The notes below the pieces were generated by a model, which was not told where the DNA came from, did no database searches, and saw nothing but the letters and a program-made list of their open reading frames with translations. Shown here piece by piece: positions 1-64,000 of a DNA stretch of 64,000 nt. The translations under genes were made by a program, and so were the position numbers. Source of the stretch: Croceimicrobium hydrocarbonivorans (lineage in GTDB: Bacteria; Bacteroidota; Bacteroidia; Flavobacteriales; Schleiferiaceae). Location: the NCBI RefSeq assembly GCF_014524565.1, contig NZ_CP060139.1, positions 1,929,501-1,993,500 of the forward strand, given 5' to 3'. Each line of letters begins with the position of its first letter. Position 1 is the stretch's first letter.

Positions 1-534
1 CCAGAGGCTGTTGTTAAGAACCTCCTGCAAATTGCTGCCTCTGCACCTAGCGGTGCCAATAAGCAACCCTGGCATTTTGTGGCCGTTCGCAATCCCGAAA
101 TTAAGGCCCGTATTCGCGAAGCCGCCGAAGCGGAGGAAAAACTCTTTTACGAAGAGCGCGCTCCCAAGGAGTGGCTGGAGGATTTAGCTCCTCTGGGAAC
201 CGATTGGCAAAAGCCTTTCCTCACCACTGCGCCATGGTTGTTAGTAGTGTTTAAGGAAATCTACGGTCAGGATGAAAATGGCAGCAAAAACAAGCACTAT
301 TATGTGAATGAGTCGGTGGGCATTGCTTCGGGCTTTTTAATTGCCGCGATTCATCTATTAGGCTTGGCGACTTTAACGCATACACCTAGCCCGATGAATT
401 TCCTCTCGGAGATTTTAGAGCGACCCTCACATCAAAAGCCATTTTTGCTTTTGCCCCTTGGCTATCCGGCGGAGGATGCTCAGGTTCCAGAGCTTCGCAA
501 AAAGAGCTTCGAGGAGCATAGTTCTATACTCTAA
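1..534 (+). CDS. Iodotyrosine deiodinase-like nitroreductase family flavoprotein, 5'-truncated by window edge
   Basis: The frame is open from base 1, so the true start lies upstream; the visible part encodes 177 residues ending at a TAA. The early motif APSGANKQPWHF is the FMN-phosphate binding stretch typical of iodotyrosine deiodinase (IYD)-type nitroreductases. Aligned by eye with vertebrate IYD, the substrate lid keeps the Glu (codon 136-138), Tyr (148-150) and Lys (211-213) that grip the halotyrosine zwitterion, with identical spacing (E-x3-Y-x20-K). The tail HYYVNESVGIASG and the LPLGYP motif also match IYD. Known members are FMN-dependent reductive dehalogenases of iodo- or bromotyrosine; bacterial homologues exist in Bacteroidota. 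I infer halotyrosine dehalogenation, but the native substrate in this organism is not shown. It lies upstream of, and codirectional with, an unrelated membrane protein gene. Confidence 0.85.
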   Translation, partial: PEAVVKNLLQIAASAPSGANKQPWHFVAVRNPEIKARIREAAEAEEKLFYEERAPKEWLEDLAPLGTDWQKPFLTTAPWLLVVFKEIYGQDENGSKNKHYYVNESVGIASGFLIAAIHLLGLATLTHTPSPMNFLSEILERPSHQKPFLLLPLGYPAEDAQVPELRKKSFEEHSSIL

Positions 535-640
535 AAATCTAAACCTTAGCCGTTCATCGTGTGAATGGCGCTTCTAATCGAAAGATTCAGAGCCCTTTAA
601 TAGGTCTGTTACACATTTGTATCGGATAAGATTTAGGGTA

Positions 641-2296
641 ATGACAATCATCGACAGAATTAAAGTTCCATTCTTTTTAATCATTGTGGCCGTGGCCTCG
701 GTGATTGGAATTAATCAATACCATTTTGGGATGTGGAATCAATTTATTTCCCTTCCCTGGTTGTACGAATTGATTGATCCTTCCAATTACCCTCACGATC
801 TTTTAGTGGAGCAATACAGCAATTCGCCCACTTTCTTCCTATTCCTCTTAAAGTGGGCCTTGCCCTTCTTTGGGGAGAATGTGCCCTTGCTTTTCTTTAG
901 CTTTTACTTGATATGCCTGGCTCTTACTATTTATAGTTTTTATCGCTTAGGTCAGGAGATCTTTAATTCTAAAGAAGCCGGGGTTTTGGCCGTGGTGCTA
1001 TTAAGTTTTGCCTTTCCCGTAATTGGTGATGTAAGTATTTGGGATACGCTTTTAATGGAGCGTACCATTACCTACCCCATTTTGCTATTATCGATTTTAC
1101 ACCTCTATAAGGGTCGCTTGTGGTATGCCATTTTATTGCTGGGCTTAGCCTTCAATATCCACCCACTTTCCGCGATATATGTGATTGCCGCCTCTGGTTT
1201 AGCCGTTCTATTGAATGAAGGGCTGAAGAAAGAACACATTTGGCAAGGCTTCTTCTTACTGTTAATGGTAAGCCCGGTATTACTGCTTAAGTTTAGCAAT
1301 ACCAGTGGTGAATCTTCTTTAAGCTTTTCGGAAACCTGGATGGAGGTAATGCGCTTGCGTAATGGACATCATACCTTCCCTAGTGAATTTCCACCTAGCA
1401 TTTTCCTGAAAACAGCATTGATCATCCTTTCCTACTATGTGATTTTAGCTAAAGGGAATTTTGCTCCTAAGGCCAAGGTTTTCTTACATGCTTTTGGTGG
1501 AAGTATCTTATTTATGATGCTATTAGGAACAGTTTTTACCGAGTTCTATCCGGTGAAATTGATCATCCAATTTCAGTTTTATCGCGCCTTCCTTTTTATG
1601 GGCACCTTAAGCTTAATCTTGTGGGCCGGTATGTTGGTGAAAAACCCGAAACCGATATTCTACCTATTGGCAATTCCTTTCCTGGCACAATACGCTTATG
1701 GAGAGTGGGCTAAAACCATTTCGGCTTTAAGCCTGATAGGCCTGGCCTGGTTTGTTATTCGTTATTTCGGCTTTAAACGCAAAGCCAGTTTAGGACTTTC
1801 TTTTGCCTATCTAAGCTTAGGATTGATTGCGATGTTGATGAGAGGTGGTCTCGAAATTCATCAGGGTAACCAGGAAAAAGATTGGTATGAGGTGCAGGAT
1901 TGGTTCCGCGAGAATACCGCTCAGGATGCTTTGGCTATCGTGCCTCCAGCCGAATTAGGCTTTAGAGTGCGTAGTTTGAGAACTTCTTATGGTGATTGGT
2001 TTGATGGTACCAAGGCCTTTTTCAGTGAGCAATATGCTGAATATTGGTACGATCATATGTCGCGTCTTAATTGTACTGACCCTGATCATTTGAAGGAAGA
2101 TTACAGCACTTTACAATCTCAAGACTTCTTGAATATTTGGGATCGCGAATCCGATAAGCACAGCGAAGCTTATGTGGTGCACTATGCAGATCGCAGTGTA
2201 GATAAATTACCGGTGGCCTATTTAAACGAGCACTATGTGGTTTATCAACTTCCCACCAAAGAAACGCCGGTATTCTTAGCCAGCGTAGGAAACTAA
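641..2296 (+). CDS. Polytopic membrane protein (about 10-12 TM), GT-C-like, with soluble C-terminal domain
   Basis: I start the gene at the ATG at 641 (551 residues); an in-frame TTG at 617 would add eight residues. After a short N-terminus the protein is strongly hydrophobic to about residue 405, with roughly ten or more helices separated by short loops. A soluble region of about 150 residues follows (WYEVQDWFRENTAQDALAI onward). The layout of many helices, an early extracytoplasmic loop and a soluble C-terminal domain beginning with a WFRENT-type motif resembles uncharacterised membrane proteins related to GT-C glycosyltransferases. I see no catalytic motif that would settle the function. 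It ends convergently with the lipoprotein gene, the stop codons overlapping by four bases. Function unknown. Confidence 0.7.
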   Translation: MTIIDRIKVPFFLIIVAVASVIGINQYHFGMWNQFISLPWLYELIDPSNYPHDLLVEQYSNSPTFFLFLLKWALPFFGENVPLLFFSFYLICLALTIYSFYRLGQEIFNSKEAGVLAVVLLSFAFPVIGDVSIWDTLLMERTITYPILLLSILHLYKGRLWYAILLLGLAFNIHPLSAIYVIAASGLAVLLNEGLKKEHIWQGFFLLLMVSPVLLLKFSNTSGESSLSFSETWMEVMRLRNGHHTFPSEFPPSIFLKTALIILSYYVILAKGNFAPKAKVFLHAFGGSILFMMLLGTVFTEFYPVKLIIQFQFYRAFLFMGTLSLILWAGMLVKNPKPIFYLLAIPFLAQYAYGEWAKTISALSLIGLAWFVIRYFGFKRKASLGLSFAYLSLGLIAMLMRGGLEIHQGNQEKDWYEVQDWFRENTAQDALAIVPPAELGFRVRSLRTSYGDWFDGTKAFFSEQYAEYWYDHMSRLNCTDPDHLKEDYSTLQSQDFLNIWDRESDKHSEAYVVHYADRSVDKLPVAYLNEHYVVYQLPTKETPVFLASVGN

Positions 2297-2922
2297 AGAG
2301 AATTTAAGGCGATCGCTAAACGCTGATGGCCCACGAATTCACCTTCAGCACCTGGATATAAGATCAGGCTATCCGCCGAAAGGCAAAAGGGTAGCATATA
2401 ATTATTGCCAGTTACAAAGGCCCTTTCATTAAAGTTTCGTCCTTCTTCTTCTGCCTTCCATTTTTCTAAATGAGCGAGGACTTTCGGATAAATATCGGCT
2501 CCTAAAACTAGGTCCAGAGGAGGGAAAAAGGCTTCGGGTAAGTGCAAGCTGATTGGAAAGTACATCTCTTGCCACTCTTGATTGGCGCTGGCTTTTACCT
2601 TTCGGTACAGCTCTAGGCTGATAAGGCTGTCACTTACATAGTGCAAACGATAATCGCTTAAGACCAGCTTACGTTGTCCGCTATCCGGTTCAAGGCACTG
2701 AGCCAGATATTGCTCTAGCTGAGGCGATTTGCGCAGGGTTTCATTTAAGCCTATGCTGGTCATGCTGTCTTGGATCCCACGAATTTGAGGATAGCGTTGG
2801 TGTATCAAGCAGTTCTCATCATTCAGAAGCTCTCGTTCTACAGCTTCTACCTTGTAAATGGAATCATTTTCGCATGCCCCAAAAAGCATCAGGCTTAAGC
2901 CAAAAAACAGAAATTTTCGCAT
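2293..2922 (-). CDS. Lipoprotein with weak DUF3298-like C-terminus
   Basis: The product has 209 residues. A signal peptide ends in the lipobox LFGAC, so the mature protein is probably lipid-anchored in the envelope. The remainder is soluble. The final 30 residues (pattern F-x-L-x-x-D-S-L-I-L-Y-P-G-A-E-G) weakly resemble the DUF3298/RsiV end motif. It is the last gene of the minus-strand operon that starts with the TetR gene at 8559, lying 12 bases behind the outer-membrane barrel gene, so it may serve the same export or sensing process. Function unknown. Confidence 0.6.
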   Translation of the reverse strand: MRKFLFFGLSLMLFGACENDSIYKVEAVERELLNDENCLIHQRYPQIRGIQDSMTSIGLNETLRKSPQLEQYLAQCLEPDSGQRKLVLSDYRLHYVSDSLISLELYRKVKASANQEWQEMYFPISLHLPEAFFPPLDLVLGADIYPKVLAHLEKWKAEEEGRNFNERAFVTGNNYMLPFCLSADSLILYPGAEGEFVGHQRLAIALNSL

Positions 2923-2934
2923 GCCCTAAAGGTA

Positions 2935-4116
2935 TTAAAAGGACCATTTTAAGCGCAGGTAGCTAGCACTAACCAGCCACTGCCAATTATCGTTTTCGAT
3001 AGGATTATCCGAAAGGAAAAACTGCCCTGCCAACATCAAATCTAAATTGGTGTTTAGAGAATAACTAAGACTGGGGAAGATTATAGTGCTGTGTGCATCC
3101 GGGCTGTACATCAAGGTAAAGGAACCATTGAAAAGCGGATTGAAAGCATAATTGCTATTTACAATAGCGGTATGCTGGAATATAAAGGGGTTTTTAGGAC
3201 TTAAAACTTGACCGGCCCCTAATTGACCGAAATCGCCAATTCCTCCTTGTTGGGGGGCACTTTGATTATAGAGGTAACCCGCGGAGATATAAAGGCCATT
3301 ACTTAGCACATAATCCAAACCGGTGCTAAATATCCAGGCTTCCCGCTGTAAATCATTCAGCGGCCAATAGTAATTGAACTCGCCTTTGAAACCTAAATCC
3401 CAAATATTACCAGCCCAGCCAGCACCCAGGGTAAGATTATCTTTAAAATAGCCTGCAATTCCTTGTAGGTCGTAGGTGAGAGCATTATTGCGATAGCGCA
3501 GGGCTGCGGTAGATTGCGCAATTTCTTTGGCCGGGGCCAGGGCCAGTTCCAATTGACTGTCGAAACTGGGGAACCACTGTATGCGTACGGCATCGGTACC
3601 CGGTCTTTCTTCATAGTCGAAGTCGAAGAAATTGTACTGATTTAGGATGTCGTTAGGATTAAAAATGGTGTTGATGCCCCAGTTGATTCGCTGTCGACCC
3701 AGGCGGATATTTCCATCCTTAAACTCATACTGCAACCAGGCTCGATCGAAAATACTATGGAGCAAAACTTCATCACTACGCCAGTACAAAAAGCTGAGGT
3801 CTACGAGACCGGCATCAGTATCCAGGGCATCCATAAAGGCATCCCCTTGCGCCGGACTGGCACCTTGAAAGAGGCGATTACGCATGCTAAGTGCGCCGCT
3901 CCAGTGTCCTTTGTAGTATTTTAGATCTAGCCGATTATGGATCAATTGATCGTAGTTGTCCACTTTTAAACCCGGTCGCAGCGATTTCGGATAAAAGTTC
4001 GCATTGAGATGGCTATAGCTCCCCAGGTATTTAAGATAGCCCTGAAATTGCCAGGGAGATTCCTGAGCCCAAAGGCTCAGGGGTATAAAGCTTAAGATGA
4101 AAATCAGTCGTTTCAC
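2935..4116 (-). CDS. Outer-membrane beta-barrel protein (DUF1302-like porin type)
   Basis: The product has 393 residues with a cleavable signal peptide ending LWAQ. The rest is alternating amphipathic beta strands with aromatic girdles, and it ends in KWSF, a C-terminal Phe typical of outer-membrane barrels. The internal motif RLGRQRINWG-x-NTIFNPND is shared with DUF1302-like barrels. The start overlaps the stop of the ABC ATPase gene by four bases (ATGA), so the two are translationally coupled. In this operon context I infer that it is the outer-membrane acceptor or exit pore for whatever the ATPase, permeases and LolA-like carrier deliver. A simple porin is the alternative. Confidence 0.75.
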   Translation of the reverse strand: MKRLIFILSFIPLSLWAQESPWQFQGYLKYLGSYSHLNANFYPKSLRPGLKVDNYDQLIHNRLDLKYYKGHWSGALSMRNRLFQGASPAQGDAFMDALDTDAGLVDLSFLYWRSDEVLLHSIFDRAWLQYEFKDGNIRLGRQRINWGINTIFNPNDILNQYNFFDFDYEERPGTDAVRIQWFPSFDSQLELALAPAKEIAQSTAALRYRNNALTYDLQGIAGYFKDNLTLGAGWAGNIWDLGFKGEFNYYWPLNDLQREAWIFSTGLDYVLSNGLYISAGYLYNQSAPQQGGIGDFGQLGAGQVLSPKNPFIFQHTAIVNSNYAFNPLFNGSFTLMYSPDAHSTIIFPSLSYSLNTNLDLMLAGQFFLSDNPIENDNWQWLVSASYLRLKWSF

Positions 4117-4796
4117 TGTCGGGTGTCACTTTTGATTTTACCGTCTTCCACATAAATTAAACGTTCGGCTCTGTCGATTACCCTTTGATCATGGGTGGAG
4201 AATAAAAAGGTAATGCCCTCTTCCTTATTGAGGCGGTGCATGATGTCGAGCAGGTCCTCAGTGCTTTTTGAGTCGAGGTTAGCAGTAGGCTCATCCGCTA
4301 AAACGAAGCTGGGTTTAGAGGCCAATGCTCTGGCTACGGCTACCCTTTGTTGCTGCCCCCCACTTAATTCGGAGGGGCGCTTATGCATTTGATTTTCCAA
4401 GCCTACGGCTTTTAGTAATTCCTTGGCTCGGGCTTCTCGCTCCTTGGCGCTTTGGCCTTGGAGGAGCATAATGAATTCCACATTTTCCTGAGCGCTTAAA
4501 ACCGGAATAAGGTTATAAGCCTGAAAAACGAAACCGATGTGGCGCAGGCGAAAATTGATTAGAGCATTATCGCGGAGTTCATGGATTTCTTTACCATCTA
4601 CTACCACGGTTCCTTCGCTGGGGCTGTCCAATCCTCCGATTAAGTTGAGGAGGGTGGTTTTACCGGATCCGGATGGACCAATAATGGCAGTAAACTCGCC
4701 GGCTTCTACCGAAAGGTTGATTTTATCTACCGCATGAATGGTGCTTTCACCATCCTGGTAAATGCGGCTGAGGTTTTTGGCTTCAATTACAGACAT
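4113..4796 (-). CDS. ABC transporter ATP-binding protein, LolD/MacB type
   Basis: The product has 227 residues, the usual length for LolD-like ATPases. Walker A is GPSGSGKT (residues 40-47), the ABC signature is LSGGQQQR (from 144), Walker B runs into VLADEPTANLD (165-175), and the switch His is STHD (H202). This class powers FtsX/LolC-type permeases that extract lipoproteins or other lipophilic cargo from the inner membrane rather than moving solute through it. The gene follows the two permease genes in the same operon (11-base gap) and is coupled to the outer-membrane barrel gene. Confidence 0.93.
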   Translation of the reverse strand: MSVIEAKNLSRIYQDGESTIHAVDKINLSVEAGEFTAIIGPSGSGKTTLLNLIGGLDSPSEGTVVVDGKEIHELRDNALINFRLRHIGFVFQAYNLIPVLSAQENVEFIMLLQGQSAKEREARAKELLKAVGLENQMHKRPSELSGGQQQRVAVARALASKPSFVLADEPTANLDSKSTEDLLDIMHRLNKEEGITFLFSTHDQRVIDRAERLIYVEDGKIKSDTRQ

Positions 4797-4807
4797 GGAG
4801 AAATATT

Positions 4808-6028
4808 TTAAAGAGTTCGCATCGTTTCAACGGGGTTGAGTTTAAGCGCATGTCGCGCGGGATAGATCGCTGCCAGCAAGGTCATGATGAATACTATGGC
4901 GGCGGTTCCGAAATAGAAGCTTTGGGGTAAGCTGGGATAGATAATGGTGCCAATACCATAGCTGGATAAACCATCGCTAAACATGGCCAGATTTAAACCA
5001 CTTTCGGCCGTAGAGCTGATGCTCAGATAGCCCGCTATAATGCCTAAGGGTCCGCTTATTAAGGCCAGTAAAAGGGTTTCGATAATCACCATAGCAAAGA
5101 CCCGTCTTTTACTCATGCCTACGCTCATTAGCATGCCTAATTCTTTGCGACGTTCCAAAACGGCCATTAACATGGTATTGATAATGCCAAAGGAGAGGGC
5201 CAGCATGATGATGCCAATTATGATATAGAGCATTTGCGACATCAGTTCATCAGCATAAGCTAATTCGGGGGCCAGGTCTTTCCAGCTTTCTACCAATAGC
5301 TGGGGGAAGGCCTCTTTGGCTTTGCTCAGCTCGGCTTCTACTTGATTGTCATCTTTAAGAAGTAGGGCGGCTTCATGGTATTGATCGGCTTCCAGGCCTA
5401 ATAAACTTTGAAGGTCTTCGGCTCGGATGTAGACATTCAACTTTTCAATCTGAGAGGAAACATCGTGATAGAGTCCTTTCACCTTAAAGGAAGCCGAAAC
5501 TAAATTTTGTGCGCCATCACTAAAGCTGAGAATAACTCTGGAACCGGGTTTTACCTCCAGCTTTTCGGCTAAGGCTTCACCGACTAGAATGGGATTGCGG
5601 CCTTTATCATTGAGATAGTCACCACTATCAATGCGGCCACCTAAACCAGTTAAGAGGCTTTCCTGCTCGGGCTGTATTCCAATGATTTGCACGCCTCCAC
5701 TAAAATGAGCGGTAGCGGCCATGCCCATGGTTTTCAATCGAAAGGCATAGGCTTCTGGCTTTTGTTGTTCTAACCAACTCTCAACCGCTTTGGCATCCGA
5801 AATGAGGTAGTTAACATTGGGCTCTTCTTCCCAGCGAGGATCATGGAATTGTAAATGGGATATCTGATTGCGGATCATACTCACCTTGCGCTGGTCGTTC
5901 AATCCGAAGCTAAAGGCACTTACAAATACACCCGCCCAAATTCCCAAAATGATGGAGATGATAACCACCAGGCTGCGCAGGCGATTGCGCCAGATATTAC
6001 GCCAGGCGATTTTAAATAAAGTTTTCAT
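4808..6028 (-). CDS. ABC transporter permease, FtsX/LolC-type (second of pair)
   Basis: The product has 406 residues in the MacB/LolC fold: one N-terminal helix (about 17-40) after the motif AWRNIWRNRLRS, a periplasmic domain of about 220 residues (MacB_PCD-like), then three C-terminal helices ending in ARHALKLNPVETMRTL, a typical FtsX-domain terminus. It overlaps the upstream permease gene by four bases and has the same length and architecture, so the two probably form a heterodimer served by the ATPase at 4113-4796. FtsX-family proteins move cargo by coupling ATP hydrolysis to the periplasmic domain. The cargo is unknown; lipoprotein or lipid is inferred from the LolA-like neighbour. Confidence 0.9.
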   Translation of the reverse strand: MKTLFKIAWRNIWRNRLRSLVVIISIILGIWAGVFVSAFSFGLNDQRKVSMIRNQISHLQFHDPRWEEEPNVNYLISDAKAVESWLEQQKPEAYAFRLKTMGMAATAHFSGGVQIIGIQPEQESLLTGLGGRIDSGDYLNDKGRNPILVGEALAEKLEVKPGSRVILSFSDGAQNLVSASFKVKGLYHDVSSQIEKLNVYIRAEDLQSLLGLEADQYHEAALLLKDDNQVEAELSKAKEAFPQLLVESWKDLAPELAYADELMSQMLYIIIGIIMLALSFGIINTMLMAVLERRKELGMLMSVGMSKRRVFAMVIIETLLLALISGPLGIIAGYLSISSTAESGLNLAMFSDGLSSYGIGTIIYPSLPQSFYFGTAAIVFIMTLLAAIYPARHALKLNPVETMRTL

Positions 6029-7245
6029 CGGCGCATGGCTTTTACAGGGTTCAAACGGTAAATGCTAGCAATAGCATAGAGGCTTACCAGCACGCTTATG
6101 CAAAGCACAATTCCGCCATGGGTAAACCAAATGTCGGGGTCAATGCTAAAGGGTAAGAGTGGTTCCATACCATAGTCCTCCATCATGGCGTCCATATCAC
6201 CACTGAGTTCGATGGGATTGTAATGGTAGTAAAGGGCAATGGGCAGGGCCAAAAGGCTGCCGGTAATAATTCCTAAGAGATTGAGGAAGGTAGTTTCCAT
6301 AAAGGTGCTTAGGGCCAAACGACCGCGATTCATCCCAATGGACAGGAGGATACCGAATTCAGGTTTTCGCTCCGCTGTAAGCATAAGGATGGTGCCAAAT
6401 ACACCAAAGCCAATCACCAGGTAAAGGATAAAGAGAATGGCCAAACCCCCGGCGCTATCAGCCTCCATGGCCTCAATTAATTCGGGGAGCATTTGCCTCC
6501 AGGTAAGCAGGGTGGTGCTGGCAGTGTCAATGTCGCTAATTAATCGACTTTGCAAGGCTTCCAAATCTTCAGGGTCTTTAGGAACCAATACTTCGGCACT
6601 CACTCGATTATAAGCTCCGGTGAGGTATTGGAGTTCGGCTAAATCCAGATAAACTGTGCTCTTATTGGCAACCGGGTTTTTCAAATCAGCCACACCCAAT
6701 ACCGGATATTTGCCATTAGCACTTATGCCATGATAACCTTGACCCACAATAATGAGGGTATCACCCACATCAAGCTTTAAGCTTTCGGCTAATTTGCTTG
6801 CCAAACAAACCCCTAGTTCTCCTTTTTGAGGAAGGGCACCGCGCAGGAGCTTTTCGTTTAAGTTGAAATACTGGCTTTCCATTTCGGCATCAACGCCTTT
6901 CAGAAAACCGGGTTTGGTTTCACTTTGATCAGATGCGAGTAAAGCAAAGCTTTCGAGACGTGGCAATAGCGCTTCTAAACCAGGGTCGCTGAGCATTTTT
7001 TCACGCGCCATACTGTCTGGGATAAAGCTGCGCTCCAGGGTTTGCTTATCCCAGTAGCCATTGGCTTGCCACTGCATAAAGCCAGTGGTGGCATTAATTA
7101 CGGAGGAGTAAGCTTTGTCGTAAGTACCCAGCTGCATGCTCCGCATTACGATGGCGAAAAAGAGGGCAAAGGCAACCGAAGCCAGAGTAATCAGGCTCCG
7201 GCGTTTGTTGCGCCAAATATTTCGCCAGGCAATCTTGAATAGCAT
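6025..7245 (-). CDS. ABC transporter permease, FtsX/LolC-type (first of pair)
   Basis: The product has 406 residues, with the same layout as the following permease: an N-terminal helix after AWRNIWRNKRRS, a periplasmic domain from about 45 to 270, and three C-terminal helices closing with YRLNPVKAMRR. The two permeases share N-terminal and C-terminal signatures but diverge in the periplasmic domain, as expected of a LolC/LolE-like pair. The gene begins two bases after the LolA-like carrier gene ends and overlaps the second permease gene by four bases. Confidence 0.9.
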   Translation of the reverse strand: MLFKIAWRNIWRNKRRSLITLASVAFALFFAIVMRSMQLGTYDKAYSSVINATTGFMQWQANGYWDKQTLERSFIPDSMAREKMLSDPGLEALLPRLESFALLASDQSETKPGFLKGVDAEMESQYFNLNEKLLRGALPQKGELGVCLASKLAESLKLDVGDTLIIVGQGYHGISANGKYPVLGVADLKNPVANKSTVYLDLAELQYLTGAYNRVSAEVLVPKDPEDLEALQSRLISDIDTASTTLLTWRQMLPELIEAMEADSAGGLAILFILYLVIGFGVFGTILMLTAERKPEFGILLSIGMNRGRLALSTFMETTFLNLLGIITGSLLALPIALYYHYNPIELSGDMDAMMEDYGMEPLLPFSIDPDIWFTHGGIVLCISVLVSLYAIASIYRLNPVKAMRR

Positions 7246-7246
7246 T

Positions 7247-7987
7247 TTAACGGACGCGTTTCATGTATTGAGTGGTAAAGTGTTCGCGAGGAATATTTAC
7301 CGAAAAGTCTAATTGATGGTATTGAAGAATGGTCTTATGTCCGGGCTCGGCCACGGGTTCCATTTCTACAATTACCGGGAGGATTTTACCACCGAGATTT
7401 CCAATTTTCTTGGCGGTCATCACATTAACTAAGTCCTCTTCTTCGTCGTAGAATTCCGTTTTCAGGTGGATATATTCCTGTTGGTCGATATGCAGAACTA
7501 CCTTGCCCCAAACTACAGCGGCATCGGCTTTAGGTTTTAGCTCGATTTTCCACACCTTACGACCATTGATAGTGTCTTCTCCCAAGAGCTTATGCTCGTA
7601 ATCTTTTACCAGAGAAGATTCGGTTACCAAATCATCATTGGTAAAGTCGGAGCCCATCCAGCTTTGATTCATCATGCTGGGTGGAAGCTTAATCTGACGC
7701 TCGATGCTAGGAATCCAATTGTAAATTTCCTTGCGATTCTTGAGAAATACCGTGCCTTTATCCCGGGCGGGAGAGGTAATTAAAATGAGGGAGTAATCGG
7801 TACCGCGACTCCAGGTTTTCATGGTGATGGTGCGGCTCCAACTAGGGCGAACAATGGTCATGGACAGTTCGGCATAGGACTGCTCTCCCCGCAATTTGTT
7901 TTCGGTTTTCTCCACAATTTCTGCTGGGTTCTGGGCAAAGAGGCCCGCAGAGAGGATTAAGCACAGACTGAGGATTTTCGTTTTCAT
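7247..7987 (-). CDS. LolA-like outer-membrane lipoprotein-sorting protein (periplasmic carrier)
   Basis: The product has 246 residues with a signal peptide ending LFAQ. The fold signature is that of the 'outer membrane lipoprotein-sorting protein' family (LolA-like, related to DUF1329): LRGEQSYAELSMTIVRPSW near the N-terminus, then WSRGTDYSLILITSPARDKG, then the long half-barrel ending near residue 240. Members present a hydrophobic concave face that shields acyl chains across the periplasm. The start overlaps the TetR gene stop by four bases, and the permease genes follow immediately, placing carrier, pump and barrel in one transcript. The cargo is not identifiable from sequence. Confidence 0.85.
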   Translation of the reverse strand: MKTKILSLCLILSAGLFAQNPAEIVEKTENKLRGEQSYAELSMTIVRPSWSRTITMKTWSRGTDYSLILITSPARDKGTVFLKNRKEIYNWIPSIERQIKLPPSMMNQSWMGSDFTNDDLVTESSLVKDYEHKLLGEDTINGRKVWKIELKPKADAAVVWGKVVLHIDQQEYIHLKTEFYDEEEDLVNVMTAKKIGNLGGKILPVIVEMEPVAEPGHKTILQYHQLDFSVNIPREHFTTQYMKRVR

Positions 7988-8559
7988 AAATGATATTTAG
8001 TTAGAATTTTTTGCTTCATATCTTCCAGGGGATAGTCGGGGCCCAGGGCTAAATAGCCAAGCACGGTACCATCCATCAAAGCACCAAAGGCATAGGCCTC
8101 CACCATTGGGGCATCATAAGAGAGGGCCTCAAAAATGTCGCGATACATATCTATGCTGAGGTTCTTATGCTTGGTAATAAGCTCCTTAAGGCGTTCGGTT
8201 ACTTCAGGCTGAATGGCTATGGCGGTCATAAAGCGAACAATATCCAGTTGCTGCTCCATAAACTGAAAAGACATTTCTACTGTGAGACGCAATTGCTCTT
8301 TAGGGCTCTTGCCGATAATTTGATCTTCCATGCCTTCACCCATGGCGACCAGCATTTCGAAAATACCGTGTAAGAGATCTTCTTTGCTCTTAAAGTAGTG
8401 GTAGCTTAAACCTTTGGATACCCCAGCTTCTTTAGCAATATGAGCCATGCTGGCGGCGGTATATCCTTTTTCGGCGAAAGCCTTTAAGCCTGCCATTAGG
8501 ATTTGCTGACGGGTTTGTGCCCTTTGGGCTTCGTTTTGAGCAGAATTACGTGGACTCAT
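7984..8559 (-). CDS. TetR/AcrR family transcriptional repressor
   Basis: The product has 191 residues. The N-terminal helix-turn-helix (about residues 14-60) has the diagnostic AKEAGVSKGLSYHYFKSKED turn and recognition helix. The C-terminal ligand-binding half is variable and gives no clue to the inducer. It is the first gene of the exporter operon, and two near-identical 16-bp dyads sit directly upstream of its start, one of them overlapping the predicted -7 box. Autorepression and control of the whole operon is therefore the simplest reading. The linkage suggests that the inducer is the cargo or a compound mimicking it. Confidence 0.93.
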   Translation of the reverse strand: MSPRNSAQNEAQRAQTRQQILMAGLKAFAEKGYTAASMAHIAKEAGVSKGLSYHYFKSKEDLLHGIFEMLVAMGEGMEDQIIGKSPKEQLRLTVEMSFQFMEQQLDIVRFMTAIAIQPEVTERLKELITKHKNLSIDMYRDIFEALSYDAPMVEAYAFGALMDGTVLGYLALGPDYPLEDMKQKILTKYHL

Positions 8560-8565
8560 TTTTCA

Positions 8566-8581
8566 TTGAACGATTGGTCAA
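8566..8581 (-). promoter_or_regulatory. TetR operator, proximal copy
   Basis: TTGAAC-GATT-GGTCAA is a 16-bp imperfect palindrome (one mismatched pair) six bases upstream of the tetR start. It shares three bases with the -7 box at 8579-8586. With the distal copy at 8602-8617, arranged head to head, it lies inside a perfect 13-bp inverted repeat (8559-8571 and 8612-8624). Confidence 0.7.
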
Positions 8582-8586
8582 ATGTA
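8579..8586 (-). promoter_or_regulatory. -7 box of the tetR-exporter operon
   Basis: Read on the minus strand the bases are TACATTTG, an exact match to the Bacteroidota TAnnTTTG -7 consensus. It lies 20 bases upstream of the tetR ATG. I see no convincing TTG at the -33 position. Its overlap with the proximal operator explains how the repressor could block initiation. Confidence 0.55.
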
Positions 8587-8601
8587 TAGAACAAGTTTTA
8601 A

Positions 8602-8617
8602 TTGACCGCGTGTTCAA
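8602..8617 (-). promoter_or_regulatory. TetR operator, distal copy
   Basis: On the plus strand this is TTGACC-GCGT-GTTCAA, the reverse complement of the proximal site except for the 4-base centre. The centres of the two sites are 36 bp apart. It lies between the operon promoter and the stop of the patatin gene. Confidence 0.65.
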
Positions 8618-8626
8618 TGAAAAATT

Positions 8627-10786
8627 TTAGAACCAGAAGCCCAAACGTACGTAGGCGTAAAGGTCTGGGTGATTGGTGCTACCGGCGATATTTAGCTCCA
8701 GAGGTCCAACCAAAGAATTGTAGCTATAGCCAAGACTATAGCCTCCGAGAATAAAATCATCGTAATCAAAAAGTTCCTCAAAGGTGCTTTCCATACGTCC
8801 GATATTGGCCTTTAGCTGAATGAAGTGATTTTTAAAAGGCTCATAATTGAGATCGGTTCTCAGCATTACCGCATTTCTGCCGCTGAGCTCCATAAAGCGG
8901 TAGCCCACGAAGGGTTCGATATAATTGATATAGGACATTCCCATGCTACCAAAATAGATTCGATAGGGATCATCCAAATTAGGTCCGATGGTAGTGGCGC
9001 CAAAAGCCCGGCTAATTAAGGTCCACTTTGGAGCGATGCTTAGGGCCTGCTTCAGGGAGAAGTCTAAAACCGAACTGGGTTCGCGGAAAACCTCAAAACC
9101 CTGTCTTTCCGAAATAATGCGATAGCGTGCATTGAGCTGGAATCCCTTGCGGGGGAAATTGGCCTCATCGAAGGAATCGAAGTCGATAAAAGCGTAGTAA
9201 TTAATGAAGCCCTTCTGGAAGTTGGGGAAGCTTTCCTGATCAAAATTTTGAATGATGCCAATATCCTCAATTTGCATGCCTCCACCAATGGCATAGGCAT
9301 CGCGCCAGGTAGATTGTAGAAAAAGGTCAAGGGTATAATCCTGATAGATTCGCTCATTTAGGGCCTGCCTATTCAAGTAGTTTTGATAGCGGAAGCGATA
9401 GCTGCGTAGCTTTAAACCCAGAGTAGGAATAAAGCCGCGATCCACAAAGTAGCTGATTTCACCACGGGGCATATCCCCAAGGGCAAAATCAACACTAAGC
9501 CGGGAGTTTTTGAAGAGTAGATTGCGGTTGGTATAATTAACCAGTACCGCTGCATTGTAGTCGTCGCTATAATTAAGGCCTAGTTTTAGGCTCTGAAAAT
9601 AGTGCTGTTCCCGGAGGTTAATATTGAGGATATAGCCGGTGTCAGCAGGAACCAGAGTATAATCGATATTGGTGAAATACTTGGTGCCATAGAGTTGATC
9701 CAAACCTTTCTCAAGTTTATCCACTTCACAAAGCTCAGCTTCGCGAACCCTTAGTTTTCCTTCTACAAAGCTTTGCGTGAGGCTTACTAGGCCATTCACT
9801 TGAATCTTCTTTACGTAAAATTCTTGCTTGGGAGTAGCTTTGATGATCTCTCGCTTAGGTCCTTGGTCTTTTTCGGCTAAGGCACGCAATTCATCCCAAT
9901 GCTCGCGGGCCTCGGCTTCTCCTTTGGCAACAATTTCATCAAAAAGATCAAAAGTGGTTACACCTGCTTCCGGCATTTTAGGAGTAATCCAAATATCAGA
10001 GAGAGCCTCGGAGGCGGTTTTATTGCGGGAGTTTAAAAAGGCGGAAGTTTGTTCCAAAACTCGCACCACAGAGTTCAGGTCATCTCGATCGTTGAGGTAG
10101 TCTTGCATATCTATCCCAATGATATAATCGAGTTCTTTTTCGGCCATAATCTGGATGGGGTAGTTCATAACAACCCCGCCATCGATATACAAACTGTCTT
10201 CAAATAGATATGGAGTAAATAAGGAGGGAAATGCGGAGCTGGCTCGCAAGGCATCTATTAAACGACCATTACTAAATATGCGGGGTTTTCCGGTTTCCAA
10301 ATTAGTGGCTACGCAGTAAAAGGGAATAGGTAATTCTTCGAAATCGATATAAGGATAACTCTGCTGGGTTATGGTGCTGAGCTCCTTCATGATATATTGT
10401 GCAAAATTTACACCGCGCGGAATATGCACCCCTCCGCTATCAATTGGGAAGCTTAACATATAGCGAGAATCAGCCTTACGGTCGAAGAAGCTCAATCGGT
10501 TGCGTGGAACTTCGTTGGTTAGCAGGGCATCCCAATTTACCTGTCCAAGGTAGCTTTCAATTTCGGAGGCACTATAGCCCAGGCTGTACATGGCCCCCAC
10601 AATCGCGCCCATGGATGTACCCCCGATATAGTCGATTTGAATTCCGGCTTCCTCAATTACTTTAAGGGCTCCGATTTGTGCCATGCATTTGGCACCTCCT
10701 CCGCTCAAGACTAAACCAATTTTAAGGTCTTTGTTTTGGGCATTTAGGCTTAGACAAGCCAAAATCAGAAGCAGGGTTTTTTTCAT
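8627..10786 (-). CDS. Patatin-like phospholipase with POTRA and Omp85-type barrel (PlpD-like)
   Basis: The product has 719 residues. A signal peptide (ending LNAQ) is followed by a patatin domain (about 20-300), a POTRA-like domain (about 328-395, starting YVKKIQVNGLVSL) and a C-terminal 16-strand-type barrel ending in LGFWF. The catalytic dyad is present: Ser58 in GTSMG and Asp202 in YIDGGVVMNYP. The oxyanion-hole loop reads GGGAKC, with Cys where the family normally has Gly (GGGxRG). Known relatives are type Vd autotransporters that expose or release a phospholipase A. The start overlaps the uvrC stop (ATGA), so the pair is coupled although functionally unrelated. Confidence 0.9.
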   Translation of the reverse strand: MKKTLLLILACLSLNAQNKDLKIGLVLSGGGAKCMAQIGALKVIEEAGIQIDYIGGTSMGAIVGAMYSLGYSASEIESYLGQVNWDALLTNEVPRNRLSFFDRKADSRYMLSFPIDSGGVHIPRGVNFAQYIMKELSTITQQSYPYIDFEELPIPFYCVATNLETGKPRIFSNGRLIDALRASSAFPSLFTPYLFEDSLYIDGGVVMNYPIQIMAEKELDYIIGIDMQDYLNDRDDLNSVVRVLEQTSAFLNSRNKTASEALSDIWITPKMPEAGVTTFDLFDEIVAKGEAEAREHWDELRALAEKDQGPKREIIKATPKQEFYVKKIQVNGLVSLTQSFVEGKLRVREAELCEVDKLEKGLDQLYGTKYFTNIDYTLVPADTGYILNINLREQHYFQSLKLGLNYSDDYNAAVLVNYTNRNLLFKNSRLSVDFALGDMPRGEISYFVDRGFIPTLGLKLRSYRFRYQNYLNRQALNERIYQDYTLDLFLQSTWRDAYAIGGGMQIEDIGIIQNFDQESFPNFQKGFINYYAFIDFDSFDEANFPRKGFQLNARYRIISERQGFEVFREPSSVLDFSLKQALSIAPKWTLISRAFGATTIGPNLDDPYRIYFGSMGMSYINYIEPFVGYRFMELSGRNAVMLRTDLNYEPFKNHFIQLKANIGRMESTFEELFDYDDFILGGYSLGYSYNSLVGPLELNIAGSTNHPDLYAYVRLGFWF

Positions 10787-12591
10787 TTTCCCTCGGTATC
10801 GGAGTGGTAGTGATTATATATAATTCCCGCACGCTTACTGCCAATTACCTCTTTCAGGTTTTCGCGGCTGGCTTCGCGGATATTCTTTACGCTTTTAAAC
10901 TTCCTCAGAAGCAGTTTTACACTTTCATCGCCAATGCCCTTAATCTCGCTTAGTTCACTCTTAAAGGTGCCCTTGGATCGCCGGTTACGATGATGGGTGA
11001 TACCAAAACGATGCGCCTCATCGCGCAAACGTTGGATTACTTTCAAAGTTTCTGAGCGCTTATCTAAATATAAGGGGTATTTGTCGCCCGGAAAGTATAA
11101 CTCTTCCAATCGTTTAGCGATTCCCAAGATGGCAATTTTTCCTCGGAGATCAAGGTCCTCCAAGGCATTTAAAGCGGATCCTAATTGTCCTTTGCCCCCA
11201 TCAATTACAATTAATTGGGGTAAGGGCTCATCTTCATCTAATAAACGGCGGTACCGTCTAAATACCGCTTCGTACATACTGGCAAAGTCATCAGGGCCTT
11301 CCACCGTTTTGATATTAAAATGACGGTAGTCTTTTTTACTGGGCTTTCCATCTTTAAAAACCACACAGGCTGAAACGGGATTGGTCCCCTGAATATTGGA
11401 GTTGTCGAAACATTCGATATGCCGCGGCTCTACCTTCATGCGCAAATCTTGTTGCATTTGCTTCATGAGGCGTTTCACATGCCGATCGGGGTCTACAATT
11501 TGAATGTTCTTGAGTTTTTCGAGTCGGAAATAACGGCCATTCTTCAGCGAAAGCTCAATTAAGCTTCGCTTGTCTCCCCTCTGGGGGATATGGATTTTCA
11601 CTTCTGGGATTTCCAGATCTACTTCGTGGGAAACAAAGATCTCGCGGGCGGTCGACTTAAAGCGCTGACGCAATTCGGGGATAGCCATTTCCAAAATTCG
11701 GGAATTGCTTTCTTCCAGCTTTTTCTTGAGTTCCAAGGTGTGAGATTGCAGCACGGCGCCATCTACTATTTTGAGCAGGTTTACATATGCGAATTCCGCA
11801 TCGCTGAAAACGGTAAAAACATCCACATTGGTAATTCCCGGGTTCACCACGGTACTTTTGGCTTGATAGCGATCTACGATCTCAAATTTTTCCTTCAGTC
11901 TCTGGGCTTCCTCAAATTGAAGATTCGTGGCGGCAATTTGCATTTGCTCCTGCAGCATTTGCTTCACCTTAGTAAGATGGCCTTTAATAAGCTCGCGGGC
12001 GGATTGCACATCCTTGAGGTAGTCTTCCTCCGATTGTAGTCCTTCACAAGGGCCTTTACAATTGCCAATATGATATTCCAAACAGACCCGGTATTTCCCG
12101 GATTCGATAGCTTCGGGCGATAAATTAAGCTTGCAAGTACGCAAGGGGTATAGTTGGCGGATCAGCCCCAGTACTGTTTTCATCACCTTTACCGAGGCAT
12201 AGGGTCCAAAATATTCACTGCCATCTTTTACCGGGTTCCGAGTTGGGAATATGCGTGGGAAGGGTTCCTTTTTGATGCAAATCCAGGGATAGGTTTTGTC
12301 ATCCTTCAGGTTGATATTATAGCGTGGTTGATACTCTTTAATCAGGTTATTCTCTAAAATCAGAGCATCGAATTCGGTCTCGGTAATGATAGTTTGGATA
12401 TCGGCAATCTTGCTCACCATCACGCGAATGCGGGCGCTGTCATGACCTTTTGTGAAGTAAGAAGAAACTCTTTTCCGAAGATCCTTAGCTTTGCCGATAT
12501 AGAGGATTTTTCCATTCTTATCTAAATGCTGATAGATGCCCGGTTTATTGGGCAAAGTCTTTAAGATATTGGAGATTTTTTCCTCAGGCAT
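10783..12591 (-). CDS. uvrC: Excinuclease ABC subunit C
   Basis: The product has 602 residues, the normal length. It has an N-terminal GIY-YIG nuclease domain (NKPGIYQHLDKNGKILYIGK, near residue 15), a UVR/BC motif near 205-240 for UvrB contact, an RNase H-like second nuclease domain at about 375-540 (HIECFDNSNIQGTNPV, IDGGKGQ), and C-terminal helix-hairpin-helix motifs (LSEIKGIGDESVKLLL). It makes the dual incisions of nucleotide excision repair with UvrA and UvrB. A TATTTTTG -7-like box on the minus strand (12596-12603) lies only five bases before the ATG, so the leader would be very short. Confidence 0.97.
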   Translation of the reverse strand: MPEEKISNILKTLPNKPGIYQHLDKNGKILYIGKAKDLRKRVSSYFTKGHDSARIRVMVSKIADIQTIITETEFDALILENNLIKEYQPRYNINLKDDKTYPWICIKKEPFPRIFPTRNPVKDGSEYFGPYASVKVMKTVLGLIRQLYPLRTCKLNLSPEAIESGKYRVCLEYHIGNCKGPCEGLQSEEDYLKDVQSARELIKGHLTKVKQMLQEQMQIAATNLQFEEAQRLKEKFEIVDRYQAKSTVVNPGITNVDVFTVFSDAEFAYVNLLKIVDGAVLQSHTLELKKKLEESNSRILEMAIPELRQRFKSTAREIFVSHEVDLEIPEVKIHIPQRGDKRSLIELSLKNGRYFRLEKLKNIQIVDPDRHVKRLMKQMQQDLRMKVEPRHIECFDNSNIQGTNPVSACVVFKDGKPSKKDYRHFNIKTVEGPDDFASMYEAVFRRYRRLLDEDEPLPQLIVIDGGKGQLGSALNALEDLDLRGKIAILGIAKRLEELYFPGDKYPLYLDKRSETLKVIQRLRDEAHRFGITHHRNRRSKGTFKSELSEIKGIGDESVKLLLRKFKSVKNIREASRENLKEVIGSKRAGIIYNHYHSDTEGK

Positions 12592-12620
12592 GGAACAAAA
12601 ATACTTAAATGCTGAGCTAA

Positions 12621-13016
12621 ATGACTGAAGTGGTTTGCGCCATTATTTTGAATCCTGAGTCTAAGATATTTGCAGCCCGCCGCGCCCCCGGAAAAAGCTT
12701 TGCCGGCTATTGGGAATTCCCGGGTGGGAAGATTGAAGAGGGCGAAAAGGGAGCCGATGCACTCCAAAGAGAGTTGCAAGAAGAGCTGGGCCTGGATTTA
12801 GAAATAGGTCCCTCCTTACATGCGGTTAATTGGGAAAACAAAACCGGCGTATTTCAATTGGAGGCCTTTATCTGCGAAAGTGATTTGGAAGGTATGGTTC
12901 TCCAGGATCATGATGAATGGGGCTGGTTTGAAATCGAAGATTTATTAGAGATCGAAATGATGATTGCAGACCTGGCTCTTTTACCTTATCTGGATAAATA
13001 CCTAAGTCAGCAATAA
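12621..13016 (+). CDS. Nudix hydrolase, MutT/8-oxo-dGTPase-like
   Basis: The product has 131 residues. It has a complete Nudix box, GGKIEEGEKGADALQREL followed by QEELGL (about residues 36-60), with all metal-binding glutamates. The N-terminal ARRAPGKSFAGYWEFPGG is the MutT-type substrate entry. MutT-like enzymes remove oxidised nucleotides such as 8-oxo-dGTP; CTP pyrophosphohydrolase (NudG-like) is the alternative. It is divergent from uvrC (29-base gap) and convergent with lipB (6-base gap), with no terminator visible between them. Confidence 0.88.
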   Translation: MTEVVCAIILNPESKIFAARRAPGKSFAGYWEFPGGKIEEGEKGADALQRELQEELGLDLEIGPSLHAVNWENKTGVFQLEAFICESDLEGMVLQDHDEWGWFEIEDLLEIEMMIADLALLPYLDKYLSQQ

Positions 13017-13022
13017 AGCCAC

Positions 13023-13709
13023 TTAGATCAGTTCTACCTCAAAAATTTCGCAGAAGTATTGCTTGGCCTTGGCTTCAATTTCGGCCATGTCTACCGGATG
13101 ACCTAATTCGCGTTCCATGGAGGTAACGTCCTTATCGTAAATACCGCAGGGTACAATATGCCCGAAATAAGACAGATCGGTATTTACATTAAAAGCCCAA
13201 CCATGCATAGTTACCCAGCGACTGGCTCTAACTCCGAGGGCTAGAATTTTTCGGGCTTTGTGAGTACCTACATCAAACCATACTCCGGTTTCGCCATCCG
13301 AACGCTCTCCCTTTAAACCATAGTCGGCCAATACCTTAATAAAGACCTCTTCGAGGTAGCGCAGGTATTTATGGATATCGGGGAAGAAGTGATCTAGGTC
13401 CAGAATAGGATATCCCACCAATTGGCCTGGCCCGTGGTACGTGATATCACCACCTCTATTAATAGGGTAGAAAGTAGCCTTTAGGTCTTTGAGCTCTTGC
13501 TCAGAAACCAATAGGTGTTCGCGTTTGCCGCTTTTCCCCAGAGTATAAACATGGGGATGCTCGCAGAAGAGTAAATAGCTCTGCGTGGGCTTTTGCTCCG
13601 CTTCCGGCAATTTGCGGTTTTGGAACTTGCGGTCTACCGTTTCCTGAAATAGTTGTTCTTGATAGTCCCAGGCTTCTTGATAATCAATTAAACCCAGGTC
13701 GCGGAACAG
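13023..13709 (-). CDS. lipB: Octanoyl-[acyl-carrier protein]:protein N-octanoyltransferase (start codon uncertain)
   Basis: LipB moves octanoyl groups from ACP to lipoyl domains, the first step of protein lipoylation. The signature GGDITYHGPGQLVGYPILD is present, with the later GVRASRWVTMHGWAFN and the catalytic Cys in IVPCGI. The nearest usable start codon is a TTG at 13610 (LPEAEQ), but that would discard a conserved LipB N-terminus (FRDLGLIDYQEAWDYQEQLF) encoded in frame just upstream. No ATG, GTG or TTG precedes that region before an in-frame TAA at 13748-13746. I set the start at the CTG at 13709; ATT at 13739 or ATC at 13736 are alternatives. With the CTG start the product has 228 residues and overlaps only the final bases of the upstream isomerase gene. 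Confidence 0.85.
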   Translation of the reverse strand: MFRDLGLIDYQEAWDYQEQLFQETVDRKFQNRKLPEAEQKPTQSYLLFCEHPHVYTLGKSGKREHLLVSEQELKDLKATFYPINRGGDITYHGPGQLVGYPILDLDHFFPDIHKYLRYLEEVFIKVLADYGLKGERSDGETGVWFDVGTHKARKILALGVRASRWVTMHGWAFNVNTDLSYFGHIVPCGIYDKDVTSMERELGHPVDMAEIEAKAKQYFCEIFEVELI

Positions 13710-13717
13710 TACCTGAT

Positions 13718-14707
13718 TTACAGTGGAATTTTTGATAATTCGGATTTAAGGAGATCAATGGATTTGATGTCCATAATATCTACCTGATTTAATTCGGAGA
13801 GGAAATAAGACAACCAATCACCATAATGAATTAAATACAAGGCACGCTCAATATTGTTTGCTCCTTTGCTCTGCAATTCGAAAACATGGGGAGTCTTTTC
13901 GCCAATAATCTCACGAATAATATCCATTCGCTTCAAATTGCGAGGATTGTCGGAGTCATTGCGTAGGAAGAGGCAAGAATACTGATTGCTACCACCTTCC
14001 CAGCCAACTAACTCATTGTGGTTCATTTCGGGCACCTCGGCCTCCCAAGCCAACATTTTGGCGTTTTCGTTTAACTGCTGACGAATTCGAGCAGCAACGC
14101 CAATATAGCCGGCATTGGCCAAAATTTGCACGGTGGTATTTTGCAGCTTTTCCGCTAATTTTTCGGAGTCTTGACGAATATTGTTTTCCTCGGCGTCGAG
14201 GAGTTCAATGGCACCGCTGATTGCAGTTTGTGGATCACTTCCGATTACCCCAAATGCACGCAGATAATAGAGTAAGAAAGTAAAGGGGTAAGCAAACATG
14301 GAACGAGGAGCATTGCCACCAATCATACTTAAGCAATTGTAGCCTTTTTCTTCGGCTATGGCTTTAAGCTGACCGCCAGAGCTAATACAAGCAATCATGG
14401 CTCCTTGCGCTTCCGCTTTAGCTACTGCTTGTAAAGTTTCTTCGGTATTGCCGGAATAAGAACAGGCAATAACTAAAGTATGACGACCCACAAAGGCGGG
14501 GATGTCGTAGTTTTTATTTACGGTAACCGGAACTTTCGCTTCGTTAATCGTTAGATCTAAAATCGTACTACCTCCAATGCCTGATCCACCTAAGCCGGTA
14601 ATCATCACATTTTGAATGGCGCGATCTGGAGCCTTAAATTGAAAATTTTGCAAGGTTTGCAAGGCGTCTTGCAAATGGGCACTAAAACTCGCGATTAAGT
14701 CTTTCAC
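13718..14707 (-). CDS. Bifunctional phosphoglucose/phosphomannose isomerase (SIS-domain)
   Basis: The product has 329 residues. Two SIS modules are visible: the first opens with NVMITGLGGSGIGG (about residue 34), and the second carries EVPEMNHNELVGWEG, the signature of the bact-PGI_C family. The family interconverts glucose-6-P or mannose-6-P with fructose-6-P. The start is a GTG at 14707, overlapping the lspA stop (GTGA). The gene is otherwise canonical. It sits in a compact minus-strand run with lspA upstream and lipB downstream; the roles do not obviously connect. Confidence 0.88.
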   Translation of the reverse strand: MKDLIASFSAHLQDALQTLQNFQFKAPDRAIQNVMITGLGGSGIGGSTILDLTINEAKVPVTVNKNYDIPAFVGRHTLVIACSYSGNTEETLQAVAKAEAQGAMIACISSGGQLKAIAEEKGYNCLSMIGGNAPRSMFAYPFTFLLYYLRAFGVIGSDPQTAISGAIELLDAEENNIRQDSEKLAEKLQNTTVQILANAGYIGVAARIRQQLNENAKMLAWEAEVPEMNHNELVGWEGGSNQYSCLFLRNDSDNPRNLKRMDIIREIIGEKTPHVFELQSKGANNIERALYLIHYGDWLSYFLSELNQVDIMDIKSIDLLKSELSKIPL

Positions 14708-15342
14708 GGTTGCTTGTTTTGGTTTTCAGGCGAAATTTCTTCTTTAGACGAAGTGTCTTCCTCTTTAAAAACGGATTTCTGGTGTAAAATTAAGAGTCCT
14801 ACCCCAGTTGAGATAGCGGCATCCGCTAAATTAAATACCGGCCTAAAGAAAACGAAGTAATCTCCTCCCAGCCATTCGGGTAAATAGCCTTTAAATATGG
14901 GGAAGTAGAACATATCTACCACCTTCCCAAAAAGAAAGGGCGCATAGCCACCATCTGCCGGAAAGGCCTGGGAAATATGATCATAAGTAGAGGCTTCGAA
15001 GATGATTCCGTACAGTGCAGAATCAATAATATTACCGAGGGCACCAGCTAAAATCAGCGCTACCGCCACAATACCCCCAAAGGGGATATCGCGCTTGCTC
15101 AGTTTTTTAAGCCAGAGGAAAATCAGCACCACTGTGGCAATTCGGAATACACTGAGGAGTAACTTACCCCAGGTACCGCCAAATTCGACCCCAAAGGCCA
15201 TGCCCGGATTTTCGGTAAAATGTAAAATGAACCAGTCTGTGATGACCAGATCTTCACCCAGGGTAAAAGAGGTTTTCACCCAAATTTTAAGGGCTTGATC
15301 GAGGATCAGTACACCCAGAATGATCCAAAGTGCTTTTCGCAT
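14704..15342 (-). CDS. lspA: Lipoprotein signal peptidase II
   Basis: The product has 212 residues, longer than the proteobacterial enzyme (about 165) because of an insertion in the second half and a charged C-terminal tail, as in other Bacteroidota. It has four TM segments. The two catalytic Asp motifs are present: GNIIDSALYG and FNLADAAIS. It cleaves the signal peptide of diacylated prolipoproteins at the inner membrane, and the window encodes at least four lipoproteins that would need it. The gene lies one base downstream of the TraR/DksA-like gene. Confidence 0.95.
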   Translation of the reverse strand: MRKALWIILGVLILDQALKIWVKTSFTLGEDLVITDWFILHFTENPGMAFGVEFGGTWGKLLLSVFRIATVVLIFLWLKKLSKRDIPFGGIVAVALILAGALGNIIDSALYGIIFEASTYDHISQAFPADGGYAPFLFGKVVDMFYFPIFKGYLPEWLGGDYFVFFRPVFNLADAAISTGVGLLILHQKSVFKEEDTSSKEEISPENQNKQP

Positions 15343-15343
15343 T

Positions 15344-15721
15344 TTACTGGCGGTTTTTAGCCTCGATGCTTAAGGTTGCGTGAGGTACTAAACGCAGACG
15401 ATCTTTGCTAATGAGCTTACCGGTAACCCGGCAAATACCATAGGTTTTATTCTCGATGCGATTAATTGCATTGTGCAAATCACGAATAAACTTCTCCTGA
15501 CGCGCTGCTAATTGGCTGTTGGCCTCTTTGCTCATGGTATCGCTACCCTCTTCAAATGCTTTAAAAGTAGGAGAGGTATCATCAGTACCATTATTACGGT
15601 CGTTGGCGAAGTTTTCTTTTAATACTGCCAAGTCGGCTTCGGCTTTTTCGATTTTAGCCAGGATAATTTGACGGAACTCATCCAGTTCTTCGTCACTATA
15701 TCTCATTTTTTCTTCGCTCAT
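15344..15721 (-). CDS. TraR/DksA family protein, single-Cys Bacteroidota type
   Basis: The product has 125 residues. An N-terminal coiled coil (about 10-90) is followed by the zf-dskA-like end YGICRVTGKLISKDRLRLVP. Only one Cys remains of the four that bind zinc in DksA, so a zinc finger is unlikely; this form is common in Bacteroidota. The family binds the secondary channel of RNA polymerase, but the exact role of this subtype is not established. It probably has its own promoter (15780-15787) and leads into lspA. Confidence 0.8.
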   Translation of the reverse strand: MSEEKMRYSDEELDEFRQIILAKIEKAEADLAVLKENFANDRNNGTDDTSPTFKAFEEGSDTMSKEANSQLAARQEKFIRDLHNAINRIENKTYGICRVTGKLISKDRLRLVPHATLSIEAKNRQ

Positions 15722-15779
15722 AATGCGTTGAAATTAAAATAGTTGCGTTACGGGACCTAGCCCGTTTTTTAGAATTTGC

Positions 15780-15787
15780 CAAATATA
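15780..15787 (-). promoter_or_regulatory. -7 box upstream of the TraR/DksA-like gene
   Basis: The minus strand reads TATATTTG, an exact TAnnTTTG match, 58 bases upstream of the ATG at 15721 and just past the ileS stop. A small dyad (ACGGG/CCCGT, 15750-15765) lies in the predicted leader. Confidence 0.45.
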
Positions 15788-15797
15788 GAAAAATCCC

Positions 15798-18700
15798 TTA
15801 ATGGCTTCGCTTTAAGCTTAGTTTGCTTTGGATATCATCAAAATCAAGGACTTCCCCTTCAAAACTGTCGGAAAACCACTCAATTGAATCGGCCAGAACC
15901 TCAGCTTTAACATAACTTTCATTTTCGGATAAAGCACGCTCCAGCATTTCCTGGCGCTGCAATTGCACCTCAATGCGATCGGTAACCTCCAAACCACTGT
16001 CCTTACGGAGATTTTGGATGCGGTTCACCAGCTCGCGGGCAATACCCTCTAATTTGAGTTTTTCGTCGATATGAATATCTAAGGCTACGGTGAGTTTGTT
16101 TTCACTCATCACCAACCATCCGGGAATATCTTCGGTATGAATTTCTACATCATTCAGTTCAATATTGAGCTTTTCGCCTTCGAGCTCCAACTCAATGACG
16201 CCTTGGCTTTCCAAGTCAGAAATTTGAGCTTGATCAAATTCACGTATGGCCGCAGCCACCTGCTTCATTTGCTTACCAAAACGAGGTCCGAGTTTTTTGA
16301 AGTCGGGTTTGATGCTCTTCACCAAAATACCCTCTACTTCGCGAAGTACTTCCAGCTCTTTAACGTTTACTTCCGCTAAAAGTATATCCTTAATACTCGC
16401 TAATAACTCTGCTTTATCGTCGCTCAGGGCGGGTACCATAATTTTCTGCAGCGGTTGACGCACTTTAATACGTTCTTTCTTGCGCAGAGATAATACCATG
16501 GAGCTCAAATTGCGAGCCGCGGCCATACGCTCATTCAAACGCAAATCAATGGCTTCTGCACGTACGTTTGGCCAATAGCTTAAGTGCACGGAATCACCCT
16601 TTCCTGGCTCTAAATCCTGATATAAACGATCGGCAAAGAATGGAGCGATTGGTGAGATCAATTGAGCTAAATTACGCAAGCAACGATACAAGGTTTCGTA
16701 GGCCATTTGCTTGTCTTCGCTCATCTCACCCTTCCAGAAGCGACGGCGGTTTAAGCGTACATACCAGTTGCTCAATTCCTCATCTACAAAGTACTCAATG
16801 GCACGAGCCGCCTTGGTAGGTTCGTAATCAGTATAGGCCTGTTCTACATTTACAATCAGTTCCTGTAAACGCGATAATATCCAACGGTCTAGTTCAGGAC
16901 GTTTTTCCCAAGGGGTCTCCTGACTTTCGTTGAAGGCAAAACCATCGATATTGGCGTAGAGCGCAAAGAAGTTATAGGTGTTGTACAAGGTTCCGAAGAA
17001 GCGACGTTGCACTTCGGCCACCCCATCCAAATCAAATTTTAAGTTATCCCAGGGCGAGGCATTGCTAATCATATACCAGCGCACGGGATCACTGCCGTAT
17101 TTCTCAATGGTTTCGAAAGGATCAATGGCATTGCCTAAGCGCTTGGACATCTTCGCACCATCTTTATCCAGTACCAAGCCGTTGGAAACTACATTTTTAT
17201 AGGCCACCTTATCAAATACCAAACTGGCAATAGCGTGTAGGGTATAGAACCAACCACGAGTTTGATCTACGCCTTCTGCAATGAAGTCGGCAGGATAAAG
17301 GCTGTCAAATTTCTCTTTATTCTCGAAGGGATAATGCCATTGAGCATAAGGCATAGAGCCTGAGTCGAACCAAACATCAATCAGGTCTGCTTCGCGACGC
17401 ATGGGCTTACCACTGGGGGAAACTAATACGATTTTATCTACAATATGGCGGTGCAAGTCTACCTGATCGTAGTTGGCATCGCTCATGTCTTCCGGATTGA
17501 AATTGGCAAAGGGATGTTCCTCCATCAGGCCTTGAGCCACCGCCTGATCACAGGCTTCTTTAAGCTCGGCCACACTGCCAAAAATGCGACGTTCATTACC
17601 ATCTTCAGTAGACCAAATAGGTAATGGGATACCCCAATAACGAGAGCGGCTTAAGTTCCAGTCATTGGCATTTTCGAGCCAGTTTCCAAAACGACCTTCA
17701 CCGGTGCTTTTGGGTTTCCAATTGATGGTTTTATTTAAGGCTACCATCTTTTCGCGTTCCTCGCTTACGCGGATAAACCAGGAATCTAATGGATAGTATA
17801 AAATAGGTTTATCGGTACGCCAGCAATGGGGGTAGCTGTGGCTGTACTTCTCTACCTTAAAGGCTTGATTGCGCTCCTTCAGCAGGATGGAGATTTCTAC
17901 ATCCACCGATTTTTCGGGCGCTTCGCCATCGGCATAGTACTCGTTTTTAACGTAGAAGCCAGCATAAGGACCTACACCTTCACGGAAACGACCTTGGAGG
18001 TCAACCAGAGGAACAGGATTTTGGTTTTGATCGAGCACCAACATCGGTGGTACTGGGGGATTAGCTTCTTTCGCCACCTTGGCATCATCGGCACCAAAAG
18101 TGGGGGCCGTATGTACTATTCCGGTACCATCTTCGGTAGTAACAAAATCGCCTAAAATGATACGGAAGGCATTTTCAGCACCTTCATAAGGTAGGGCCCA
18201 ATCCAGTAATTGCTCGTAGCGCAGGTTTTCCAGATCACGACCAATACCTTCCCAAACTACGCGCCAGGGGGCTACTTTGGCTCCTACTTCGTAAGAATCC
18301 ATTTCGAGCTCGGCGCCTTCGGGCTTAAAGTATTTGGATACCAGGTTTTTCGCTAAAACCACCTTTTGCCGTTTTCCGGTATAAGGGTTATAGCTGTCTA
18401 TCATCTGATATTCAATCTTCGGTCCTACCGTAAGAGCCGTATTGGAAGGAAGGGTCCAAGGGGTGGTGGTCCAGGCGATATAATACACCAGATCATCCGC
18501 TTGCACGGCATCACCAAACACCTTTTGGAAGGCCTCATCGCGAGTGGCGATAAACTGCGCAATAGCAGAAGTATCTTTTACATCGCGGTAGCTACCAGGC
18601 ATATTTAATTCATGGGAGCTCAGTCCGGTACCCGCTTTTGGGCTATAAGGCTGAATGGTATAACCTTTATAGATAAGTTCTTTATCCCATAATTGCTTGA

Positions 18701-19193
18701 GTAGCCACCATACCGATTCCATGTATTTAGGTTGGTAGGTAACATAGGGATCGTCCATATCGACCCAATAACCCATCTTTTCAGTGAGCTCATTCCAAAT
18801 GTCGGTATAGCGCATTACCGCCTTTTTACAGGCTTCATTGTATTCTTCTACGCTGATGCTCTTACCGATATCCTCTTTGGTGATGCCCAATTCTTTTTCC
18901 ACTCCCAGTTCCACTGGTAAGCCATGGGTATCCCAACCCGCTTTGCGGTTTACCTGATATCCTTGCAGAGTTTTAAAACGACAGAAAATGTCCTTAATCG
19001 CACGACCCATAACGTGGTGAATACCCGGTTTTCCGTTAGCGGAGGGCGGGCCTTCGTAGAACACAAAACTTTCAGCGCCATCGCGGCTGCTAATGCTTTT
19101 CTTAAAGCTCTCATCCTCCTTCCAAAACTGAAGGATTTCTTGATTGATTTGAGCGAGGTTTAAGTGCTTGTACTCTTGGTATTTGCGAGACAT
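15798..19193 (-). CDS. ileS: Isoleucyl-tRNA synthetase
   Basis: The product has 1131 residues. The class I catalytic core has the HIGH-equivalent in YEGPPSANGKPGIHH near the N-terminus and the KMSKS-equivalent as KMSKRLGNAIDP. Between them lies the CP1 editing domain (TTTPWTLPSN, TEDGTGIVHTAPTFGADD). The C-terminal anticodon-binding region lacks the zinc finger of E. coli-type IleRS. The length and the KMSKR loop fit the long, eukaryote-like type found in Bacteroidota, which is often associated with mupirocin resistance; that association is from family knowledge and is not shown here. It charges tRNA-Ile and edits Val. Confidence 0.97.
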   Translation of the reverse strand: MSRKYQEYKHLNLAQINQEILQFWKEDESFKKSISSRDGAESFVFYEGPPSANGKPGIHHVMGRAIKDIFCRFKTLQGYQVNRKAGWDTHGLPVELGVEKELGITKEDIGKSISVEEYNEACKKAVMRYTDIWNELTEKMGYWVDMDDPYVTYQPKYMESVWWLLKQLWDKELIYKGYTIQPYSPKAGTGLSSHELNMPGSYRDVKDTSAIAQFIATRDEAFQKVFGDAVQADDLVYYIAWTTTPWTLPSNTALTVGPKIEYQMIDSYNPYTGKRQKVVLAKNLVSKYFKPEGAELEMDSYEVGAKVAPWRVVWEGIGRDLENLRYEQLLDWALPYEGAENAFRIILGDFVTTEDGTGIVHTAPTFGADDAKVAKEANPPVPPMLVLDQNQNPVPLVDLQGRFREGVGPYAGFYVKNEYYADGEAPEKSVDVEISILLKERNQAFKVEKYSHSYPHCWRTDKPILYYPLDSWFIRVSEEREKMVALNKTINWKPKSTGEGRFGNWLENANDWNLSRSRYWGIPLPIWSTEDGNERRIFGSVAELKEACDQAVAQGLMEEHPFANFNPEDMSDANYDQVDLHRHIVDKIVLVSPSGKPMRREADLIDVWFDSGSMPYAQWHYPFENKEKFDSLYPADFIAEGVDQTRGWFYTLHAIASLVFDKVAYKNVVSNGLVLDKDGAKMSKRLGNAIDPFETIEKYGSDPVRWYMISNASPWDNLKFDLDGVAEVQRRFFGTLYNTYNFFALYANIDGFAFNESQETPWEKRPELDRWILSRLQELIVNVEQAYTDYEPTKAARAIEYFVDEELSNWYVRLNRRRFWKGEMSEDKQMAYETLYRCLRNLAQLISPIAPFFADRLYQDLEPGKGDSVHLSYWPNVRAEAIDLRLNERMAAARNLSSMVLSLRKKERIKVRQPLQKIMVPALSDDKAELLASIKDILLAEVNVKELEVLREVEGILVKSIKPDFKKLGPRFGKQMKQVAAAIREFDQAQISDLESQGVIELELEGEKLNIELNDVEIHTEDIPGWLVMSENKLTVALDIHIDEKLKLEGIARELVNRIQNLRKDSGLEVTDRIEVQLQRQEMLERALSENESYVKAEVLADSIEWFSDSFEGEVLDFDDIQSKLSLKRSH

Positions 19194-19218
19194 TTACTTG
19201 TCGATTTTTAAAAGACTG

Positions 19219-19226
19219 CGAAGGTA
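19219..19226 (-). promoter_or_regulatory. -7-like box upstream of ileS
   Basis: The minus strand reads TACCTTCG, one base off TAnnTTTG. The same octamer precedes the AAA ATPase gene at 27928-27935. It lies 26 bases upstream of the ileS ATG and abuts the repeat array. Confidence 0.4.
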
Positions 19227-19231
19227 AGGAA

Positions 19232-19527
19232 ATATGTACGCTTTGCTTTTAGAACTTAGATCGTTTCACTGTTAGATTTTAGATCGCTGCGCTGTTAGAG
19301 CATAGAATTTAGACCGCTGCGCTATTAGAATTTAGACCGCTACGCTAGGAGAAATTAGATTGCAGTGCCAGTTCTCTGTGTGCCTCCGAGTTCTCGAAGC
19401 CAGAGTTTACGATGGCTGTACTCTGTGTTGAAGCAAAAGGGTCGCTATGCTCCAGAGTTAAGATCGCTGCGCTGTTAGATTTTAGACCGCTTCGCTATTA
19501 GAAGTTAGACCGCTTCGCTGTTAGAAT
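19232..19527. repeat. Degenerate 23-bp direct-repeat array in the ileS/channel intergenic region
   Basis: Two clusters of direct repeats (about 19232-19358 and 19458-19525) flank about 100 bp of non-repeat DNA. The unit is TTAGA, then YCGCTKCGCTR, then TTAGA plus two or three bases. TTAGA boxes start at 19256, 19279, 19309 and 19332, then (TTAAGA) 19458, 19482 and 19505, so the period is 23 or 24 with one 30. A degenerate copy sits near 19238 and another near 19441. There is no unique spacer, no inverted-repeat hairpin in the unit and no adjacent cas gene. The array fills most of the 387-bp gap between the divergent ileS and channel genes. Confidence 0.85.
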
Positions 19528-19580
19528 GCATTACAATTGTGAGAGCGCTAGCCCTTTCTTACTTTCGGGCTTAAATCCGA

Positions 19581-20639
19581 ATGATGCGCATTTTTAAAGC
19601 TTTCCTACTCTTCATTATAAGTACTTCAATTTGGGCTCAGGACTCCACCTTAACTATTGGCCTTAAACCCACACCGCCTTTTATAGTGCAAGAGGGTTCA
19701 GGTAGACCGGCAGGTTTGAGTTATCGCTTTTGGGAGCTTATTGATGATCAAGTGCCTGCGCGAGTGCAGTACCGCTGGTACGATGATATGGAGGGTATGT
19801 TGGAGGCTCTGGCCCGCGGAGAGGTGGATTTATCCATAAATCCCGTTACTGTTACCGAGCAGCGAATGGATAGCCTGGATTTTTCGCAACCCTACTTTAT
19901 CTCTGGTACAGCCATGGTCCGCCGTTCGGAAAGCAGTTGGATGGTATTCCTGGAGAATTTTTTTAGTCGGCAGTTCTTTTCTGCAATCGCCATTTTACTG
20001 GGTGTGATTTTACTCTTCGGAACCTTAGTGTGGTTCTTCGAACGTCGGCATCCTGAGGGCGTACAATTCCGGAAAAACTGGCGGGGTATATTCGATGGTT
20101 TTTGGTGGAGTGCCGTTACCATGACTACCGTGGGCTATGGGGATAAATCGCCCGAAACCAGTGGTGGTAGAACCATCGCTTTTATTTGGATGTTTACGGC
20201 CATACTACTCATCTCAGGTTTAACCGCCGGGGTGGCCTCTGCCTTAACGGTGAAAAGCATGGAAAGTAAAATTGAAAGCATTGAAGATTTAAGACGCTTT
20301 AAAACCGGGACCATCGATGCAACCGGAACTGCAGAGTATCTCGGGAATTATGGTTTGCCGGATAATTATTATGCCAGTGTAGAAGAGGGCTTTGAGGCTT
20401 TGCGAAAGGAAGAGATTGACATTTTTGTTTTTGATCGCCCGGTATTGCGTTTCTATTTGGAGAAAAGTGATAATCAAGACTTGGTATTAGACAGCCGAAA
20501 TTTGAAGACCGACTATTACAGTTTTACCTATCCTAAGGGGAGTCCTTTACGAGAGGCCCTAGACCCTAAAATTGTGAGAGCCTTAAAGTCGGATTCCTGG
20601 AATTTCATTTTGCGCAAAGCCAGCAAGGGACAGGATTAG
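19581..20639 (+). CDS. GluR0-like ligand-gated potassium channel
   Basis: The product has 352 residues. A signal peptide (1-20) is followed by the first lobe of a type-3 amino-acid binding domain (about 21-125), an M1 helix (131-153), a pore loop with the K+ selectivity filter TVGYGD (183-188), an M2 helix (197-222), then the second binding lobe (about 223-345). This split-clamshell order, S1-M1-P-M2-S2, is that of prokaryotic glutamate-receptor channels (GluR0). The conserved ligand-carboxylate Arg (R95 in TVTEQRMDSLDFSQPY) is present. I infer K+ flux gated by an extracellular amino acid or similar small ligand; the ligand identity is not evident. The neighbour downstream is a lipoprotein propeller, perhaps cotranscribed. 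Confidence 0.9.
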   Translation: MMRIFKAFLLFIISTSIWAQDSTLTIGLKPTPPFIVQEGSGRPAGLSYRFWELIDDQVPARVQYRWYDDMEGMLEALARGEVDLSINPVTVTEQRMDSLDFSQPYFISGTAMVRRSESSWMVFLENFFSRQFFSAIAILLGVILLFGTLVWFFERRHPEGVQFRKNWRGIFDGFWWSAVTMTTVGYGDKSPETSGGRTIAFIWMFTAILLISGLTAGVASALTVKSMESKIESIEDLRRFKTGTIDATGTAEYLGNYGLPDNYYASVEEGFEALRKEEIDIFVFDRPVLRFYLEKSDNQDLVLDSRNLKTDYYSFTYPKGSPLREALDPKIVRALKSDSWNFILRKASKGQD

Positions 20640-20671
20640 AAATAAAAGAATTCAGAATAAACAAATTGAAG

Positions 20672-21571
20672 ATGAAAAAGCAAGTACTTAGTTTAGGGCT
20701 AATAGCCTTGATGGGCATGCAGGCCTGTAATTCAGGAGCGGCAAATGAGGAGGGTCAAAATTCTTCAAAAGAGGAAGCGCCGCAAGAGGCTCCGGTTGAT
20801 GCAGAGACCGGTGTAAGCCTCGAGCCTCTTTGGGAAACCGATATGTGGTATCCTACCAATGAGTCGGTTTTATTGGATGAAAGTCAGGGTCTTTTGTATG
20901 TGAGCTGCATTGCGGGCAATCCGACCGATAAAGACGGCAAGGGTCATATTGCTCGTCTTAACTTGGATGGCACTATTATAGATTCAGCCTGGGCTCAGGG
21001 CTATAATGCCCCAAAGGGAATGTGTATTAGTAATGGGCGTTTGTATTTTACGGATATCGACCGCATAGTTTCGGTGTCCCTCGCAAATCCAAAGGACGAA
21101 TTGATCTTTCCCGTGCCGGGATCTACTTTCTTAAATGATATCACCCCAGGATTAAATGGAGTGTATTTTTCGGATATGAATACGGGTAAATTGCAGTATC
21201 TAGAGCAAGGTGTGGTGCATACTTTGAATGAGGATTTGACCGGTATTAATGGATTGAGCTTCTTCGAAAATGAGCTTTATGCGCTAACGGAGCAAGGTCT
21301 TTTGCGTCTGTCATTGGGTGGTGAAGTATTGGAAACCATTAATTCAGAATTAACTGGCGGCGATGGTTTGGTGCCTTTGGGTTCCAATCGTTTTATTGCC
21401 AGCAGATGGCAGGGTGAGGTTTGGTATCTAAATGGGGGACAGTCGACCAAATTATTGGATAGCAAAGCTGAGGAACTGCAAACTGCGGATATTGGCTATA
21501 ATGCTGCTGATCAGGTTTTATATGTACCTCGCTTTTTTGGGAATAAGGTTTCGGCTTTTAAAATGCATTAA
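20672..21571 (+). CDS. Lipoprotein with SMP-30/NHL-like beta-propeller
   Basis: I use the ATG at 20672; a TTG at 20666 would add only two residues. The product has 299 residues. The signal peptide ends in the lipobox MGMQAC (C19). An acidic linker (about 25-50) leads to six repeats of a propeller-like pattern (LLYVSCIAGNPTDKDGKGHI, then GLYFTDI-type, GVYFSDMNTGKL, and so on) that resembles SMP-30/gluconolactonase/LRE proteins. These fold as six-bladed propellers that often bind Ca2+ and hydrolyse lactones. I cannot identify the metal ligands with certainty, so a non-enzymatic binding role is equally possible. It lies 32 bases after the channel gene, on the same strand. Confidence 0.75.
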   Translation: MKKQVLSLGLIALMGMQACNSGAANEEGQNSSKEEAPQEAPVDAETGVSLEPLWETDMWYPTNESVLLDESQGLLYVSCIAGNPTDKDGKGHIARLNLDGTIIDSAWAQGYNAPKGMCISNGRLYFTDIDRIVSVSLANPKDELIFPVPGSTFLNDITPGLNGVYFSDMNTGKLQYLEQGVVHTLNEDLTGINGLSFFENELYALTEQGLLRLSLGGEVLETINSELTGGDGLVPLGSNRFIASRWQGEVWYLNGGQSTKLLDSKAEELQTADIGYNAADQVLYVPRFFGNKVSAFKMH

Positions 21572-21636
21572 CATGTGTTAAAAGCCAGTAAATAATCCCT
21601 TTAGTGTTCTTATTTAAAGGTAGTTAATAATCATTA

Positions 21637-21661
21637 TAATAATAATGCGATAATTATTATT
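21637..21661. repeat. AT-rich dyad in the 21572-21822 gap
   Basis: AATAATAAT and ATTATTATT arms surround GCGATA in an AT-rich stretch. There is no coding potential. It is probably DNA-structural or part of the promoter region for the metalloprotease gene; I see no clear TAnnTTTG box here. Confidence 0.4.
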
Positions 21662-21772
21662 AGTTCAAATTAAATAGGAAAAGATGATAAGCCCCTAATA
21701 ATGAGCATGATTTGTTTTAAGCATGATATTCTATTATTGAATTTCTAATGGTGCAACTTGCTTAACGTGTTT

Positions 21773-21823
21773 TTTTAATGTGATAAATAAACATCTTGAT
21801 AGATGTAAAAAATCACATTAAAA
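21773..21823 (+). promoter_or_regulatory. Nested inverted repeat abutting the start of the T9SS metalloprotease gene
   Basis: Perfect 12-bp arms, TTTTAATGTGAT (21773-21784) and ATCACATTAAAA (21812-21823), enclose a second small stem ACATC/GATGT (21791-21795, 21802-21806). The outer right arm ends on the first base of the ATG at 21823. As RNA it would bury the initiation region; as DNA it could be a paired operator. No assigned regulator lies next to it. Confidence 0.65.
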
Positions 21824-24800
21824 TGAAAAAACTTATCCTATTTCTGCTCGTATTTATTTTCGCTATTCAGTTAAAGTCTCAAGTGGCCTGTTCGGGCTTT
21901 TTTCCTGATTCATCCGGATTGGTTAGTGGTAGCCCTGAAGCTCTTAATTGCCAAAGCTTAAGCGTTGATTATCAGGGTAAGTATCGCTTACAACAGAGCT
22001 TTATTAGCAATAATACCACTGCAACTAAAACCGTAAAGGTGGCTATTCATGTTTGGCAAGATCATAGTGGTGGTGGGAATTGGCAAAATACCCCTGCAGA
22101 TATTCAGGTGCTGAGCTCCTTTATAGATATTGCTAGTAATCAATTTTTTGGAGCGAATGATCAGCCATCAGACCCTATAAGTGGAGTGCCATTTATTAAC
22201 GACACAAAAATTCGTTTGAATTTGGAAGGCATCTATTTTTATCCAAATACTTCCTATTTTCAAAGTAGTAGTGGGATTGGAATGAATGAATTTGCCATTG
22301 CTCAGAATCCGGAGTGCAGAGCTTTCATTAATATTCATATGTCTGCAAACCCCACTGCCACACACGCTTATGCCACATTTTCCCGTACTGGCCTGTCTCT
22401 GGAGCAAAACTATTTAATTTGGACAGGCTATCACGGAGATGGCACAGGAACAGGAAGTGGCGCCGTAGGGAATGGCAATTGGGCTGTATCTCAGTTATTA
22501 ACGCATGAATTAGGTCATATTCTGGGTTTGTGTCATACCAGTTGTTGTGACCCTTGCAAGGAGAGTATAGATCCTACGAATATTGATTTCCTTTCGGATG
22601 TATTTGTGGGCCCGCCATATAGTTACCATCAAGGAGGATGGTTATTGGATCCCTTTTCTTCTTCGAATACCGCTACGAATAACATTATGGGTAGTACCAG
22701 TGGTGCGGGTTATTTTTCTCCTCTTCAGATGGGTAGAATACACAGGTTGCTCTCGCTGGATAAAGATCGGTGGCGCTATGCTTCGGGCTACTCGGAAGAT
22801 CCTTTGGAAATAAGTCAGAATGAAGTTTGGGATTTTCCTATAAAGTTGTATCAAGACTTAGTGATTAAATCAGGCAGCACCCTCACGGTTCAATGTAAGA
22901 TAGAGTTTGTTAAAGAAGCAGGAATAATCATTGAGCCAGGTGCAGAATTAATCTTAGACGGTGGCCACCTTACTAAGACTAAGTATGAGACAGAGTGGAA
23001 GGGAGTTTACTTACATGGGAATTCTAATAGTGTCCAAACAGCACTTTTACAACCTAAAATCACCTTAAAAAATGATGCTCAGATTTCCTACGCCAAAGAT
23101 GCAATTACAACAATTGGTATAGGGGAAAATAATGAGTGGATCTGGGGAACTACAGGAGGCATAATTGATGCCCGCGATTCTAGATTTATCAATAATCGCA
23201 AGGATGTTGCCCTTCTAGCTTATATTTCTCCTAATGCGAAAAACGAAAAGTACCAAGCGTCTTTTATCAGATGTGAGTTTATTCGGAATTCCCTTTATCA
23301 ACATAGTGAAATGTTACCGAGCATTAGTATGTGGAAGGTAGCAGGAGTGAATATAGAAGGCTGCTTATTTAGAAACCTGAACTCTGGTGATAAACAATAC
23401 CATGGCGGGGGACTAAAATCTATTCAGGCTTCATACCGGGTGCATAATGCGACCAGTGGTGAAAATTGTCAATTTCAAGGGTATGCAGATGCACTTCGGA
23501 GCGATGATGATTTATCCGTTTCATTTCCAATTACTATTGTTGGAGCCACTTTTCATAATAACATTCATGCGATTTATTTAAATGCTTGTGAAAATGCCAA
23601 GATTGCACATAATCTTATTAATGTAAAAAGTGATCACAATTATAGTCCACCAGCCGGTGTTGGCTTTCAGGCTAAAGGCTATGGGGTGTACTTGGATTAC
23701 TGTTCCATTTTTGCTTTGCACGATAATGACATTCATAATTTGGATAATACCAATGTGGAGTCGGTGGGCATTGTGGTTAAGGACAATGGGGGAGCTTCAG
23801 ATCAAATCCAGCTTAATAAGATGGATAGATTTTATTATGGGGCTCAAGCAATCGGAAATAATCGAAATTCAAATTATCAACAGCTTGGACTGAACTTTAT
23901 CTGTAACGATTTTGGGAGCCAAAACCCTAATGTAAAAGATGTGCAGGTGGATCCTTTGGGCTTTATTGCCGGTACGCAGGGTCTCAGCGCTGGGCTGCCT
24001 AATAATCGTTTTAGTACTGGGGCCGGCAGCCGCCATTTCGATAATTTTGGACCCACGGTTTTTTACCCTTATGGTACAGGAGATACACGTGTGGTACCTA
24101 CGCATTATTTGAATCTTCAATTACAATCTCGACCGGCACCTGCGGACTTTAATGGCGAATGTCAGTCCTTACCAATGCCTCCCATTGTAAGCCCATCCGC
24201 TACAGTAACAGGCTTGGCCAATTTGAACACCAGCTTGCAAAACGACATTAATTTACGTCAACAGCTATTAGATGAAGGGAGCACGCCCAGTGTAGAAGCT
24301 CAGATTTTGTTTGCCTCAAGTCCGGCGGATTATCAAAGCCTTTATGTAGACCTGATGGATATGGCGCCTTATGTTTCGGATCAAAGCCTAGAAAAATTAA
24401 TTGCTTTGGAAAATTATCCAGAACTGGCCTTGCGAAATATTTTAATAGCCAATCCTCATGGAGCCCGTAATTCTTATTTATGGAAAATGCTCCTGGAAAA
24501 AGAGCCGGCACTTAGTCAGCAAACTTTGGACGATATTCAGAACGGGACCCAAACGATAACGGCTAAAGACCTCTTGGAAATGCAAATTGCCTCTAAACAG
24601 GTAAGCCGAGATTGGAGTTCCAAGCTCCTGTTAGAGTACTATGCCTCGCATATCGATTCGATGGGTATAGATAATTCAGATTTGATAAAAGTTCATTTGA
24701 AGAACAGAAATGAGGTCTATTTCCGCTATGCCTTAATAGACCTCTATATCTATGAAGAGAATCATGAGGCTGCCCAGGGGGAGTTGGATTTAATTCCTAC

Positions 24801-25344
24801 AGAATGTGCATTAGGTAGAGAAGAAGAGCAAGCCTATAACTGGATGAAGCAGTATTACAGCTTAATTATAAATTCGTCTGGACCCCTTGATGAAATGAGT
24901 GAATCTGCATTGATAAGCTTAAGGGATATTGAGCTTAATGGGAAGGGTTATGCAGTGGGTAGAGCCAGGGCGGCTCTTTTCCTCAACGGTCAGAATGTAG
25001 GCTATGTTGAGCCAGTTTTAACCGGGCTTGGAATGAAAAAATTAGCTTCCTCCTTTAGCTCAACAATGCGTCCGGATGTGGTGAATGCACAGTTTATACT
25101 CTATCCCAATCCCGCAACCGATTATGTGATACTACAATGGGATTGGTTAGAGCAAGGCTTGGAGGGTTCAGGTGAAGTTCAACTCTATGATGTATCTGGG
25201 CATTTGGTTAAAAGCGATCCTATTTTGGATTTACAGGATAATTCCCATCTATTTCGATGGCATAATTTAGCTGCCGGCCTTTATTTGTTGAAGTTGGAAC
25301 AAGCTGGAGTAACCTTATTTCAGCAGAAATTGCAAATTGAATAA
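21823..25344 (+). CDS. T9SS-secreted zinc metalloprotease with beta-helix and helical regions
   Basis: I choose the ATG at 21823 because a signal peptide (ending LKSQ) follows directly; an in-frame TTG at 21796 is less likely. The product has 1173 residues. Residues 50-310 form a zincin domain with HELGHILGLCH (228-238), an extended HExxHxxGxxH zinc site, and a Met-turn NNIMGS. Residues about 350-720 look like a right-handed parallel beta-helix (GGHLTKTKYE, many short strands with N/D turns). About 780-1070 is helical. The last about 85 residues are a type A T9SS sorting domain beginning YPNPATDYVILQW. I infer a cell-surface or secreted protease; the substrate is unknown. Confidence 0.85.
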   Translation: MKKLILFLLVFIFAIQLKSQVACSGFFPDSSGLVSGSPEALNCQSLSVDYQGKYRLQQSFISNNTTATKTVKVAIHVWQDHSGGGNWQNTPADIQVLSSFIDIASNQFFGANDQPSDPISGVPFINDTKIRLNLEGIYFYPNTSYFQSSSGIGMNEFAIAQNPECRAFINIHMSANPTATHAYATFSRTGLSLEQNYLIWTGYHGDGTGTGSGAVGNGNWAVSQLLTHELGHILGLCHTSCCDPCKESIDPTNIDFLSDVFVGPPYSYHQGGWLLDPFSSSNTATNNIMGSTSGAGYFSPLQMGRIHRLLSLDKDRWRYASGYSEDPLEISQNEVWDFPIKLYQDLVIKSGSTLTVQCKIEFVKEAGIIIEPGAELILDGGHLTKTKYETEWKGVYLHGNSNSVQTALLQPKITLKNDAQISYAKDAITTIGIGENNEWIWGTTGGIIDARDSRFINNRKDVALLAYISPNAKNEKYQASFIRCEFIRNSLYQHSEMLPSISMWKVAGVNIEGCLFRNLNSGDKQYHGGGLKSIQASYRVHNATSGENCQFQGYADALRSDDDLSVSFPITIVGATFHNNIHAIYLNACENAKIAHNLINVKSDHNYSPPAGVGFQAKGYGVYLDYCSIFALHDNDIHNLDNTNVESVGIVVKDNGGASDQIQLNKMDRFYYGAQAIGNNRNSNYQQLGLNFICNDFGSQNPNVKDVQVDPLGFIAGTQGLSAGLPNNRFSTGAGSRHFDNFGPTVFYPYGTGDTRVVPTHYLNLQLQSRPAPADFNGECQSLPMPPIVSPSATVTGLANLNTSLQNDINLRQQLLDEGSTPSVEAQILFASSPADYQSLYVDLMDMAPYVSDQSLEKLIALENYPELALRNILIANPHGARNSYLWKMLLEKEPALSQQTLDDIQNGTQTITAKDLLEMQIASKQVSRDWSSKLLLEYYASHIDSMGIDNSDLIKVHLKNRNEVYFRYALIDLYIYEENHEAAQGELDLIPTECALGREEEQAYNWMKQYYSLIINSSGPLDEMSESALISLRDIELNGKGYAVGRARAALFLNGQNVGYVEPVLTGLGMKKLASSFSSTMRPDVVNAQFILYPNPATDYVILQWDWLEQGLEGSGEVQLYDVSGHLVKSDPILDLQDNSHLFRWHNLAAGLYLLKLEQAGVTLFQQKLQIE

Positions 25345-25397
25345 TGGGTAATCATTCTGAGAGAAGATACCAGCTTGTAGGGAATTACTATCAGTCA

Positions 25398-26939
25398 ATG
25401 CTTATGAGAATAACTTTAGTCTTCCTTTTGTTAACCGCTAGCTTGTTTGCACAACCCATAAATCGCATTTATACCAATTTTGGGAGTGCATCGGTTGCGG
25501 CTGGGATGGAAAGCAAGGAGGGAGACTATCTCATTGCCGGATCGGATCTATCTAACATTCGCGCGATACAATTTGGTCGTTTTGATTCTCTGGGAGGTAT
25601 TTTAAGCTTGAAGACCTACGATTACACCAGTGATTCCATTTACCGCTCAATTCCATGTTTTTCTTGTTTGGAAGAAAATGGTGGGAGAATTTATTTTACG
25701 CAGTATGACCTTGTTAGAGGTGACTCTGCGCTTACTCGATTTACAAAACTGGACGGGAACCTAGATACTGTAATGACCAAAAAGCTTCTGGAGTTTCAAG
25801 GTGCAATGCCTGTAGGTTGTGATCTAAAGTTTGATACTGATTCCACATTTTTGATATCGGGATACCTTTATCGGAATACCAGTCGCAATAAGTACGACCT
25901 CTGGGTGGGCCGTTTCGATACCCTTTTTAATCCACTATGGCAATTGCGCATAGAGGATAGCTTGGCCTATATGAATGGCGGCTATTTTGGAGAGGACTTG
26001 GTGGTAGATGCCTACGGTTCTCTTTTGGTCTCTGGCAAGGCAACAGGGCGAGACCCTACGGCCTTAAACCAATTTGTACATTATTCTTATGCTGCTCGTA
26101 TTGATCGTTTTAATGGTAAGTTGATTTGGTTAAAACATTTTGACAAAGACATTGGTAGTCAAAATTTTTCGGCTGTAGATAATGAAAACGGAAGTTATAC
26201 TTTCATACGCCGGAAGGTTCTTCGTTATTGGCCAAGAACTGATTGGTCTATTACTAATGAGCTACTTATTGGTCAACTTGATACGAACGGTACGGTTTTA
26301 TGGGATCGAAGGAGTGGCCCAATTTTACAACGCTTTGATTTCACCGATTTAATTAAAACTAGTGATGGAAATTTATATGTCTCAGGACTCTTGGATACGG
26401 CAAATCAACAATTGTTAGCCGGGTATAAATTTAATTCGGCAGGGGATAGTCTTTGGTTTAGAACTTATTATCATGATGAATCTACAGATTGGCATTATGC
26501 TTGGCGTTTTTTCGAAACTTCGGATTCTGGCATTATGCATTTGGGTAGTTATGTGGATGTAAATCATAGCCTTAATCCAGATAGGCTGCAATATTTCTGG
26601 TTGTTGCGCACGGATAAATATGGTTGTGATAGCCCGGGTTGCCACCGTATTGGTCTGCCGCAATTAGACCTAAATTCTACCAGCCATTTTAGCGTATTCC
26701 CCAACCCCACAACTGATTATGCGATATTACAATGGAATTGGTATGAGCAAGGCTTGGAGGGTTCAGGTAAAGTTGAGCTATTTGATGCCACCGGAAAAGT
26801 CCTTTGGTCTGAGTCTAAGGTAGTGTGGACCGAAAATCAATTAAGTATTCCAGTGAATGTTTTTGGTCCAGGAGTTTATTACCTAAGAGTGCTAAAGGGT
26901 TTAGAAGTTATTTATCAAAATAAAATTGCAGTGAATTAG
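25398..26939 (+). CDS. T9SS-sorted secreted protein, beta-propeller-like
   Basis: The frame opens at an ATG at 25344 that overlaps the previous stop, but the signal peptide (LMRITLVFLLLTASLFAQ) begins at the ATG at 25398 or 25404, so I start at 25398 (513 residues). The mature protein has repeated W/F-x-F-D motifs (AIQFGRFDSLGG, LWVGRFDTLFNP, YAARIDRFNGK, YWLLRTDKYG) typical of large bacterial propellers with an unnamed 'T9SS protein' annotation. The C-terminus is a type A sorting domain, PNPTTDYAILQWNWYEQGLE, almost the same as that of the preceding metalloprotease. The two genes are probably cotranscribed. Confidence 0.75.
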   Translation: MLMRITLVFLLLTASLFAQPINRIYTNFGSASVAAGMESKEGDYLIAGSDLSNIRAIQFGRFDSLGGILSLKTYDYTSDSIYRSIPCFSCLEENGGRIYFTQYDLVRGDSALTRFTKLDGNLDTVMTKKLLEFQGAMPVGCDLKFDTDSTFLISGYLYRNTSRNKYDLWVGRFDTLFNPLWQLRIEDSLAYMNGGYFGEDLVVDAYGSLLVSGKATGRDPTALNQFVHYSYAARIDRFNGKLIWLKHFDKDIGSQNFSAVDNENGSYTFIRRKVLRYWPRTDWSITNELLIGQLDTNGTVLWDRRSGPILQRFDFTDLIKTSDGNLYVSGLLDTANQQLLAGYKFNSAGDSLWFRTYYHDESTDWHYAWRFFETSDSGIMHLGSYVDVNHSLNPDRLQYFWLLRTDKYGCDSPGCHRIGLPQLDLNSTSHFSVFPNPTTDYAILQWNWYEQGLEGSGKVELFDATGKVLWSESKVVWTENQLSIPVNVFGPGVYYLRVLKGLEVIYQNKIAVN

Positions 26940-26961
26940 CGGTTTTAAAACTGCTTATGTA

Positions 26962-27909
26962 TTAAAAAGTCTTCCGGTAATATAAATACTGCAACCAGCG
27001 ATGGAGCAGTGGATCTTTAATGCGATAGCCTTTTTCATCGCGAAGGATATAGGCGCTATCCAGTAAATTTCGCAAGGCTCGTTCTACGGAGCTGGCGGCA
27101 CCGAGTTTGTGGCGTACCAAAAAGTCGAAGGCATGCGGTTGAGTAACCACTTCTTCTGAAGCCAGGGCTCTAAGTAAGCGCCATTGCAAGTCTGTAAAAC
27201 GTTGGCGCAGCATTAGAAATTGATTTTGATGACTCTTGAAAAAAGCTTCGGGATTGAAATTTCCTTGATGCTGATTGATGTTTTCAACCAAGGCTTTTAA
27301 AAAGGAGAGATTACCAAGGGAATAGTCGACTAAGTTTCTTTGCTCGGTAGTGGCTTCTACCCAAATTTCATGGGCCTCCGGTTTTTGTAAGTGGATTTGC
27401 TCCGCTGCCTTTAAATGCGGAAACTCCGAAAGGATGATTAGCTGAATATTGGCAGCAGTGCTCATCTTTTTGAATTCCTTTACCAGTTCTTCGGGCTTTA
27501 TCTCTTGTACCTCGCAGTACTCCGGATCTTCGAGACTAATGATAACGTCTTGCCCTGCTTGAAAAAGCATGGTAGTAAGAGTTTTTAAGTATTCCAGTAA
27601 ATCTTGTGCCTGGCGAATACGATGGGGAGGATGCTCTTGATGTAAGCGTTTGATCTGGTACTCTAGTCCGGCGTGCTGGGCACTGGTTTTTTCGATACCC
27701 TCATGGAGGCGAAAGACCAGTTCTTCAAATTGAAAAACCCCGGTAAAATTGAGTTCAAGGAGAATTCTACGGCCTTGTAGTTTTTGTCCCAGGGCTCTTA
27801 GCAGGTAAGATTTGCCCATGCCCGGAGCACCTGAAATTTGGAGGTTTTCGCGAGCCATAATGCGGTCATAGGCCAGTTGCAGTTCCTTTTCGCGTACCAG
27901 ATCCTTCAT
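26962..27909 (-). CDS. AAA+ ATPase with C-terminal winged-helix-like region
   Basis: The product has 315 residues. Walker A is SGAPGMGKSYLL (about 26-37), and the Walker B candidate is DVIISLEDPEY (near 125). The C-terminal about 90 residues (FLMLRQRFTDLQWRLLRALA then VERALRNLLDSAYI) look like the winged helix that ends STAND/archaeal-ATPase-type proteins. I see no transmembrane or effector domain. Such ATPases act as regulators or in stress and defence, but the genomic context (an XRE regulator gene immediately upstream on the same strand) does not settle which. Confidence 0.75.
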   Translation of the reverse strand: MKDLVREKELQLAYDRIMARENLQISGAPGMGKSYLLRALGQKLQGRRILLELNFTGVFQFEELVFRLHEGIEKTSAQHAGLEYQIKRLHQEHPPHRIRQAQDLLEYLKTLTTMLFQAGQDVIISLEDPEYCEVQEIKPEELVKEFKKMSTAANIQLIILSEFPHLKAAEQIHLQKPEAHEIWVEATTEQRNLVDYSLGNLSFLKALVENINQHQGNFNPEAFFKSHQNQFLMLRQRFTDLQWRLLRALASEEVVTQPHAFDFLVRHKLGAASSVERALRNLLDSAYILRDEKGYRIKDPLLHRWLQYLYYRKTF

Positions 27910-27927
27910 AAGGTAGGGGATTTGCAG

Positions 27928-27935
27928 CGAAGGTA
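27928..27935 (-). promoter_or_regulatory. -7-like box upstream of the AAA ATPase gene
   Basis: The minus strand reads TACCTTCG, the same octamer as the box before ileS. It lies 19 bases upstream of the ATG at 27909, so the ATPase gene may be transcribed separately from the XRE gene. Confidence 0.4.
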
Positions 27936-27998
27936 TGAAAGGAAGGTTTTTGAAGACCGCCTTTTAAAATCCAATTTTGGACTTAGCTATCAATTTTT

Positions 27999-28328
27999 CT
28001 AGGCTTCATCTTCCAGAAGCTTTTCAAGCAAGGCCTTTAATTCCAAGATTCCGTTTTGTGAGGAAGCATCGGTATTATTGGCGCTGCTTTTTAGTTTTAA
28101 GGCCCTCAGATCGGCTTTGTCTAAAAGCAGGAATTCATATACAGAGGTTTCTAAGAGCTCCGCAATTTGATAAAGACGTTTAACGCTAAGACGGGTTTCT
28201 CCAGACTCCAGCTTAGAATAGGCACGAGTACTTATTTCCAGTTCTTGGGCCATATAGCTTTGGGTGTAATTCCGCATTTCTCGCGCCTTGCGGATTTTTT
28301 GGCTCAGTGCATATTCGTCTAGTATCAT
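27999..28328 (-). CDS. XRE-family HTH transcriptional regulator
   Basis: The product has 109 residues. A helix-turn-helix fills residues 5-65, with the pattern IRKAREMRNYTQSYMAQELE, ISTRAYSKLESGETRLSVK and LYQIAELLETSVYEFL. A short C-terminal leucine-rich stretch (ILELKALLEKLLEDEA) may dimerise. A dyad-rich AT region of about 400 bp lies upstream, containing candidate operators, and the gene is divergent from the exported proteins at 28.7-29.9 kb. Confidence 0.88.
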   Translation of the reverse strand: MILDEYALSQKIRKAREMRNYTQSYMAQELEISTRAYSKLESGETRLSVKRLYQIAELLETSVYEFLLLDKADLRALKLKSSANNTDASSQNGILELKALLEKLLEDEA

Positions 28329-28595
28329 TTCCCTCCAGGCTTCAAGTATTCAAATCCACATTTGTGAAATGGAGATTAGTTATTGAGGGGGTGTCAATTA
28401 ATAGCGAAGGAAAATAAAATATTGTAATATTAAAAGAACTTTCCACTTTTTTAAACTTCCCATTGTCATAAATGGAATAATTATTCGGTCTAGTAATAAT
28501 TATTCTTAACAGGAATTATTTTGTAGCCCTCTAGCGGACGGCTTAGTGAAAGGGCTTTAATTAAGGCGGTGTCAAGTTAATAAAAGAAACCACAG

Positions 28596-28634
28596 GTTCA
28601 ATGCTTGAACTTTCATTTCCTATAGTTGAACTTT
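28596..28634. promoter_or_regulatory. Dyad and tandem TTGAACTTT boxes, candidate operator
   Basis: GTTCAA-TGC-TTGAAC is a perfect 6-bp dyad (28596-28610). Its right arm extends into TTGAACTTT (28605-28613), which recurs exactly 21 bp later (28626-28634), two helical turns away. These lie upstream of the -7 box at 28664. The neighbouring XRE protein is the natural candidate to bind. The rest of the 28329-28731 gap is AT-rich with a second repeated motif, GGTGTCAA-TTAATA, near 28391 and 28568. Confidence 0.5.
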
Positions 28635-28663
28635 TTATTCATGTTTTTACCCTTTATAATATT

Positions 28664-28671
28664 TAGGTTTG
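28664..28671 (+). promoter_or_regulatory. -7 box of the 28732 gene
   Basis: TAGGTTTG is an exact TAnnTTTG match, 60 bases before the ATG at 28732. I do not see a clear TTG at the right distance upstream. Confidence 0.5.
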
Positions 28672-28715
28672 TAAAGGTTCAGTTGATGAAATTAAATTAT
28701 TAAAATGAACCTTTA
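28672..28715 (+). promoter_or_regulatory. Inverted repeat over the predicted transcription start
   Basis: Perfect 10-bp arms, TAAAGGTTCA (28672-28681) and TGAACCTTTA (28706-28715), with a 24-bp loop. It begins directly after the -7 box, so it would cover the transcription start and the first part of the leader. GAAC/GTTC cores are shared with the dyad at 28596-28610. Confidence 0.55.
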
Positions 28716-28731
28716 AAAATATTAAAATAGG

Positions 28732-29142
28732 ATGAAATCAATAAAATTTCTCTTTTGCTTTTTTTTGAGCCTAGCCTTACATGGGCAGTCGAAGGGTATT
28801 TTTGGAAAGGAACTCAAAGGTCCAAGTTGTTCCGTTTCCTTTACGGATAGCACGCGGATCTATTTGATTACCGAAGGTGGGTTTCGATATGAGCCGAAAA
28901 CTCTAAACTGCAGTTTCGAAGGTCATTCATCCGATTCGCTTTATGGCTTTATCAATACCAAAGACTTTCGGCGAGTAGTAGATCACTGGGGCCCCATGGC
29001 CTATATCGTGATTTATGGTTTGGGAGAAGATTTTAAAACTAAGGGAAAGCTCATTTATCGAGAAGACCCCACAATCAAAGAAGTAGTCGCCTACTATATC
29101 CAGGGTTCCGGTGAGCTGATTATTTATCGGCCACAGCTTTAA
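28732..29142 (+). CDS. Small exported protein of unknown function
   Basis: The product has 136 residues with a signal peptide ending LHGQ. The mature part is about 115 residues, beta-rich, with two Cys (in GPSCSVSF and LNCSFEG) that could form a disulfide. I do not recognise a family. It precedes the Cys-rich lipoprotein gene by 17 bases and is probably its operon partner under the -7 box at 28664. Confidence 0.65.
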   Translation: MKSIKFLFCFFLSLALHGQSKGIFGKELKGPSCSVSFTDSTRIYLITEGGFRYEPKTLNCSFEGHSSDSLYGFINTKDFRRVVDHWGPMAYIVIYGLGEDFKTKGKLIYREDPTIKEVVAYYIQGSGELIIYRPQL

Positions 29143-29159
29143 CCTCAACATTCATTCTC

Positions 29160-29885
29160 ATGAAACAATTGAAAACCAAAGCGCTCCTGAGGGGCGCAGG
29201 ACTGCTGGTGCTTGTTGCCAGCCTTAGTATCCTTTCTTCTTCCTGCGAGGATAGCCTTGAACCAAGCACAACTCAGGACATCAACGACCACCGATTTAAG
29301 GAAGATCCGGGGGGGAATTCCTGGCACCCACCGCTGGTTTACCTGTCTATGGGTTGCGAAACCGATTGCAATAATGGTGGGATCTGTAAAGAAAAGCGCG
29401 AGTTTGGACCTATGTATCCCGGCGATACGCATTCCATGCATTATATCGAATGCAGCTGCGAGGGCTGTGGCTTCCTGATTATTGAAAATGGAATTGCGGT
29501 GCCTCCGGCTGATCGCGATGCTTATTTGCAAAACCTCTTTCGAACCTATCCTCTGGATTCCATCGATCATTTAGCAGATTATCTAAGTAGCAAGGGTATT
29601 AGCAATTATGATATTGATGAAATCCGCTTTTTTACCGGGGATACGCTGGACTTCTATTCTTATGAATACCTCTATCATTTAGATGATGGTACTGTAGACA
29701 ATCTCATTGTGCAGTACAGTAAGGAAGAAGGAACGGTAATTCGGGCGGTTTGTGAACAGCCTTGCGAGGCAGAATGTCTGATTCGGCACGGTGGTGCAAT
29801 TGGCGATTTTGCCTGTTCCTGTGCAGAATGCAAATTAAAAGTGACTGAATATACTAAACCGGAGAATCCTCAAAACCCGGAATAG
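29160..29885 (+). CDS. Cys-rich lipoprotein with duplicated CxxxC...CSCxxC module
   Basis: The product has 241 residues. The signal peptide ends in the lipobox ILSSSC (C29). Two Cys clusters share one spacing logic: C66-x3-C70-x5-C76 then CSCEGC (98-103), and C198-x3-C202-x3-C206 then CSCAEC (219-224). About 95 residues without Cys, helical and acidic, lie between. The duplication suggests metal-binding or disulfide modules exposed in the envelope. I do not recognise the family. A clear terminator follows. Confidence 0.65.
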   Translation: MKQLKTKALLRGAGLLVLVASLSILSSSCEDSLEPSTTQDINDHRFKEDPGGNSWHPPLVYLSMGCETDCNNGGICKEKREFGPMYPGDTHSMHYIECSCEGCGFLIIENGIAVPPADRDAYLQNLFRTYPLDSIDHLADYLSSKGISNYDIDEIRFFTGDTLDFYSYEYLYHLDDGTVDNLIVQYSKEEGTVIRAVCEQPCEAECLIRHGGAIGDFACSCAECKLKVTEYTKPENPQNPE

Positions 29886-29905
29886 TGAGGCGATCCATAG
29901 ATGGG

Positions 29906-29936
29906 AAAGGGGACCGATAGGTTCCCTTTTCTTTTT
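29906..29936. terminator. Bidirectional-looking rho-independent terminator
   Basis: Stem AAAGGGGACC / GGTTCCCTTT (one G-T pair), loop GATA, then a T-rich tail TCTTTTT on the plus strand. It ends the 28732-29885 transcript and abuts the convergent HD gene stop. Confidence 0.85.
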
Positions 29937-30576
29937 AGGACCATTCCTGATAAAACTGCTCCAAGTAGTTTAGCATAAACTGATGGCGCTCTTCGGCCAT
30001 TGCCTTCCCGGTAGCAGTATGCATGCCGTCCTTCAATTTGAGCAACTTCTCGTAAAAATGATTAATACTGCTACTCTTACCCTGGCGGTATTCTTGGGTG
30101 CTCATTTGATCTCGAACCTTTATTTCCGGATCATAAATCGCCTGATTTTTAAAGCCACCATAATGAAAACAGCGGGCAATGCCTATGGCCCCAATGGCAT
30201 CCAGCCGATCGGCATCCCTTAAAATCAGAACTTCCAATTGATCGCTTTCTTTTTGATTCCCGCCTTTATAAGAGCAATCGGCAATCCAATCGGCAATCTG
30301 GCGACTCATCGGTTCTGATGCTCCTAATCTCTGAAGCAGGGCAAAGGCTTTTTCGGCCCCAGCCTCCTCATCACCACCATTAAACTTCGCATCATCAATA
30401 TCATGTAAGAGGGCAGCGAGTTCCAGGCTGTCTCGATCGCCGCCTTCCAATGCCTGTATTTTCAAGGCATTATTACGCACCCTATTGATATGAAACCAAT
30501 CATGACCCTTTTCGGCATCAGCGCTAAGCGCAAGGATTTCCTTTTCACAAGCCTTAATTAGCTCGGAATTAGTCAT
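29935..30576 (-). CDS. HD-domain phosphohydrolase
   Basis: The product has 213 residues. The metal site reads H29 in GHDWFHINRV, H58-D59 in LLHDIDD, and a later Asp (in RDADRLDAIGAIG), which is the complete H...HD...D pattern. It resembles the YedJ/YpgQ-like nucleotide or small-substrate hydrolases. It overlaps the RidA gene by eight bases, so the two are cotranscribed. The substrate is unknown. Confidence 0.85.
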   Translation of the reverse strand: MTNSELIKACEKEILALSADAEKGHDWFHINRVRNNALKIQALEGGDRDSLELAALLHDIDDAKFNGGDEEAGAEKAFALLQRLGASEPMSRQIADWIADCSYKGGNQKESDQLEVLILRDADRLDAIGAIGIARCFHYGGFKNQAIYDPEIKVRDQMSTQEYRQGKSSSINHFYEKLLKLKDGMHTATGKAMAEERHQFMLNYLEQFYQEWS

Positions 30577-30988
30577 TGGGCTCCGCCACGCATTTTAATT
30601 CAATGGCAATTGGGGTGGGCAGGGCATTAATGGCGATGGTTGTGCGACAAGGTTTGGGATCTACATCGGCAAAATACTCGGCGTAAATACGGTTGAAAGT
30701 GTGGAAGTCCCTTTTCATATCAACCAGGAATACCTGAATGTCGACCAGCTTTTCCCAGGAACTGCCATTTTCTTCGAGGATGGCTTTAACATTGGCAAAA
30801 ACACTGTGCACCTGAGCAGCAAAATCAAATTCCTTGAAATTACCATTGTGGTCGAGGCTTAAACCCGGTACCCCGGAGTCGTGCTGATCGCTACCGGCAA
30901 TTCGGGGCCCCACCCCACTTAAAAATAGGAGTCCGCCTGCTTTACGGGCTAAAGGATAAGAACCAACCGGCTTGGGTGCTTTGCTCAT
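30569..30988 (-). CDS. RidA/YjgF-family protein, 2-aminomuconate deaminase-like
   Basis: The product has 139 residues, the normal RidA length. The end motif KPCRTTIAINALP-x-PIAIELKC carries the conserved Arg of the active pocket. The start KAPKPVGSYPLARKAGGLLF and an insertion before SWEKLVDIQVF resemble RidA subgroups annotated as 2-aminomuconate deaminase. No kynurenine-pathway gene is adjacent, so the subgroup assignment is tentative; general enamine/imine deaminase is the safe reading. Confidence 0.85.
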   Translation of the reverse strand: MSKAPKPVGSYPLARKAGGLLFLSGVGPRIAGSDQHDSGVPGLSLDHNGNFKEFDFAAQVHSVFANVKAILEENGSSWEKLVDIQVFLVDMKRDFHTFNRIYAEYFADVDPKPCRTTIAINALPTPIAIELKCVAEPND

Positions 30989-31004
30989 GTTTGTGGATTT
31001 TGGA

Positions 31005-31012
31005 CAAAGGTA
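31005..31012 (-). promoter_or_regulatory. -7 box of the ridA-HD operon
   Basis: The minus strand reads TACCTTTG, an exact TAnnTTTG match, 17 bases before the ATG at 30988. Confidence 0.55.
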
Positions 31013-31021
31013 CTAAAGCAA

Positions 31022-34000
31022 TCAGAGGCTTTTCTTTCGCTGATACTCGAGTTCTTCACGAGTAGGTTTATGTAGCTCAGTACCAAAATAGAGAGGAGTG
31101 CTCAGGCTGCTGCGCGTACCCAGGGTGTAGCCATCTTTAATCAAATAGGCCACTAATTGATAGCGATGGCTGGCCTCCGGCAGCTGAATGGATATATAGG
31201 GCCCTTTTTCCCGCAGTCGCTTGATTAAAGCTGGCTCATTAAAATTATCGAGCTTGAGGAGGTACCAATCTACTTGGACCTTCTCTTCATCCAAGGCCCG
31301 CCACTTTCCATTTTCTTTGAGCAAGCAGAGATAGGATTGATTTTGCCCGCTAAAGGCCGCTCTTGCCAAAGGAATCACCTTAAACTCTTCGGCCCTGCTT
31401 AGTGGATTAGTAGCCGAGTCTATCTGAGCGGCTTCCAACTTAGCATAGCCTCGCTTTTTGTATCCATCCAAATTCTTAAGGCCTTGTAAAGCAACATGGC
31501 TGGAGAAGATATCATCTTGCCAGGCATTAAAGCTAACCCTAAAACCCATTTGTGCCAGGGGAACACCTAAATCCGGGCCAACCGATTGGATAAAAAGCGG
31601 ACTTTGACATTGCGCCATCCTTTTTTGCAATTCGGCCAAATTGGTTTGTCCTTCTTCAATATTTACCCCAATGCCATCCAAATATCTAGCTCCAGTAAAG
31701 ATGCTTCGGGCTTCTTCTATAAGGTTTACGCTAAAGTTTAATTCGGCAGAAAGCGGTCGGGTAGAATCCAGCGCTTTTATTTCCTTACTCATTTTATCTA
31801 ACCAGCGGATAAGATGATCTTCTTCGTACAAGAGCTGTGGTGCTTGGTAGAACTGGGATAATTGGCTAAAGGCTGCTCCGCCTAAATGCCAGGCCACAAT
31901 ACTCTTTTCATCACGATTATCGCGAACTAAGTCCAAAATGCTTTTTTCGACCGCTTGCAATTCTTCATTCTCCGGACTGAAGCTTTTGATATCGCCGATG
32001 TAGAAACAATAGCTGATTTCCAGTCCTTCTTTTTCCGCTTCCTTAAATATGTTAGCATCGTAAAAGCTCGGTCCGTAGCGATTGATATGGCTTATGCCGA
32101 GGCTTTTCATTTCCTTAAAATCCGATTCAATAACCCTGCGGAATAGAGGATGCTTGGTGTGTTTCCAATCCAAGCCTTTGTAATAATTGCAGGCCATTTT
32201 TGTTTGCGAGTAGAATGCGGATTTAAGAGGGGTGATTTTATTTTCTCGCTCCACCATTTGGGGTTCGGGTACCTGGTTTTGTCGGAAAAATCGGAAGGGC
32301 CTGCTTAAACCATCAGCAATAGGGTCTTTAGCATCTGTGCAAAGGATACCGCTAAAGTTCGGATAGAGACTGCTTATACTGTCCAGGAGATCCCGATTAG
32401 ATTCACTTACCGTTTCTTTAAAACGTAGTACCCAAGGCACATCATTTTGAAAACTGGCCCGCACTAAATAGGATTGGAGGCTGTCTAAAGGATTTTCACT
32501 TTGGAGCATCACCCCGGCATCAATTTCAATAAACTTCAAATATTTAAAACCGGGGAAGGAGGCTTCAATTAGTTCAGGGCTGGGGCTGTTATAAACCAAC
32601 ATGAGGTTATTGATCCCTTCCAGATTAAAGAAGTGATTTAAGTATTCCCAGAGTTCTTTATGTTTCTTTTGGATTTGTAGACTGGAACTGGCTCCGTATT
32701 CTGGAAAAGGAGCTAAATAAATGGGATGTTTAAAGACTTTAATGGCCTCGGACCAAATACCAAGTTGGCTATCGAAATGTCCATCCAGGAGAAGTTTATG
32801 GAAAGCTTTTAAGCTGATGCTGTCATTCTGGATTTGCCAATGGATATAGGGGTATTTCTGATTGCCATTGCAACGCAGTAAAAATCCTTCGATTGGGATA
32901 GCCGGACTTAAAAAGGGAAAGGAGCGATATTGAACCCGATAGGGTGATTCTGCATTTTGATCGGCCACAAAATGTTGCGCCAATTTGGGGTCTTCCTTGG
33001 TGGTTTCCATATTGGTGATATCGCGCTGTAAGCTTATATACCAAAGGAAACCAGCCAAGAGAATAACTATTGGAAAAGCTACTGATCGTACAAATTGATA
33101 GGAGCCGTGGCGCACCTTCCAAAACCAATCTTTAAGGTACCAAATGCGAACAAACAATCGCTCGAGCCAGGGCACTTCCTTTTTATAGGCTCGCCAGCGA
33201 TTTTGCATGCTGGCAAAGAATACGAAACCAATAAACAGGATATTAAGACCCGCAAATCCCGCCATAATTAGGTTATAGGGATTGAAGTCGCGCCAAAGGC
33301 CATAGATAATTGCCGCAATGCTTAGGCCGGCCATGGCCAAATTGGGGATATTTAAGCGCAGGGTATTTTCCTCTTGTCCATCTTTGGGAGTAGGATTATA
33401 GGGCACCTTGCGGCGAAGCAGGGTATATACAAAACCCAAGGCATGAATCCACCAGGTACCAATCGATATCAGTCCTCCCTGTACGTGGAAACCCCTTTCG
33501 TCTTCTTCCATAACCCATTTTTGGACATAATGTCGAATGAGGATAATGAATACCAAGAGCGGCGCTGCAAAAGTGAGGAAGTAGGCCAAGCCCACTTGCA
33601 TGGGAATGTAAGAGCTAAACAGCGATAAAATGGGGATCATGAAATTGATCAGGAAGAGGAATCCCATGAAATAATGCCAGGGCAGCAGGCCATAATGAAA
33701 CCTTTGTCGCCAGCTTAGTTTGCTGAAAATACGGGGATAGGTGGTGACCAATAATTCAAAAACCCCGCGCGACCATTTAAGCTGTTGCTTGTAATAGGCA
33801 GATAAGGTATTGGGTACCAGGCCTCGGCTTAAAACTCGCGGTACATAAACCGATTTCCATCCCGCGGCATGCAGCTTCATGGAGGTGTGCATGTCTTCGG
33901 CGAGGCCCGGAGCATGTCCGCCAATGCTATCCAAAGCCTTGCGGCGGAAGGTACAGTTAGCGCCAATCGCTTGAGCAGTGCCATAACTGTTCATGCTCAT

Positions 34001-34690
34001 CATAATGGGCCCGTAAAATTGAAAAGTTTGCTGGGCCGAGGCTTTGGCGATGAGGTTCTCGTAAATATTGTCGTAGGCCTGTACTACTTGAACAAAGCCC
34101 ACTTCGGGATTTTGGAAGTGTGGTAAAACCCAATCCAGAAAGTCAGGAGCCGGAACATGGTCCGGATCCAAAATCAAGCAGATATCTCCCTTTGCATGGG
34201 TGTATATCGCATGATTGATATTTCCGGCTTTGGCATTGGTTTTTACTGTGCCACGATATACATGCACAATCCCAAGGCGTTCGCATTGCTCTTTAAGGTA
34301 AGGGTCGTTTCCTTCGTCGCAGAGATAGGTGGTATGGGGATAACTAATCGCTTGAATCGCTTCCAGCGTGTGGATGAGCATATCATAGGGCTCTCCCGGA
34401 ACGAAGGTGGTAAAGATGTCTACCGAAAAATCTTGCTTTAGCGCTGGGGTTTCCGGTATTGACATATCCCAGTAATGGTACCATTCGTATAAAATACGCA
34501 GGCCCATATATCCCAAAGAAAAGAGTAAGGGATAGTAAAAGTAAGGGTAGCCGATGTACTCCTTCCTGGTAATTTCGGTGAAGAAAAGTACCATAGCTGC
34601 AATACCCACTATGATCATCGCCCGAATTACGAAACGCTGGCGCGGACTAGGCGCAATAACAGGCTTGGGGCGACTTCTATTGTACCACAT
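31022..34690 (-). CDS. Processive GT2 glycan synthase (cellulose synthase-like) fused to degenerate glycosidase-like domain
   Basis: I start at the ATG at 34690 (1222 residues), since the upstream alternative is a TTG at 34714. Two N-terminal helices (about 20-75) precede a GT2 core: CDEGNDPYLKEQ, the metal-binding DPD (D175, D177), the general-base region LAEDMHTSMK (E265/D266) and the exit motif QQLKW (302-306), all in the order of BcsA/curdlan-synthase-like enzymes. About six more helices run to residue 553. The remaining about 650 residues should be periplasmic. The first part (about 600-790) faintly resembles a GH26-type barrel. Residues about 840-1110 align by eye with the adjacent lipoprotein glycosidase, but its two catalytic Glu positions read LGGA (G938/A939) and FIQS (S1036). 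I infer synthesis of an extracellular beta-glucan. Confidence 0.85.
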   Translation of the reverse strand: MWYNRSRPKPVIAPSPRQRFVIRAMIIVGIAAMVLFFTEITRKEYIGYPYFYYPLLFSLGYMGLRILYEWYHYWDMSIPETPALKQDFSVDIFTTFVPGEPYDMLIHTLEAIQAISYPHTTYLCDEGNDPYLKEQCERLGIVHVYRGTVKTNAKAGNINHAIYTHAKGDICLILDPDHVPAPDFLDWVLPHFQNPEVGFVQVVQAYDNIYENLIAKASAQQTFQFYGPIMMSMNSYGTAQAIGANCTFRRKALDSIGGHAPGLAEDMHTSMKLHAAGWKSVYVPRVLSRGLVPNTLSAYYKQQLKWSRGVFELLVTTYPRIFSKLSWRQRFHYGLLPWHYFMGFLFLINFMIPILSLFSSYIPMQVGLAYFLTFAAPLLVFIILIRHYVQKWVMEEDERGFHVQGGLISIGTWWIHALGFVYTLLRRKVPYNPTPKDGQEENTLRLNIPNLAMAGLSIAAIIYGLWRDFNPYNLIMAGFAGLNILFIGFVFFASMQNRWRAYKKEVPWLERLFVRIWYLKDWFWKVRHGSYQFVRSVAFPIVILLAGFLWYISLQRDITNMETTKEDPKLAQHFVADQNAESPYRVQYRSFPFLSPAIPIEGFLLRCNGNQKYPYIHWQIQNDSISLKAFHKLLLDGHFDSQLGIWSEAIKVFKHPIYLAPFPEYGASSSLQIQKKHKELWEYLNHFFNLEGINNLMLVYNSPSPELIEASFPGFKYLKFIEIDAGVMLQSENPLDSLQSYLVRASFQNDVPWVLRFKETVSESNRDLLDSISSLYPNFSGILCTDAKDPIADGLSRPFRFFRQNQVPEPQMVERENKITPLKSAFYSQTKMACNYYKGLDWKHTKHPLFRRVIESDFKEMKSLGISHINRYGPSFYDANIFKEAEKEGLEISYCFYIGDIKSFSPENEELQAVEKSILDLVRDNRDEKSIVAWHLGGAAFSQLSQFYQAPQLLYEEDHLIRWLDKMSKEIKALDSTRPLSAELNFSVNLIEEARSIFTGARYLDGIGVNIEEGQTNLAELQKRMAQCQSPLFIQSVGPDLGVPLAQMGFRVSFNAWQDDIFSSHVALQGLKNLDGYKKRGYAKLEAAQIDSATNPLSRAEEFKVIPLARAAFSGQNQSYLCLLKENGKWRALDEEKVQVDWYLLKLDNFNEPALIKRLREKGPYISIQLPEASHRYQLVAYLIKDGYTLGTRSSLSTPLYFGTELHKPTREELEYQRKKSL

Positions 34691-35951
34691 AGAAAGGAAG
34701 GTTAGCCGCAGCAAAATGCCCGGAGCGATCGTGAATACTTACATAGAGCCTAAAAGGACCAGCTTTGCCAGGAGTTTTAAAGCGAATTTTCTGACGATCA
34801 CTGGCGTACTCAATCAGATCAGGCAGAGGCGGCGGGCTATCAGCTTTTAAGAAAAACCAATCCTCGGTGCGTATAGACCAACGAATTTCTAAACTGTCTT
34901 GGTTTAGACTTTCGGGGATTTCCAATTGGGCTTCATGCCATTGATTGCTTTCAAACCAAAAGTCATTGGCATTAGTGCCATGGTCAATTTTAAGGTTTTT
35001 GATTTTTGGAATTTCTGGCACCGGGCTATCGCCATATTGCTTTGCCAGGGCGTAATAAAGAGCGCTGCGTTCTCCATCTTTAGAGAAGACATTAAACCAG
35101 GTGTCGGTTTGTTCGTGGCGCCAGCCCCAATTGAAAAAGAGTGCTCCTAAAAAATTAGGATGCTCGCGCGGGAGCTCCTTAAATCGCCTTCCGGTAATTT
35201 CCGCTTTTTGACTGCTGCTGGGTTCCAAAGGGGCACCCCATTTTGTCCATTCTGTTTCCCAGGGCCCATTTTCACCAAATTCCCCAATTAAGAAAGGTTT
35301 CGACCAGAGAAAGTCCAGGTCATTCATATCCTCACTTAATTTGGGTAAGCGCCCGAAGGTGTTGATGATGAGATAATCCAGGCTACGAATTTTCAGGGCA
35401 AAATTGAGAATAGCCTTATGGCCATAATTGGCAAAAGCCGTTCCCACAGGATGTTCCGGATCTCCGCTGCGAAGTGAATCTAAAAGGCGATTATAAGTGC
35501 TGGAGAAATCAAAATCCATCAGATCGTAAAAGATCAGCTCATTGCCCAGGCACCAGCTTAGAAGCGCCGGATGATCGCGATACTTCCTGCCTAAAACTGC
35601 TAGTTCCTTACTCAGCTTAACTCTTTGCTCTTCGTTTTTATAAAGCCAAGGAACATGACTCTTAGGAAGCCAAATGCCGGCAACTACTTTAAGTCCAAAA
35701 TGATGAGCGCTATCTAAAATGGATTGCAATCCGGTGGTATCGTAGGTGCGGATGGTGTTGGCACCTATACTATGGGCCTCCTGCAAATGAGTATGACCAG
35801 CTAGGCCTTTAATTTCATGTACCTGCCCATCAATGGTAAAGCGTGCCTGTCCTTCGATTTCTTGAATCTGAACCCTGGCATCTTCAGGCCTCTGGTATTG
35901 ACAGGAAGCTAAGAGTCCGCAAAGAAATAGTATTAGTATAAGGCGAAGCAT
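34677..35951 (-). CDS. Lipoprotein glycosidase/transglycosidase, TIM-barrel (GH2/GH5-clan-like)
   Basis: The product has 424 residues. The signal peptide ends in the lipobox LLASC (C17). The TIM barrel opens with KGLAGHTHLQEAHSIGANTI then RTYDTTG, the strand signature of clan GH-A enzymes. The acid/base pair is LGNE (N137-E138) and the nucleophile is LIGEFGENG (E224), so it appears active. A beta-sandwich-like end (about 325-424) follows. It overlaps the synthase gene by 14 bases. The likely role is trimming or transglycosylating the polymer made by the synthase, at the outer face of a membrane. Confidence 0.85.
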   Translation of the reverse strand: MLRLILILFLCGLLASCQYQRPEDARVQIQEIEGQARFTIDGQVHEIKGLAGHTHLQEAHSIGANTIRTYDTTGLQSILDSAHHFGLKVVAGIWLPKSHVPWLYKNEEQRVKLSKELAVLGRKYRDHPALLSWCLGNELIFYDLMDFDFSSTYNRLLDSLRSGDPEHPVGTAFANYGHKAILNFALKIRSLDYLIINTFGRLPKLSEDMNDLDFLWSKPFLIGEFGENGPWETEWTKWGAPLEPSSSQKAEITGRRFKELPREHPNFLGALFFNWGWRHEQTDTWFNVFSKDGERSALYYALAKQYGDSPVPEIPKIKNLKIDHGTNANDFWFESNQWHEAQLEIPESLNQDSLEIRWSIRTEDWFFLKADSPPPLPDLIEYASDRQKIRFKTPGKAGPFRLYVSIHDRSGHFAAANLPFYVVQ

Positions 35952-36000
35952 GTCAGCGTCTTATGTCAGTTGGTGGGGGATTGATACTATTGGCATTTTA

Positions 36001-36008
36001 CAAACTTA
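36001..36008 (-). promoter_or_regulatory. -7 box of the glycan locus
   Basis: The minus strand reads TAAGTTTG, an exact TAnnTTTG match, 49 bases upstream of the lipoprotein ATG. The rest of the 304-bp gap (35952-36255) shows no ORF, RNA gene or strong terminator. Confidence 0.5.
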
Positions 36009-36255
36009 GACGCTCCTAATGCTTAAAATATTTCGGAATCTGCTAATTTTCAACATTCGATAAGTTCATTCGAGCAGATCAATTCTTGGTCTTTCTGCTT
36101 TTTTCCAATGGAGATCAATTTTGGGAAATCCCGATTAATGCTTGCTCGGGCGGGCAAATCTTCCTTAAATAAAACCCCCAACCTTACTAAATGGACTTAG
36201 CGACAGGCTAAAGATATTAACATTCACACTCTAAAATGAGCCCTTCATCACCAAA

Positions 36256-38091
36256 TTAAGCGTCTTTGGATGAAGTTCTGGCATTGTGCAGCGGGATGAA
36301 TGCCAATTGATCACCTTTGCTAAAATCGGGTAGGTCTCTTGCGATAACCTCCAAATTTTCCTTGTGGATTCGGAACATGGGGATGATCTGCGAATGGTAC
36401 TCTTTGCAAATTTGCTCGTAGTCTTCCATATTGTTGCAATCCCGAATGGTCATTTTCTTCGCCTGCCTAACCGATTGGGCCAGGTTTAGATAGTCGACCC
36501 GCCCACCAAATAAAACACAGGGGGGATGCTCAATCTCTGGCAGCTCCTGCTCCTTCTTGCTGCAGAGTCTGAAGGTTTTATTGGATCCGAATTCTTCATC
36601 AAAATACTTCAAAGCCAATCCATTGATCTCCGCACTGGAGGTCATGGCCATGAGTATCCCAATATTATTGAGGTCGAGCTCTTCGTATACATTATCGCTG
36701 AGGATACTGCCTTCAAAAACCTCGAAGCCCATGCGTCGAGCTTCTTGTTGATTGGTTTTAGAGGTGTCTGCTAAAATCACATCCACGCCTTGATCTTGTA
36801 GGAACTGAGCTAGGAAACGGGAGTTCTCATTAGCACCGGCGATCAGAAAACCGCGGGGCTCTTCACGCTCTACTTTTAGCAATCGGGCAAAGGGCTTAGC
36901 TGTAGCGCCTTGCAGGATTACCGTTCCCACAATCATTAAAAAGGTAAGGGGTAAAATCAATTCGGCCTGAGCCACATTTACATCCGCTCTTTCCCCAGAA
37001 GTTAGTTGCAGGGCAAAAAGAGAGGCCACTGCTGCAGCCACAATTCCCTTCGGGCCCACCCAAGACATAAACACCACTTCGCGCCAATTGAAGCCAGAGT
37101 TTCGGGTGCTGAGCCATACGGCCAAGGGACGTAAAATGAGAATTACAATCCCAAAGAGGATTAAGGCATTAAGGCCGAGTTTTTCAATTTGCTCAACATG
37201 AATTCGGCTGGAAAGCAGGATGAAGAGTACCGAGATTAAAATGATACTCACGTCTTCCTTAAAGGAGAGGATTTTCTTGAGTTCCTGCACTTTCACATTG
37301 GCCAGAATAATACCCATAAAGGTGGTCGACATTAAGCCTGCCTCATGCGCCAGAAACTCTGCAAAGGTGAAGGCGAAGATTACCATCCCCAAGGCCATCA
37401 CATTGCGGAGGTAGGAGGGGATTCGATTTTTTTGAAGCAGCCAGCGCAGGAAAAAAGCGGCCATGCCCCCTACAAACATTCCGGAGGCTACAGTTAAAAA
37501 GAATTCTTTAAAAACACCGGTAGTACTAGGGCTGGCAAAGTCGGAGGTTTGGATAAACTCATAAACCAAAACCGCAATTAAGGCCCCAAGGGGATCAATT
37601 AAAATACCTTCCCATTTTAGCACATTATTAATGCGAATATTGGGTCTTACGTTTCGTAAAATGGGGGTTACTACCGTTGGACCGGACACAATGATTAGGG
37701 CTCCAAACAAAAAGGAAAGGGTATAATCCATGCCCATTAAATAATGAGCAGCAAAGCCACCACCGACTAAGGTGATAATGGGTCCAAAAAATAAGAGGTT
37801 ACGAACTACTCCTGCCTGATGCCGAATTTCGCGCAGCTTTAAAGTAAGGCCCCCTTCAAAAAGGATAACTCCTACCGAGATGGATACGAAAGCAAAAAGG
37901 AGGTCTCCAGAAAAAATATGATCGCCATCCAGAATTTTCTCACCATTGGCAGTGAAATAAGTGGAACCAGGTCCCAGGGCCAGGCCAATTACAATTAATG
38001 GTAGAATGGCTGGAATTTTAATTTTCCAGGCCATCCATTGCGCAAATACGCTAAGAATCAGAATGCTGGCTAATTCGGCCATTCCCTCCAT
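36256..38091 (-). CDS. CPA1-type Na+(K+)/H+ antiporter with TrkA-N regulatory domain
   Basis: The product has 611 residues. About 12 helices (residues 5-400) contain the Na_H_Exchanger signatures GVILFEGGLTLKL and MSWVGPKGIVAAAVASLF. A cytoplasmic TrkA-N-like Rossmann domain starts near 415 (GFLIAGANENSRFLAQFL) and ends around 540, followed by a short C-terminal extension. NhaP-type transporters with this tail usually exchange Na+ or K+ for H+ under nucleotide control. The start could also be the ATG three codons downstream. Confidence 0.9.
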   Translation of the reverse strand: MEGMAELASILILSVFAQWMAWKIKIPAILPLIVIGLALGPGSTYFTANGEKILDGDHIFSGDLLFAFVSISVGVILFEGGLTLKLREIRHQAGVVRNLLFFGPIITLVGGGFAAHYLMGMDYTLSFLFGALIIVSGPTVVTPILRNVRPNIRINNVLKWEGILIDPLGALIAVLVYEFIQTSDFASPSTTGVFKEFFLTVASGMFVGGMAAFFLRWLLQKNRIPSYLRNVMALGMVIFAFTFAEFLAHEAGLMSTTFMGIILANVKVQELKKILSFKEDVSIILISVLFILLSSRIHVEQIEKLGLNALILFGIVILILRPLAVWLSTRNSGFNWREVVFMSWVGPKGIVAAAVASLFALQLTSGERADVNVAQAELILPLTFLMIVGTVILQGATAKPFARLLKVEREEPRGFLIAGANENSRFLAQFLQDQGVDVILADTSKTNQQEARRMGFEVFEGSILSDNVYEELDLNNIGILMAMTSSAEINGLALKYFDEEFGSNKTFRLCSKKEQELPEIEHPPCVLFGGRVDYLNLAQSVRQAKKMTIRDCNNMEDYEQICKEYHSQIIPMFRIHKENLEVIARDLPDFSKGDQLAFIPLHNARTSSKDA

Positions 38092-38133
38092 CTACAGGTG
38101 CTTTTTGGTTTTTTAATATACGACAAAGATTAT

Positions 38134-38544
38134 TCAGGAAAGGTAGCCGGCAATAAGCTCCTGCGCCTTTTCTTGCAAATCACTTCGTAAACGTCTAATC
38201 TGCTCTAAACGTTCGAGGCCACCATAGCCTGAAATTTCGGGGATGGCTAAGTGTATAAGCTTGCTTTGAGGGAAAAGTGATTGGATATGTTCTTCCTTTT
38301 CTATGGGGAAGAAGAAAATGTGATCAAACTGAAAACTGTGGAATTCTTCGAGGGCATCGGAAGTATGGCCAGCAATAACGACCTGCTCTTCGGCCATAGC
38401 GCGTATCGCTTGTGGGTCCACACCACTGGGCTCAAAACCACAACTGTAAATTCGGGATTTGTGGCCCAGTATCTTTTTTAATATTCCCTCCAGCATTTGA
38501 CTTCGAATGGCGTTTTCTTGCCCGACAATCAGTATTTGTGACAC
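38134..38544 (-). CDS. Low-molecular-weight phosphatase-fold protein lacking the catalytic Cys
   Basis: I start at the GTG at 38544 (136 residues), where homology to LMW-PTP/ArsC begins; the frame is open further upstream but reads unlike the family. The P-loop that should be C-x5-R-S reads GQENAIRS (in ILIVGQENAIRSQMLEG), so the nucleophilic Cys is Gly. The middle SCGFEPSGVDPQAIRAM and the HTSDALEEF region otherwise follow the family. The general-acid Asp-Pro is also absent (FDHIFFFPIEKEEH). I infer a phosphate-binding or regulatory pseudo-enzyme. Confidence 0.7.
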   Translation of the reverse strand: MSQILIVGQENAIRSQMLEGILKKILGHKSRIYSCGFEPSGVDPQAIRAMAEEQVVIAGHTSDALEEFHSFQFDHIFFFPIEKEEHIQSLFPQSKLIHLAIPEISGYGGLERLEQIRRLRSDLQEKAQELIAGYLS

Positions 38545-38616
38545 CTTGAATTTCTTTGAACAATTTACCTTCCCCCTTGATATGCTAATATTGCTTCGTG
38601 AATTTATTAAAATAGA

Positions 38617-38626
38617 CCCTATAGGG
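38617..38626. repeat. Palindrome CCCTATAGGG before the adenosyltransferase start
   Basis: A perfect 10-bp palindrome ends one base before the ATG at 38628. It may be chance or an operator; no partner site was seen. Confidence 0.3.
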
Positions 38627-38627
38627 A

Positions 38628-39170
38628 ATGAAGATATATACAAAAACTGGCGATAAAGGGCAAACCTCCTTAGTATCAGGGGAGAGGGTTGCTAAAAATC
38701 ATGCAAGAATTGAAGCCTACGGCACCGTAGATGAGCTGAACTCCTGCATTGCGGTAATGAAGGACAGTGCAAAATTCCGTGATTTTAATGCGGATATTGA
38801 AATAATTCAGAGCACCCTATTTTCGATTGGCTCGCATTTATCGGCTACCGAAAAGAACAAATACCCTCTTCCGGAGATTAAAGAAGAGCTCATTAAAAAG
38901 ATGGAAGAGGATATGGATACCATGAATTTGGAGCTGGAGCAATTGCGAAGTTTCATTATTCCGGGTGGTGATTTAAGTGCTTCTTATGCCCATGTAGCAC
39001 GCACTATTTGCCGCAGAGCCGAAAGACGAGTAATTGATTTGGAGCTCCAAGAAATAGCCGTTCATCCAGTAATAGTCCCTTTCTTAAACCGACTGAGTGA
39101 CTACCTTTTTACGCTGGCGCGCTATTTCACGCTTAAGCATAATGGGGTGGAAACCAAATGGAAACCTTGA
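38628..39170 (+). CDS. Cob(I)alamin adenosyltransferase, PduO/MMAB type
   Basis: The product has 180 residues. It opens with KIYTKTGDKGQTSLVSGERV (ATP-binding N-terminal loop), then RIEAYGTVDELNSCI, and later RTICRRAERRVIDLE and LNRLSDYLFTLAR, the complete PduO-type signature. It makes adenosylcobalamin from cob(I)alamin and ATP. No cobalamin synthesis gene or B12 riboswitch is visible next to it, so it probably serves B12 salvage. It is divergent from the phosphatase-fold gene. Confidence 0.95.
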   Translation: MKIYTKTGDKGQTSLVSGERVAKNHARIEAYGTVDELNSCIAVMKDSAKFRDFNADIEIIQSTLFSIGSHLSATEKNKYPLPEIKEELIKKMEEDMDTMNLELEQLRSFIIPGGDLSASYAHVARTICRRAERRVIDLELQEIAVHPVIVPFLNRLSDYLFTLARYFTLKHNGVETKWKP

Positions 39171-39201
39171 GACCCTTAGGACAATCCTTGTGAATTTCCA
39201 C

Positions 39202-39231
39202 TTGCGTAGGTCCTTGAAAAAATTATTTTTG
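39202..39231 (+). promoter_or_regulatory. Promoter of the DUF2795 gene (-33 TTG, -7 TATTTTTG)
   Basis: TTG at 39202-39204, a 19-bp spacer, and TATTTTTG at 39224-39231 match both elements of the Bacteroidota promoter. The ATG lies 36 bases downstream of the -7 box. This is the most complete promoter in the window. Confidence 0.65.
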
Positions 39232-39266
39232 CAAAAATTTTGACTCTAACACTTTAGCGAACGCGT

Positions 39267-39491
39267 ATGTACTGGACCTTAGAACTTGCAAGCTATTTGA
39301 GCGACGCTCCCTGGCCTGCTACTAAAGATGAACTGATTGACTATTCGATCAGAACCGGTGCGCCATTGGAAGTGGTAGAAAACCTTCAGGCGATGGAAGA
39401 AGAGGAGGAAGAAGTTTATGAATCCATCGAAGACATTTGGCCTGACTACCCCTCGGAAGAGGATTTCCTGTGGAATGAAGATGAATACTAA
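39267..39491 (+). CDS. DUF2795 small acidic protein
   Basis: The product has 74 residues. The N-terminal half (LASYLSDAPWPATKDELIDY) matches the short helical DUF2795 pattern. The C-terminal half is very acidic, with a run EEEEEE and DYPSEEDFLWNEDEY. Function unknown; its strong promoter and terminator show a separately expressed unit. Confidence 0.85.
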   Translation: MYWTLELASYLSDAPWPATKDELIDYSIRTGAPLEVVENLQAMEEEEEEVYESIEDIWPDYPSEEDFLWNEDEY

Positions 39492-39494
39492 AAC

Positions 39495-39524
39495 AAAAAG
39501 CCTCCATTTTGGGGGCTTTTTTAT
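39495..39524 (+). terminator. Rho-independent terminator of the DUF2795 gene
   Basis: Stem AAAAAGCCTCCA / TGGGGGCTTTTT (one G-T pair), loop TTT, and T-run. The hybrid kinase gene ends inside it from the opposite side (stop at 39521). Confidence 0.88.
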
Positions 39525-41668
39525 TTCTGATTTTGCTCCATACAAATGGTGATTTCCTTTAAAAGTTCTTCGCTTTTAAAGGGTTTGGTGATATAGCCAT
39601 TAAAGCCATTGCGCTTCACATAGTTTTTGGTTTCCGGCATTGCATCCGCCGTAAGCGCTAGTATGGGCGTTTTAAAATTGCGATTGCTTTCATCATGTCG
39701 AATATTCTGCACCGCCTCAAAGCCATTCATCTCGGGCATTTGGAGGTCCATTAGGATTACATCGTATTCTTTTTCGCGGCTTTTTTCCAAGGCGATTTTA
39801 CCATTGTCGGCTATCTCTATGAGCGCATTCCAATTTTTGCAAACCTGCATAATCAGCATTTGGTTCACCTTATTGTCTTCGGCCACCAAAATCTCAATGC
39901 CATTTAGGCCATTGCTCAGATCTGCCTCTAGCTCGGGATCCTTCCTAGCACTTTCATGGCTTTCATGCAGAATAACATTGAAGTAGAAGCAACTGCCTTC
40001 GCCGATTTTACTCTCCACCCAAATTTCACCGCCCTGTAGTTCTACCAATCTTTTGGAGATGGCCAGCCCTAAACCAGTGCCGCCAAAGTTGCGAGTGGTA
40101 TCGGTATAAGCTTGGGTAAAGCTTTCGAAAATGCTACCCAGTTTTTCGGCAGAAATGCCAATGCCGCTGTCCTGCACCTTAAAGAGGATATCCCATTCTT
40201 CACCCTTATTGAGCTTTACTTGCACCGAAGTTTTTACCGCTCCTTCACGAGTGAATTTAAGCGCATTGCTAATCAGGTTTAGGAGTATTTGATTGAGACG
40301 ATAGGGGTCGCCCAGCAGCTGATCGGGTATTTGATCATCGATCTCCAATAGCAGCTCCACCTTATTGTGTCGAGCTTTTAATTGCCAGGTTTCCAGTAGC
40401 TTATTAAGTAGGTTTCGGAGGTCGAAGGGAATCTGTTCCAGCTCTACTTTATTGGCCTCAATCTTCGAATAATCCAGAATATCATTAATAATTACCAATA
40501 GGTTATCGGCGGAATATTCTATTAATTCCAAATTGCGAAGAACGGTGGGGTCCAGATTTTTTTCTTGCAGTAAGATCTCGGTTAGTCCCACAATGGCATT
40601 CATGGGGGTACGGATCTCATGACTCATATTAGACAGGAAATCCGATTTGGCGGCGAGAGCCTTTTCAGCCATTAATTTGGCTGCAATCAATTCTTTTTCA
40701 AAGCCCTTTCTTTCGGTTATATCCATAAGGGTTCCAGTGATAACCTCGCCGGAGCTTAATCGTCCTTTTTGCTTTTCAGCGCGAACCAACATCCAGGCTT
40801 TTTCCTGATTCACCGAAACTTCCATCCTAAATTCCTGATTGTCTTCAATAAGCTGATTAAAGGCAATACTTAGTTTTTCCCGCCAGGGTTCATCTACCAC
40901 TTCCAGCAGGTCACTTAGCTGCGGTGCGTTTATTCCCGGTTGGTTTAGGAGGCGGAACATTTGAGAAGACCAATAGGAATTCCCATTCGCGGATATCGGA
41001 TGCTCAAAAGAGCCCAATTTGGTTAAGGCTTGCGCCTGATTGAGGTTATAGCTGGCCTGACGTAACTTTTCTTCAGCCACATAACGGGCATTAATATCCG
41101 TAAGGGTTCCGGAGGCGCCCAGTAATCGACCATCAGGGTCGAGGTCTAACGTAACAATAGCTTCGGTCCAGCGGGTTTCTCCCGATTTGGTGATGTATCT
41201 TAAATTATAGCGACTGGTAGTTTCTGTGCCATTTACCAGCTCCGAAAGATGGTACATGCTGGTTTCCTTATCTTCTGGATACACCATAGTGGTGAAGCTG
41301 GTACCCAAGCTTTCTTCAACAGAATAGCCGGTAATTCGCTCCCAGGCCGAATTCAAAAAAGTCCAGCAACCATTAATGTCGGTCTGAAAGATTACCTCCT
41401 GAACATTATTAACGATCCGCGATAAGCGTGCGCTTAAAGCATCGGCTTCGGCCGCTTTGGTTTCGATGGTTTTGCGCAGTTCCCGGTTAGCTCGAAAGAG
41501 TTCTTGAGAACTGAGCTCTAAAATGTTTTCAGCTTGTTTTATATCCTGATCAAAATCCAGATAGGCTTGGTTTACCGCCTTTAAAAACCCAGCGGGAATT
41601 TCCTCATCATCATTGAGGTACTTCCGAATTTGTCTTCGTAATAATCTATGGAGATCAGTGTTTTTCAA
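39521..41668 (-). CDS. Hybrid histidine kinase with PAS domains and C-terminal receiver
   Basis: The product has 715 residues. An N-terminal coiled coil (about 30-85) is followed by a first PAS/PAC (about 82-200), a second PAS-like region (about 212-320), HisKA with the phospho-His in NMSHEIRTP (H350), HATPase (about 455-575, with GTGLGLAISKRLVEL), and a receiver (about 590-705) with the Asp in LMDLQMPEMNG. There is no transmembrane helix, so it is cytosolic. The only in-frame start upstream of conserved sequence is the TTG at 41668, which overlaps the FIST gene end by 14 bases. It lacks an adjacent response regulator and must signal through its own receiver or a distant partner. Confidence 0.92.
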   Translation of the reverse strand: MKNTDLHRLLRRQIRKYLNDDEEIPAGFLKAVNQAYLDFDQDIKQAENILELSSQELFRANRELRKTIETKAAEADALSARLSRIVNNVQEVIFQTDINGCWTFLNSAWERITGYSVEESLGTSFTTMVYPEDKETSMYHLSELVNGTETTSRYNLRYITKSGETRWTEAIVTLDLDPDGRLLGASGTLTDINARYVAEEKLRQASYNLNQAQALTKLGSFEHPISANGNSYWSSQMFRLLNQPGINAPQLSDLLEVVDEPWREKLSIAFNQLIEDNQEFRMEVSVNQEKAWMLVRAEKQKGRLSSGEVITGTLMDITERKGFEKELIAAKLMAEKALAAKSDFLSNMSHEIRTPMNAIVGLTEILLQEKNLDPTVLRNLELIEYSADNLLVIINDILDYSKIEANKVELEQIPFDLRNLLNKLLETWQLKARHNKVELLLEIDDQIPDQLLGDPYRLNQILLNLISNALKFTREGAVKTSVQVKLNKGEEWDILFKVQDSGIGISAEKLGSIFESFTQAYTDTTRNFGGTGLGLAISKRLVELQGGEIWVESKIGEGSCFYFNVILHESHESARKDPELEADLSNGLNGIEILVAEDNKVNQMLIMQVCKNWNALIEIADNGKIALEKSREKEYDVILMDLQMPEMNGFEAVQNIRHDESNRNFKTPILALTADAMPETKNYVKRNGFNGYITKPFKSEELLKEITICMEQNQK

Positions 41669-42782
41669 TTTCGGAGAAGCTGGTTATGGTCATGGTTTGG
41701 TTGTGTAACTCACAGTCTGCGCCCTTTTTGAAAGGAGCAATTTCGCCATAGGAGTAGAAGCCAGTTAAGAGGCAATCGGGCCCTAAAAGCTCGGCTACCG
41801 CTTCAATTTCTTCCTCCACAATTTGGCGTAGAACTAATTTACGACCCACGCAGCTAATACAGATGGCAAATTCGGTGAAAGGCAGTTTTGCTAGATCAGC
41901 GGCTTCTTCGGCTCCATCAATTAAACGATTTACATTCGCCTTCATCAGTCGGATCGAAGAACCTTCTGGGATATCACCAGCAAAGGTTAGGCTTTGATCT
42001 TTTTCGCTCACCCCCAAAATGGTGCGCACCAGAGGTTGCTTGTCTTCCGAATAGCGCATGCTTAGGGGGAAGAGCAGGCCGGAGGCGGGTAGATTTCGGG
42101 CTTCATCACCCAGAAAGCTTTTATAGAGTTGTAAGGCCGGTTGATGATCGAGTTCATAGAGCACATTATTTCGACTTTTGGTAACCAGTCGCTCAATTCC
42201 AAATGAATCCCAACCTCCCATAGATCCGTAATTCACCTCAAGGTCTCCATAAAAGCCCAGGGCAATTAAGAGTTGATCTTTTAAGTGGCCTTCATTATCA
42301 ATTAAAAGAGTTTGCTCGAAAAGGGGGCCATCACCTGCCAATCCACCGGTAATAGAAACATTTTCTGGAATTCCTTCTCGCAATCCATCTACCAATTGAC
42401 TACCATTAACATTAAGTCCGTCGGATAAAACAAAGAGATGCTTTAAGTTTTCCGCTTCGAAGCTCTGGGCCAGGGTTTTCCCAGCTTCGTAGCTCTGGGC
42501 ATTATCCTGAATTTCATATTCTTGATAGCGTACTTCGCTTCTTTCGAAGGCCAGAAAATTAAGCGATAAGCTTTCATCGCTTACGGTGGTGCCCGAAATC
42601 TCTCCTGCCGTGGAACAGCCTGCCATTATGGCTTGCGGAAATTTCCGGCGTATTTCTTGAACCCAGTCGCTTTGTTGGAGAAGCGTTTTTCCTCCGAAGA
42701 TCAAAATAAGTTGAGGCTCGAAATCAATTTGATTGAGGCCGTCCATCGAATTTTGAGGAAGGCTTAATTGATAGCTTTTCAT
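41655..42782 (-). CDS. FIST-domain sensory protein
   Basis: The product has 375 residues. The FIST_N region runs to about 230 (AIMAGCSTAGEI at about 52-62, then VSITGGLAGDG) and the FIST_C region covers about 235-360 (with SCVGRKLVLRQ and GFYSYGEIAPF). FIST proteins sense small molecules, probably amino acids, and usually act upstream of a kinase. The hybrid kinase gene is cotranscribed and overlaps it, a strong contextual match. Confidence 0.9.
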   Translation of the reverse strand: MKSYQLSLPQNSMDGLNQIDFEPQLILIFGGKTLLQQSDWVQEIRRKFPQAIMAGCSTAGEISGTTVSDESLSLNFLAFERSEVRYQEYEIQDNAQSYEAGKTLAQSFEAENLKHLFVLSDGLNVNGSQLVDGLREGIPENVSITGGLAGDGPLFEQTLLIDNEGHLKDQLLIALGFYGDLEVNYGSMGGWDSFGIERLVTKSRNNVLYELDHQPALQLYKSFLGDEARNLPASGLLFPLSMRYSEDKQPLVRTILGVSEKDQSLTFAGDIPEGSSIRLMKANVNRLIDGAEEAADLAKLPFTEFAICISCVGRKLVLRQIVEEEIEAVAELLGPDCLLTGFYSYGEIAPFKKGADCELHNQTMTITSFSEIEKH

Positions 42783-42883
42783 GCAGGGGCTTTAAGGAAG
42801 TTAATTTACGAATATTCCTAAGCCTTGAGTGAAAAAAGGCTTTTAGCGCCTAATTTCTATGAGGCTTACGCGACACCTTTTAA

Positions 42884-42891
42884 TACCTTTG
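42884..42891 (+). promoter_or_regulatory. -7 box of secA
   Basis: TACCTTTG, an exact TAnnTTTG match, 33 bases upstream of the secA ATG. Confidence 0.55.
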
Positions 42892-42923
42892 CGATCCTTC
42901 GCTTAAGACAAAATTGAAATTAA

Positions 42924-45900
42924 ATGTTGGGAAACATTCTCGCCAAGATATTCGGCACCAAGAGTGACCGAGATATGAAAGCCCTTCAACCTTTAGTAGA
43001 CGAGGTTAACGCTGAGTTCGAAAAACTTAAAGGAATATCTGACGACGAACTCCGTGCTCGTACCGCTGAGTTCCAGGCTAAGATTCAGGAAGCCATCCAA
43101 AATGAGGAGCAGGAAATTGCTGAATTGCGCGAAAAGATTGAGCAAGAAGAGGAGGTTGAGCAAAAGGAACAATACTACGAGCAGATTGATGCGCTCAACG
43201 AAAAAATAACCGAAAGCATTGAAAGTGCTTTGGATGGTATTAGAGCTCAGGCCTTCGCTGTAGTGAAGGAAACGGCCCGTCGCTGGAAAGAAAACGGTGA
43301 GTTGGTAGTAAGTGCCAATGAGCACGATCGCCAAATGGCAGCCATTCTCGATGGGGTTCGTATAGAAGGAGACAAGGCGATTTGGAGTAGCCAGTGGAAA
43401 GCCGCTGGTGCCGATATTCATTGGGATATGATGCACTATGATGTGCAGCTTATTGGTGGATCGGTTTTACATAAAGGCTCTATTGCTGAGATGGCAACAG
43501 GTGAAGGTAAAACCCTGGTTTCTACCCTCCCTGTATATTTAAATGCCCTTCCCAAGCGCGGGGTGCACGTGGTTACGGTAAACGATTACCTGGCGCGTCG
43601 TGACTCTGAATGGATGGGACCTTTGTATCAATTCCACGGTTTAAGTGTAGACTGTATAGATCGTCACCGCCCTAATTCCGAGGAGCGTCGCAAGGCCTAT
43701 CAGGCAGATATTACCTATGGTACTAATAATGAATTCGGTTTCGACTACCTGCGCGACAATATGGCGGGTAGCCCCGAGGATTTGGTACAAAGAGTCCATA
43801 ATTACGCGATTGTGGATGAGGTGGATTCCGTATTAATTGATGAGGCTCGTACACCATTAATTATTTCCGGACCAACCCCACAAGGCGATCGCCAGGAATT
43901 TAACCAATTGAAACCCCATGTGGTAAAATTGGTAAATGCCCAAAAAGCTTTAGCTACCAGCGAATTGCGCGAAGCACGGAGCTTAATTGCATCCGGCAAT
44001 AAAGAAGAAAAAGAAGAAGGAGCTAAAAAGCTTTTACGAGTGCATCGCGGGATGCCTAAAAACAAGGCTCTGATTAAATTCTTGAGTGAAGAAGGAATTA
44101 AGACTCTCTTGCAGAAGACGGAAAACTTCTACATGCAAGAGCAGAATAAAAACATGCATCTTGTTGATGATGAACTCTTCTTCACCATCGATGAAAAAAG
44201 CAATCAAATTGACCTTACCGATCGCGGTATTGAGCTGATCTCTGGCGATACCGATAAGGACTTCTTTATTTTGGAGGATATCTCCACTCAGCTTTCCGCA
44301 TTGGAAGCAGAAGGCCTGCCGGCAGATGAGCAAGCCAAGCGCAAGGATGAAATTATGCGCGACTTCTCTATTAAGAGTGAGCGCATTCACACCATGAACC
44401 AATTACTCAAGGCCTATACCTTGTTTGAAAAGGACAATGAGTATGTGGTGATGGATAATAAGGTGAAAATCGTTGATGAGCAAACCGGTCGTATCATGGA
44501 CGGGCGTCGCTATTCTGACGGATTGCATCAGGCGATTGAAGCCAAAGAAAATGTAAAGATCGAAGCGGCCACGCAAACTTATGCGACCGTTACCTTACAG
44601 AATTACTTCCGGATGTATAATAAGCTGAGCGGGATGACCGGTACAGCAGAAACGGAAGCCGAAGAATTATGGGATATCTACAAATTGGAGGTAACCGTAA
44701 TTCCTACCAATAGACCAATTATTCGCGACGACCGTGAAGATTTGGTTTATCGTACCCGTCGGGAGAAGTTCAATGCGATTATTGAAGAAATCTCCAAACT
44801 GGTAGAAGAAGGCCGCCCAGTGCTGGTAGGTACCACCAATGTAGAAATCTCGGAGGTTTTAAGCCGTGCTCTTAAAATCCGTAAGATTCCGCATAATGTT
44901 CTGAACGCGAAATTGCACCAGAAGGAATCCGAAATCGTAGCCGAAGCCGGTCAGCCCGGAAAGGTGACCATCGCAACCAATATGGCAGGTCGGGGTACCG
45001 ACATTAAGCTTACGCCTGAAGCAAAAGCCGCCGGAGGTTTGGCGATTATTGGCTCGGAGCGTCACGATTCACGTCGGGTAGACCGCCAGTTACGCGGACG
45101 TTCTGGTCGTCAAGGAGACCCCGGTAGTTCTCAGTTCTTCGTTTCTCTGGAAGATGAATTGATGCGTCTCTTCAATTCGGAGCGTGTGGCCAAGATTATG
45201 GACCGCATGGGTCTGGAAGAAGGTGAGGTAATCCAGCACAGTATGGTTACCCGCAGTATTGAAAGAGCCCAGAAGAAAGTCGAAGAAAACAACTTCGGTA
45301 TCCGTAAGCGCCTATTGGAGTATGATGATGTAATGAACTCACAACGTGAGGTAATTTACCGTCGTCGTCGCCATGCCTTATACGGTGAGCGTATGCAGGT
45401 GGATATTGCCAATATGTTCTACGAAACCGTAGAGGCAGTGGTAAATGAAACCCAGCCAACTAAGGACTTCGAAAGCTTTAAGCTGGAAATGCTGAGAGTA
45501 TTCAGTATGGACACTCCAGTTAGTCAGGAAAGCTTTGAGAAAGGTACTCCGGATGAATTGGTGAACTCCATTCATGAAGCGGTAATGAAGGCCTACACCT
45601 CCAAGAATGAGCGCATTGCTCAAATGGCATTACCAATTATCAATAATGTATTTGAAAATCAAGGCCAGCAATACAAGAATATTGTGATTCCATTTACGGA
45701 TGGGGCCAAGCAAATGCAGATTGTTACCAATCTTGAGAAAGCAGTAAATAGCCAAGGTCGCCAGTTGATTCGCGATTTTGAAAAATCCATTACCCTGGGC
45801 TTGATTGATGATAAGTGGAAGGAACACTTACGCGATATGGACGATTTGCGCCAGAGCGTAGTAACGGCCCAGTATGAGCAGAAAGATCCATTATTGATCT

Positions 45901-46265
45901 ATAAGTTCGAAGCCTTTGAACTATTCCGTTCTATGGTGGATGAAATGAACCGAGAAATTGCTTCATTCCTCTTTAAAGGTCAATTGCCTAATCAAGATGC
46001 GCAGCAGGTACAGCAAGCACGTGCCCCACAGCGCAGTGCTTATGATAATATGCAAACTTCGCATCCATCAGCAGATGGAAGCAGCCCTTCCGGTGAGCAG
46101 CCCAAAGCGGCTCCAAAACGTCAACCGGTAGTAGCCGAAAAGAAGTTTGGACGTAATGAACAGGTTACTATTCAGAATCTTAGTACGGGTGAAAAGCGCG
46201 ATTTAAAGTATAAAGTAGCCGAAAATATGGTGGCCAGTGGCCAATGGATTGTGATAGATTCATAG
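42924..46265 (+). CDS. secA: Preprotein translocase ATPase
   Basis: The product has 1113 residues, long like other Bacteroidota SecA proteins. Walker A reads [14 protein letters not shown] (around residue 190), the DEAD-like motif is [15 protein letters not shown], and the second nucleotide domain carries [14 protein letters not shown] and [18 protein letters not shown]. There are two insertions rich in Glu/Lys (about 50-85 and 330-480). The C-terminal Cys/His zinc motif of E. coli SecA is absent; the tail ends in [18 protein letters not shown] and a W-x-V-I segment. It drives Sec export, on which the many exported proteins in the window depend. Confidence 0.98.
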
Positions 46266-46290
46266 TCTAAGTTTCGGATAATGAGATGTT

Positions 46291-46327
46291 AAAGAGGTCT
46301 TCTGCAAAGAAGGCCTCTTTTTTTTTA
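46291..46327 (+). terminator. Rho-independent terminator of secA
   Basis: AAAGAGG-TCTTCT paired with AGAAGG-CCTCTTT around a GCAA loop, followed by nine T. It separates secA from the sigma-factor gene. Confidence 0.9.
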
Positions 46328-46410
46328 CTAAATTGGACAACGCTTCATTTTACTCTGCGTCTATTATCAAAAGAACCCGATTTCCATTGAGCTCTAAACC
46401 CGACCATATC

Positions 46411-47004
46411 ATGCGGCTGGAGGACCTGGAGGCTTATCGACCCCCCAAGGAAATTCTGCTAAACAACTCCGAGCAAGAGTTGGTGATCGCCTGTGCGGCG
46501 GGGGAAAAGCTTGCGCAGAAACGGGTTTACGAATTGTTCTCAGGCAAGATGCTGAATATCTGCCGTCGCTATGCAAAGGATCAGGAGCATGCTCGCGATT
46601 TAATGCACGACGGATTTATCAAGGTTTTCTTGAATATCGGAAAGTTTAAAGGACAGGCTTCCCTGCAAACCTGGATTACCAGGATTATGATTAACAATAG
46701 CATTAGCGCTATTCGCAAGGAAGTTCGCAAAGGAATTAAGGTGAATTTGGAAGATGTACAAATTCCGGAACCCGATCCTCAGTTCTTTGAAATGGAAGAA
46801 AGCGAAGAAATGAGTGCAAGGGAGGTTTTTGAAAAGATCAATGAACTGCCTTTGGGCTACCGCACCGTATTCAGCATGTATGTTTTAGATGGATATAGCC
46901 ATCGCGAAATAGCTGAGGAACTAGACATTAGTGAAGGAACCAGTAAAAGCCAACTAGCCAAAGCCAAGAGACTCTTGGTAAAAAAACTACGAGGTGAAGC
47001 ATAA
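46411..47004 (+). CDS. ECF-type RNA polymerase sigma factor
   Basis: I use the ATG at 46411 (197 residues); the frame is open upstream only from a TTG at 46333, inside sequence unlike the family. Region 2 (EQELVIACAAGEKLAQKR, then YAKDQEHARDLMHDGFIKVF) and region 4 (PLGYRTVFSMYVLDGYSHRE, then ISEGTSKSQLAKAKRLL) are both complete. The next gene starts directly after its stop (TAA then GTG), indicating a regulatory pair. Confidence 0.93.
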   Translation: MRLEDLEAYRPPKEILLNNSEQELVIACAAGEKLAQKRVYELFSGKMLNICRRYAKDQEHARDLMHDGFIKVFLNIGKFKGQASLQTWITRIMINNSISAIRKEVRKGIKVNLEDVQIPEPDPQFFEMEESEEMSAREVFEKINELPLGYRTVFSMYVLDGYSHREIAEELDISEGTSKSQLAKAKRLLVKKLRGEA

Positions 47005-48444
47005 GTGAAAAAGCAATTACGACATATCGAGGATTTTGTCCGCAGTAAATTGGGTCTTCTGGATGGAGATTCCCAAACGGACTGGCTGGATTTTGAGCGC
47101 AAATTGCGTCGGGCTACGCGCATCCGACAAATGAAACGCGTGGCAGGGATGGTGAGCGTTTTGCTCCTCTTGGGCTTTAGCCAAACCTTTATTAGTGGTG
47201 ATTGGCCGCTTCGGCGGAATCAGGAGCAGGCTTTCGATGCTCCGGTCCAGGAAACGAAAAGCAAACCAGCTACGAGAATGGAGCAGGAGTCGGAAAGTAC
47301 CAAATCTCTGGAAGTACTTCGAACCCCGGCATCCAATAACCAAGTGGTGGACTTAGACCAGAATTCTACTTCGGAGCAAAGTCCAAAACTGGAAGCGCCT
47401 CCTAAAATATTGAGTCAGAACAATCCCAAAGGTCCGGCGCAAGCTCAGGGCCCTTTGCTGGCTATGGCCGATGCGACTGAGGTGGCGACTACGGATAATA
47501 CTGATGATGAAGTTCTCGAAGAATGGAGTTTACAGGAAATCATTTCCCGCCCGGAGCATCAGGCAAAAATCAAAAACCTACCTGCGGGCAGCATTCTAAA
47601 AGATGGTGAAAAGATTGGCGAAGGCCCTTTCCCCTTCGATTATGAATTGCCTAAGATGACCTTGAATGAGAACGATATTAAGGCACGTAGGCCAGGCTTT
47701 AAACCTACTATTCAAACCAGAACCGGCCCTTATATCAGTCCGCTACAAGAAAAGCGTCCCTGGTCTTACAGTCTAAACATCTATCCCAATTTCGCATTCC
47801 GCGAGTTTAAGATCGATCCTCTAAAACGTTCTTTACTTCATAGCGACTTTATTGATGCCATGCAGGCGTCAGAGACTTCCGGGGTGAACATCAATATCGG
47901 TCTGGAAATTAGCAAGCGTATCGGACCGATCACTTACCTAAATAGTGGAATAGAGTACATTAACAATAGCTATAATGCGGAGTTCGATTTCGTTAATTTC
48001 CGTCATGCAAACTTTGATGAGGATGGGGAGATCATCAACTACACCTTGTTGAAGGACCCGCAGCGTATTGCCTTTAGCGACCTCAATAGCTTTCACTTCT
48101 TAAACTTCCCCTTGAACATTAGCTACCAGCCTTGGGCTTCAGATCATCTTCGGATTAATCTCGAATTTGGCTTTAGCTTACTTTACTTCCTTGAAGCACA
48201 AGGCTCTACCATCGACTATCGTACTTTGGAGCTTATCGACCTAGAGGATCGCAGCTACCGTAAGTATATGGCTTCCAGTAGCCTTAAATTAGGGGTACAG
48301 TATTATTTGAGTCCCAATATGAACATCGGACTTGAGCCTACCTTGATGTACTTTACCAATAGTATTTATACAGAAGACTATCCTTTTGAGGTAATCCCTT
48401 ATTCAATGGGTCTAAACCTCAATCTGCAAATGAAGTTGCAGTAA
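47005..48444 (+). CDS. Putative anti-sigma-linked outer-membrane beta-barrel protein
   Basis: The product has 479 residues, starting at a GTG immediately after the sigma-factor stop. Residues 1-44 are charged and helical (FVRSKLGLLDGDSQTDWLDF) without a signal peptide. A single helix (about 45-64, RVAGMVSVLLLLGFSQ) follows, then a Gln/Pro/Ser-rich linker (65-165), a short helical part, and from about 250 a beta-barrel-like region ending NLNLQMKLQ. The order fits a cytoplasmic sigma-binding tail, an inner-membrane anchor and a barrel-type end. Bacteroidota often carry such proteins after ECF genes; the barrel's placement in the outer membrane is inferred. Confidence 0.7.
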   Translation: MKKQLRHIEDFVRSKLGLLDGDSQTDWLDFERKLRRATRIRQMKRVAGMVSVLLLLGFSQTFISGDWPLRRNQEQAFDAPVQETKSKPATRMEQESESTKSLEVLRTPASNNQVVDLDQNSTSEQSPKLEAPPKILSQNNPKGPAQAQGPLLAMADATEVATTDNTDDEVLEEWSLQEIISRPEHQAKIKNLPAGSILKDGEKIGEGPFPFDYELPKMTLNENDIKARRPGFKPTIQTRTGPYISPLQEKRPWSYSLNIYPNFAFREFKIDPLKRSLLHSDFIDAMQASETSGVNINIGLEISKRIGPITYLNSGIEYINNSYNAEFDFVNFRHANFDEDGEIINYTLLKDPQRIAFSDLNSFHFLNFPLNISYQPWASDHLRINLEFGFSLLYFLEAQGSTIDYRTLELIDLEDRSYRKYMASSSLKLGVQYYLSPNMNIGLEPTLMYFTNSIYTEDYPFEVIPYSMGLNLNLQMKLQ

Positions 48445-49608
48445 TCAGAGCTTGGATAGGGCATCTACTCCTTGCTCTAAAGTTTGATCATCCTTGGCGA
48501 AGCACAAGCGTAATACTTTATTATCTACCGGATCTCTGTAAAAGGGACTAAGCGGAATACTGGCTACTCCAAATTCGGTGGTAAGCCTTTCGGCGAAAGC
48601 CAATTCTGGCTCCTGACTGATCTCAGAATAATCAATCAGCATAAAATAGGTTCCCTCGCTGGCCAAAGGCTTAAAGCGCGTGCGCTCCTGTAGATTGCGA
48701 AAGAACCAATCATGCTTTTCCTTAAATAGCTTACCCAAGCTGTTCAAATCCAGATTGGGTAGGTAATCAGCCAGGGCCCATTGCAAGGGGTGGTTAATGC
48801 TAAATACAAAGTATTGATGCACCTTTTTAAACTCCCGCATCAGATTCTCCGGGGCCATGCAATAGCCAATTTTCCAACCGGTAACATGCACTGTTTTCCC
48901 TAAGGAACCTACTACGAAGGAACGCTTTCTAAGCTCTGGGAACTGGCGTACACTGCGTTTCTCTTTTGGGTCAAAAACCAAATGCTCATACACTTCATCA
49001 GCTAAAATGAGAATATTGGAATCACCTACCAGCTCCTGTAATTTGAGGTAATCATCTTCTTTCCAGGTGCGGCCACTGGGATTATGCGGACTGTTAATGA
49101 TGATCATCTTGGTGCGATGGCTAATTAGCCTTTTAACCTGATTCCAATCTACATTATAGTCGGGGTGCTGAAGTTTAATGGTGATAGGGCGACCACCATA
49201 CAATTCTATCATGGGGAAGTAGGAATCGTAGGCGGGGCTAAAAACGATCACTTCATCACCCTCACGAATGGCGCAGGCTAGGGCTGTACCTAGGGCTTGG
49301 GTGGCCCCTGCGGTAATGCAAATTTCAGTTTCAGCCTGGTAGGGGCTGGCAAATTCTTGATCGCTAAGCTTGCAGAGTTCTTGCCGAAATGCCAGATGCC
49401 CGGCCATGGGCGCGTATTGATGCGGTCCTTTATCAACGTAAAAGTGAACCCGCTCAATTAATTCGGGGTCTACCGGAAAATCGGGAAAACCCTGTGATAA
49501 GTTCACCGCCTTATGCTTGTTGGCTAAGGCTGTCATTTTGCTGAAAATGGTTTCCCCTACATGACTTAAGTTTCCGCTAAAGCTGAGGGGTTTATCGGAA
49601 TCGGACAT
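48445..49608 (-). CDS. PLP-dependent aminotransferase (methionine/aromatic type, YbdL-like)
   Basis: I start at the ATG at 49608 (387 residues); a TTG at 49617 would add three residues. It is a class I/II fold: NLSQGFPDFPVDPELIERV, AGATQALGTAL, INSPHNPSGRTW, and ADEVYEHLVFD. The PLP lysine is in VGSLGKTVHVTGWKIGY. The closest functional group is YbdL-like methionine aminotransferase, used in methionine salvage or kynurenine transamination. It ends directly against the sigma-linked gene, with no terminator seen. Confidence 0.85.
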   Translation of the reverse strand: MSDSDKPLSFSGNLSHVGETIFSKMTALANKHKAVNLSQGFPDFPVDPELIERVHFYVDKGPHQYAPMAGHLAFRQELCKLSDQEFASPYQAETEICITAGATQALGTALACAIREGDEVIVFSPAYDSYFPMIELYGGRPITIKLQHPDYNVDWNQVKRLISHRTKMIIINSPHNPSGRTWKEDDYLKLQELVGDSNILILADEVYEHLVFDPKEKRSVRQFPELRKRSFVVGSLGKTVHVTGWKIGYCMAPENLMREFKKVHQYFVFSINHPLQWALADYLPNLDLNSLGKLFKEKHDWFFRNLQERTRFKPLASEGTYFMLIDYSEISQEPELAFAERLTTEFGVASIPLSPFYRDPVDNKVLRLCFAKDDQTLEQGVDALSKL

Positions 49609-49668
49609 TTTGCGCAATTTCGGTTCGTTTCTGTAAACCTCTGGTCTTATTTAGGGTTGATAAAGAAT

Positions 49669-49803
49669 ATGTCAAAACCATCAACCATTAAAACCAAAGA
49701 GCTAAGGTACGGAGAAGCGCAGGTCTGCGAAAGCTTAAAGGATCTGGAAAATCCCCTTTCCAAGCTTATGGAAAAACCTTTATCCCAAACTTGCCAATGT
49801 TAA
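49669..49803 (+). CDS. Candidate 44-residue microprotein, translationally coupled to the next gene
   Basis: An ATG at 49669 opens a 45-codon frame ending in TAA at 49803. The product starts MSKPSTIKTKELRYGEAQ and ends with SQTCQC. Its last bases (ATGTTAA) contain the start ATG of the following gene, a 7-base overlap typical of coupled genes. It fills most of the gap after the divergent aminotransferase gene. No family recognised; coding status is a guess based on position and the coupling. Confidence 0.35.
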   Translation: MSKPSTIKTKELRYGEAQVCESLKDLENPLSKLMEKPLSQTCQC

Positions 49804-50438
49804 GGCATGCCCTCTATAGTCAAAGCTTTCGAGTGTTGGAGCCCTTCTTTAAAAAAGCGGGTTTTAGCTATGCACCCCTGGGCTATCACTTTCGGAAAAA
49901 CGAAGATTGGGGCTGGCAAATCATTAGTTTGAGCTTAGTGCAACATGAAAAGCAATCTTATATCGATTGTCGTTTTGGATTGCGCCTCAATATTGTGGAG
50001 CAATTGGTAGAGCCTTATGCCCGAAGTTTAGGGGAGAATTTGGCAAATGAGAACAGCTATGAATGTTCGCTCCTGAATTTTAAAAAGGAAGATCAAGGTC
50101 ATTTCTTGCTTTCTCAGGCTGGTGATCTGGATCGATTAGCGGCCCATATTAAGGATTTCTTTCGCCGCGAGGGTTTTGGACTTCTAAGTCGGTGGCAAAA
50201 GCTGCCAGAGCTGCATCAATGGATTGGTAAAAATGAAATGCATCCCAACCCGAATAAAAGCCTTAACTACCTCCATTACTTTAGAGCCTTAGCTATTGCT
50301 AGCTTAATACAGGCCCCGGATTGGGAGCATAAACAAAGACTTTATGGACGCTTATTGCTGGATAGTAAATGCCCACTTTTGATTCAGGATAAGTATCAGG
50401 AATTTAGCCGCCAACTAGCCACCACAGCCCTCAACTAA
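49797..50438 (+). CDS. Hypothetical protein
   Basis: I use the ATG at 49797; a TTG lies two codons upstream. The product has 213 residues with no signal peptide or TM helix. It is rich in aromatic residues (DWGWQIISLSL, LNYLHYFRALAI). I do not recognise a family. The ABC-F gene follows 23 bases later on the same strand, so cotranscription is likely. Confidence 0.7.
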   Translation: MLRHALYSQSFRVLEPFFKKAGFSYAPLGYHFRKNEDWGWQIISLSLVQHEKQSYIDCRFGLRLNIVEQLVEPYARSLGENLANENSYECSLLNFKKEDQGHFLLSQAGDLDRLAAHIKDFFRREGFGLLSRWQKLPELHQWIGKNEMHPNPNKSLNYLHYFRALAIASLIQAPDWEHKQRLYGRLLLDSKCPLLIQDKYQEFSRQLATTALN

Positions 50439-50461
50439 TCCGTATTTTCGCGCCTTGCGTG

Positions 50462-52336
50462 ATGAATTACCTATCAGTTGAAAATATTGCCAAAGCCTAT
50501 GGAGCCCGGAAGCTTTTTGAAGGGGTTTCCTTTGGTTTGGCTGAGGGCGAAAAAGCAGCTTTGGTTGCCCGAAATGGAAGTGGTAAAACTACCCTCTTAC
50601 GACTCCTTGCGGGTATAGAAGCACCCGATACCGGTCGGGTTACTTTTAGGAAAGGAATTCGAGTGGAGTTTCTTAGTCAGGAACCAGATTTGGATCCCGA
50701 ACGCAGTATTATCGAAAGCGTATTGGCCGCCGAAAACCCCATGAGCAAGGCTTTAATTCAATATGAAGAAGCCCTGGAGAACATGGAGGACACCGAAGCT
50801 TATCAAAGGGCTTTCGACGCCATGGATCGGCTTAAAGCCTGGGATTTTGAAGGTCAGGTGCGCACGGTATTGGGTAAATTAGGACTGCATCAGGTAAAGC
50901 AAAAGATTAAGTCCCTTTCCGGTGGACAGAAGAAGCGGGTGGCCCTAGCCAAAATCCTTATTTCTTCACCAGATCTCCTAATCTTAGATGAGCCTACCAA
51001 CCACCTGGATTTGGATATGATCGAATGGCTCGAAACCTTTCTGAGCCAAAAGAGTATTACCCTCTTAATGGTAACTCACGATCGTTATTTCCTCGAGTCG
51101 GTATGTGATACGATCTTGGAATTGGAAGATGCGAAATTGTATCGCCATCCGGGTAATTACAGTAAGTTCTTAGAGCGTAAGGCAGAGCGTCAGGAGGTAG
51201 AAGCCACAAATGTGGATAAGGCCCGCAACTTGATGCGTAAGGAACTGGAGTGGATCCGTCGGCAACCCAAAGCGCGCGGCACTAAAAGCAAGGCCCGGAT
51301 TGATGCCTTTGATGATATAAAAAAGGAGGCGACCAAGGACCTTCGTGAAGATCAGCTCCAGCTGAATATTAAGATGACTCGCCTGGGCAGTAAGATTTTG
51401 GAAGTTCATAAACTGAAGAAGTCCTACGTGGATAAGCAGCTGATTGAAAACTTCAACTACGTTTTTAAGAAGGGCGAGAAAATAGGAATAGCCGGCGCCA
51501 ATGGATCAGGGAAATCAACCCTGCTTAGAATGCTAACCGGCCTAGAAGAACCCAGTGGAGGGAAGATCATAATCGGGGAAACAGTCCAATTTGGTTTCTA
51601 TACCCAAACGGGTCTCGAGCTTAAGGAAGATAAGCGGGTAATTGATGTAGTGAAGGATATTGCGGAGTACATTCCCCGTGAAGGCAAGGGGGGCGATTTA
51701 AGTGCTACACAGCTTTTAGACCGTTTTCTCTTTGATGGAGACAAGCAATATACCTACGTATCCAAATTGAGTGGTGGAGAGCGTCGCCGCTTATTCCTTT
51801 GTACCGTATTAATGGCCAATCCGAACTTTTTGATATTGGATGAGCCGACCAATGATCTGGATATTTTAACCCTCAATGTATTGGAAGATTTTCTGATGCA
51901 GTTTCCGGGTTGTGTATTGGTGGTTACCCATGATCGTTACTTCATGGATAAGATCTGCGATCACCTTTTTGCCTTTGAAGGAGAGGGTCAAATCAAGGAT
52001 TTTCCGGGGAATTATTCCGAGTATCGAGTGGCGCAAGTTGAAGAAGCCGCGCAACGCAAATTGCGGAATGAAAGCATGGTGAAAACCAAGGCTAAAGCGG
52101 TGGAAAAGCCCAAGGAGAAAACCAAGCTGACCTATGCAGAAAGGCTGGAATTTGAGGCTTTAGAAGCGGAAATTGAGGACCTGGAAACCCGACGCGAGAC
52201 CCTGGCCTCGCAATTAGAAGCGGCGGCTACGGATGCAGATAAAATCATGGAGCTCTCCTCGCAATTAGAAGCTATCCAATCCGAATTGGAGGAAAAGGAA
52301 ATGCGTTGGCTGGAGCTTAGCGAGTACGCCGAATAA
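50462..52336 (+). CDS. ABC-F family ATPase, Uup-like
   Basis: I use the ATG at 50462; a GTG lies one codon upstream. The product has 624 residues. Two ABC domains lie in tandem: the first has VARNGSGKTTLLRLLAG near residue 33 and LSGGQKKRVALAK, the second GANGSGKSTLLRML near 345 and LSGGERRRLFLC. Between them is an ABC_tran_Xtn-type linker. A C-terminal coiled coil (from about 530, KTKAKAVEKPKEKTKLTY, then Glu-rich helix) is typical of Uup, which binds branched DNA or ribosomes. There is no membrane domain, so it is not a transporter. Confidence 0.92.
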   Translation: MNYLSVENIAKAYGARKLFEGVSFGLAEGEKAALVARNGSGKTTLLRLLAGIEAPDTGRVTFRKGIRVEFLSQEPDLDPERSIIESVLAAENPMSKALIQYEEALENMEDTEAYQRAFDAMDRLKAWDFEGQVRTVLGKLGLHQVKQKIKSLSGGQKKRVALAKILISSPDLLILDEPTNHLDLDMIEWLETFLSQKSITLLMVTHDRYFLESVCDTILELEDAKLYRHPGNYSKFLERKAERQEVEATNVDKARNLMRKELEWIRRQPKARGTKSKARIDAFDDIKKEATKDLREDQLQLNIKMTRLGSKILEVHKLKKSYVDKQLIENFNYVFKKGEKIGIAGANGSGKSTLLRMLTGLEEPSGGKIIIGETVQFGFYTQTGLELKEDKRVIDVVKDIAEYIPREGKGGDLSATQLLDRFLFDGDKQYTYVSKLSGGERRRLFLCTVLMANPNFLILDEPTNDLDILTLNVLEDFLMQFPGCVLVVTHDRYFMDKICDHLFAFEGEGQIKDFPGNYSEYRVAQVEEAAQRKLRNESMVKTKAKAVEKPKEKTKLTYAERLEFEALEAEIEDLETRRETLASQLEAAATDADKIMELSSQLEAIQSELEEKEMRWLELSEYAE

Positions 52337-52338
52337 AA

Positions 52339-52368
52339 AAGCCCGAAAAGCAGAACTCTCCGGGCTTC
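52339..52368. terminator. Weak hairpin between the convergent ABC-F and msrA genes
   Basis: AAGCCCG and CGGGCTT arms (7 bp) around an 13-base loop. The plus-strand T-run is missing (CAC follows), but the minus-strand reading ends in TTTTTTATTC, so it fits a terminator for msrA. Confidence 0.5.
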
Positions 52369-52388
52369 ACTAATTCTATCAAACTTTA

Positions 52389-52949
52389 CTAAAACCGCTT
52401 GGTGTAAGTATGGCAATAGGGAGTGCCACCTTTCTTTTGGTAATAGTCGTGATGGTATTCTTCTTGCTCCTTGTAAAAAGTGGCACCACCCGTAATTTCG
52501 GTAGCTACACTAATGCCTTTGGCTTCTAATTGAGCTTTCAACTTTTCGGCAATCGCTTTTTGTTCGTCATTTAAATAGAAGATTGCAGTGCGATATTGAG
52601 TGCCAATATCCGGACCCTGACGATTTACCTGAGAGGGATCGTGGGTTTCAAAGAAAAGCTTGCAAAGGGTTTCATAGTCGGTTACTTCCGGATCATAGAT
52701 TACTTCTACGGTTTCGGCATGACCGGTTCTTCCAGTGCATACTTCTCTATATGTAGGGTTGGCAACATGCCCACCAGCATAACCTACATTGGTTTCAATT
52801 ACACCTTCCGCTTGTTGCATATAGTACTCGGTACCCCAATAGCAACCAGAGGCAAAGAGGGCACGGGCGTATTCTTTGGATTCACTCATTTTTTGGGCAT
52901 TTAAACTCAGTCCGATAAAGGAAATTAAAAGGATCAATATTTTTCGCAT
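52389..52949 (-). CDS. msrA: Peptide methionine sulfoxide reductase A, exported
   Basis: I choose the ATG at 52949 (186 residues) because a signal peptide (RKILILLISFIGLSLNAQ) starts there; ATGs at 52958 and TTG-like starts further up are possible. The catalytic motif GCYWGTEYYMQ, then GYAGGHVANPTYREVCTG, and GTQYRTAIFY are all present. The signal peptide places it in the periplasm or on the surface, where it repairs oxidised Met. It is convergent with the ABC-F gene. Confidence 0.93.
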   Translation of the reverse strand: MRKILILLISFIGLSLNAQKMSESKEYARALFASGCYWGTEYYMQQAEGVIETNVGYAGGHVANPTYREVCTGRTGHAETVEVIYDPEVTDYETLCKLFFETHDPSQVNRQGPDIGTQYRTAIFYLNDEQKAIAEKLKAQLEAKGISVATEITGGATFYKEQEEYHHDYYQKKGGTPYCHTYTKRF

Positions 52950-53047
52950 GGCTCGCATTTTTATACTAGACGAGAGCAAGCTCTTTTTGTTTCCGGAATT
53001 AAGCTTTTTTTAACGAATCCACTTGAACCCCAGAAAATAAAGAAATA

Positions 53048-54034
53048 TTAAACGATGCCTTTTTCCTGAAGCATTTCGGCAATCTGCACCGCATTGGTAG
53101 CAGCTCCTTTGCGCAGGTTATCCGCTACAATCCAAAGGTTCAGGGCATTTACCTTGCTTAAATCTCTACGAATACGACCTACGAAAACCTCATCCTTACC
53201 TTCGGCATAGCGGGGCATAGGATACTGGTTCACGTCGGTATTATCCTGGAGGCTAATTCCAGGGCTTTCCGCCAAAAGGCGTTTTAAATCGCTGATTTGA
53301 TATTCGGATTTAAACTCCAAATTCACACTTTCGCTATGCCCTCCTTTTACGGGAATACGCACGGCAGTAGCGGTTACGGCAATGGTTGGATCCAAAATTT
53401 TATGGGTTTCGTTCACCAATTTCATTTCTTCTTTGGTGTACCCGTTTTCCATAAATACATCACAGTGGGGCAAAGCATTTTCATGGATGGGATAAGGATA
53501 GGCCATTTCGCCACTCAGGCCTTGTTTTTCGTTTTCCAATTGCTGTACGGCCTTAACACCGGTGCCGGTAATACTTTGGTAAGTGCTAACCACCACGCGA
53601 TCAATACCATATTTACGATGCAAGGGAGCCAAAACCATTAACATCTGAATGGTGGAGCAATTAGGGTTGGCAATAATGTATTTGCCTTTTTCGAGGAGGT
53701 CCCCATTAATTTCAGGCACCACTAAAGGAATACCTTCCTCCATACGCCAAGCTGAGGAATTGTCGATTACATAACAACCTTGCTCAGCAAATTTCGGAGC
53801 CCACTCCAATGAAGTGCCTCCTCCGGCAGAAAATAGAGCCATGTCAGGTTTCGCTTCCAGGGCATCCTTCAGGCCAATAACCTTGAGTTTCTTATCGGCA
53901 AAAGCCACTTCCTTACCCTTCGACTTATCCGAAGCCACGGGCAGAATTTCATGATTCTCAAAACCTCTTTCGTGCAGAACCTGCAACATTACCTGACCAA
54001 CCATGCCGGTTGCGCCTACTACGGCTATTTTCAT
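53048..54034 (-). CDS. asd: Aspartate-semialdehyde dehydrogenase
   Basis: I use the ATG at 54034 (328 residues), since MKIAVVGATGMVGQ is the usual N-terminus. NADP-binding GATGMVG, catalytic Cys in NPNCSTIQM (about 126), substrate motif GGHSESVN and the late QIAEML tail are present. It reduces aspartyl phosphate to semialdehyde for Lys, Met and Thr synthesis. It stands alone, with its own -7 box. Confidence 0.97.
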   Translation of the reverse strand: MKIAVVGATGMVGQVMLQVLHERGFENHEILPVASDKSKGKEVAFADKKLKVIGLKDALEAKPDMALFSAGGGTSLEWAPKFAEQGCYVIDNSSAWRMEEGIPLVVPEINGDLLEKGKYIIANPNCSTIQMLMVLAPLHRKYGIDRVVVSTYQSITGTGVKAVQQLENEKQGLSGEMAYPYPIHENALPHCDVFMENGYTKEEMKLVNETHKILDPTIAVTATAVRIPVKGGHSESVNLEFKSEYQISDLKRLLAESPGISLQDNTDVNQYPMPRYAEGKDEVFVGRIRRDLSKVNALNLWIVADNLRKGAATNAVQIAEMLQEKGIV

Positions 54035-54052
54035 TCTTTTAAGTTTAAGCCG

Positions 54053-54060
54053 CAAAACTA
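54053..54060 (-). promoter_or_regulatory. -7 box of asd
   Basis: The minus strand reads TAGTTTTG, a TAnnTTTG match, 19 bases upstream of the asd ATG and in the 44-bp gap shared with the divergent lamin-tail gene. Confidence 0.5.
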
Positions 54061-54078
54061 AACCTAAAACCTGATTTT

Positions 54079-56634
54079 ATGATGCGATATCTATGGGCTC
54101 TATTGCCCCTTAGTCTTTGTGGCCAAAACTTAATTCATCAGGACTTTAGTGCTGGCCAATCATTAGACTCCCTCTGGCAGGGGGATCTCCAAAATTTTGA
54201 GTTTCGCGATTCAGCTTTAGCCTTAAACGATTCGGTGGCCGGGCAAAGCACGCTTTATCATACTTCGGGGGTAATGACGGCTGCTCGTTGGGATTTTCAT
54301 GGTCGGATGGACTTTAATCCCAGCAGCTCAAATTACCTGAAAATCGAAGTGATGCTCAGTCAATTACCGCCTGATAGCAGTCATTTTGGCTATTACCTTA
54401 AGCTGGGAGGGAACGCTCAAGATCAAATTCAATTCTACCGGCAGGATCCCAATGGCGATCAATTACTGGCAGCCTCAGCCGCAGATTATTTAGATCTAAA
54501 TACGGTTCAGTATCACATCAGCCTTAGGCGTAATGCCGATCTTCTGTGGGAACTTTATGCGGATACCGGTTCCTTTGAGCAATGGTATTTGCAGGCCAGT
54601 GTTAGGGATAGCAATCATCGTTTTAGTGCAGGTTTGGCTATGACATGCCACTATACCAAAACCCGCAGCACGAAATTCTATTTCGATAGCCTCTATGTTG
54701 TGGGTGCAGCCTATCCGGATAGTATCGCACCTGAGCTCATAAGCTGGAGCTTGAAGGGAGACAGTGCCCTGCAGTTGAATTTCTCTGAAAAGCTGGCTCC
54801 CCCTCAGCTTAGCGCCTTTGAAATTCAACAAGGAATACAATTGGCTAGCTTGGAATGGCAGGCTCATAATCCGCATGAGCTGATGCTCCATTTCAAAGAT
54901 CCATTACTTCCAAATCAGCCTATTCTTTTGCGGATAGAAAAGCTATCCGATCTATTCGGGAATCATTATTCTGATAGCCTCAACCTACTTTATCGCCAAG
55001 TTTTAGCTGGGGAACTCCGCATTAATGAAATCATGGCCGATCCTAGTCCCAAAGTGGACTTGAACCCCAATAGCTTTCCGGAAGTGGAGTTTATCGAATT
55101 GATTAATGTTTCGCAACTGGCGATTCCCATGGATCAAATTGAGATACAAATTGGAGAGCGTCTTTATTCTTGCCCTCCCTTTTGGCTGCAGCCTGATTCC
55201 TTCCTAATACTTAGCGCTGCCAATACTGCGGTCTATTGGCCAGCGCAGATCCCGGTTCTGGGCTTAAATTGGTCAAGTTCGGCTCTTACGAATGATGGTA
55301 ATCGTATCACACTTTATAGTTCTGAGGCCGAAGAAATTGAATCCCTGCATTACAGTTCAGACTGGTATCAGGAGGCCCTGAAGGCAGAAGGAGGTTGGAG
55401 TTTGGAAAGGAAAGATCCCTCTTCCGATTGTCATACTATCTGGAATTGGCAGGCGAGCCAAGATCCTTCCGGGGCCAGTCCCGGCCGAAGGAACTCTATT
55501 GCTGATGTTTATCACGATAGCCTCAAAGCACAAGTCTTAGCCTTAAAAATCCCATCACCCTTTGAAATTCAAATCGATTTTAACCGCAGTTTATTCGGCC
55601 TTGGTCCCTGGCAAATAGATCCCCCAATTTTAATTGATAGCCTGGCCTTATCCCAAGAGGGGAAAAGCCATCACATCTATTTATCCCAAGCTCTGGAAGA
55701 AGGGCTTTTATATCGGGTTTTTACCGAAGAAGGCTTGGTGGACTGCCGCAATCAAATCTATCAGCCGGATAGCTTAAAAGTCGGCTTAGCCTTAAAACCC
55801 CAGCCTGGTCAGCTGCGCATTTCCGAAGTTCTCTTTAACCCATATCCCAAAGGGAAGGACTTTGTTGAAATTAGGAATTTAGGTCCCGGTTTTGTGGATT
55901 TAGCCGATCTGCGTTTGGCTAGCTGGAATTCCGAATTGCAAGAGGCGATTGATGCCAAGGTCCTAAGCCTAGAGCATCGACTTATAGCAGCAGACTCTTG
56001 CCTGGTATTGGCCACTGAGGCAGCAGCACTCCATGCATTTTACCAACTCAGAGAAGCGAATTTTCAGGCGGTAGCAGAGCTCCCCTCCATGCCGGATGAA
56101 GGATTGGAACTGGTCTTGATGCGCTCCGATTTCGAAATTTTAGATCGCGTTTTTCTCAGTGAAGAATCGCATGCTCCCTTCTTAAGTTCTGGCGAGGGAG
56201 TCAGTTTATATCGGCTCGATTTTCAGCAAAATGCTTTGCGATTAGATCAATGGCAAAGTAGCCCTGCCACTTGGGATTATGCGACTCCCGGTTGGTGTCC
56301 GGATATTAAACGGAATATTGCCTCTAAAGTCCAATGGCAAGCCTATCCAGAATACCTAAGCCCAAATGGAGATGGCTATCGCGATTATTTGGAGCTCCAT
56401 TATAATCTGGCAAAAGATGCCTGGATTCAGATTCACATTTATGATCGCCAGGGTAATTTGCAGAAGGAGATAATTGCCGGAGATCAAGCGAGTGCTGAGG
56501 GCTTCGTGGTATGGCAAGGTCAGGATGAAGGTGGGCAATTATGTGCGGCCGGCGTCTACCTAGCTTATTTGGAATATCGTTTTGCCGATGGTGAAATGGG
56601 TCGTGCACGTTGCAGCTTCGTATTAAGTCATTAA
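54079..56634 (+). CDS. Secreted protein with two lamin-tail domains and FlgD-like C-terminus
   Basis: The product has 851 residues with a short signal peptide (ending LSLCGQ). Order: a concanavalin/LamG-like region (about 20-210), an SbsA Ig-like domain (about 214-305), a first lamin-tail domain (from 311, GELRINEIMADPSP), a second Ig-like domain (about 483-570), a second lamin-tail domain (from 577, GQLRISEVLFNPYPKG), and a FlgD-like end (from 756, EYLSPNGDGYRDYLELHY) that resembles C-terminal domains of secreted Bacteroidota proteins. No catalytic residues are evident; I infer a surface adhesin or scaffold. Confidence 0.8.
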   Translation: MMRYLWALLPLSLCGQNLIHQDFSAGQSLDSLWQGDLQNFEFRDSALALNDSVAGQSTLYHTSGVMTAARWDFHGRMDFNPSSSNYLKIEVMLSQLPPDSSHFGYYLKLGGNAQDQIQFYRQDPNGDQLLAASAADYLDLNTVQYHISLRRNADLLWELYADTGSFEQWYLQASVRDSNHRFSAGLAMTCHYTKTRSTKFYFDSLYVVGAAYPDSIAPELISWSLKGDSALQLNFSEKLAPPQLSAFEIQQGIQLASLEWQAHNPHELMLHFKDPLLPNQPILLRIEKLSDLFGNHYSDSLNLLYRQVLAGELRINEIMADPSPKVDLNPNSFPEVEFIELINVSQLAIPMDQIEIQIGERLYSCPPFWLQPDSFLILSAANTAVYWPAQIPVLGLNWSSSALTNDGNRITLYSSEAEEIESLHYSSDWYQEALKAEGGWSLERKDPSSDCHTIWNWQASQDPSGASPGRRNSIADVYHDSLKAQVLALKIPSPFEIQIDFNRSLFGLGPWQIDPPILIDSLALSQEGKSHHIYLSQALEEGLLYRVFTEEGLVDCRNQIYQPDSLKVGLALKPQPGQLRISEVLFNPYPKGKDFVEIRNLGPGFVDLADLRLASWNSELQEAIDAKVLSLEHRLIAADSCLVLATEAAALHAFYQLREANFQAVAELPSMPDEGLELVLMRSDFEILDRVFLSEESHAPFLSSGEGVSLYRLDFQQNALRLDQWQSSPATWDYATPGWCPDIKRNIASKVQWQAYPEYLSPNGDGYRDYLELHYNLAKDAWIQIHIYDRQGNLQKEIIAGDQASAEGFVVWQGQDEGGQLCAAGVYLAYLEYRFADGEMGRARCSFVLSH

Positions 56635-56644
56635 TTTTCCGATT

Positions 56645-57358
56645 ATGATCAGTTTACAACAGATTCAACAAGTCCTTTTTTTAGACATAGAAACCGTAAG
56701 TTCTCATGCCGAATTCGAGCAAATGAGTGAGGACTGGCAGGGGCTTTGGGCCGATAAGACCCGTTTTCAGCGGCAGGAGGAAAGTCCGGCCGAATTCTAT
56801 CCTAAACGTGCCGCTATCTTGGCCGAGTTTGGCAAAGTGGTTTGCATATCCTGCGCCTTCTTCAGCTTGCAAAATGGTCAATGGGAATTACGTATGAAGA
56901 GCTTTTGCGATTCGGATGAGGTACAGCTCTTGCAAGATTTTGCCCAGCTTTTGGAGCGTCTGCCCAATTTCAGACTTTGCGCACATAATGGTAAGGAATT
57001 CGACTTCCCCTACCTCAGTAGAAGGATGATTAGTCATGGTATTAAACTTCCGGGTCAACTCAATAATGCCGGTAAAAAACCCTGGGAAGTTCCCCATATC
57101 GATACCATGGAACTCTGGAAATTTGGGGACTATAAAAGCTTTACCAGTCTTAAACTATTGGCTGCTCTATTTGGAATTCCCAGTCCTAAGGATGATATCG
57201 ATGGTTCGCAGGTAGGAGCAGTGTACTGGCAGGAACAGGATTTGGACCGCATCCGAGTTTATTGCGAAAAGGATGTTGTAACGCTGGTGAAGGTCTTTAT
57301 ACAGATCACTCAGGCGGAAGTCCCGATGGATTTTGAAGTTTACAATAATCAGCAGTAG
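56645..57358 (+). CDS. 3'-5' exonuclease, DnaQ/PolB-exonuclease-like
   Basis: The product has 237 residues. The ribonuclease-H-like core has the three acidic motifs: FLDIETVS (near residue 14), AHNGKEFDFPYLSRRM, and YCEKDVVTLVKVF near the end. This is the family of predicted PolB-like 3'-5' exonucleases, common in Bacteroidota. It is only 10 bases after the lamin-tail gene. The likely role is trimming DNA or RNA 3' ends. Confidence 0.9.
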   Translation: MISLQQIQQVLFLDIETVSSHAEFEQMSEDWQGLWADKTRFQRQEESPAEFYPKRAAILAEFGKVVCISCAFFSLQNGQWELRMKSFCDSDEVQLLQDFAQLLERLPNFRLCAHNGKEFDFPYLSRRMISHGIKLPGQLNNAGKKPWEVPHIDTMELWKFGDYKSFTSLKLLAALFGIPSPKDDIDGSQVGAVYWQEQDLDRIRVYCEKDVVTLVKVFIQITQAEVPMDFEVYNNQQ

Positions 57359-57409
57359 ACTAGGTCTTGCAGTGTTCCTTTTGTAATTTGCTCTTACAAA
57401 GGATCATTT

Positions 57410-59197
57410 ATGGCCGATTTCCACCAGTATCCGCATGGACTTATTGGCAACTGCGCGTACTTAGCTCTGATTAATAAGGACACCAATATTGATTGGATGT
57501 GCTTGCCTCGCTTCGACTCTTCTTTCGTTTTTGGAGCCTTAATTGCCGGTGAAAAGGGAGGGGAATTCTCCATTAAACCCGCTGAAGGTGAATATCTGGT
57601 TCGCCAGGAGTACCGCAACAACACCAACATTTTAGAGACCGAAGTTAACCAAGGCTCTGATGCTTATAAGGTGATTGATATGGCTCCGCGTTTTATGCAA
57701 ACCGATCGCTATTATCGGCCTTTAATGCTGGTGCGAAAAATAGAGCCAATACGGGGATTGCCAAGAGTAAAAGTACGTTGCCGCCCAACCGGGGATTACG
57801 GCAAGAAACAATTGGATAGAGAACGCGGTAGTAATCACCTGCGCTTTTTTGGCTTGGATGAAAGCTTGCGCTTAACCACCGACATACCTCTCAATTATAT
57901 TATTGAAGAGCGGGAGTTTGTGGTGGATCGTCCTTTCTATTTGTTCCTTACCTACGGTGCTCCCTTAGAAGGTGAAATCGTAAAAACCGCAGAAAACTTT
58001 CTTAGCCAGACTACAAAGTACTGGCAGCGTTGGGTAAAGTCGACCAGTATTGGCAAGCTTTTTCAGAAAGAAGTAATTCGTTCTGCCTTAACCTTAAAGA
58101 TCTGCCAGTATGAGGATACCGGTGCCATTGTAGCCGCGCCTACGACCTCTTTGCCAGAGATTAATGGCGGTGGAAGAAATTGGGATTATCGCTTTTCCTG
58201 GATGCGCGATACCTTCTATACTCTGAATGCCTTTAACCATATTGGTCACTTTGAGGAAATGGAGAAATACTTTTCCTTTTTGGCCAATATCCCCATGCAT
58301 GAAAAGGATAAAATTCAACCGCTTTACGGTATTGTAGGTCAAAGTAAGTTGACGGAAGAAATACTCGACCTGCCAGGTTATATGGGTAATAACCGACCGG
58401 TGCGCATTGGTAATGATGCCTATACTCATATCCAGAACGATGTGTACGGTCAGATTCTCTTAGCCATTTTACCGCTTTATGTAGACCGTCGCTTTAACAA
58501 TTTTAGCAGCGCCAGTTCCGAGCAATTGGTCATGTCGGTATTGGAAAAAATTGAACGCACTATTAATGATCCGGATGCCGGTTTATGGGAGTTCCGAGGG
58601 ATGGCCTTAAAGCATACTTATACTAATTTATTTCAGTGGGCAGGCAGCGCTGCGGCCGCAAAGATGGCCGAGCAATTTGAACATCCGAATTTAGCGCGAA
58701 TGGCGCAGGCCTTGCAAAAACGAGCGGCTGCTAATATTGAAAAAACCTACTCGGCCGAAAGAAGGGCCTACACTCATGCTATCAATTCGCCCCATTTGGA
58801 TGCCAGCACCTTGCAACTCATTCTGATGAATTACATTCCGCATGATTCACAAAAAGCGCGGGATCATCTAAAGGCCCTGGAGTCGGAGCTTAAGGTGGGT
58901 AAAGGATTATTCTTCCGCTACATTCACGAAGATGATTTTGGAAAGCCCGAAAACACCTTTATGATTTGTGGTTTTTGGTATGCTGAGGCTCTGGCCTGTG
59001 TAGGCCGAATTGATGAAGCCTGTGAAGCATTTGAAGAGCTTTGTAATTATGGAAACCACCTAGGGCTTTTTGCTGAGGATATTGATCCCGAAACGGGCAG
59101 TCAATGGGGGAACTTCCCTCAGGCCTATAGCCATGTGGGTCTGGTAAATGCTGCTTATCGGATTAACAATAAGATTAACGAACCCAATTTTCTTTAA
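57410..59197 (+). CDS. Glycoside hydrolase family 15 (trehalase/glucoamylase-like)
   Basis: The product has 595 residues with the two-part GH15 layout: an N-terminal beta-sandwich (YPHGLIGNCAYLALINKD, then WMCLPRFDS) and an (alpha/alpha)6 barrel from about 220. The barrel carries GGGRNWDYRFSWMRDTFYT and a later ENTFMICGFWYAEALA, both canonical for the bacterial trehalase/glucoamylase branch. No signal peptide, so it is cytosolic. It converges on the trehalose synthase gene, with the TAA stops sharing bases 59194-59197. Trehalose degradation is the most economical role. Confidence 0.9.
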   Translation: MADFHQYPHGLIGNCAYLALINKDTNIDWMCLPRFDSSFVFGALIAGEKGGEFSIKPAEGEYLVRQEYRNNTNILETEVNQGSDAYKVIDMAPRFMQTDRYYRPLMLVRKIEPIRGLPRVKVRCRPTGDYGKKQLDRERGSNHLRFFGLDESLRLTTDIPLNYIIEEREFVVDRPFYLFLTYGAPLEGEIVKTAENFLSQTTKYWQRWVKSTSIGKLFQKEVIRSALTLKICQYEDTGAIVAAPTTSLPEINGGGRNWDYRFSWMRDTFYTLNAFNHIGHFEEMEKYFSFLANIPMHEKDKIQPLYGIVGQSKLTEEILDLPGYMGNNRPVRIGNDAYTHIQNDVYGQILLAILPLYVDRRFNNFSSASSEQLVMSVLEKIERTINDPDAGLWEFRGMALKHTYTNLFQWAGSAAAAKMAEQFEHPNLARMAQALQKRAAANIEKTYSAERRAYTHAINSPHLDASTLQLILMNYIPHDSQKARDHLKALESELKVGKGLFFRYIHEDDFGKPENTFMICGFWYAEALACVGRIDEACEAFEELCNYGNHLGLFAEDIDPETGSQWGNFPQAYSHVGLVNAAYRINNKINEPNFL

Positions 59198-61380
59198 TCC
59201 AGATCAGCTAGCTCTTTCAGTAAAAGGCGAATTTCTTGCGAATCCTGAACATACAGTCCGGCGTGGGTAACCCCATTACCAACTTTGATGGAGTAGTCAT
59301 CGGGGTTTAATACCTCAAAAATATATTCATCGGTTTGATCGTCTCCGGCTGCTAAAACAAAATCTGGCTTAAATAGATTTTTTAAGCGCAGGGCAGCTTT
59401 CCCTTTATTGGATGCCTTGGGCTTTACTTCAATCACAGCATTGCCACTCATCACCTCAATTTCTTTATCGGCCAGTTTATGCCTTAAATGGCTATTGAGT
59501 TCGCTGCTGCGAAATGCGGCCAGCCCACGTTCTACCTTGCGGTAATGCCAAACCAAGGAATGTTCTTTTTCTTCCAAGAAGGAGCCTGGAGTTCGGGCCA
59601 CATAAAAGTTGATCACCTTGCGAGCTTCATCTTTCCAACTTTTATCATTGGGGATATTCGGGTTTACCCGCCATTGGCCTTCTTTTTTCTTGAACCACAT
59701 ACCGTGCTCAGCCGCCATGGCAATAGGGTAATTCCCTAAATGCTCTTCTAAAAAACTAGCGGGTCGACCACTGATAATAGCTATTTCAGTTTTGGGATTA
59801 GACATTAATTTCTCCAATACATCTCTTAACTCTGCATCGGGTACACTTTTAGAGGGATCCGTATGAAAGTCAACCAAAGTGCCATCATAATCCAAAAGCA
59901 ATAATCGCTGGGAAGCACTTTTATAGGCATCTACAATTTTCTTTCGCTGTTGATCATTAAGGCTTACCGTGTGCATTTTAGCCTGCTCAGCTTTCACACG
60001 ATCCAGGTTTTCGGTGAAGAAGTTTACCCAGTGGAAAATATTATAGTTCTGCAGGGTTTCTTGCATAATAGCCATGCGGCGACCCATTTCTTCTTTACTC
60101 AGCTCCAAAGCCTGACCGATGCTTTGTGTCAAGGTTTTTTGATCATTGGGGTTTACAAGAATAGATTCTGAAAGCTCCTTTGCCGAACCAGCCATTTCAC
60201 TCAAAATCAATACTCCATCCCTTTGGGTACGAGAGGCGATGTATTCTTTGCATACCAGGTTCATGCCGTCACGAATAGGGGTAATCATAGCCACATCACT
60301 CATCACATAAAAGGCCGAAAGTTCTGGCAGGCTAAAGCTGCGGTAGAAATAGTGAATGGGCTGCCAGTTCATATCGGAGAAGTAGCCATTAATCTTTCCT
60401 ACCAGTTCATCCACATCATCCTTAAGGCGGCCATAAGAAGGTACTCGATGTCGACTGGGCACCACAATTAGAATGAGAGAAACCTTGCCATGGTAAGCCG
60501 GGTTTTGCTCCAGGAATTTCCGAAATGCGGTTAGGCGGTCGGGGATTCCTTTAGAATAATCCAGACGATCGACACTAAGAATAACCCTTTGATTGCCAAT
60601 CGCCTTACGGTATTTGTCAACGATAGCCAGGGTTTCAGGATCGCGAGCCTGCTCAGCATACTTGGCATAGTCAATTCCCATGGGTAGCGCATCTGCCTCT
60701 ACGTGGCGGCCATTTACAGAAATGGTATTGCTGCGATATTCATAGTCAGTAAGTCGATGCACGCAACTTAAAAAGTGGCGCATATCATCGTAGGTATGAA
60801 AGCCTAAGAAGTCACTACCCAAGACTCCTTCCAAAAGCTCTTTGCGCCAGGGAAGCATGCGGAAAACCTCGTAAGAAGGAAAAGGAATATGTTGAAAATA
60901 GCCAATGCTGGCCTCCGGCATTTTATCGCGGAGCATTTTGGGTACCAACATTAATTGATAATCATGAATCCAGATGCGGCAATTGGGATCGGCCAGTTCT
61001 AGAATAGCATCCGCAAATTTTTGATTGACGCGCACATAGGCTTCCCACTGCTCTTCATTGTAGGTGATGTATTGCACGAAATAGTGAAAAGCCGGCCATA
61101 AGGTTTGATTGCTAAAACCCAGATAATAGCCGTCCAAATCATCTTGATTAAGAAAGACCGGCGCCATATTGGCCTTAGCCAATTCTTTTCGGACCTGCTT
61201 TTGTTCTTGATTATCCTTGAATTCCTTTCCGGGCCAACCCAACCATACATTATCTCCTTCACGATATATGGAGCCCAAGCCGGTAGCCAGACCTCCTTCT
61301 GAGGCTTTAAATTGGTACCCATTTTCATGAAGTTCGGCGCGGAGAGGAAGACGGTTGGAAACGATAATCGTTCGAGGCAT
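59194..61380 (-). CDS. Bifunctional trehalose-6-phosphate synthase/phosphatase
   Basis: The product has 728 residues. The N-terminal GT20 domain (1-470) has SNRLPLRAE at the start, then IWIHDYQLMLVPKMLRDKMP and VDRLDYSKGIPDRL. The C-terminal HAD-type phosphatase begins LLLDYDGTLVDF (about 494-505) with GDDQTDEYIFEVL later. It therefore makes trehalose from UDP-glucose and glucose-6-P in one protein. No GH15-independent regulator is nearby. The antisense stop overlap with the GH15 gene may couple their levels. Confidence 0.97.
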   Translation of the reverse strand: MPRTIIVSNRLPLRAELHENGYQFKASEGGLATGLGSIYREGDNVWLGWPGKEFKDNQEQKQVRKELAKANMAPVFLNQDDLDGYYLGFSNQTLWPAFHYFVQYITYNEEQWEAYVRVNQKFADAILELADPNCRIWIHDYQLMLVPKMLRDKMPEASIGYFQHIPFPSYEVFRMLPWRKELLEGVLGSDFLGFHTYDDMRHFLSCVHRLTDYEYRSNTISVNGRHVEADALPMGIDYAKYAEQARDPETLAIVDKYRKAIGNQRVILSVDRLDYSKGIPDRLTAFRKFLEQNPAYHGKVSLILIVVPSRHRVPSYGRLKDDVDELVGKINGYFSDMNWQPIHYFYRSFSLPELSAFYVMSDVAMITPIRDGMNLVCKEYIASRTQRDGVLILSEMAGSAKELSESILVNPNDQKTLTQSIGQALELSKEEMGRRMAIMQETLQNYNIFHWVNFFTENLDRVKAEQAKMHTVSLNDQQRKKIVDAYKSASQRLLLLDYDGTLVDFHTDPSKSVPDAELRDVLEKLMSNPKTEIAIISGRPASFLEEHLGNYPIAMAAEHGMWFKKKEGQWRVNPNIPNDKSWKDEARKVINFYVARTPGSFLEEKEHSLVWHYRKVERGLAAFRSSELNSHLRHKLADKEIEVMSGNAVIEVKPKASNKGKAALRLKNLFKPDFVLAAGDDQTDEYIFEVLNPDDYSIKVGNGVTHAGLYVQDSQEIRLLLKELADLD

Positions 61381-61505
61381 AGTAGATTTCTTGTCGGATT
61401 TAGAAACAATCTCAGACCCCTGAATTTCGCAATAAATTATGAATCAAGCCTTAAAGCGAACATTAAATCCTTAAATCAGGCCATCAGGATTCTTAATTTA
61501 GAGGC

Positions 61506-63164
61506 ATGTTAAACAAGCCCTTACTGCGAGTAGAGCATTTGGAAATTTCGAAAGGCGGCCAAATTTTGGTTCAGGACCTGAGCTTTGAATTGGCCCCGGC
61601 TAAAACTTTGGCTATTGTAGGTGAATCAGGTTCGGGCAAAACGCTGAGTAGCTTAGCGCTGATGGGTTTACTGCCTTCGAGCTTAAGCTTAAAGGGAAAG
61701 CTGAAATTAAAGGACTGGGATTTACAGGACCTAGATGAAGAGGCCTGGTCTAAACTTCGTGGTAAGGAGGTGGCGATGGTTTTTCAAGAACCCATGTCGG
61801 CCCTAAACCCTTCCATGAAATGTGGTAAGCAGGTAGCTGAAATTCTCTCCGTACACGGCCAAAATAAAGGTATAAAGGAAAGGGTCTTGGACCTTTTTCG
61901 GGAAGTTGAACTACCTCGAGTAGAGGAAATTTACCAAAGCTATCCCCATCAATTAAGTGGCGGGCAAAAGCAAAGAGTGGTAATAGCCATGGCCATTGCC
62001 AATAATCCGGCATTGCTTATCGCGGATGAGCCTACCACGGCATTGGATGTAAGTGTGCAGTCTAGCATTCTGAAATTGCTTAAAAAGCTTCAGGAAGAAT
62101 ACAATATGGCGATGATTTTCATCTCCCATGATTTGGGCCTGGTGCGTAAAATCGCCGATGAGGTTTTGGTGCTTTATCAAGGTCAATTGAAGGAACAGGG
62201 CAGTGCTGAGCAAATCTTTAATCAGCCTCAGGATCCCTATACCAAGGGCTTAATTGCTTGCAGACCGGGACCCGATACCCATTTTAAACGCTTGCCTTTG
62301 GTGCAGGATTTTTTATTGGGTCATGTTCAGGATTTGGAGCAAATCGATCCGGCCAAGAAGGAGCAAAAAGCGATGGCCCGCGCCAAGCAAAGTCCGCTTT
62401 TAAGCATTAAGGCCATAGACAAGATATACCGCTCAAAAAGTGGATTATTAGGTCGTTGGAAAGAGGTGAAAGCGGTTCATGAAGTCAATCTCGATATTTA
62501 TCCGGGCGAAAGCCTGGGTCTGGTAGGTGAGTCGGGTTCTGGTAAGAGTACCATCGGCAGAATCTTGGTAGGCCTTGAACATGCGGAGGCGGGTGAGATT
62601 TTCTATGAAGGTCAGGATATTCGCAATCTATCCAAAAAGGCCTGGCGCAAATTGAATCGGGAGATTCAGATCATATTTCAGGATCCTTATGGTAGCCTTA
62701 ATCCCCGCATTACCGTGGGCGAAAGCATCGCGGAAGTATTACGGGTGAATGCCCATCGCAACAAGGAGGAGGCTAAAGAAGAAGCACTGAATTTATTAGA
62801 GAAAGTAGGGCTCCTGAAGGATTATGCCGGTCGTTATCCCCATGAGTTTAGTGGTGGACAAAGACAGCGTTTAGGCATTGCCCGGGCTCTGGCCTTAAGT
62901 CCTAAATTTTTGGTCTGTGATGAATCGGTAAGTGCTTTGGATGTAAGTGTGCAAGCCCAAATCCTTAATCTCTTAAATGATTTAAAAGAGGAGTATGGAT
63001 TTACCTACCTCTTTATTTCACATGATTTGCAGGTGGTGCGCTATTTCTGCGATCGTGTATTGGTATTGCGAAACGGGCAATTGGTGGAAGAGGGATTTGC
63101 AGAGAGCTTATTCCAAAATCCGCAGGAGGAGTATACCGCTCGTTTAATAGCGGATCAGCATTAG
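61506..63164 (+). CDS. Dual ABC transporter ATP-binding protein (Dpp/Opp-type)
   Basis: The product has 552 residues, a fused pair of ABC domains of the oligopeptide/nickel importer class. Domain one has GESGSGKT (39-46) and QLSGGQKQRVVIAMAIA. Domain two, from about 295, has GESGSGKS and EFSGGQRQRLGIARALA. Each is followed by the C-terminal oligopeptide-type extension (first: DPYTKGLIACRPG). The partner permeases and binding protein are not in the window. Similarity to YejF-like fused ATPases suggests peptide uptake. Confidence 0.9.
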   Translation: MLNKPLLRVEHLEISKGGQILVQDLSFELAPAKTLAIVGESGSGKTLSSLALMGLLPSSLSLKGKLKLKDWDLQDLDEEAWSKLRGKEVAMVFQEPMSALNPSMKCGKQVAEILSVHGQNKGIKERVLDLFREVELPRVEEIYQSYPHQLSGGQKQRVVIAMAIANNPALLIADEPTTALDVSVQSSILKLLKKLQEEYNMAMIFISHDLGLVRKIADEVLVLYQGQLKEQGSAEQIFNQPQDPYTKGLIACRPGPDTHFKRLPLVQDFLLGHVQDLEQIDPAKKEQKAMARAKQSPLLSIKAIDKIYRSKSGLLGRWKEVKAVHEVNLDIYPGESLGLVGESGSGKSTIGRILVGLEHAEAGEIFYEGQDIRNLSKKAWRKLNREIQIIFQDPYGSLNPRITVGESIAEVLRVNAHRNKEEAKEEALNLLEKVGLLKDYAGRYPHEFSGGQRQRLGIARALALSPKFLVCDESVSALDVSVQAQILNLLNDLKEEYGFTYLFISHDLQVVRYFCDRVLVLRNGQLVEEGFAESLFQNPQEEYTARLIADQH

Positions 63165-63188
63165 AGTTGGCCAAAGTCTTTTAATGGA

Positions 63189-63908
63189 TTAAAATGAAAA
63201 GGGGAATTGCAAGGATAGCCCGCCATTAAGAAAGAATATTTGATCAAACTCTGCATTGGAGATGAGGCCTAGATAAGAGCCCACTTTATAATTTAGCATT
63301 AGACCCTTTCCAGATCGCCTTTGATTTGATTGATAGTGGCAAGCTATTTCAAAGCTTAGAGGATTTCGGCTTAGTGTAGAAGGTGCGAGGGTATTATTCG
63401 TTTCGTAAGTACCTCCATTTATGCCTTCGTAAAGTACATGCATTCTATTCACAAAGCCTATTCCCAAAGAAACCTTAGGAACAAGATAGCCTTTCTTAAA
63501 ACGAAGCCTTTTCTCGTAATTAAGGTTTAAGCTTATGGCCGCATAGCTTGAACTGAGATACCTGAGATCTGATGGGTATATACCTCCAGATGCTCCGAGC
63601 GTGTTAAAGCTTGAGTTTGGATAGGAAGCTTTAGAAAAGATATAAGCAATTCCCAGTCCGAAATAATGGTTTCCGAATCGTACTCTAGGCTCAATTGATA
63701 ATTGGTTAAAGAGGCTCATAGTGGACTGATGAAACCGTTCTATATCATCTACTCGTAACCTGGTGAAAGCTAAAAAGTCAGTATTGATAAGACCGGCCTT
63801 GTATCCTGGACTGAGATCAAAGCTGAAATTCTTTTGAGTAGACTGGCCGCGGGCAATGTTTGCGCTTAAACCCAAAAAAATGGAAATAAGGAATAATTTT
63901 AGTTTCAC
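63189..63908 (-). CDS. Outer-membrane beta-barrel protein, small
   Basis: The product has 239 residues with a signal peptide ending ARGQ. The body alternates short amphipathic strands, with GLGIAYIFSKA and YEKRLRFKKGYLVPKVSLG, and ends LSLQFPFSF with a C-terminal Phe typical of barrel insertion. It resembles PorT/OmpA-barrel-like proteins of unknown role. It is convergent with the dual ATPase gene (24-base gap). I see no promoter box in the remaining bases to 64000. Confidence 0.65.
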   Translation of the reverse strand: MKLKLFLISIFLGLSANIARGQSTQKNFSFDLSPGYKAGLINTDFLAFTRLRVDDIERFHQSTMSLFNQLSIEPRVRFGNHYFGLGIAYIFSKASYPNSSFNTLGASGGIYPSDLRYLSSSYAAISLNLNYEKRLRFKKGYLVPKVSLGIGFVNRMHVLYEGINGGTYETNNTLAPSTLSRNPLSFEIACHYQSNQRRSGKGLMLNYKVGSYLGLISNAEFDQIFFLNGGLSLQFPFSF

Positions 63909-64000
63909 CGGTTCTTAACAGATTTTGAATTGTGTTTAGGTCCTTTCATTAGGGCAGAGGACGTAATTCTTTTTCCCGCCCTTTCTCATCATAAACTATC

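Follow-up and report, generated by a model that had tools for sequence, protein, structure and literature searches.

A GT2 synthase of Bacteroidota with degraded glycosidase-like domains and a separate, intact GH158 lipoprotein

What role is left for a glycosidase fold without its catalytic residues when it is fused to a polysaccharide synthase and an intact relative is encoded beside it? The question is raised by a locus on the minus strand of the 64,000-nucleotide stretch analysed here (the window), where a sequence-only reading had seen a GT2 synthase joined to a dead copy of its partner glycosidase. The locus comprises the following features.

34677..35951, minus strand: GH158 lipoprotein (424 aa; lipobox LASC ends at Cys17; catalytic N137, E138 and E224 kept)
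31022..34690, minus strand: GT2 synthase, a membrane protein with C-terminal glycosidase-like domains (open reading frame and DNA; Pfam/NCBIfam GT2/CelA-like matches)
33020..34690, minus strand: GT2 catalytic and membrane part, residues about 9-565 (BcsA 5ej1 match, motifs, hydropathy segments)
32225..32992, minus strand: GH26-like domain, residues about 575-830 (profile match to lichenase 2bv9; catalytic-column residues)
31415..32209, minus strand: GH158-like pseudo-glycosidase barrel, residues about 836-1100 (hhalign, AlphaFold2 model, residues)
31049..31414, minus strand: Ig-like beta domain, residues about 1101-1222 (beta-rich model segment within the GH158(Pro) match)

Domains of the synthase and the lipoprotein

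The mechanical reading frame of the synthase (31022-34714) opens with TTG; ATG at 34690 is the likelier start, and from it the frame shares 14 nt with the lipoprotein gene. The GT2 part matches BcsA 5ej1 (E 8.3e-34) and has the motifs DPD (183-185), ED (273-274) and QQLKW (310-314), which recur across 27 aligned synthases except for small variants and one truncated row. With BcsA, CrdS and BgsA, as described in the accessible part of PMC6821405, it has in common DxD, KAG and ED (here DPD, AKAG and AED) and a GT2 domain followed by several membrane segments. It differs from them in its glycosidase-derived C-terminal domains, in having no PilZ domain and at three motifs: QxP[H/Q], QxxRW and FxVTxK, which the same excerpt gives as fully conserved in these subfamilies, are replaced by QVVQ, QQLKW and YNPTPK. 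Neither a PilZ nor a GH17 domain occurs among the Pfam matches of the synthase at E up to 1, and its NCBIfam CelA score of 161.1 bits lies below the cut-off for a BcsA cellulose synthase (699.1 bits).

The lipoprotein belongs to GH158 by full-length similarity. It is matched by phmmer to 6pal over residues 35-423 (E 5.2e-40) and to GH158(Pro) 9oro over nearly full length (E 8.9e-40), and its family profile finds them at 7.3e-97 and 5.3e-109, respectively; with BuGH158 (6PAL) and GH158(Pro) (9ORO series) it also shares the N-E and E residues. In BuGH158, an endo-beta-1,3-glucanase according to the available sections of PMC7157763, replacement of N136, E137 or E220 by Ala abolishes activity. The catalytic Asn-Glu and the nucleophile Glu are present in all GH158 genes of synthase loci (25/25) and in 10/10 other GH158. 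The role of BuGH158, encoded in a utilization locus, lies in glucan use; the window genes adjoin a synthase instead. When the single lipoprotein sequence was used to search for relatives, one near relative was returned.

The C-terminal synthase domain had been said to resemble this lipoprotein on the strength of three motif pairs, and all three are indeed there. Direct BLASTP comparison of the proteins gives a weak match (E 0.018 over 86 residues); hhalign aligns the family profiles of the two over nearly their whole length (99.3% probability, E 3e-20), and the resemblance is therefore above chance. An AlphaFold2 model (pLDDT 83.2) matches GH158(Pro) 9p26 with Z 25.2 and rmsd 3.8 over 332 residues, and 6pal with Z 24.2, the next listed family reaching Z 22.5. 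Chance resemblance is rejected by the profile and structural matches together, which make the fused domain a barrel of the lipoprotein's family. Its proposed extent, about 840-1110, holds for the barrel and falls short for the unit, since the match to GH158(Pro), at model residues 273-648, covers synthase residues about 832-1207 and includes an Ig-like domain after the barrel, as in BuGH158. The catalytic columns bear out the loss of both Glu that the earlier reading described: N137/E138 of the lipoprotein correspond to G946/A947 of the synthase, and E224 to S1044. BuGH158 and GH158(Pro) share the barrel and Ig-like fold with a fused domain that lacks their catalytic residues, and in the model this domain is GH158 by fold only.

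A second barrel, the GH26-like domain at about 575-830, had been missed by the sequence-only reading. Its profile (A5) matches lichenase 2bv9 with E 6.5e-36, and its structural matches include 2cip (TM 0.65 on the target). The GH26 lichenase Endoglucanase H/CtLic26 (2BV9, 2CIP) is the best PDB family by profile. A second GH158 copy at this place was considered and rejected (hhalign probability 0.1%). The window's domain scores 13.2 bits against the Pfam GH26 gathering cut-off of 20.2, which the homologues L013 (34.6 bits) and L048 (27.7 bits) pass. It differs from CtLic26 in its fusion to a synthase and in the Phe of its nucleophile column (F765, with E767 nearby); E672 occupies the acid/base column, and one of the two catalytic Glu is thus lost. 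Both are present in 10 of the 24 synthases scored. The GH26-like domain is missing in L053 and L054, and no Pfam family was found for the 559- and 562-aa reading frames downstream of them. L092, a gene of the live group, contains an in-frame stop in this domain.

Descent of the fused GH158-like domain

A GH158 tree of 58 rows (23 fused domains, 35 lipoproteins and free GH158 enzymes) separates the fused domains from all others by a branch of length 2.11 with 100/100 support. The fused domain is therefore a deep separate branch and not, as first supposed, a copy of its partner; an origin by local duplication of the lipoprotein is not supported by this tree. In each of two trees, the second being that of 58 rows, the synthases that lack the acid/base Glu group together in a single clade (100/99; 100/100). 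This dead clade, to which the window belongs, has 15 members over six family codes, beyond one class; the Glu is absent in 15/15, and all keep the domain. In the 58-row tree its stem is long (1.39) and it lies inside a set of competent fused domains, though the branches that place it there are unstarred (89/95, 87/81). Both Glu are kept in seven of the eight members of a sister group. Homologues of this kind had been named by the sequence-only reading as grounds for refuting it; they show that the loss is derived and that the domain was once competent, the window's own copy being still without them.

Within the dead clade, the acid/base column is occupied by A, D, T, S, H or N. Four of the 15 members (L051, L022, L050 and L052) have N-D plus Glu at the catalytic columns, and with Glu as nucleophile and Asp as acid/base weak catalysis is possible in them. 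Trp at the W275 column is universal (15/15 dead-clade synthases, 58/58 overall; W1065 in the window); the pair W1065-Q1066 is invariant in the clade (15/15), with W-Q-D in 14 members and W-Q-E in one.

A search of the order with the dead-domain profile (395 genomes) gave no dead-group frame outside seven genomes already known. The live-domain profile, run across the phylum, gave matches in 192/395 genomes, with some long frames among the matches listed. Of ten stretches inspected from profile matches, one, in genome G165, has a further two-domain GT2-GH26 synthase adjoined by a GH158 gene (L174), outside the count of 27; no GT2 of this kind was found in the other nine.

Linkage, constraint and the role of the inactive domains

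The pairing of synthase and lipoprotein genes, claimed at the outset for the window, is conserved: a GH158 gene lies near the synthase in 25 of 27 loci, adjacent or, in one case, 2.5 kb off. In G600, the one synthase genome in which no separate GH158 gene was found, both fused domains have both Glu. Since the dead clade represents one evolutionary event, the placing of the lipoprotein first in its operon and the case of G600 each count as a single observation.

Starting from the observed anatomy, homology, residue losses, linkage and, in one close pair, constraint, one may envisage a two-gene synthase system of Bacteroidota whose exit domains, in cis, are non-catalytic and whose working glycosidase acts in trans, a reading to which we give a little less than even credence. 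The GT2 domain would polymerise a sugar and pass the chain through its membrane helices. The polymer would most likely be a beta-glucan, judging from the two hydrolase families, because BuGH158 cuts beta-1,3-glucan and lichenases are the closest structures in GH26; as the GT2 part departs from BcsA, CrdS and BgsA at three motifs, the product may also be something else. The predicted topology would place the C-terminal glycosidase-like domains in the periplasm, GH26-like and then GH158-like, after the last helix and at the exit. A single loss of the acid/base Glu in the GH158-like domain of the window's clade would have been followed, in the window's genus, by loss of the nucleophile in the GH26-like domain. 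Both folds may then have been retained in a non-catalytic role, holding, orienting or gating the chain as it emerges, and the GH158 lipoprotein from the overlapping gene would do the cutting or transfer.

With the same anatomy, the lipoprotein might be a clean-up or editing hydrolase, as BcsZ is in cellulose synthesis, rather than a tailoring transglycosylase; this is a distinct possibility, if not quite what we would expect. It agrees with the characterisation of BuGH158 and BfGH158 as hydrolases (available sections of PMC7157763), and is countered by the closest functional analogue, GH17-GT2, whose linked glycosidase is a transglycosylase in the accessible part of PMC10237404.

The dead domains could also be protein-docking scaffolds that keep the active GH158 lipoprotein, or some other partner in the envelope, at the channel exit and make no contact with glycan, which we consider rather unlikely. 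Gene order would suit such a scaffold as it does the two-gene reading: dead-clade loci have the lipoprotein gene first and co-directional in 14/14 cases where the contig allows, and the mechanical reading frames overlap in 12 of these 14. So would the freely varying catalytic columns of the clade and the correlation of GT2 and lipoprotein distances (Mantel r 0.89 over 26 loci, 0/9999 permutations as high), although the latter may reflect shared host descent. Against docking stands the invariant W1065-Q1066, whose Trp is shared by live enzymes at the same column. Moreover, four two-domain loci possess a GH158 gene and no fused GH158 domain, which indicates that docking through this domain is not generally required.

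That the domains are evolutionary remnants, decaying after the loss of catalysis with no function of their own, appears improbable. Between the window and genome G001, the one close pair of species, the dead barrel has a dN/dS of 0.030 (bootstrap 0.014-0.050), a value well under 1 that falls inside the range for the live lipoprotein barrel (0.049; 0.027-0.082); the GT2 part is at 0.016 and the GH26-like domain, the fastest of the synthase parts, at 0.081. Retention of the GH158-like domain in all members of the clade likewise argues against decay. Over longer spans, however, decay partly revives as an explanation: in 74 of 78 pairs within the dead clade, identity is lower for the dead domain than for the lipoprotein (30.7% vs 38.5% on average), as compared with 3 of 21 pairs for live fused domains, and the window and G004 share 51% identity in the dead barrel and 64% in the lipoprotein. 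The long stem of the clade points the same way, as do the rapid change of the GH26-like domain, its absence from two relatives and the stop in L092. For the window and the more distant G004, dN/dS is saturated for three of the four synthase domains; the remaining values (Ig-like part 0.283, lipoprotein 0.141) were not used. A dead barrel that binds, guides or senses the polymer, as the sequence-only reading suggested, would be compatible with the close-pair constraint and the invariant Trp, and would fit less well with the faster divergence over long spans.

Finally, it is also improbable that the fused domains are still active through another carboxylate, for which the four N-D plus Glu members, D1067 after W1065 and the E672 and E767 of the GH26-like domain (E767 two residues from the lost nucleophile position) might be invoked, since the window has G, A and S at three positions each essential in BuGH158 (PMC7157763, available sections).

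Known systems and significance

Fusions of synthases with active periplasmic glycosidases have precedents. The pseudomonad GH17-GT2 'Orphan'/NdvB cyclic beta-glucan synthases, as far as the accessible part of PMC10237404 describes them, also join a BcsA-like GT2 to a TIM-barrel glycosidase domain, which handles the emerging chain in the periplasm. That part of the source reports no PilZ domain, and none was found here among the Pfam matches; in both, the gating motif ends in TPK (FFRTPK there, YNPTPK here) and the acceptor motif in Q (QSPQ there, QVVQ here). They have a single, N-terminal and catalytically active GH17 domain, whereas the window's synthase has no N-terminal GH17 and carries two degraded C-terminal domains, GH26-like and GH158-like, complemented by the separate intact lipoprotein. 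Periplasmic glucan synthesis in E. coli likewise ties glycosidase-fold proteins to a glucan, and one of the paralogues OpgG and OpgD has low activity; in the available text of PMC10514313, however, these are separate beta-1,2-glucanases of another family (GH186), not fused to a synthase. Among the literature matches listed (titles and abstract openings, with subscription literature mostly outside), there is no account of a GT2-GH26-GH158 synthase, nor of GT2 and GH158 genes as a pair.

It is possible, if somewhat doubtful, that the locus represents an undescribed Bacteroidota family of GT2-GH26-GH158 synthases in which catalysis has moved from cis to a lipoprotein in trans and the retired domains have become a chain-handling or gating device. 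Several domain states occur on one conserved GT2, and nearly every locus inspected is flanked by a gene for an intact member of the same family. If the proposal is true, this natural series, which runs from both domains live through one live to none live and includes a deletion of one, would allow a direct test of the role of a pseudo-glycosidase in polymer synthesis. Two questions thus come within reach of experiment: the part such a domain plays when a polysaccharide is exported, and the possibility that a fused domain hands its catalysis over to an independent protein. There are signs here, too, that a number of Bacteroidota make a glycan as yet uncharacterised, probably of the beta-glucan type.

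Domain make-up of the gene pair

The genome of Croceimicrobium hydrocarbonivorans consists of one contig of 4.04 Mb. Two overlapping genes of the window concern us here, all evidence on them being computational:

34677-35951, minus strand: lipoprotein gene, 424 amino acids, lipobox ending at Cys17
31022 to ATG 34690, minus strand: synthase gene, overlapping the end of the lipoprotein gene (the mechanical ORF starts at TTG 34714)

The lipoprotein is 93% identical to that of a relative. The synthase is a GT2 protein (Pfam Glyco_trans_2_3, 3.6e-26), and its GT2 part is matched by BcsA structures at 8e-34; the NCBIfam CelA domain scores 161 bits, far under the model cut-off of 699. GT2 motifs are present across 27 synthases with small variants (QQIKW at locus L054, ATPK at L053 and L054), the four N-terminal ones being missing from L022 because its contig ends.

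The sequence-only reading saw in the C-terminal domain of the synthase a dead relative of the partner glycosidase. A single-sequence BLASTP search gives an E value of 0.018 only. A profile of 15 fused domains aligns with one of 18 lipoproteins over barrel and Ig-like part (probability 99.3%, E 3e-20), and the structure prediction that the reading had called for, an AlphaFold2 model built with 27 sequences (pLDDT 83.2, pTM 0.83), matches GH158(Pro) 9p26 (Z 25.2, rmsd 3.8 over 332 residues) and BuGH158 6pal (Z 24.2), with GH2-type enzymes next, from 22.5 down; 6pal is also the top Foldseek match of the model. PMC7157763 describes BuGH158 as an endo-beta-1,3-glucanase made of a barrel and an Ig-like domain, which cannot do without any one of N136, E137 and E220. 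The aligned positions are N137, E138 and E224 in the lipoprotein and G946, A947 and S1044 in the fused domain; such assignments come from aligning sequences that share as little as about 20% identity. Resemblance and loss of both Glu are thus borne out. On the sequence tests applied, the lipoprotein belongs to GH158, the fused domain only on the strength of its fold.

The same reading overlooked a second barrel, at about residues 575-830. A profile of 16 such domains finds the GH26 lichenase Endoglucanase H (6.5e-36) and, more weakly, GH26 mannanases and xylanases; at the Pfam GH26 cut-off of 20.2 bits, homologue L013 passes (34.6) and the window's own domain fails (13.2). E672 occupies the acid/base column and F765 the nucleophile column, where E767, two residues further, makes a shifted alignment possible. 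Among 24 synthases scored, G002's domain (on L014) being left out, both Glu are present in 10, one in 6 and none in 8. The domain is absent from L053 and L054. Directly downstream of these two synthases lies a gene of 559 or 562 amino acids (L053:5469-7148, L054:7991-9679), with no Pfam match in either. Another GH26-like match occurs elsewhere in the window's genome (G000:C1:1601380-1601769, E 7.5e-8, in a 572-aa frame).

Catalytic residues and gene linkage across the family

The genomes surveyed are a sample, drawn from overlapping searches: 99 near relatives (7 with a match) and 395 genomes each of the phylum, class and order, in which the C-terminal domain lies on a synthase-length frame in 10 (phylum), in 7 of the dead and 8 of the live group (class) and in 7 of the dead group (order). 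The 27 loci read comprise 15 dead-group genomes, whose fused domain lacks the acid/base Glu (window, G001, G002, G004, G006, G013, G173, G195, G196, G214, G263, G282, G305, G352 and G426), the live group (8; L089-L096) and four two-domain synthases without C-terminal domain (L055-L058), which are under-sampled because loci were selected via that domain. A fifth two-domain synthase with an adjoining GH158 gene, in G165 (L174:4206-6728), stands outside this count. G165 thus has two such synthases, L174 and L058.

The catalytic N, E and E are kept in all 25 GH158 genes of synthase loci and in 10/10 others, which have no GT2 gene of this type in the 3.5-10 kb of sequence covered. One of these ten, L105 (G426), falls among the lipoproteins of synthase loci and probably belongs with the G426 synthase as its partner on another contig. 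In the dead group the acid/base Glu is found in 0/15 fused domains (A 5, D 4, T 3, S 1, H 1, N 1) and neither Glu in 11/15; the other four (L051, L022, L050 and L052) combine Asp in the acid/base column with Glu in the nucleophile column and are possible intermediates or weak enzymes. In the live group both Glu are kept in 7/8; the exception, L092 (G762), has D-E and then A in place of the nucleophile, the domain also being interrupted by an in-frame TAA, and is apparently a gene in decay. Trp fills the column of lipoprotein W275 in 58/58 GH158 domains. Other GH158 fusions exist: in L170, L171 and L172 the domain is C-terminal in proteins of 813-972 amino acids without GT2.

A GH158 gene stands beside the synthase in 25/27 loci (2.5 kb away in L090): in 14/15 dead-group genomes, 4/4 two-domain and 7/8 live loci. 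The dead-group exception is G426, whose synthase contig is only 3.3 kb. For the live one, G600 (L089), both Glu are kept in each of its two fused domains, and a search across the genome found no other GH158 match. Dead-group loci have the lipoprotein ahead of the synthase on the same strand in 14/14, mechanical ORFs overlapping in 12; order and strand vary in the live group. The lipobox-column Cys is missing from the GH158 proteins of L050-L052 and L057. Over 26 loci, GT2 and lipoprotein distances correlate (Mantel r 0.89, 0/9999 permutations as high, with L022 paired to L105), a correlation to which shared host descent may contribute. G003, a member of the window's genus, retains just the lipoprotein gene start and the synthase gene tail, side by side (L016, G003:C1 about 2764304-2764604). 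After them comes the gene that also lies downstream in the window, which we take to be RidA-like; judged from this arrangement, the two remnants are a deletion scar of the lost pair.

History and constraint of the fused domain

A tree of the GT2 part (27 rows) unites the dead group in a single clade (100/99); three changes are needed for C-terminal states and five for GH26 states, live meaning both Glu kept. In a GH158-domain tree (58 rows), it is again one clade (100/100, stem 1.39), nested within live fused domains through unstarred branches (89/95 and 87/81), and a 100/100 branch of length 2.11 splits all fused domains from lipoproteins and free enzymes; live rows L095 and L096 fall across the midpoint root from the other fused domains with weak support (60/76). 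The fused domain, which the sequence-only reading called a dead copy of its partner, therefore did not arise by recent duplication of the neighbouring gene. The GH26 nucleophile is lost in the window's genus (window, L010, L011 and L012, 4/4 scored), and both GH26 Glu are kept in its neighbour in the GT2 tree, L013. Most simply, trees and residue states would thus mean that a GH158-type domain was fused long ago and died once, the dead clade counting as one event, and that GH26 nucleophile loss in the window's genus came later. In both trees the synthase and lipoprotein of L050 (G195, of the window's order) cluster with those of G196, G263 and G426, whose families do not belong to the window's class, which suggests horizontal transfer of the pair.

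In the sole close pair tested, window and G001, dN/dS is 0.016 for GT2 with helices, 0.081 (bootstrap 0.045-0.122) for the GH26-like domain, 0.030 (0.014-0.050) for the dead barrel and 0.022 for its Ig-like part, against 0.049 (0.027-0.082) and 0.165 (0.063-0.382) for those of the lipoprotein, figures that are rough because dS is 0.26 to 1.3. Over longer spans, dead fused domains show lower identity than the matching lipoproteins in 74/78 pairs (mean 30.7 vs 38.5%; 12/13 comparisons with the window), live ones in only 3/21 (43.7 vs 39.2%). Low dN/dS together with faster long-span divergence points to a constraint that persists, yet was relaxed once catalysis was lost. Such relaxation fits a simpler kept role (binding, docking or structure), slow decay still having some probability.

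Topology and proposed role

The architecture GT2-GH26-GH158 and the GH158-synthase pair are described in none of the literature matches listed (titles and abstract openings). In PMC6821405, BcsA, CrdS and BgsA share the motifs QxP[H/Q], QxxRW and FxVTxK, from which the window GT2 departs. Its gating motif (TPK) and its acceptor motif, which ends in Q, are similar to those of the pseudomonad GH17-GT2 synthases of PMC10237404. By analogy, the fused barrel at the exit may work similarly, but the protein does not belong to that type: its GH families differ, stand at the other protein end and show catalytic loss.

Hydropathy gives one clear hydrophobic segment before the GT2 domain and five after it, the last at 544-562. 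The GT2 domain of BcsA-type synthases is cytoplasmic; together with the odd crossing number, this predicts the glycosidase-like domains to be outside, though interface helices can escape a hydropathy plot. The basic loop that leads up to the last segment (10 K/R and 3 D/E in 501-543) agrees with this placement; the 15 residues flanking the segment on either side give equal counts (3 and 3). A beta-glucan with 1,3 links is the product suggested by the two glycosidase families of the synthase, each of which has beta-glucanases as its best match. The main rival is that the retired domains dock the lipoprotein. In the proposed mechanism, the retired domains would instead hold or guide the chain at its exit, and the lipoprotein would cut or transfer it.
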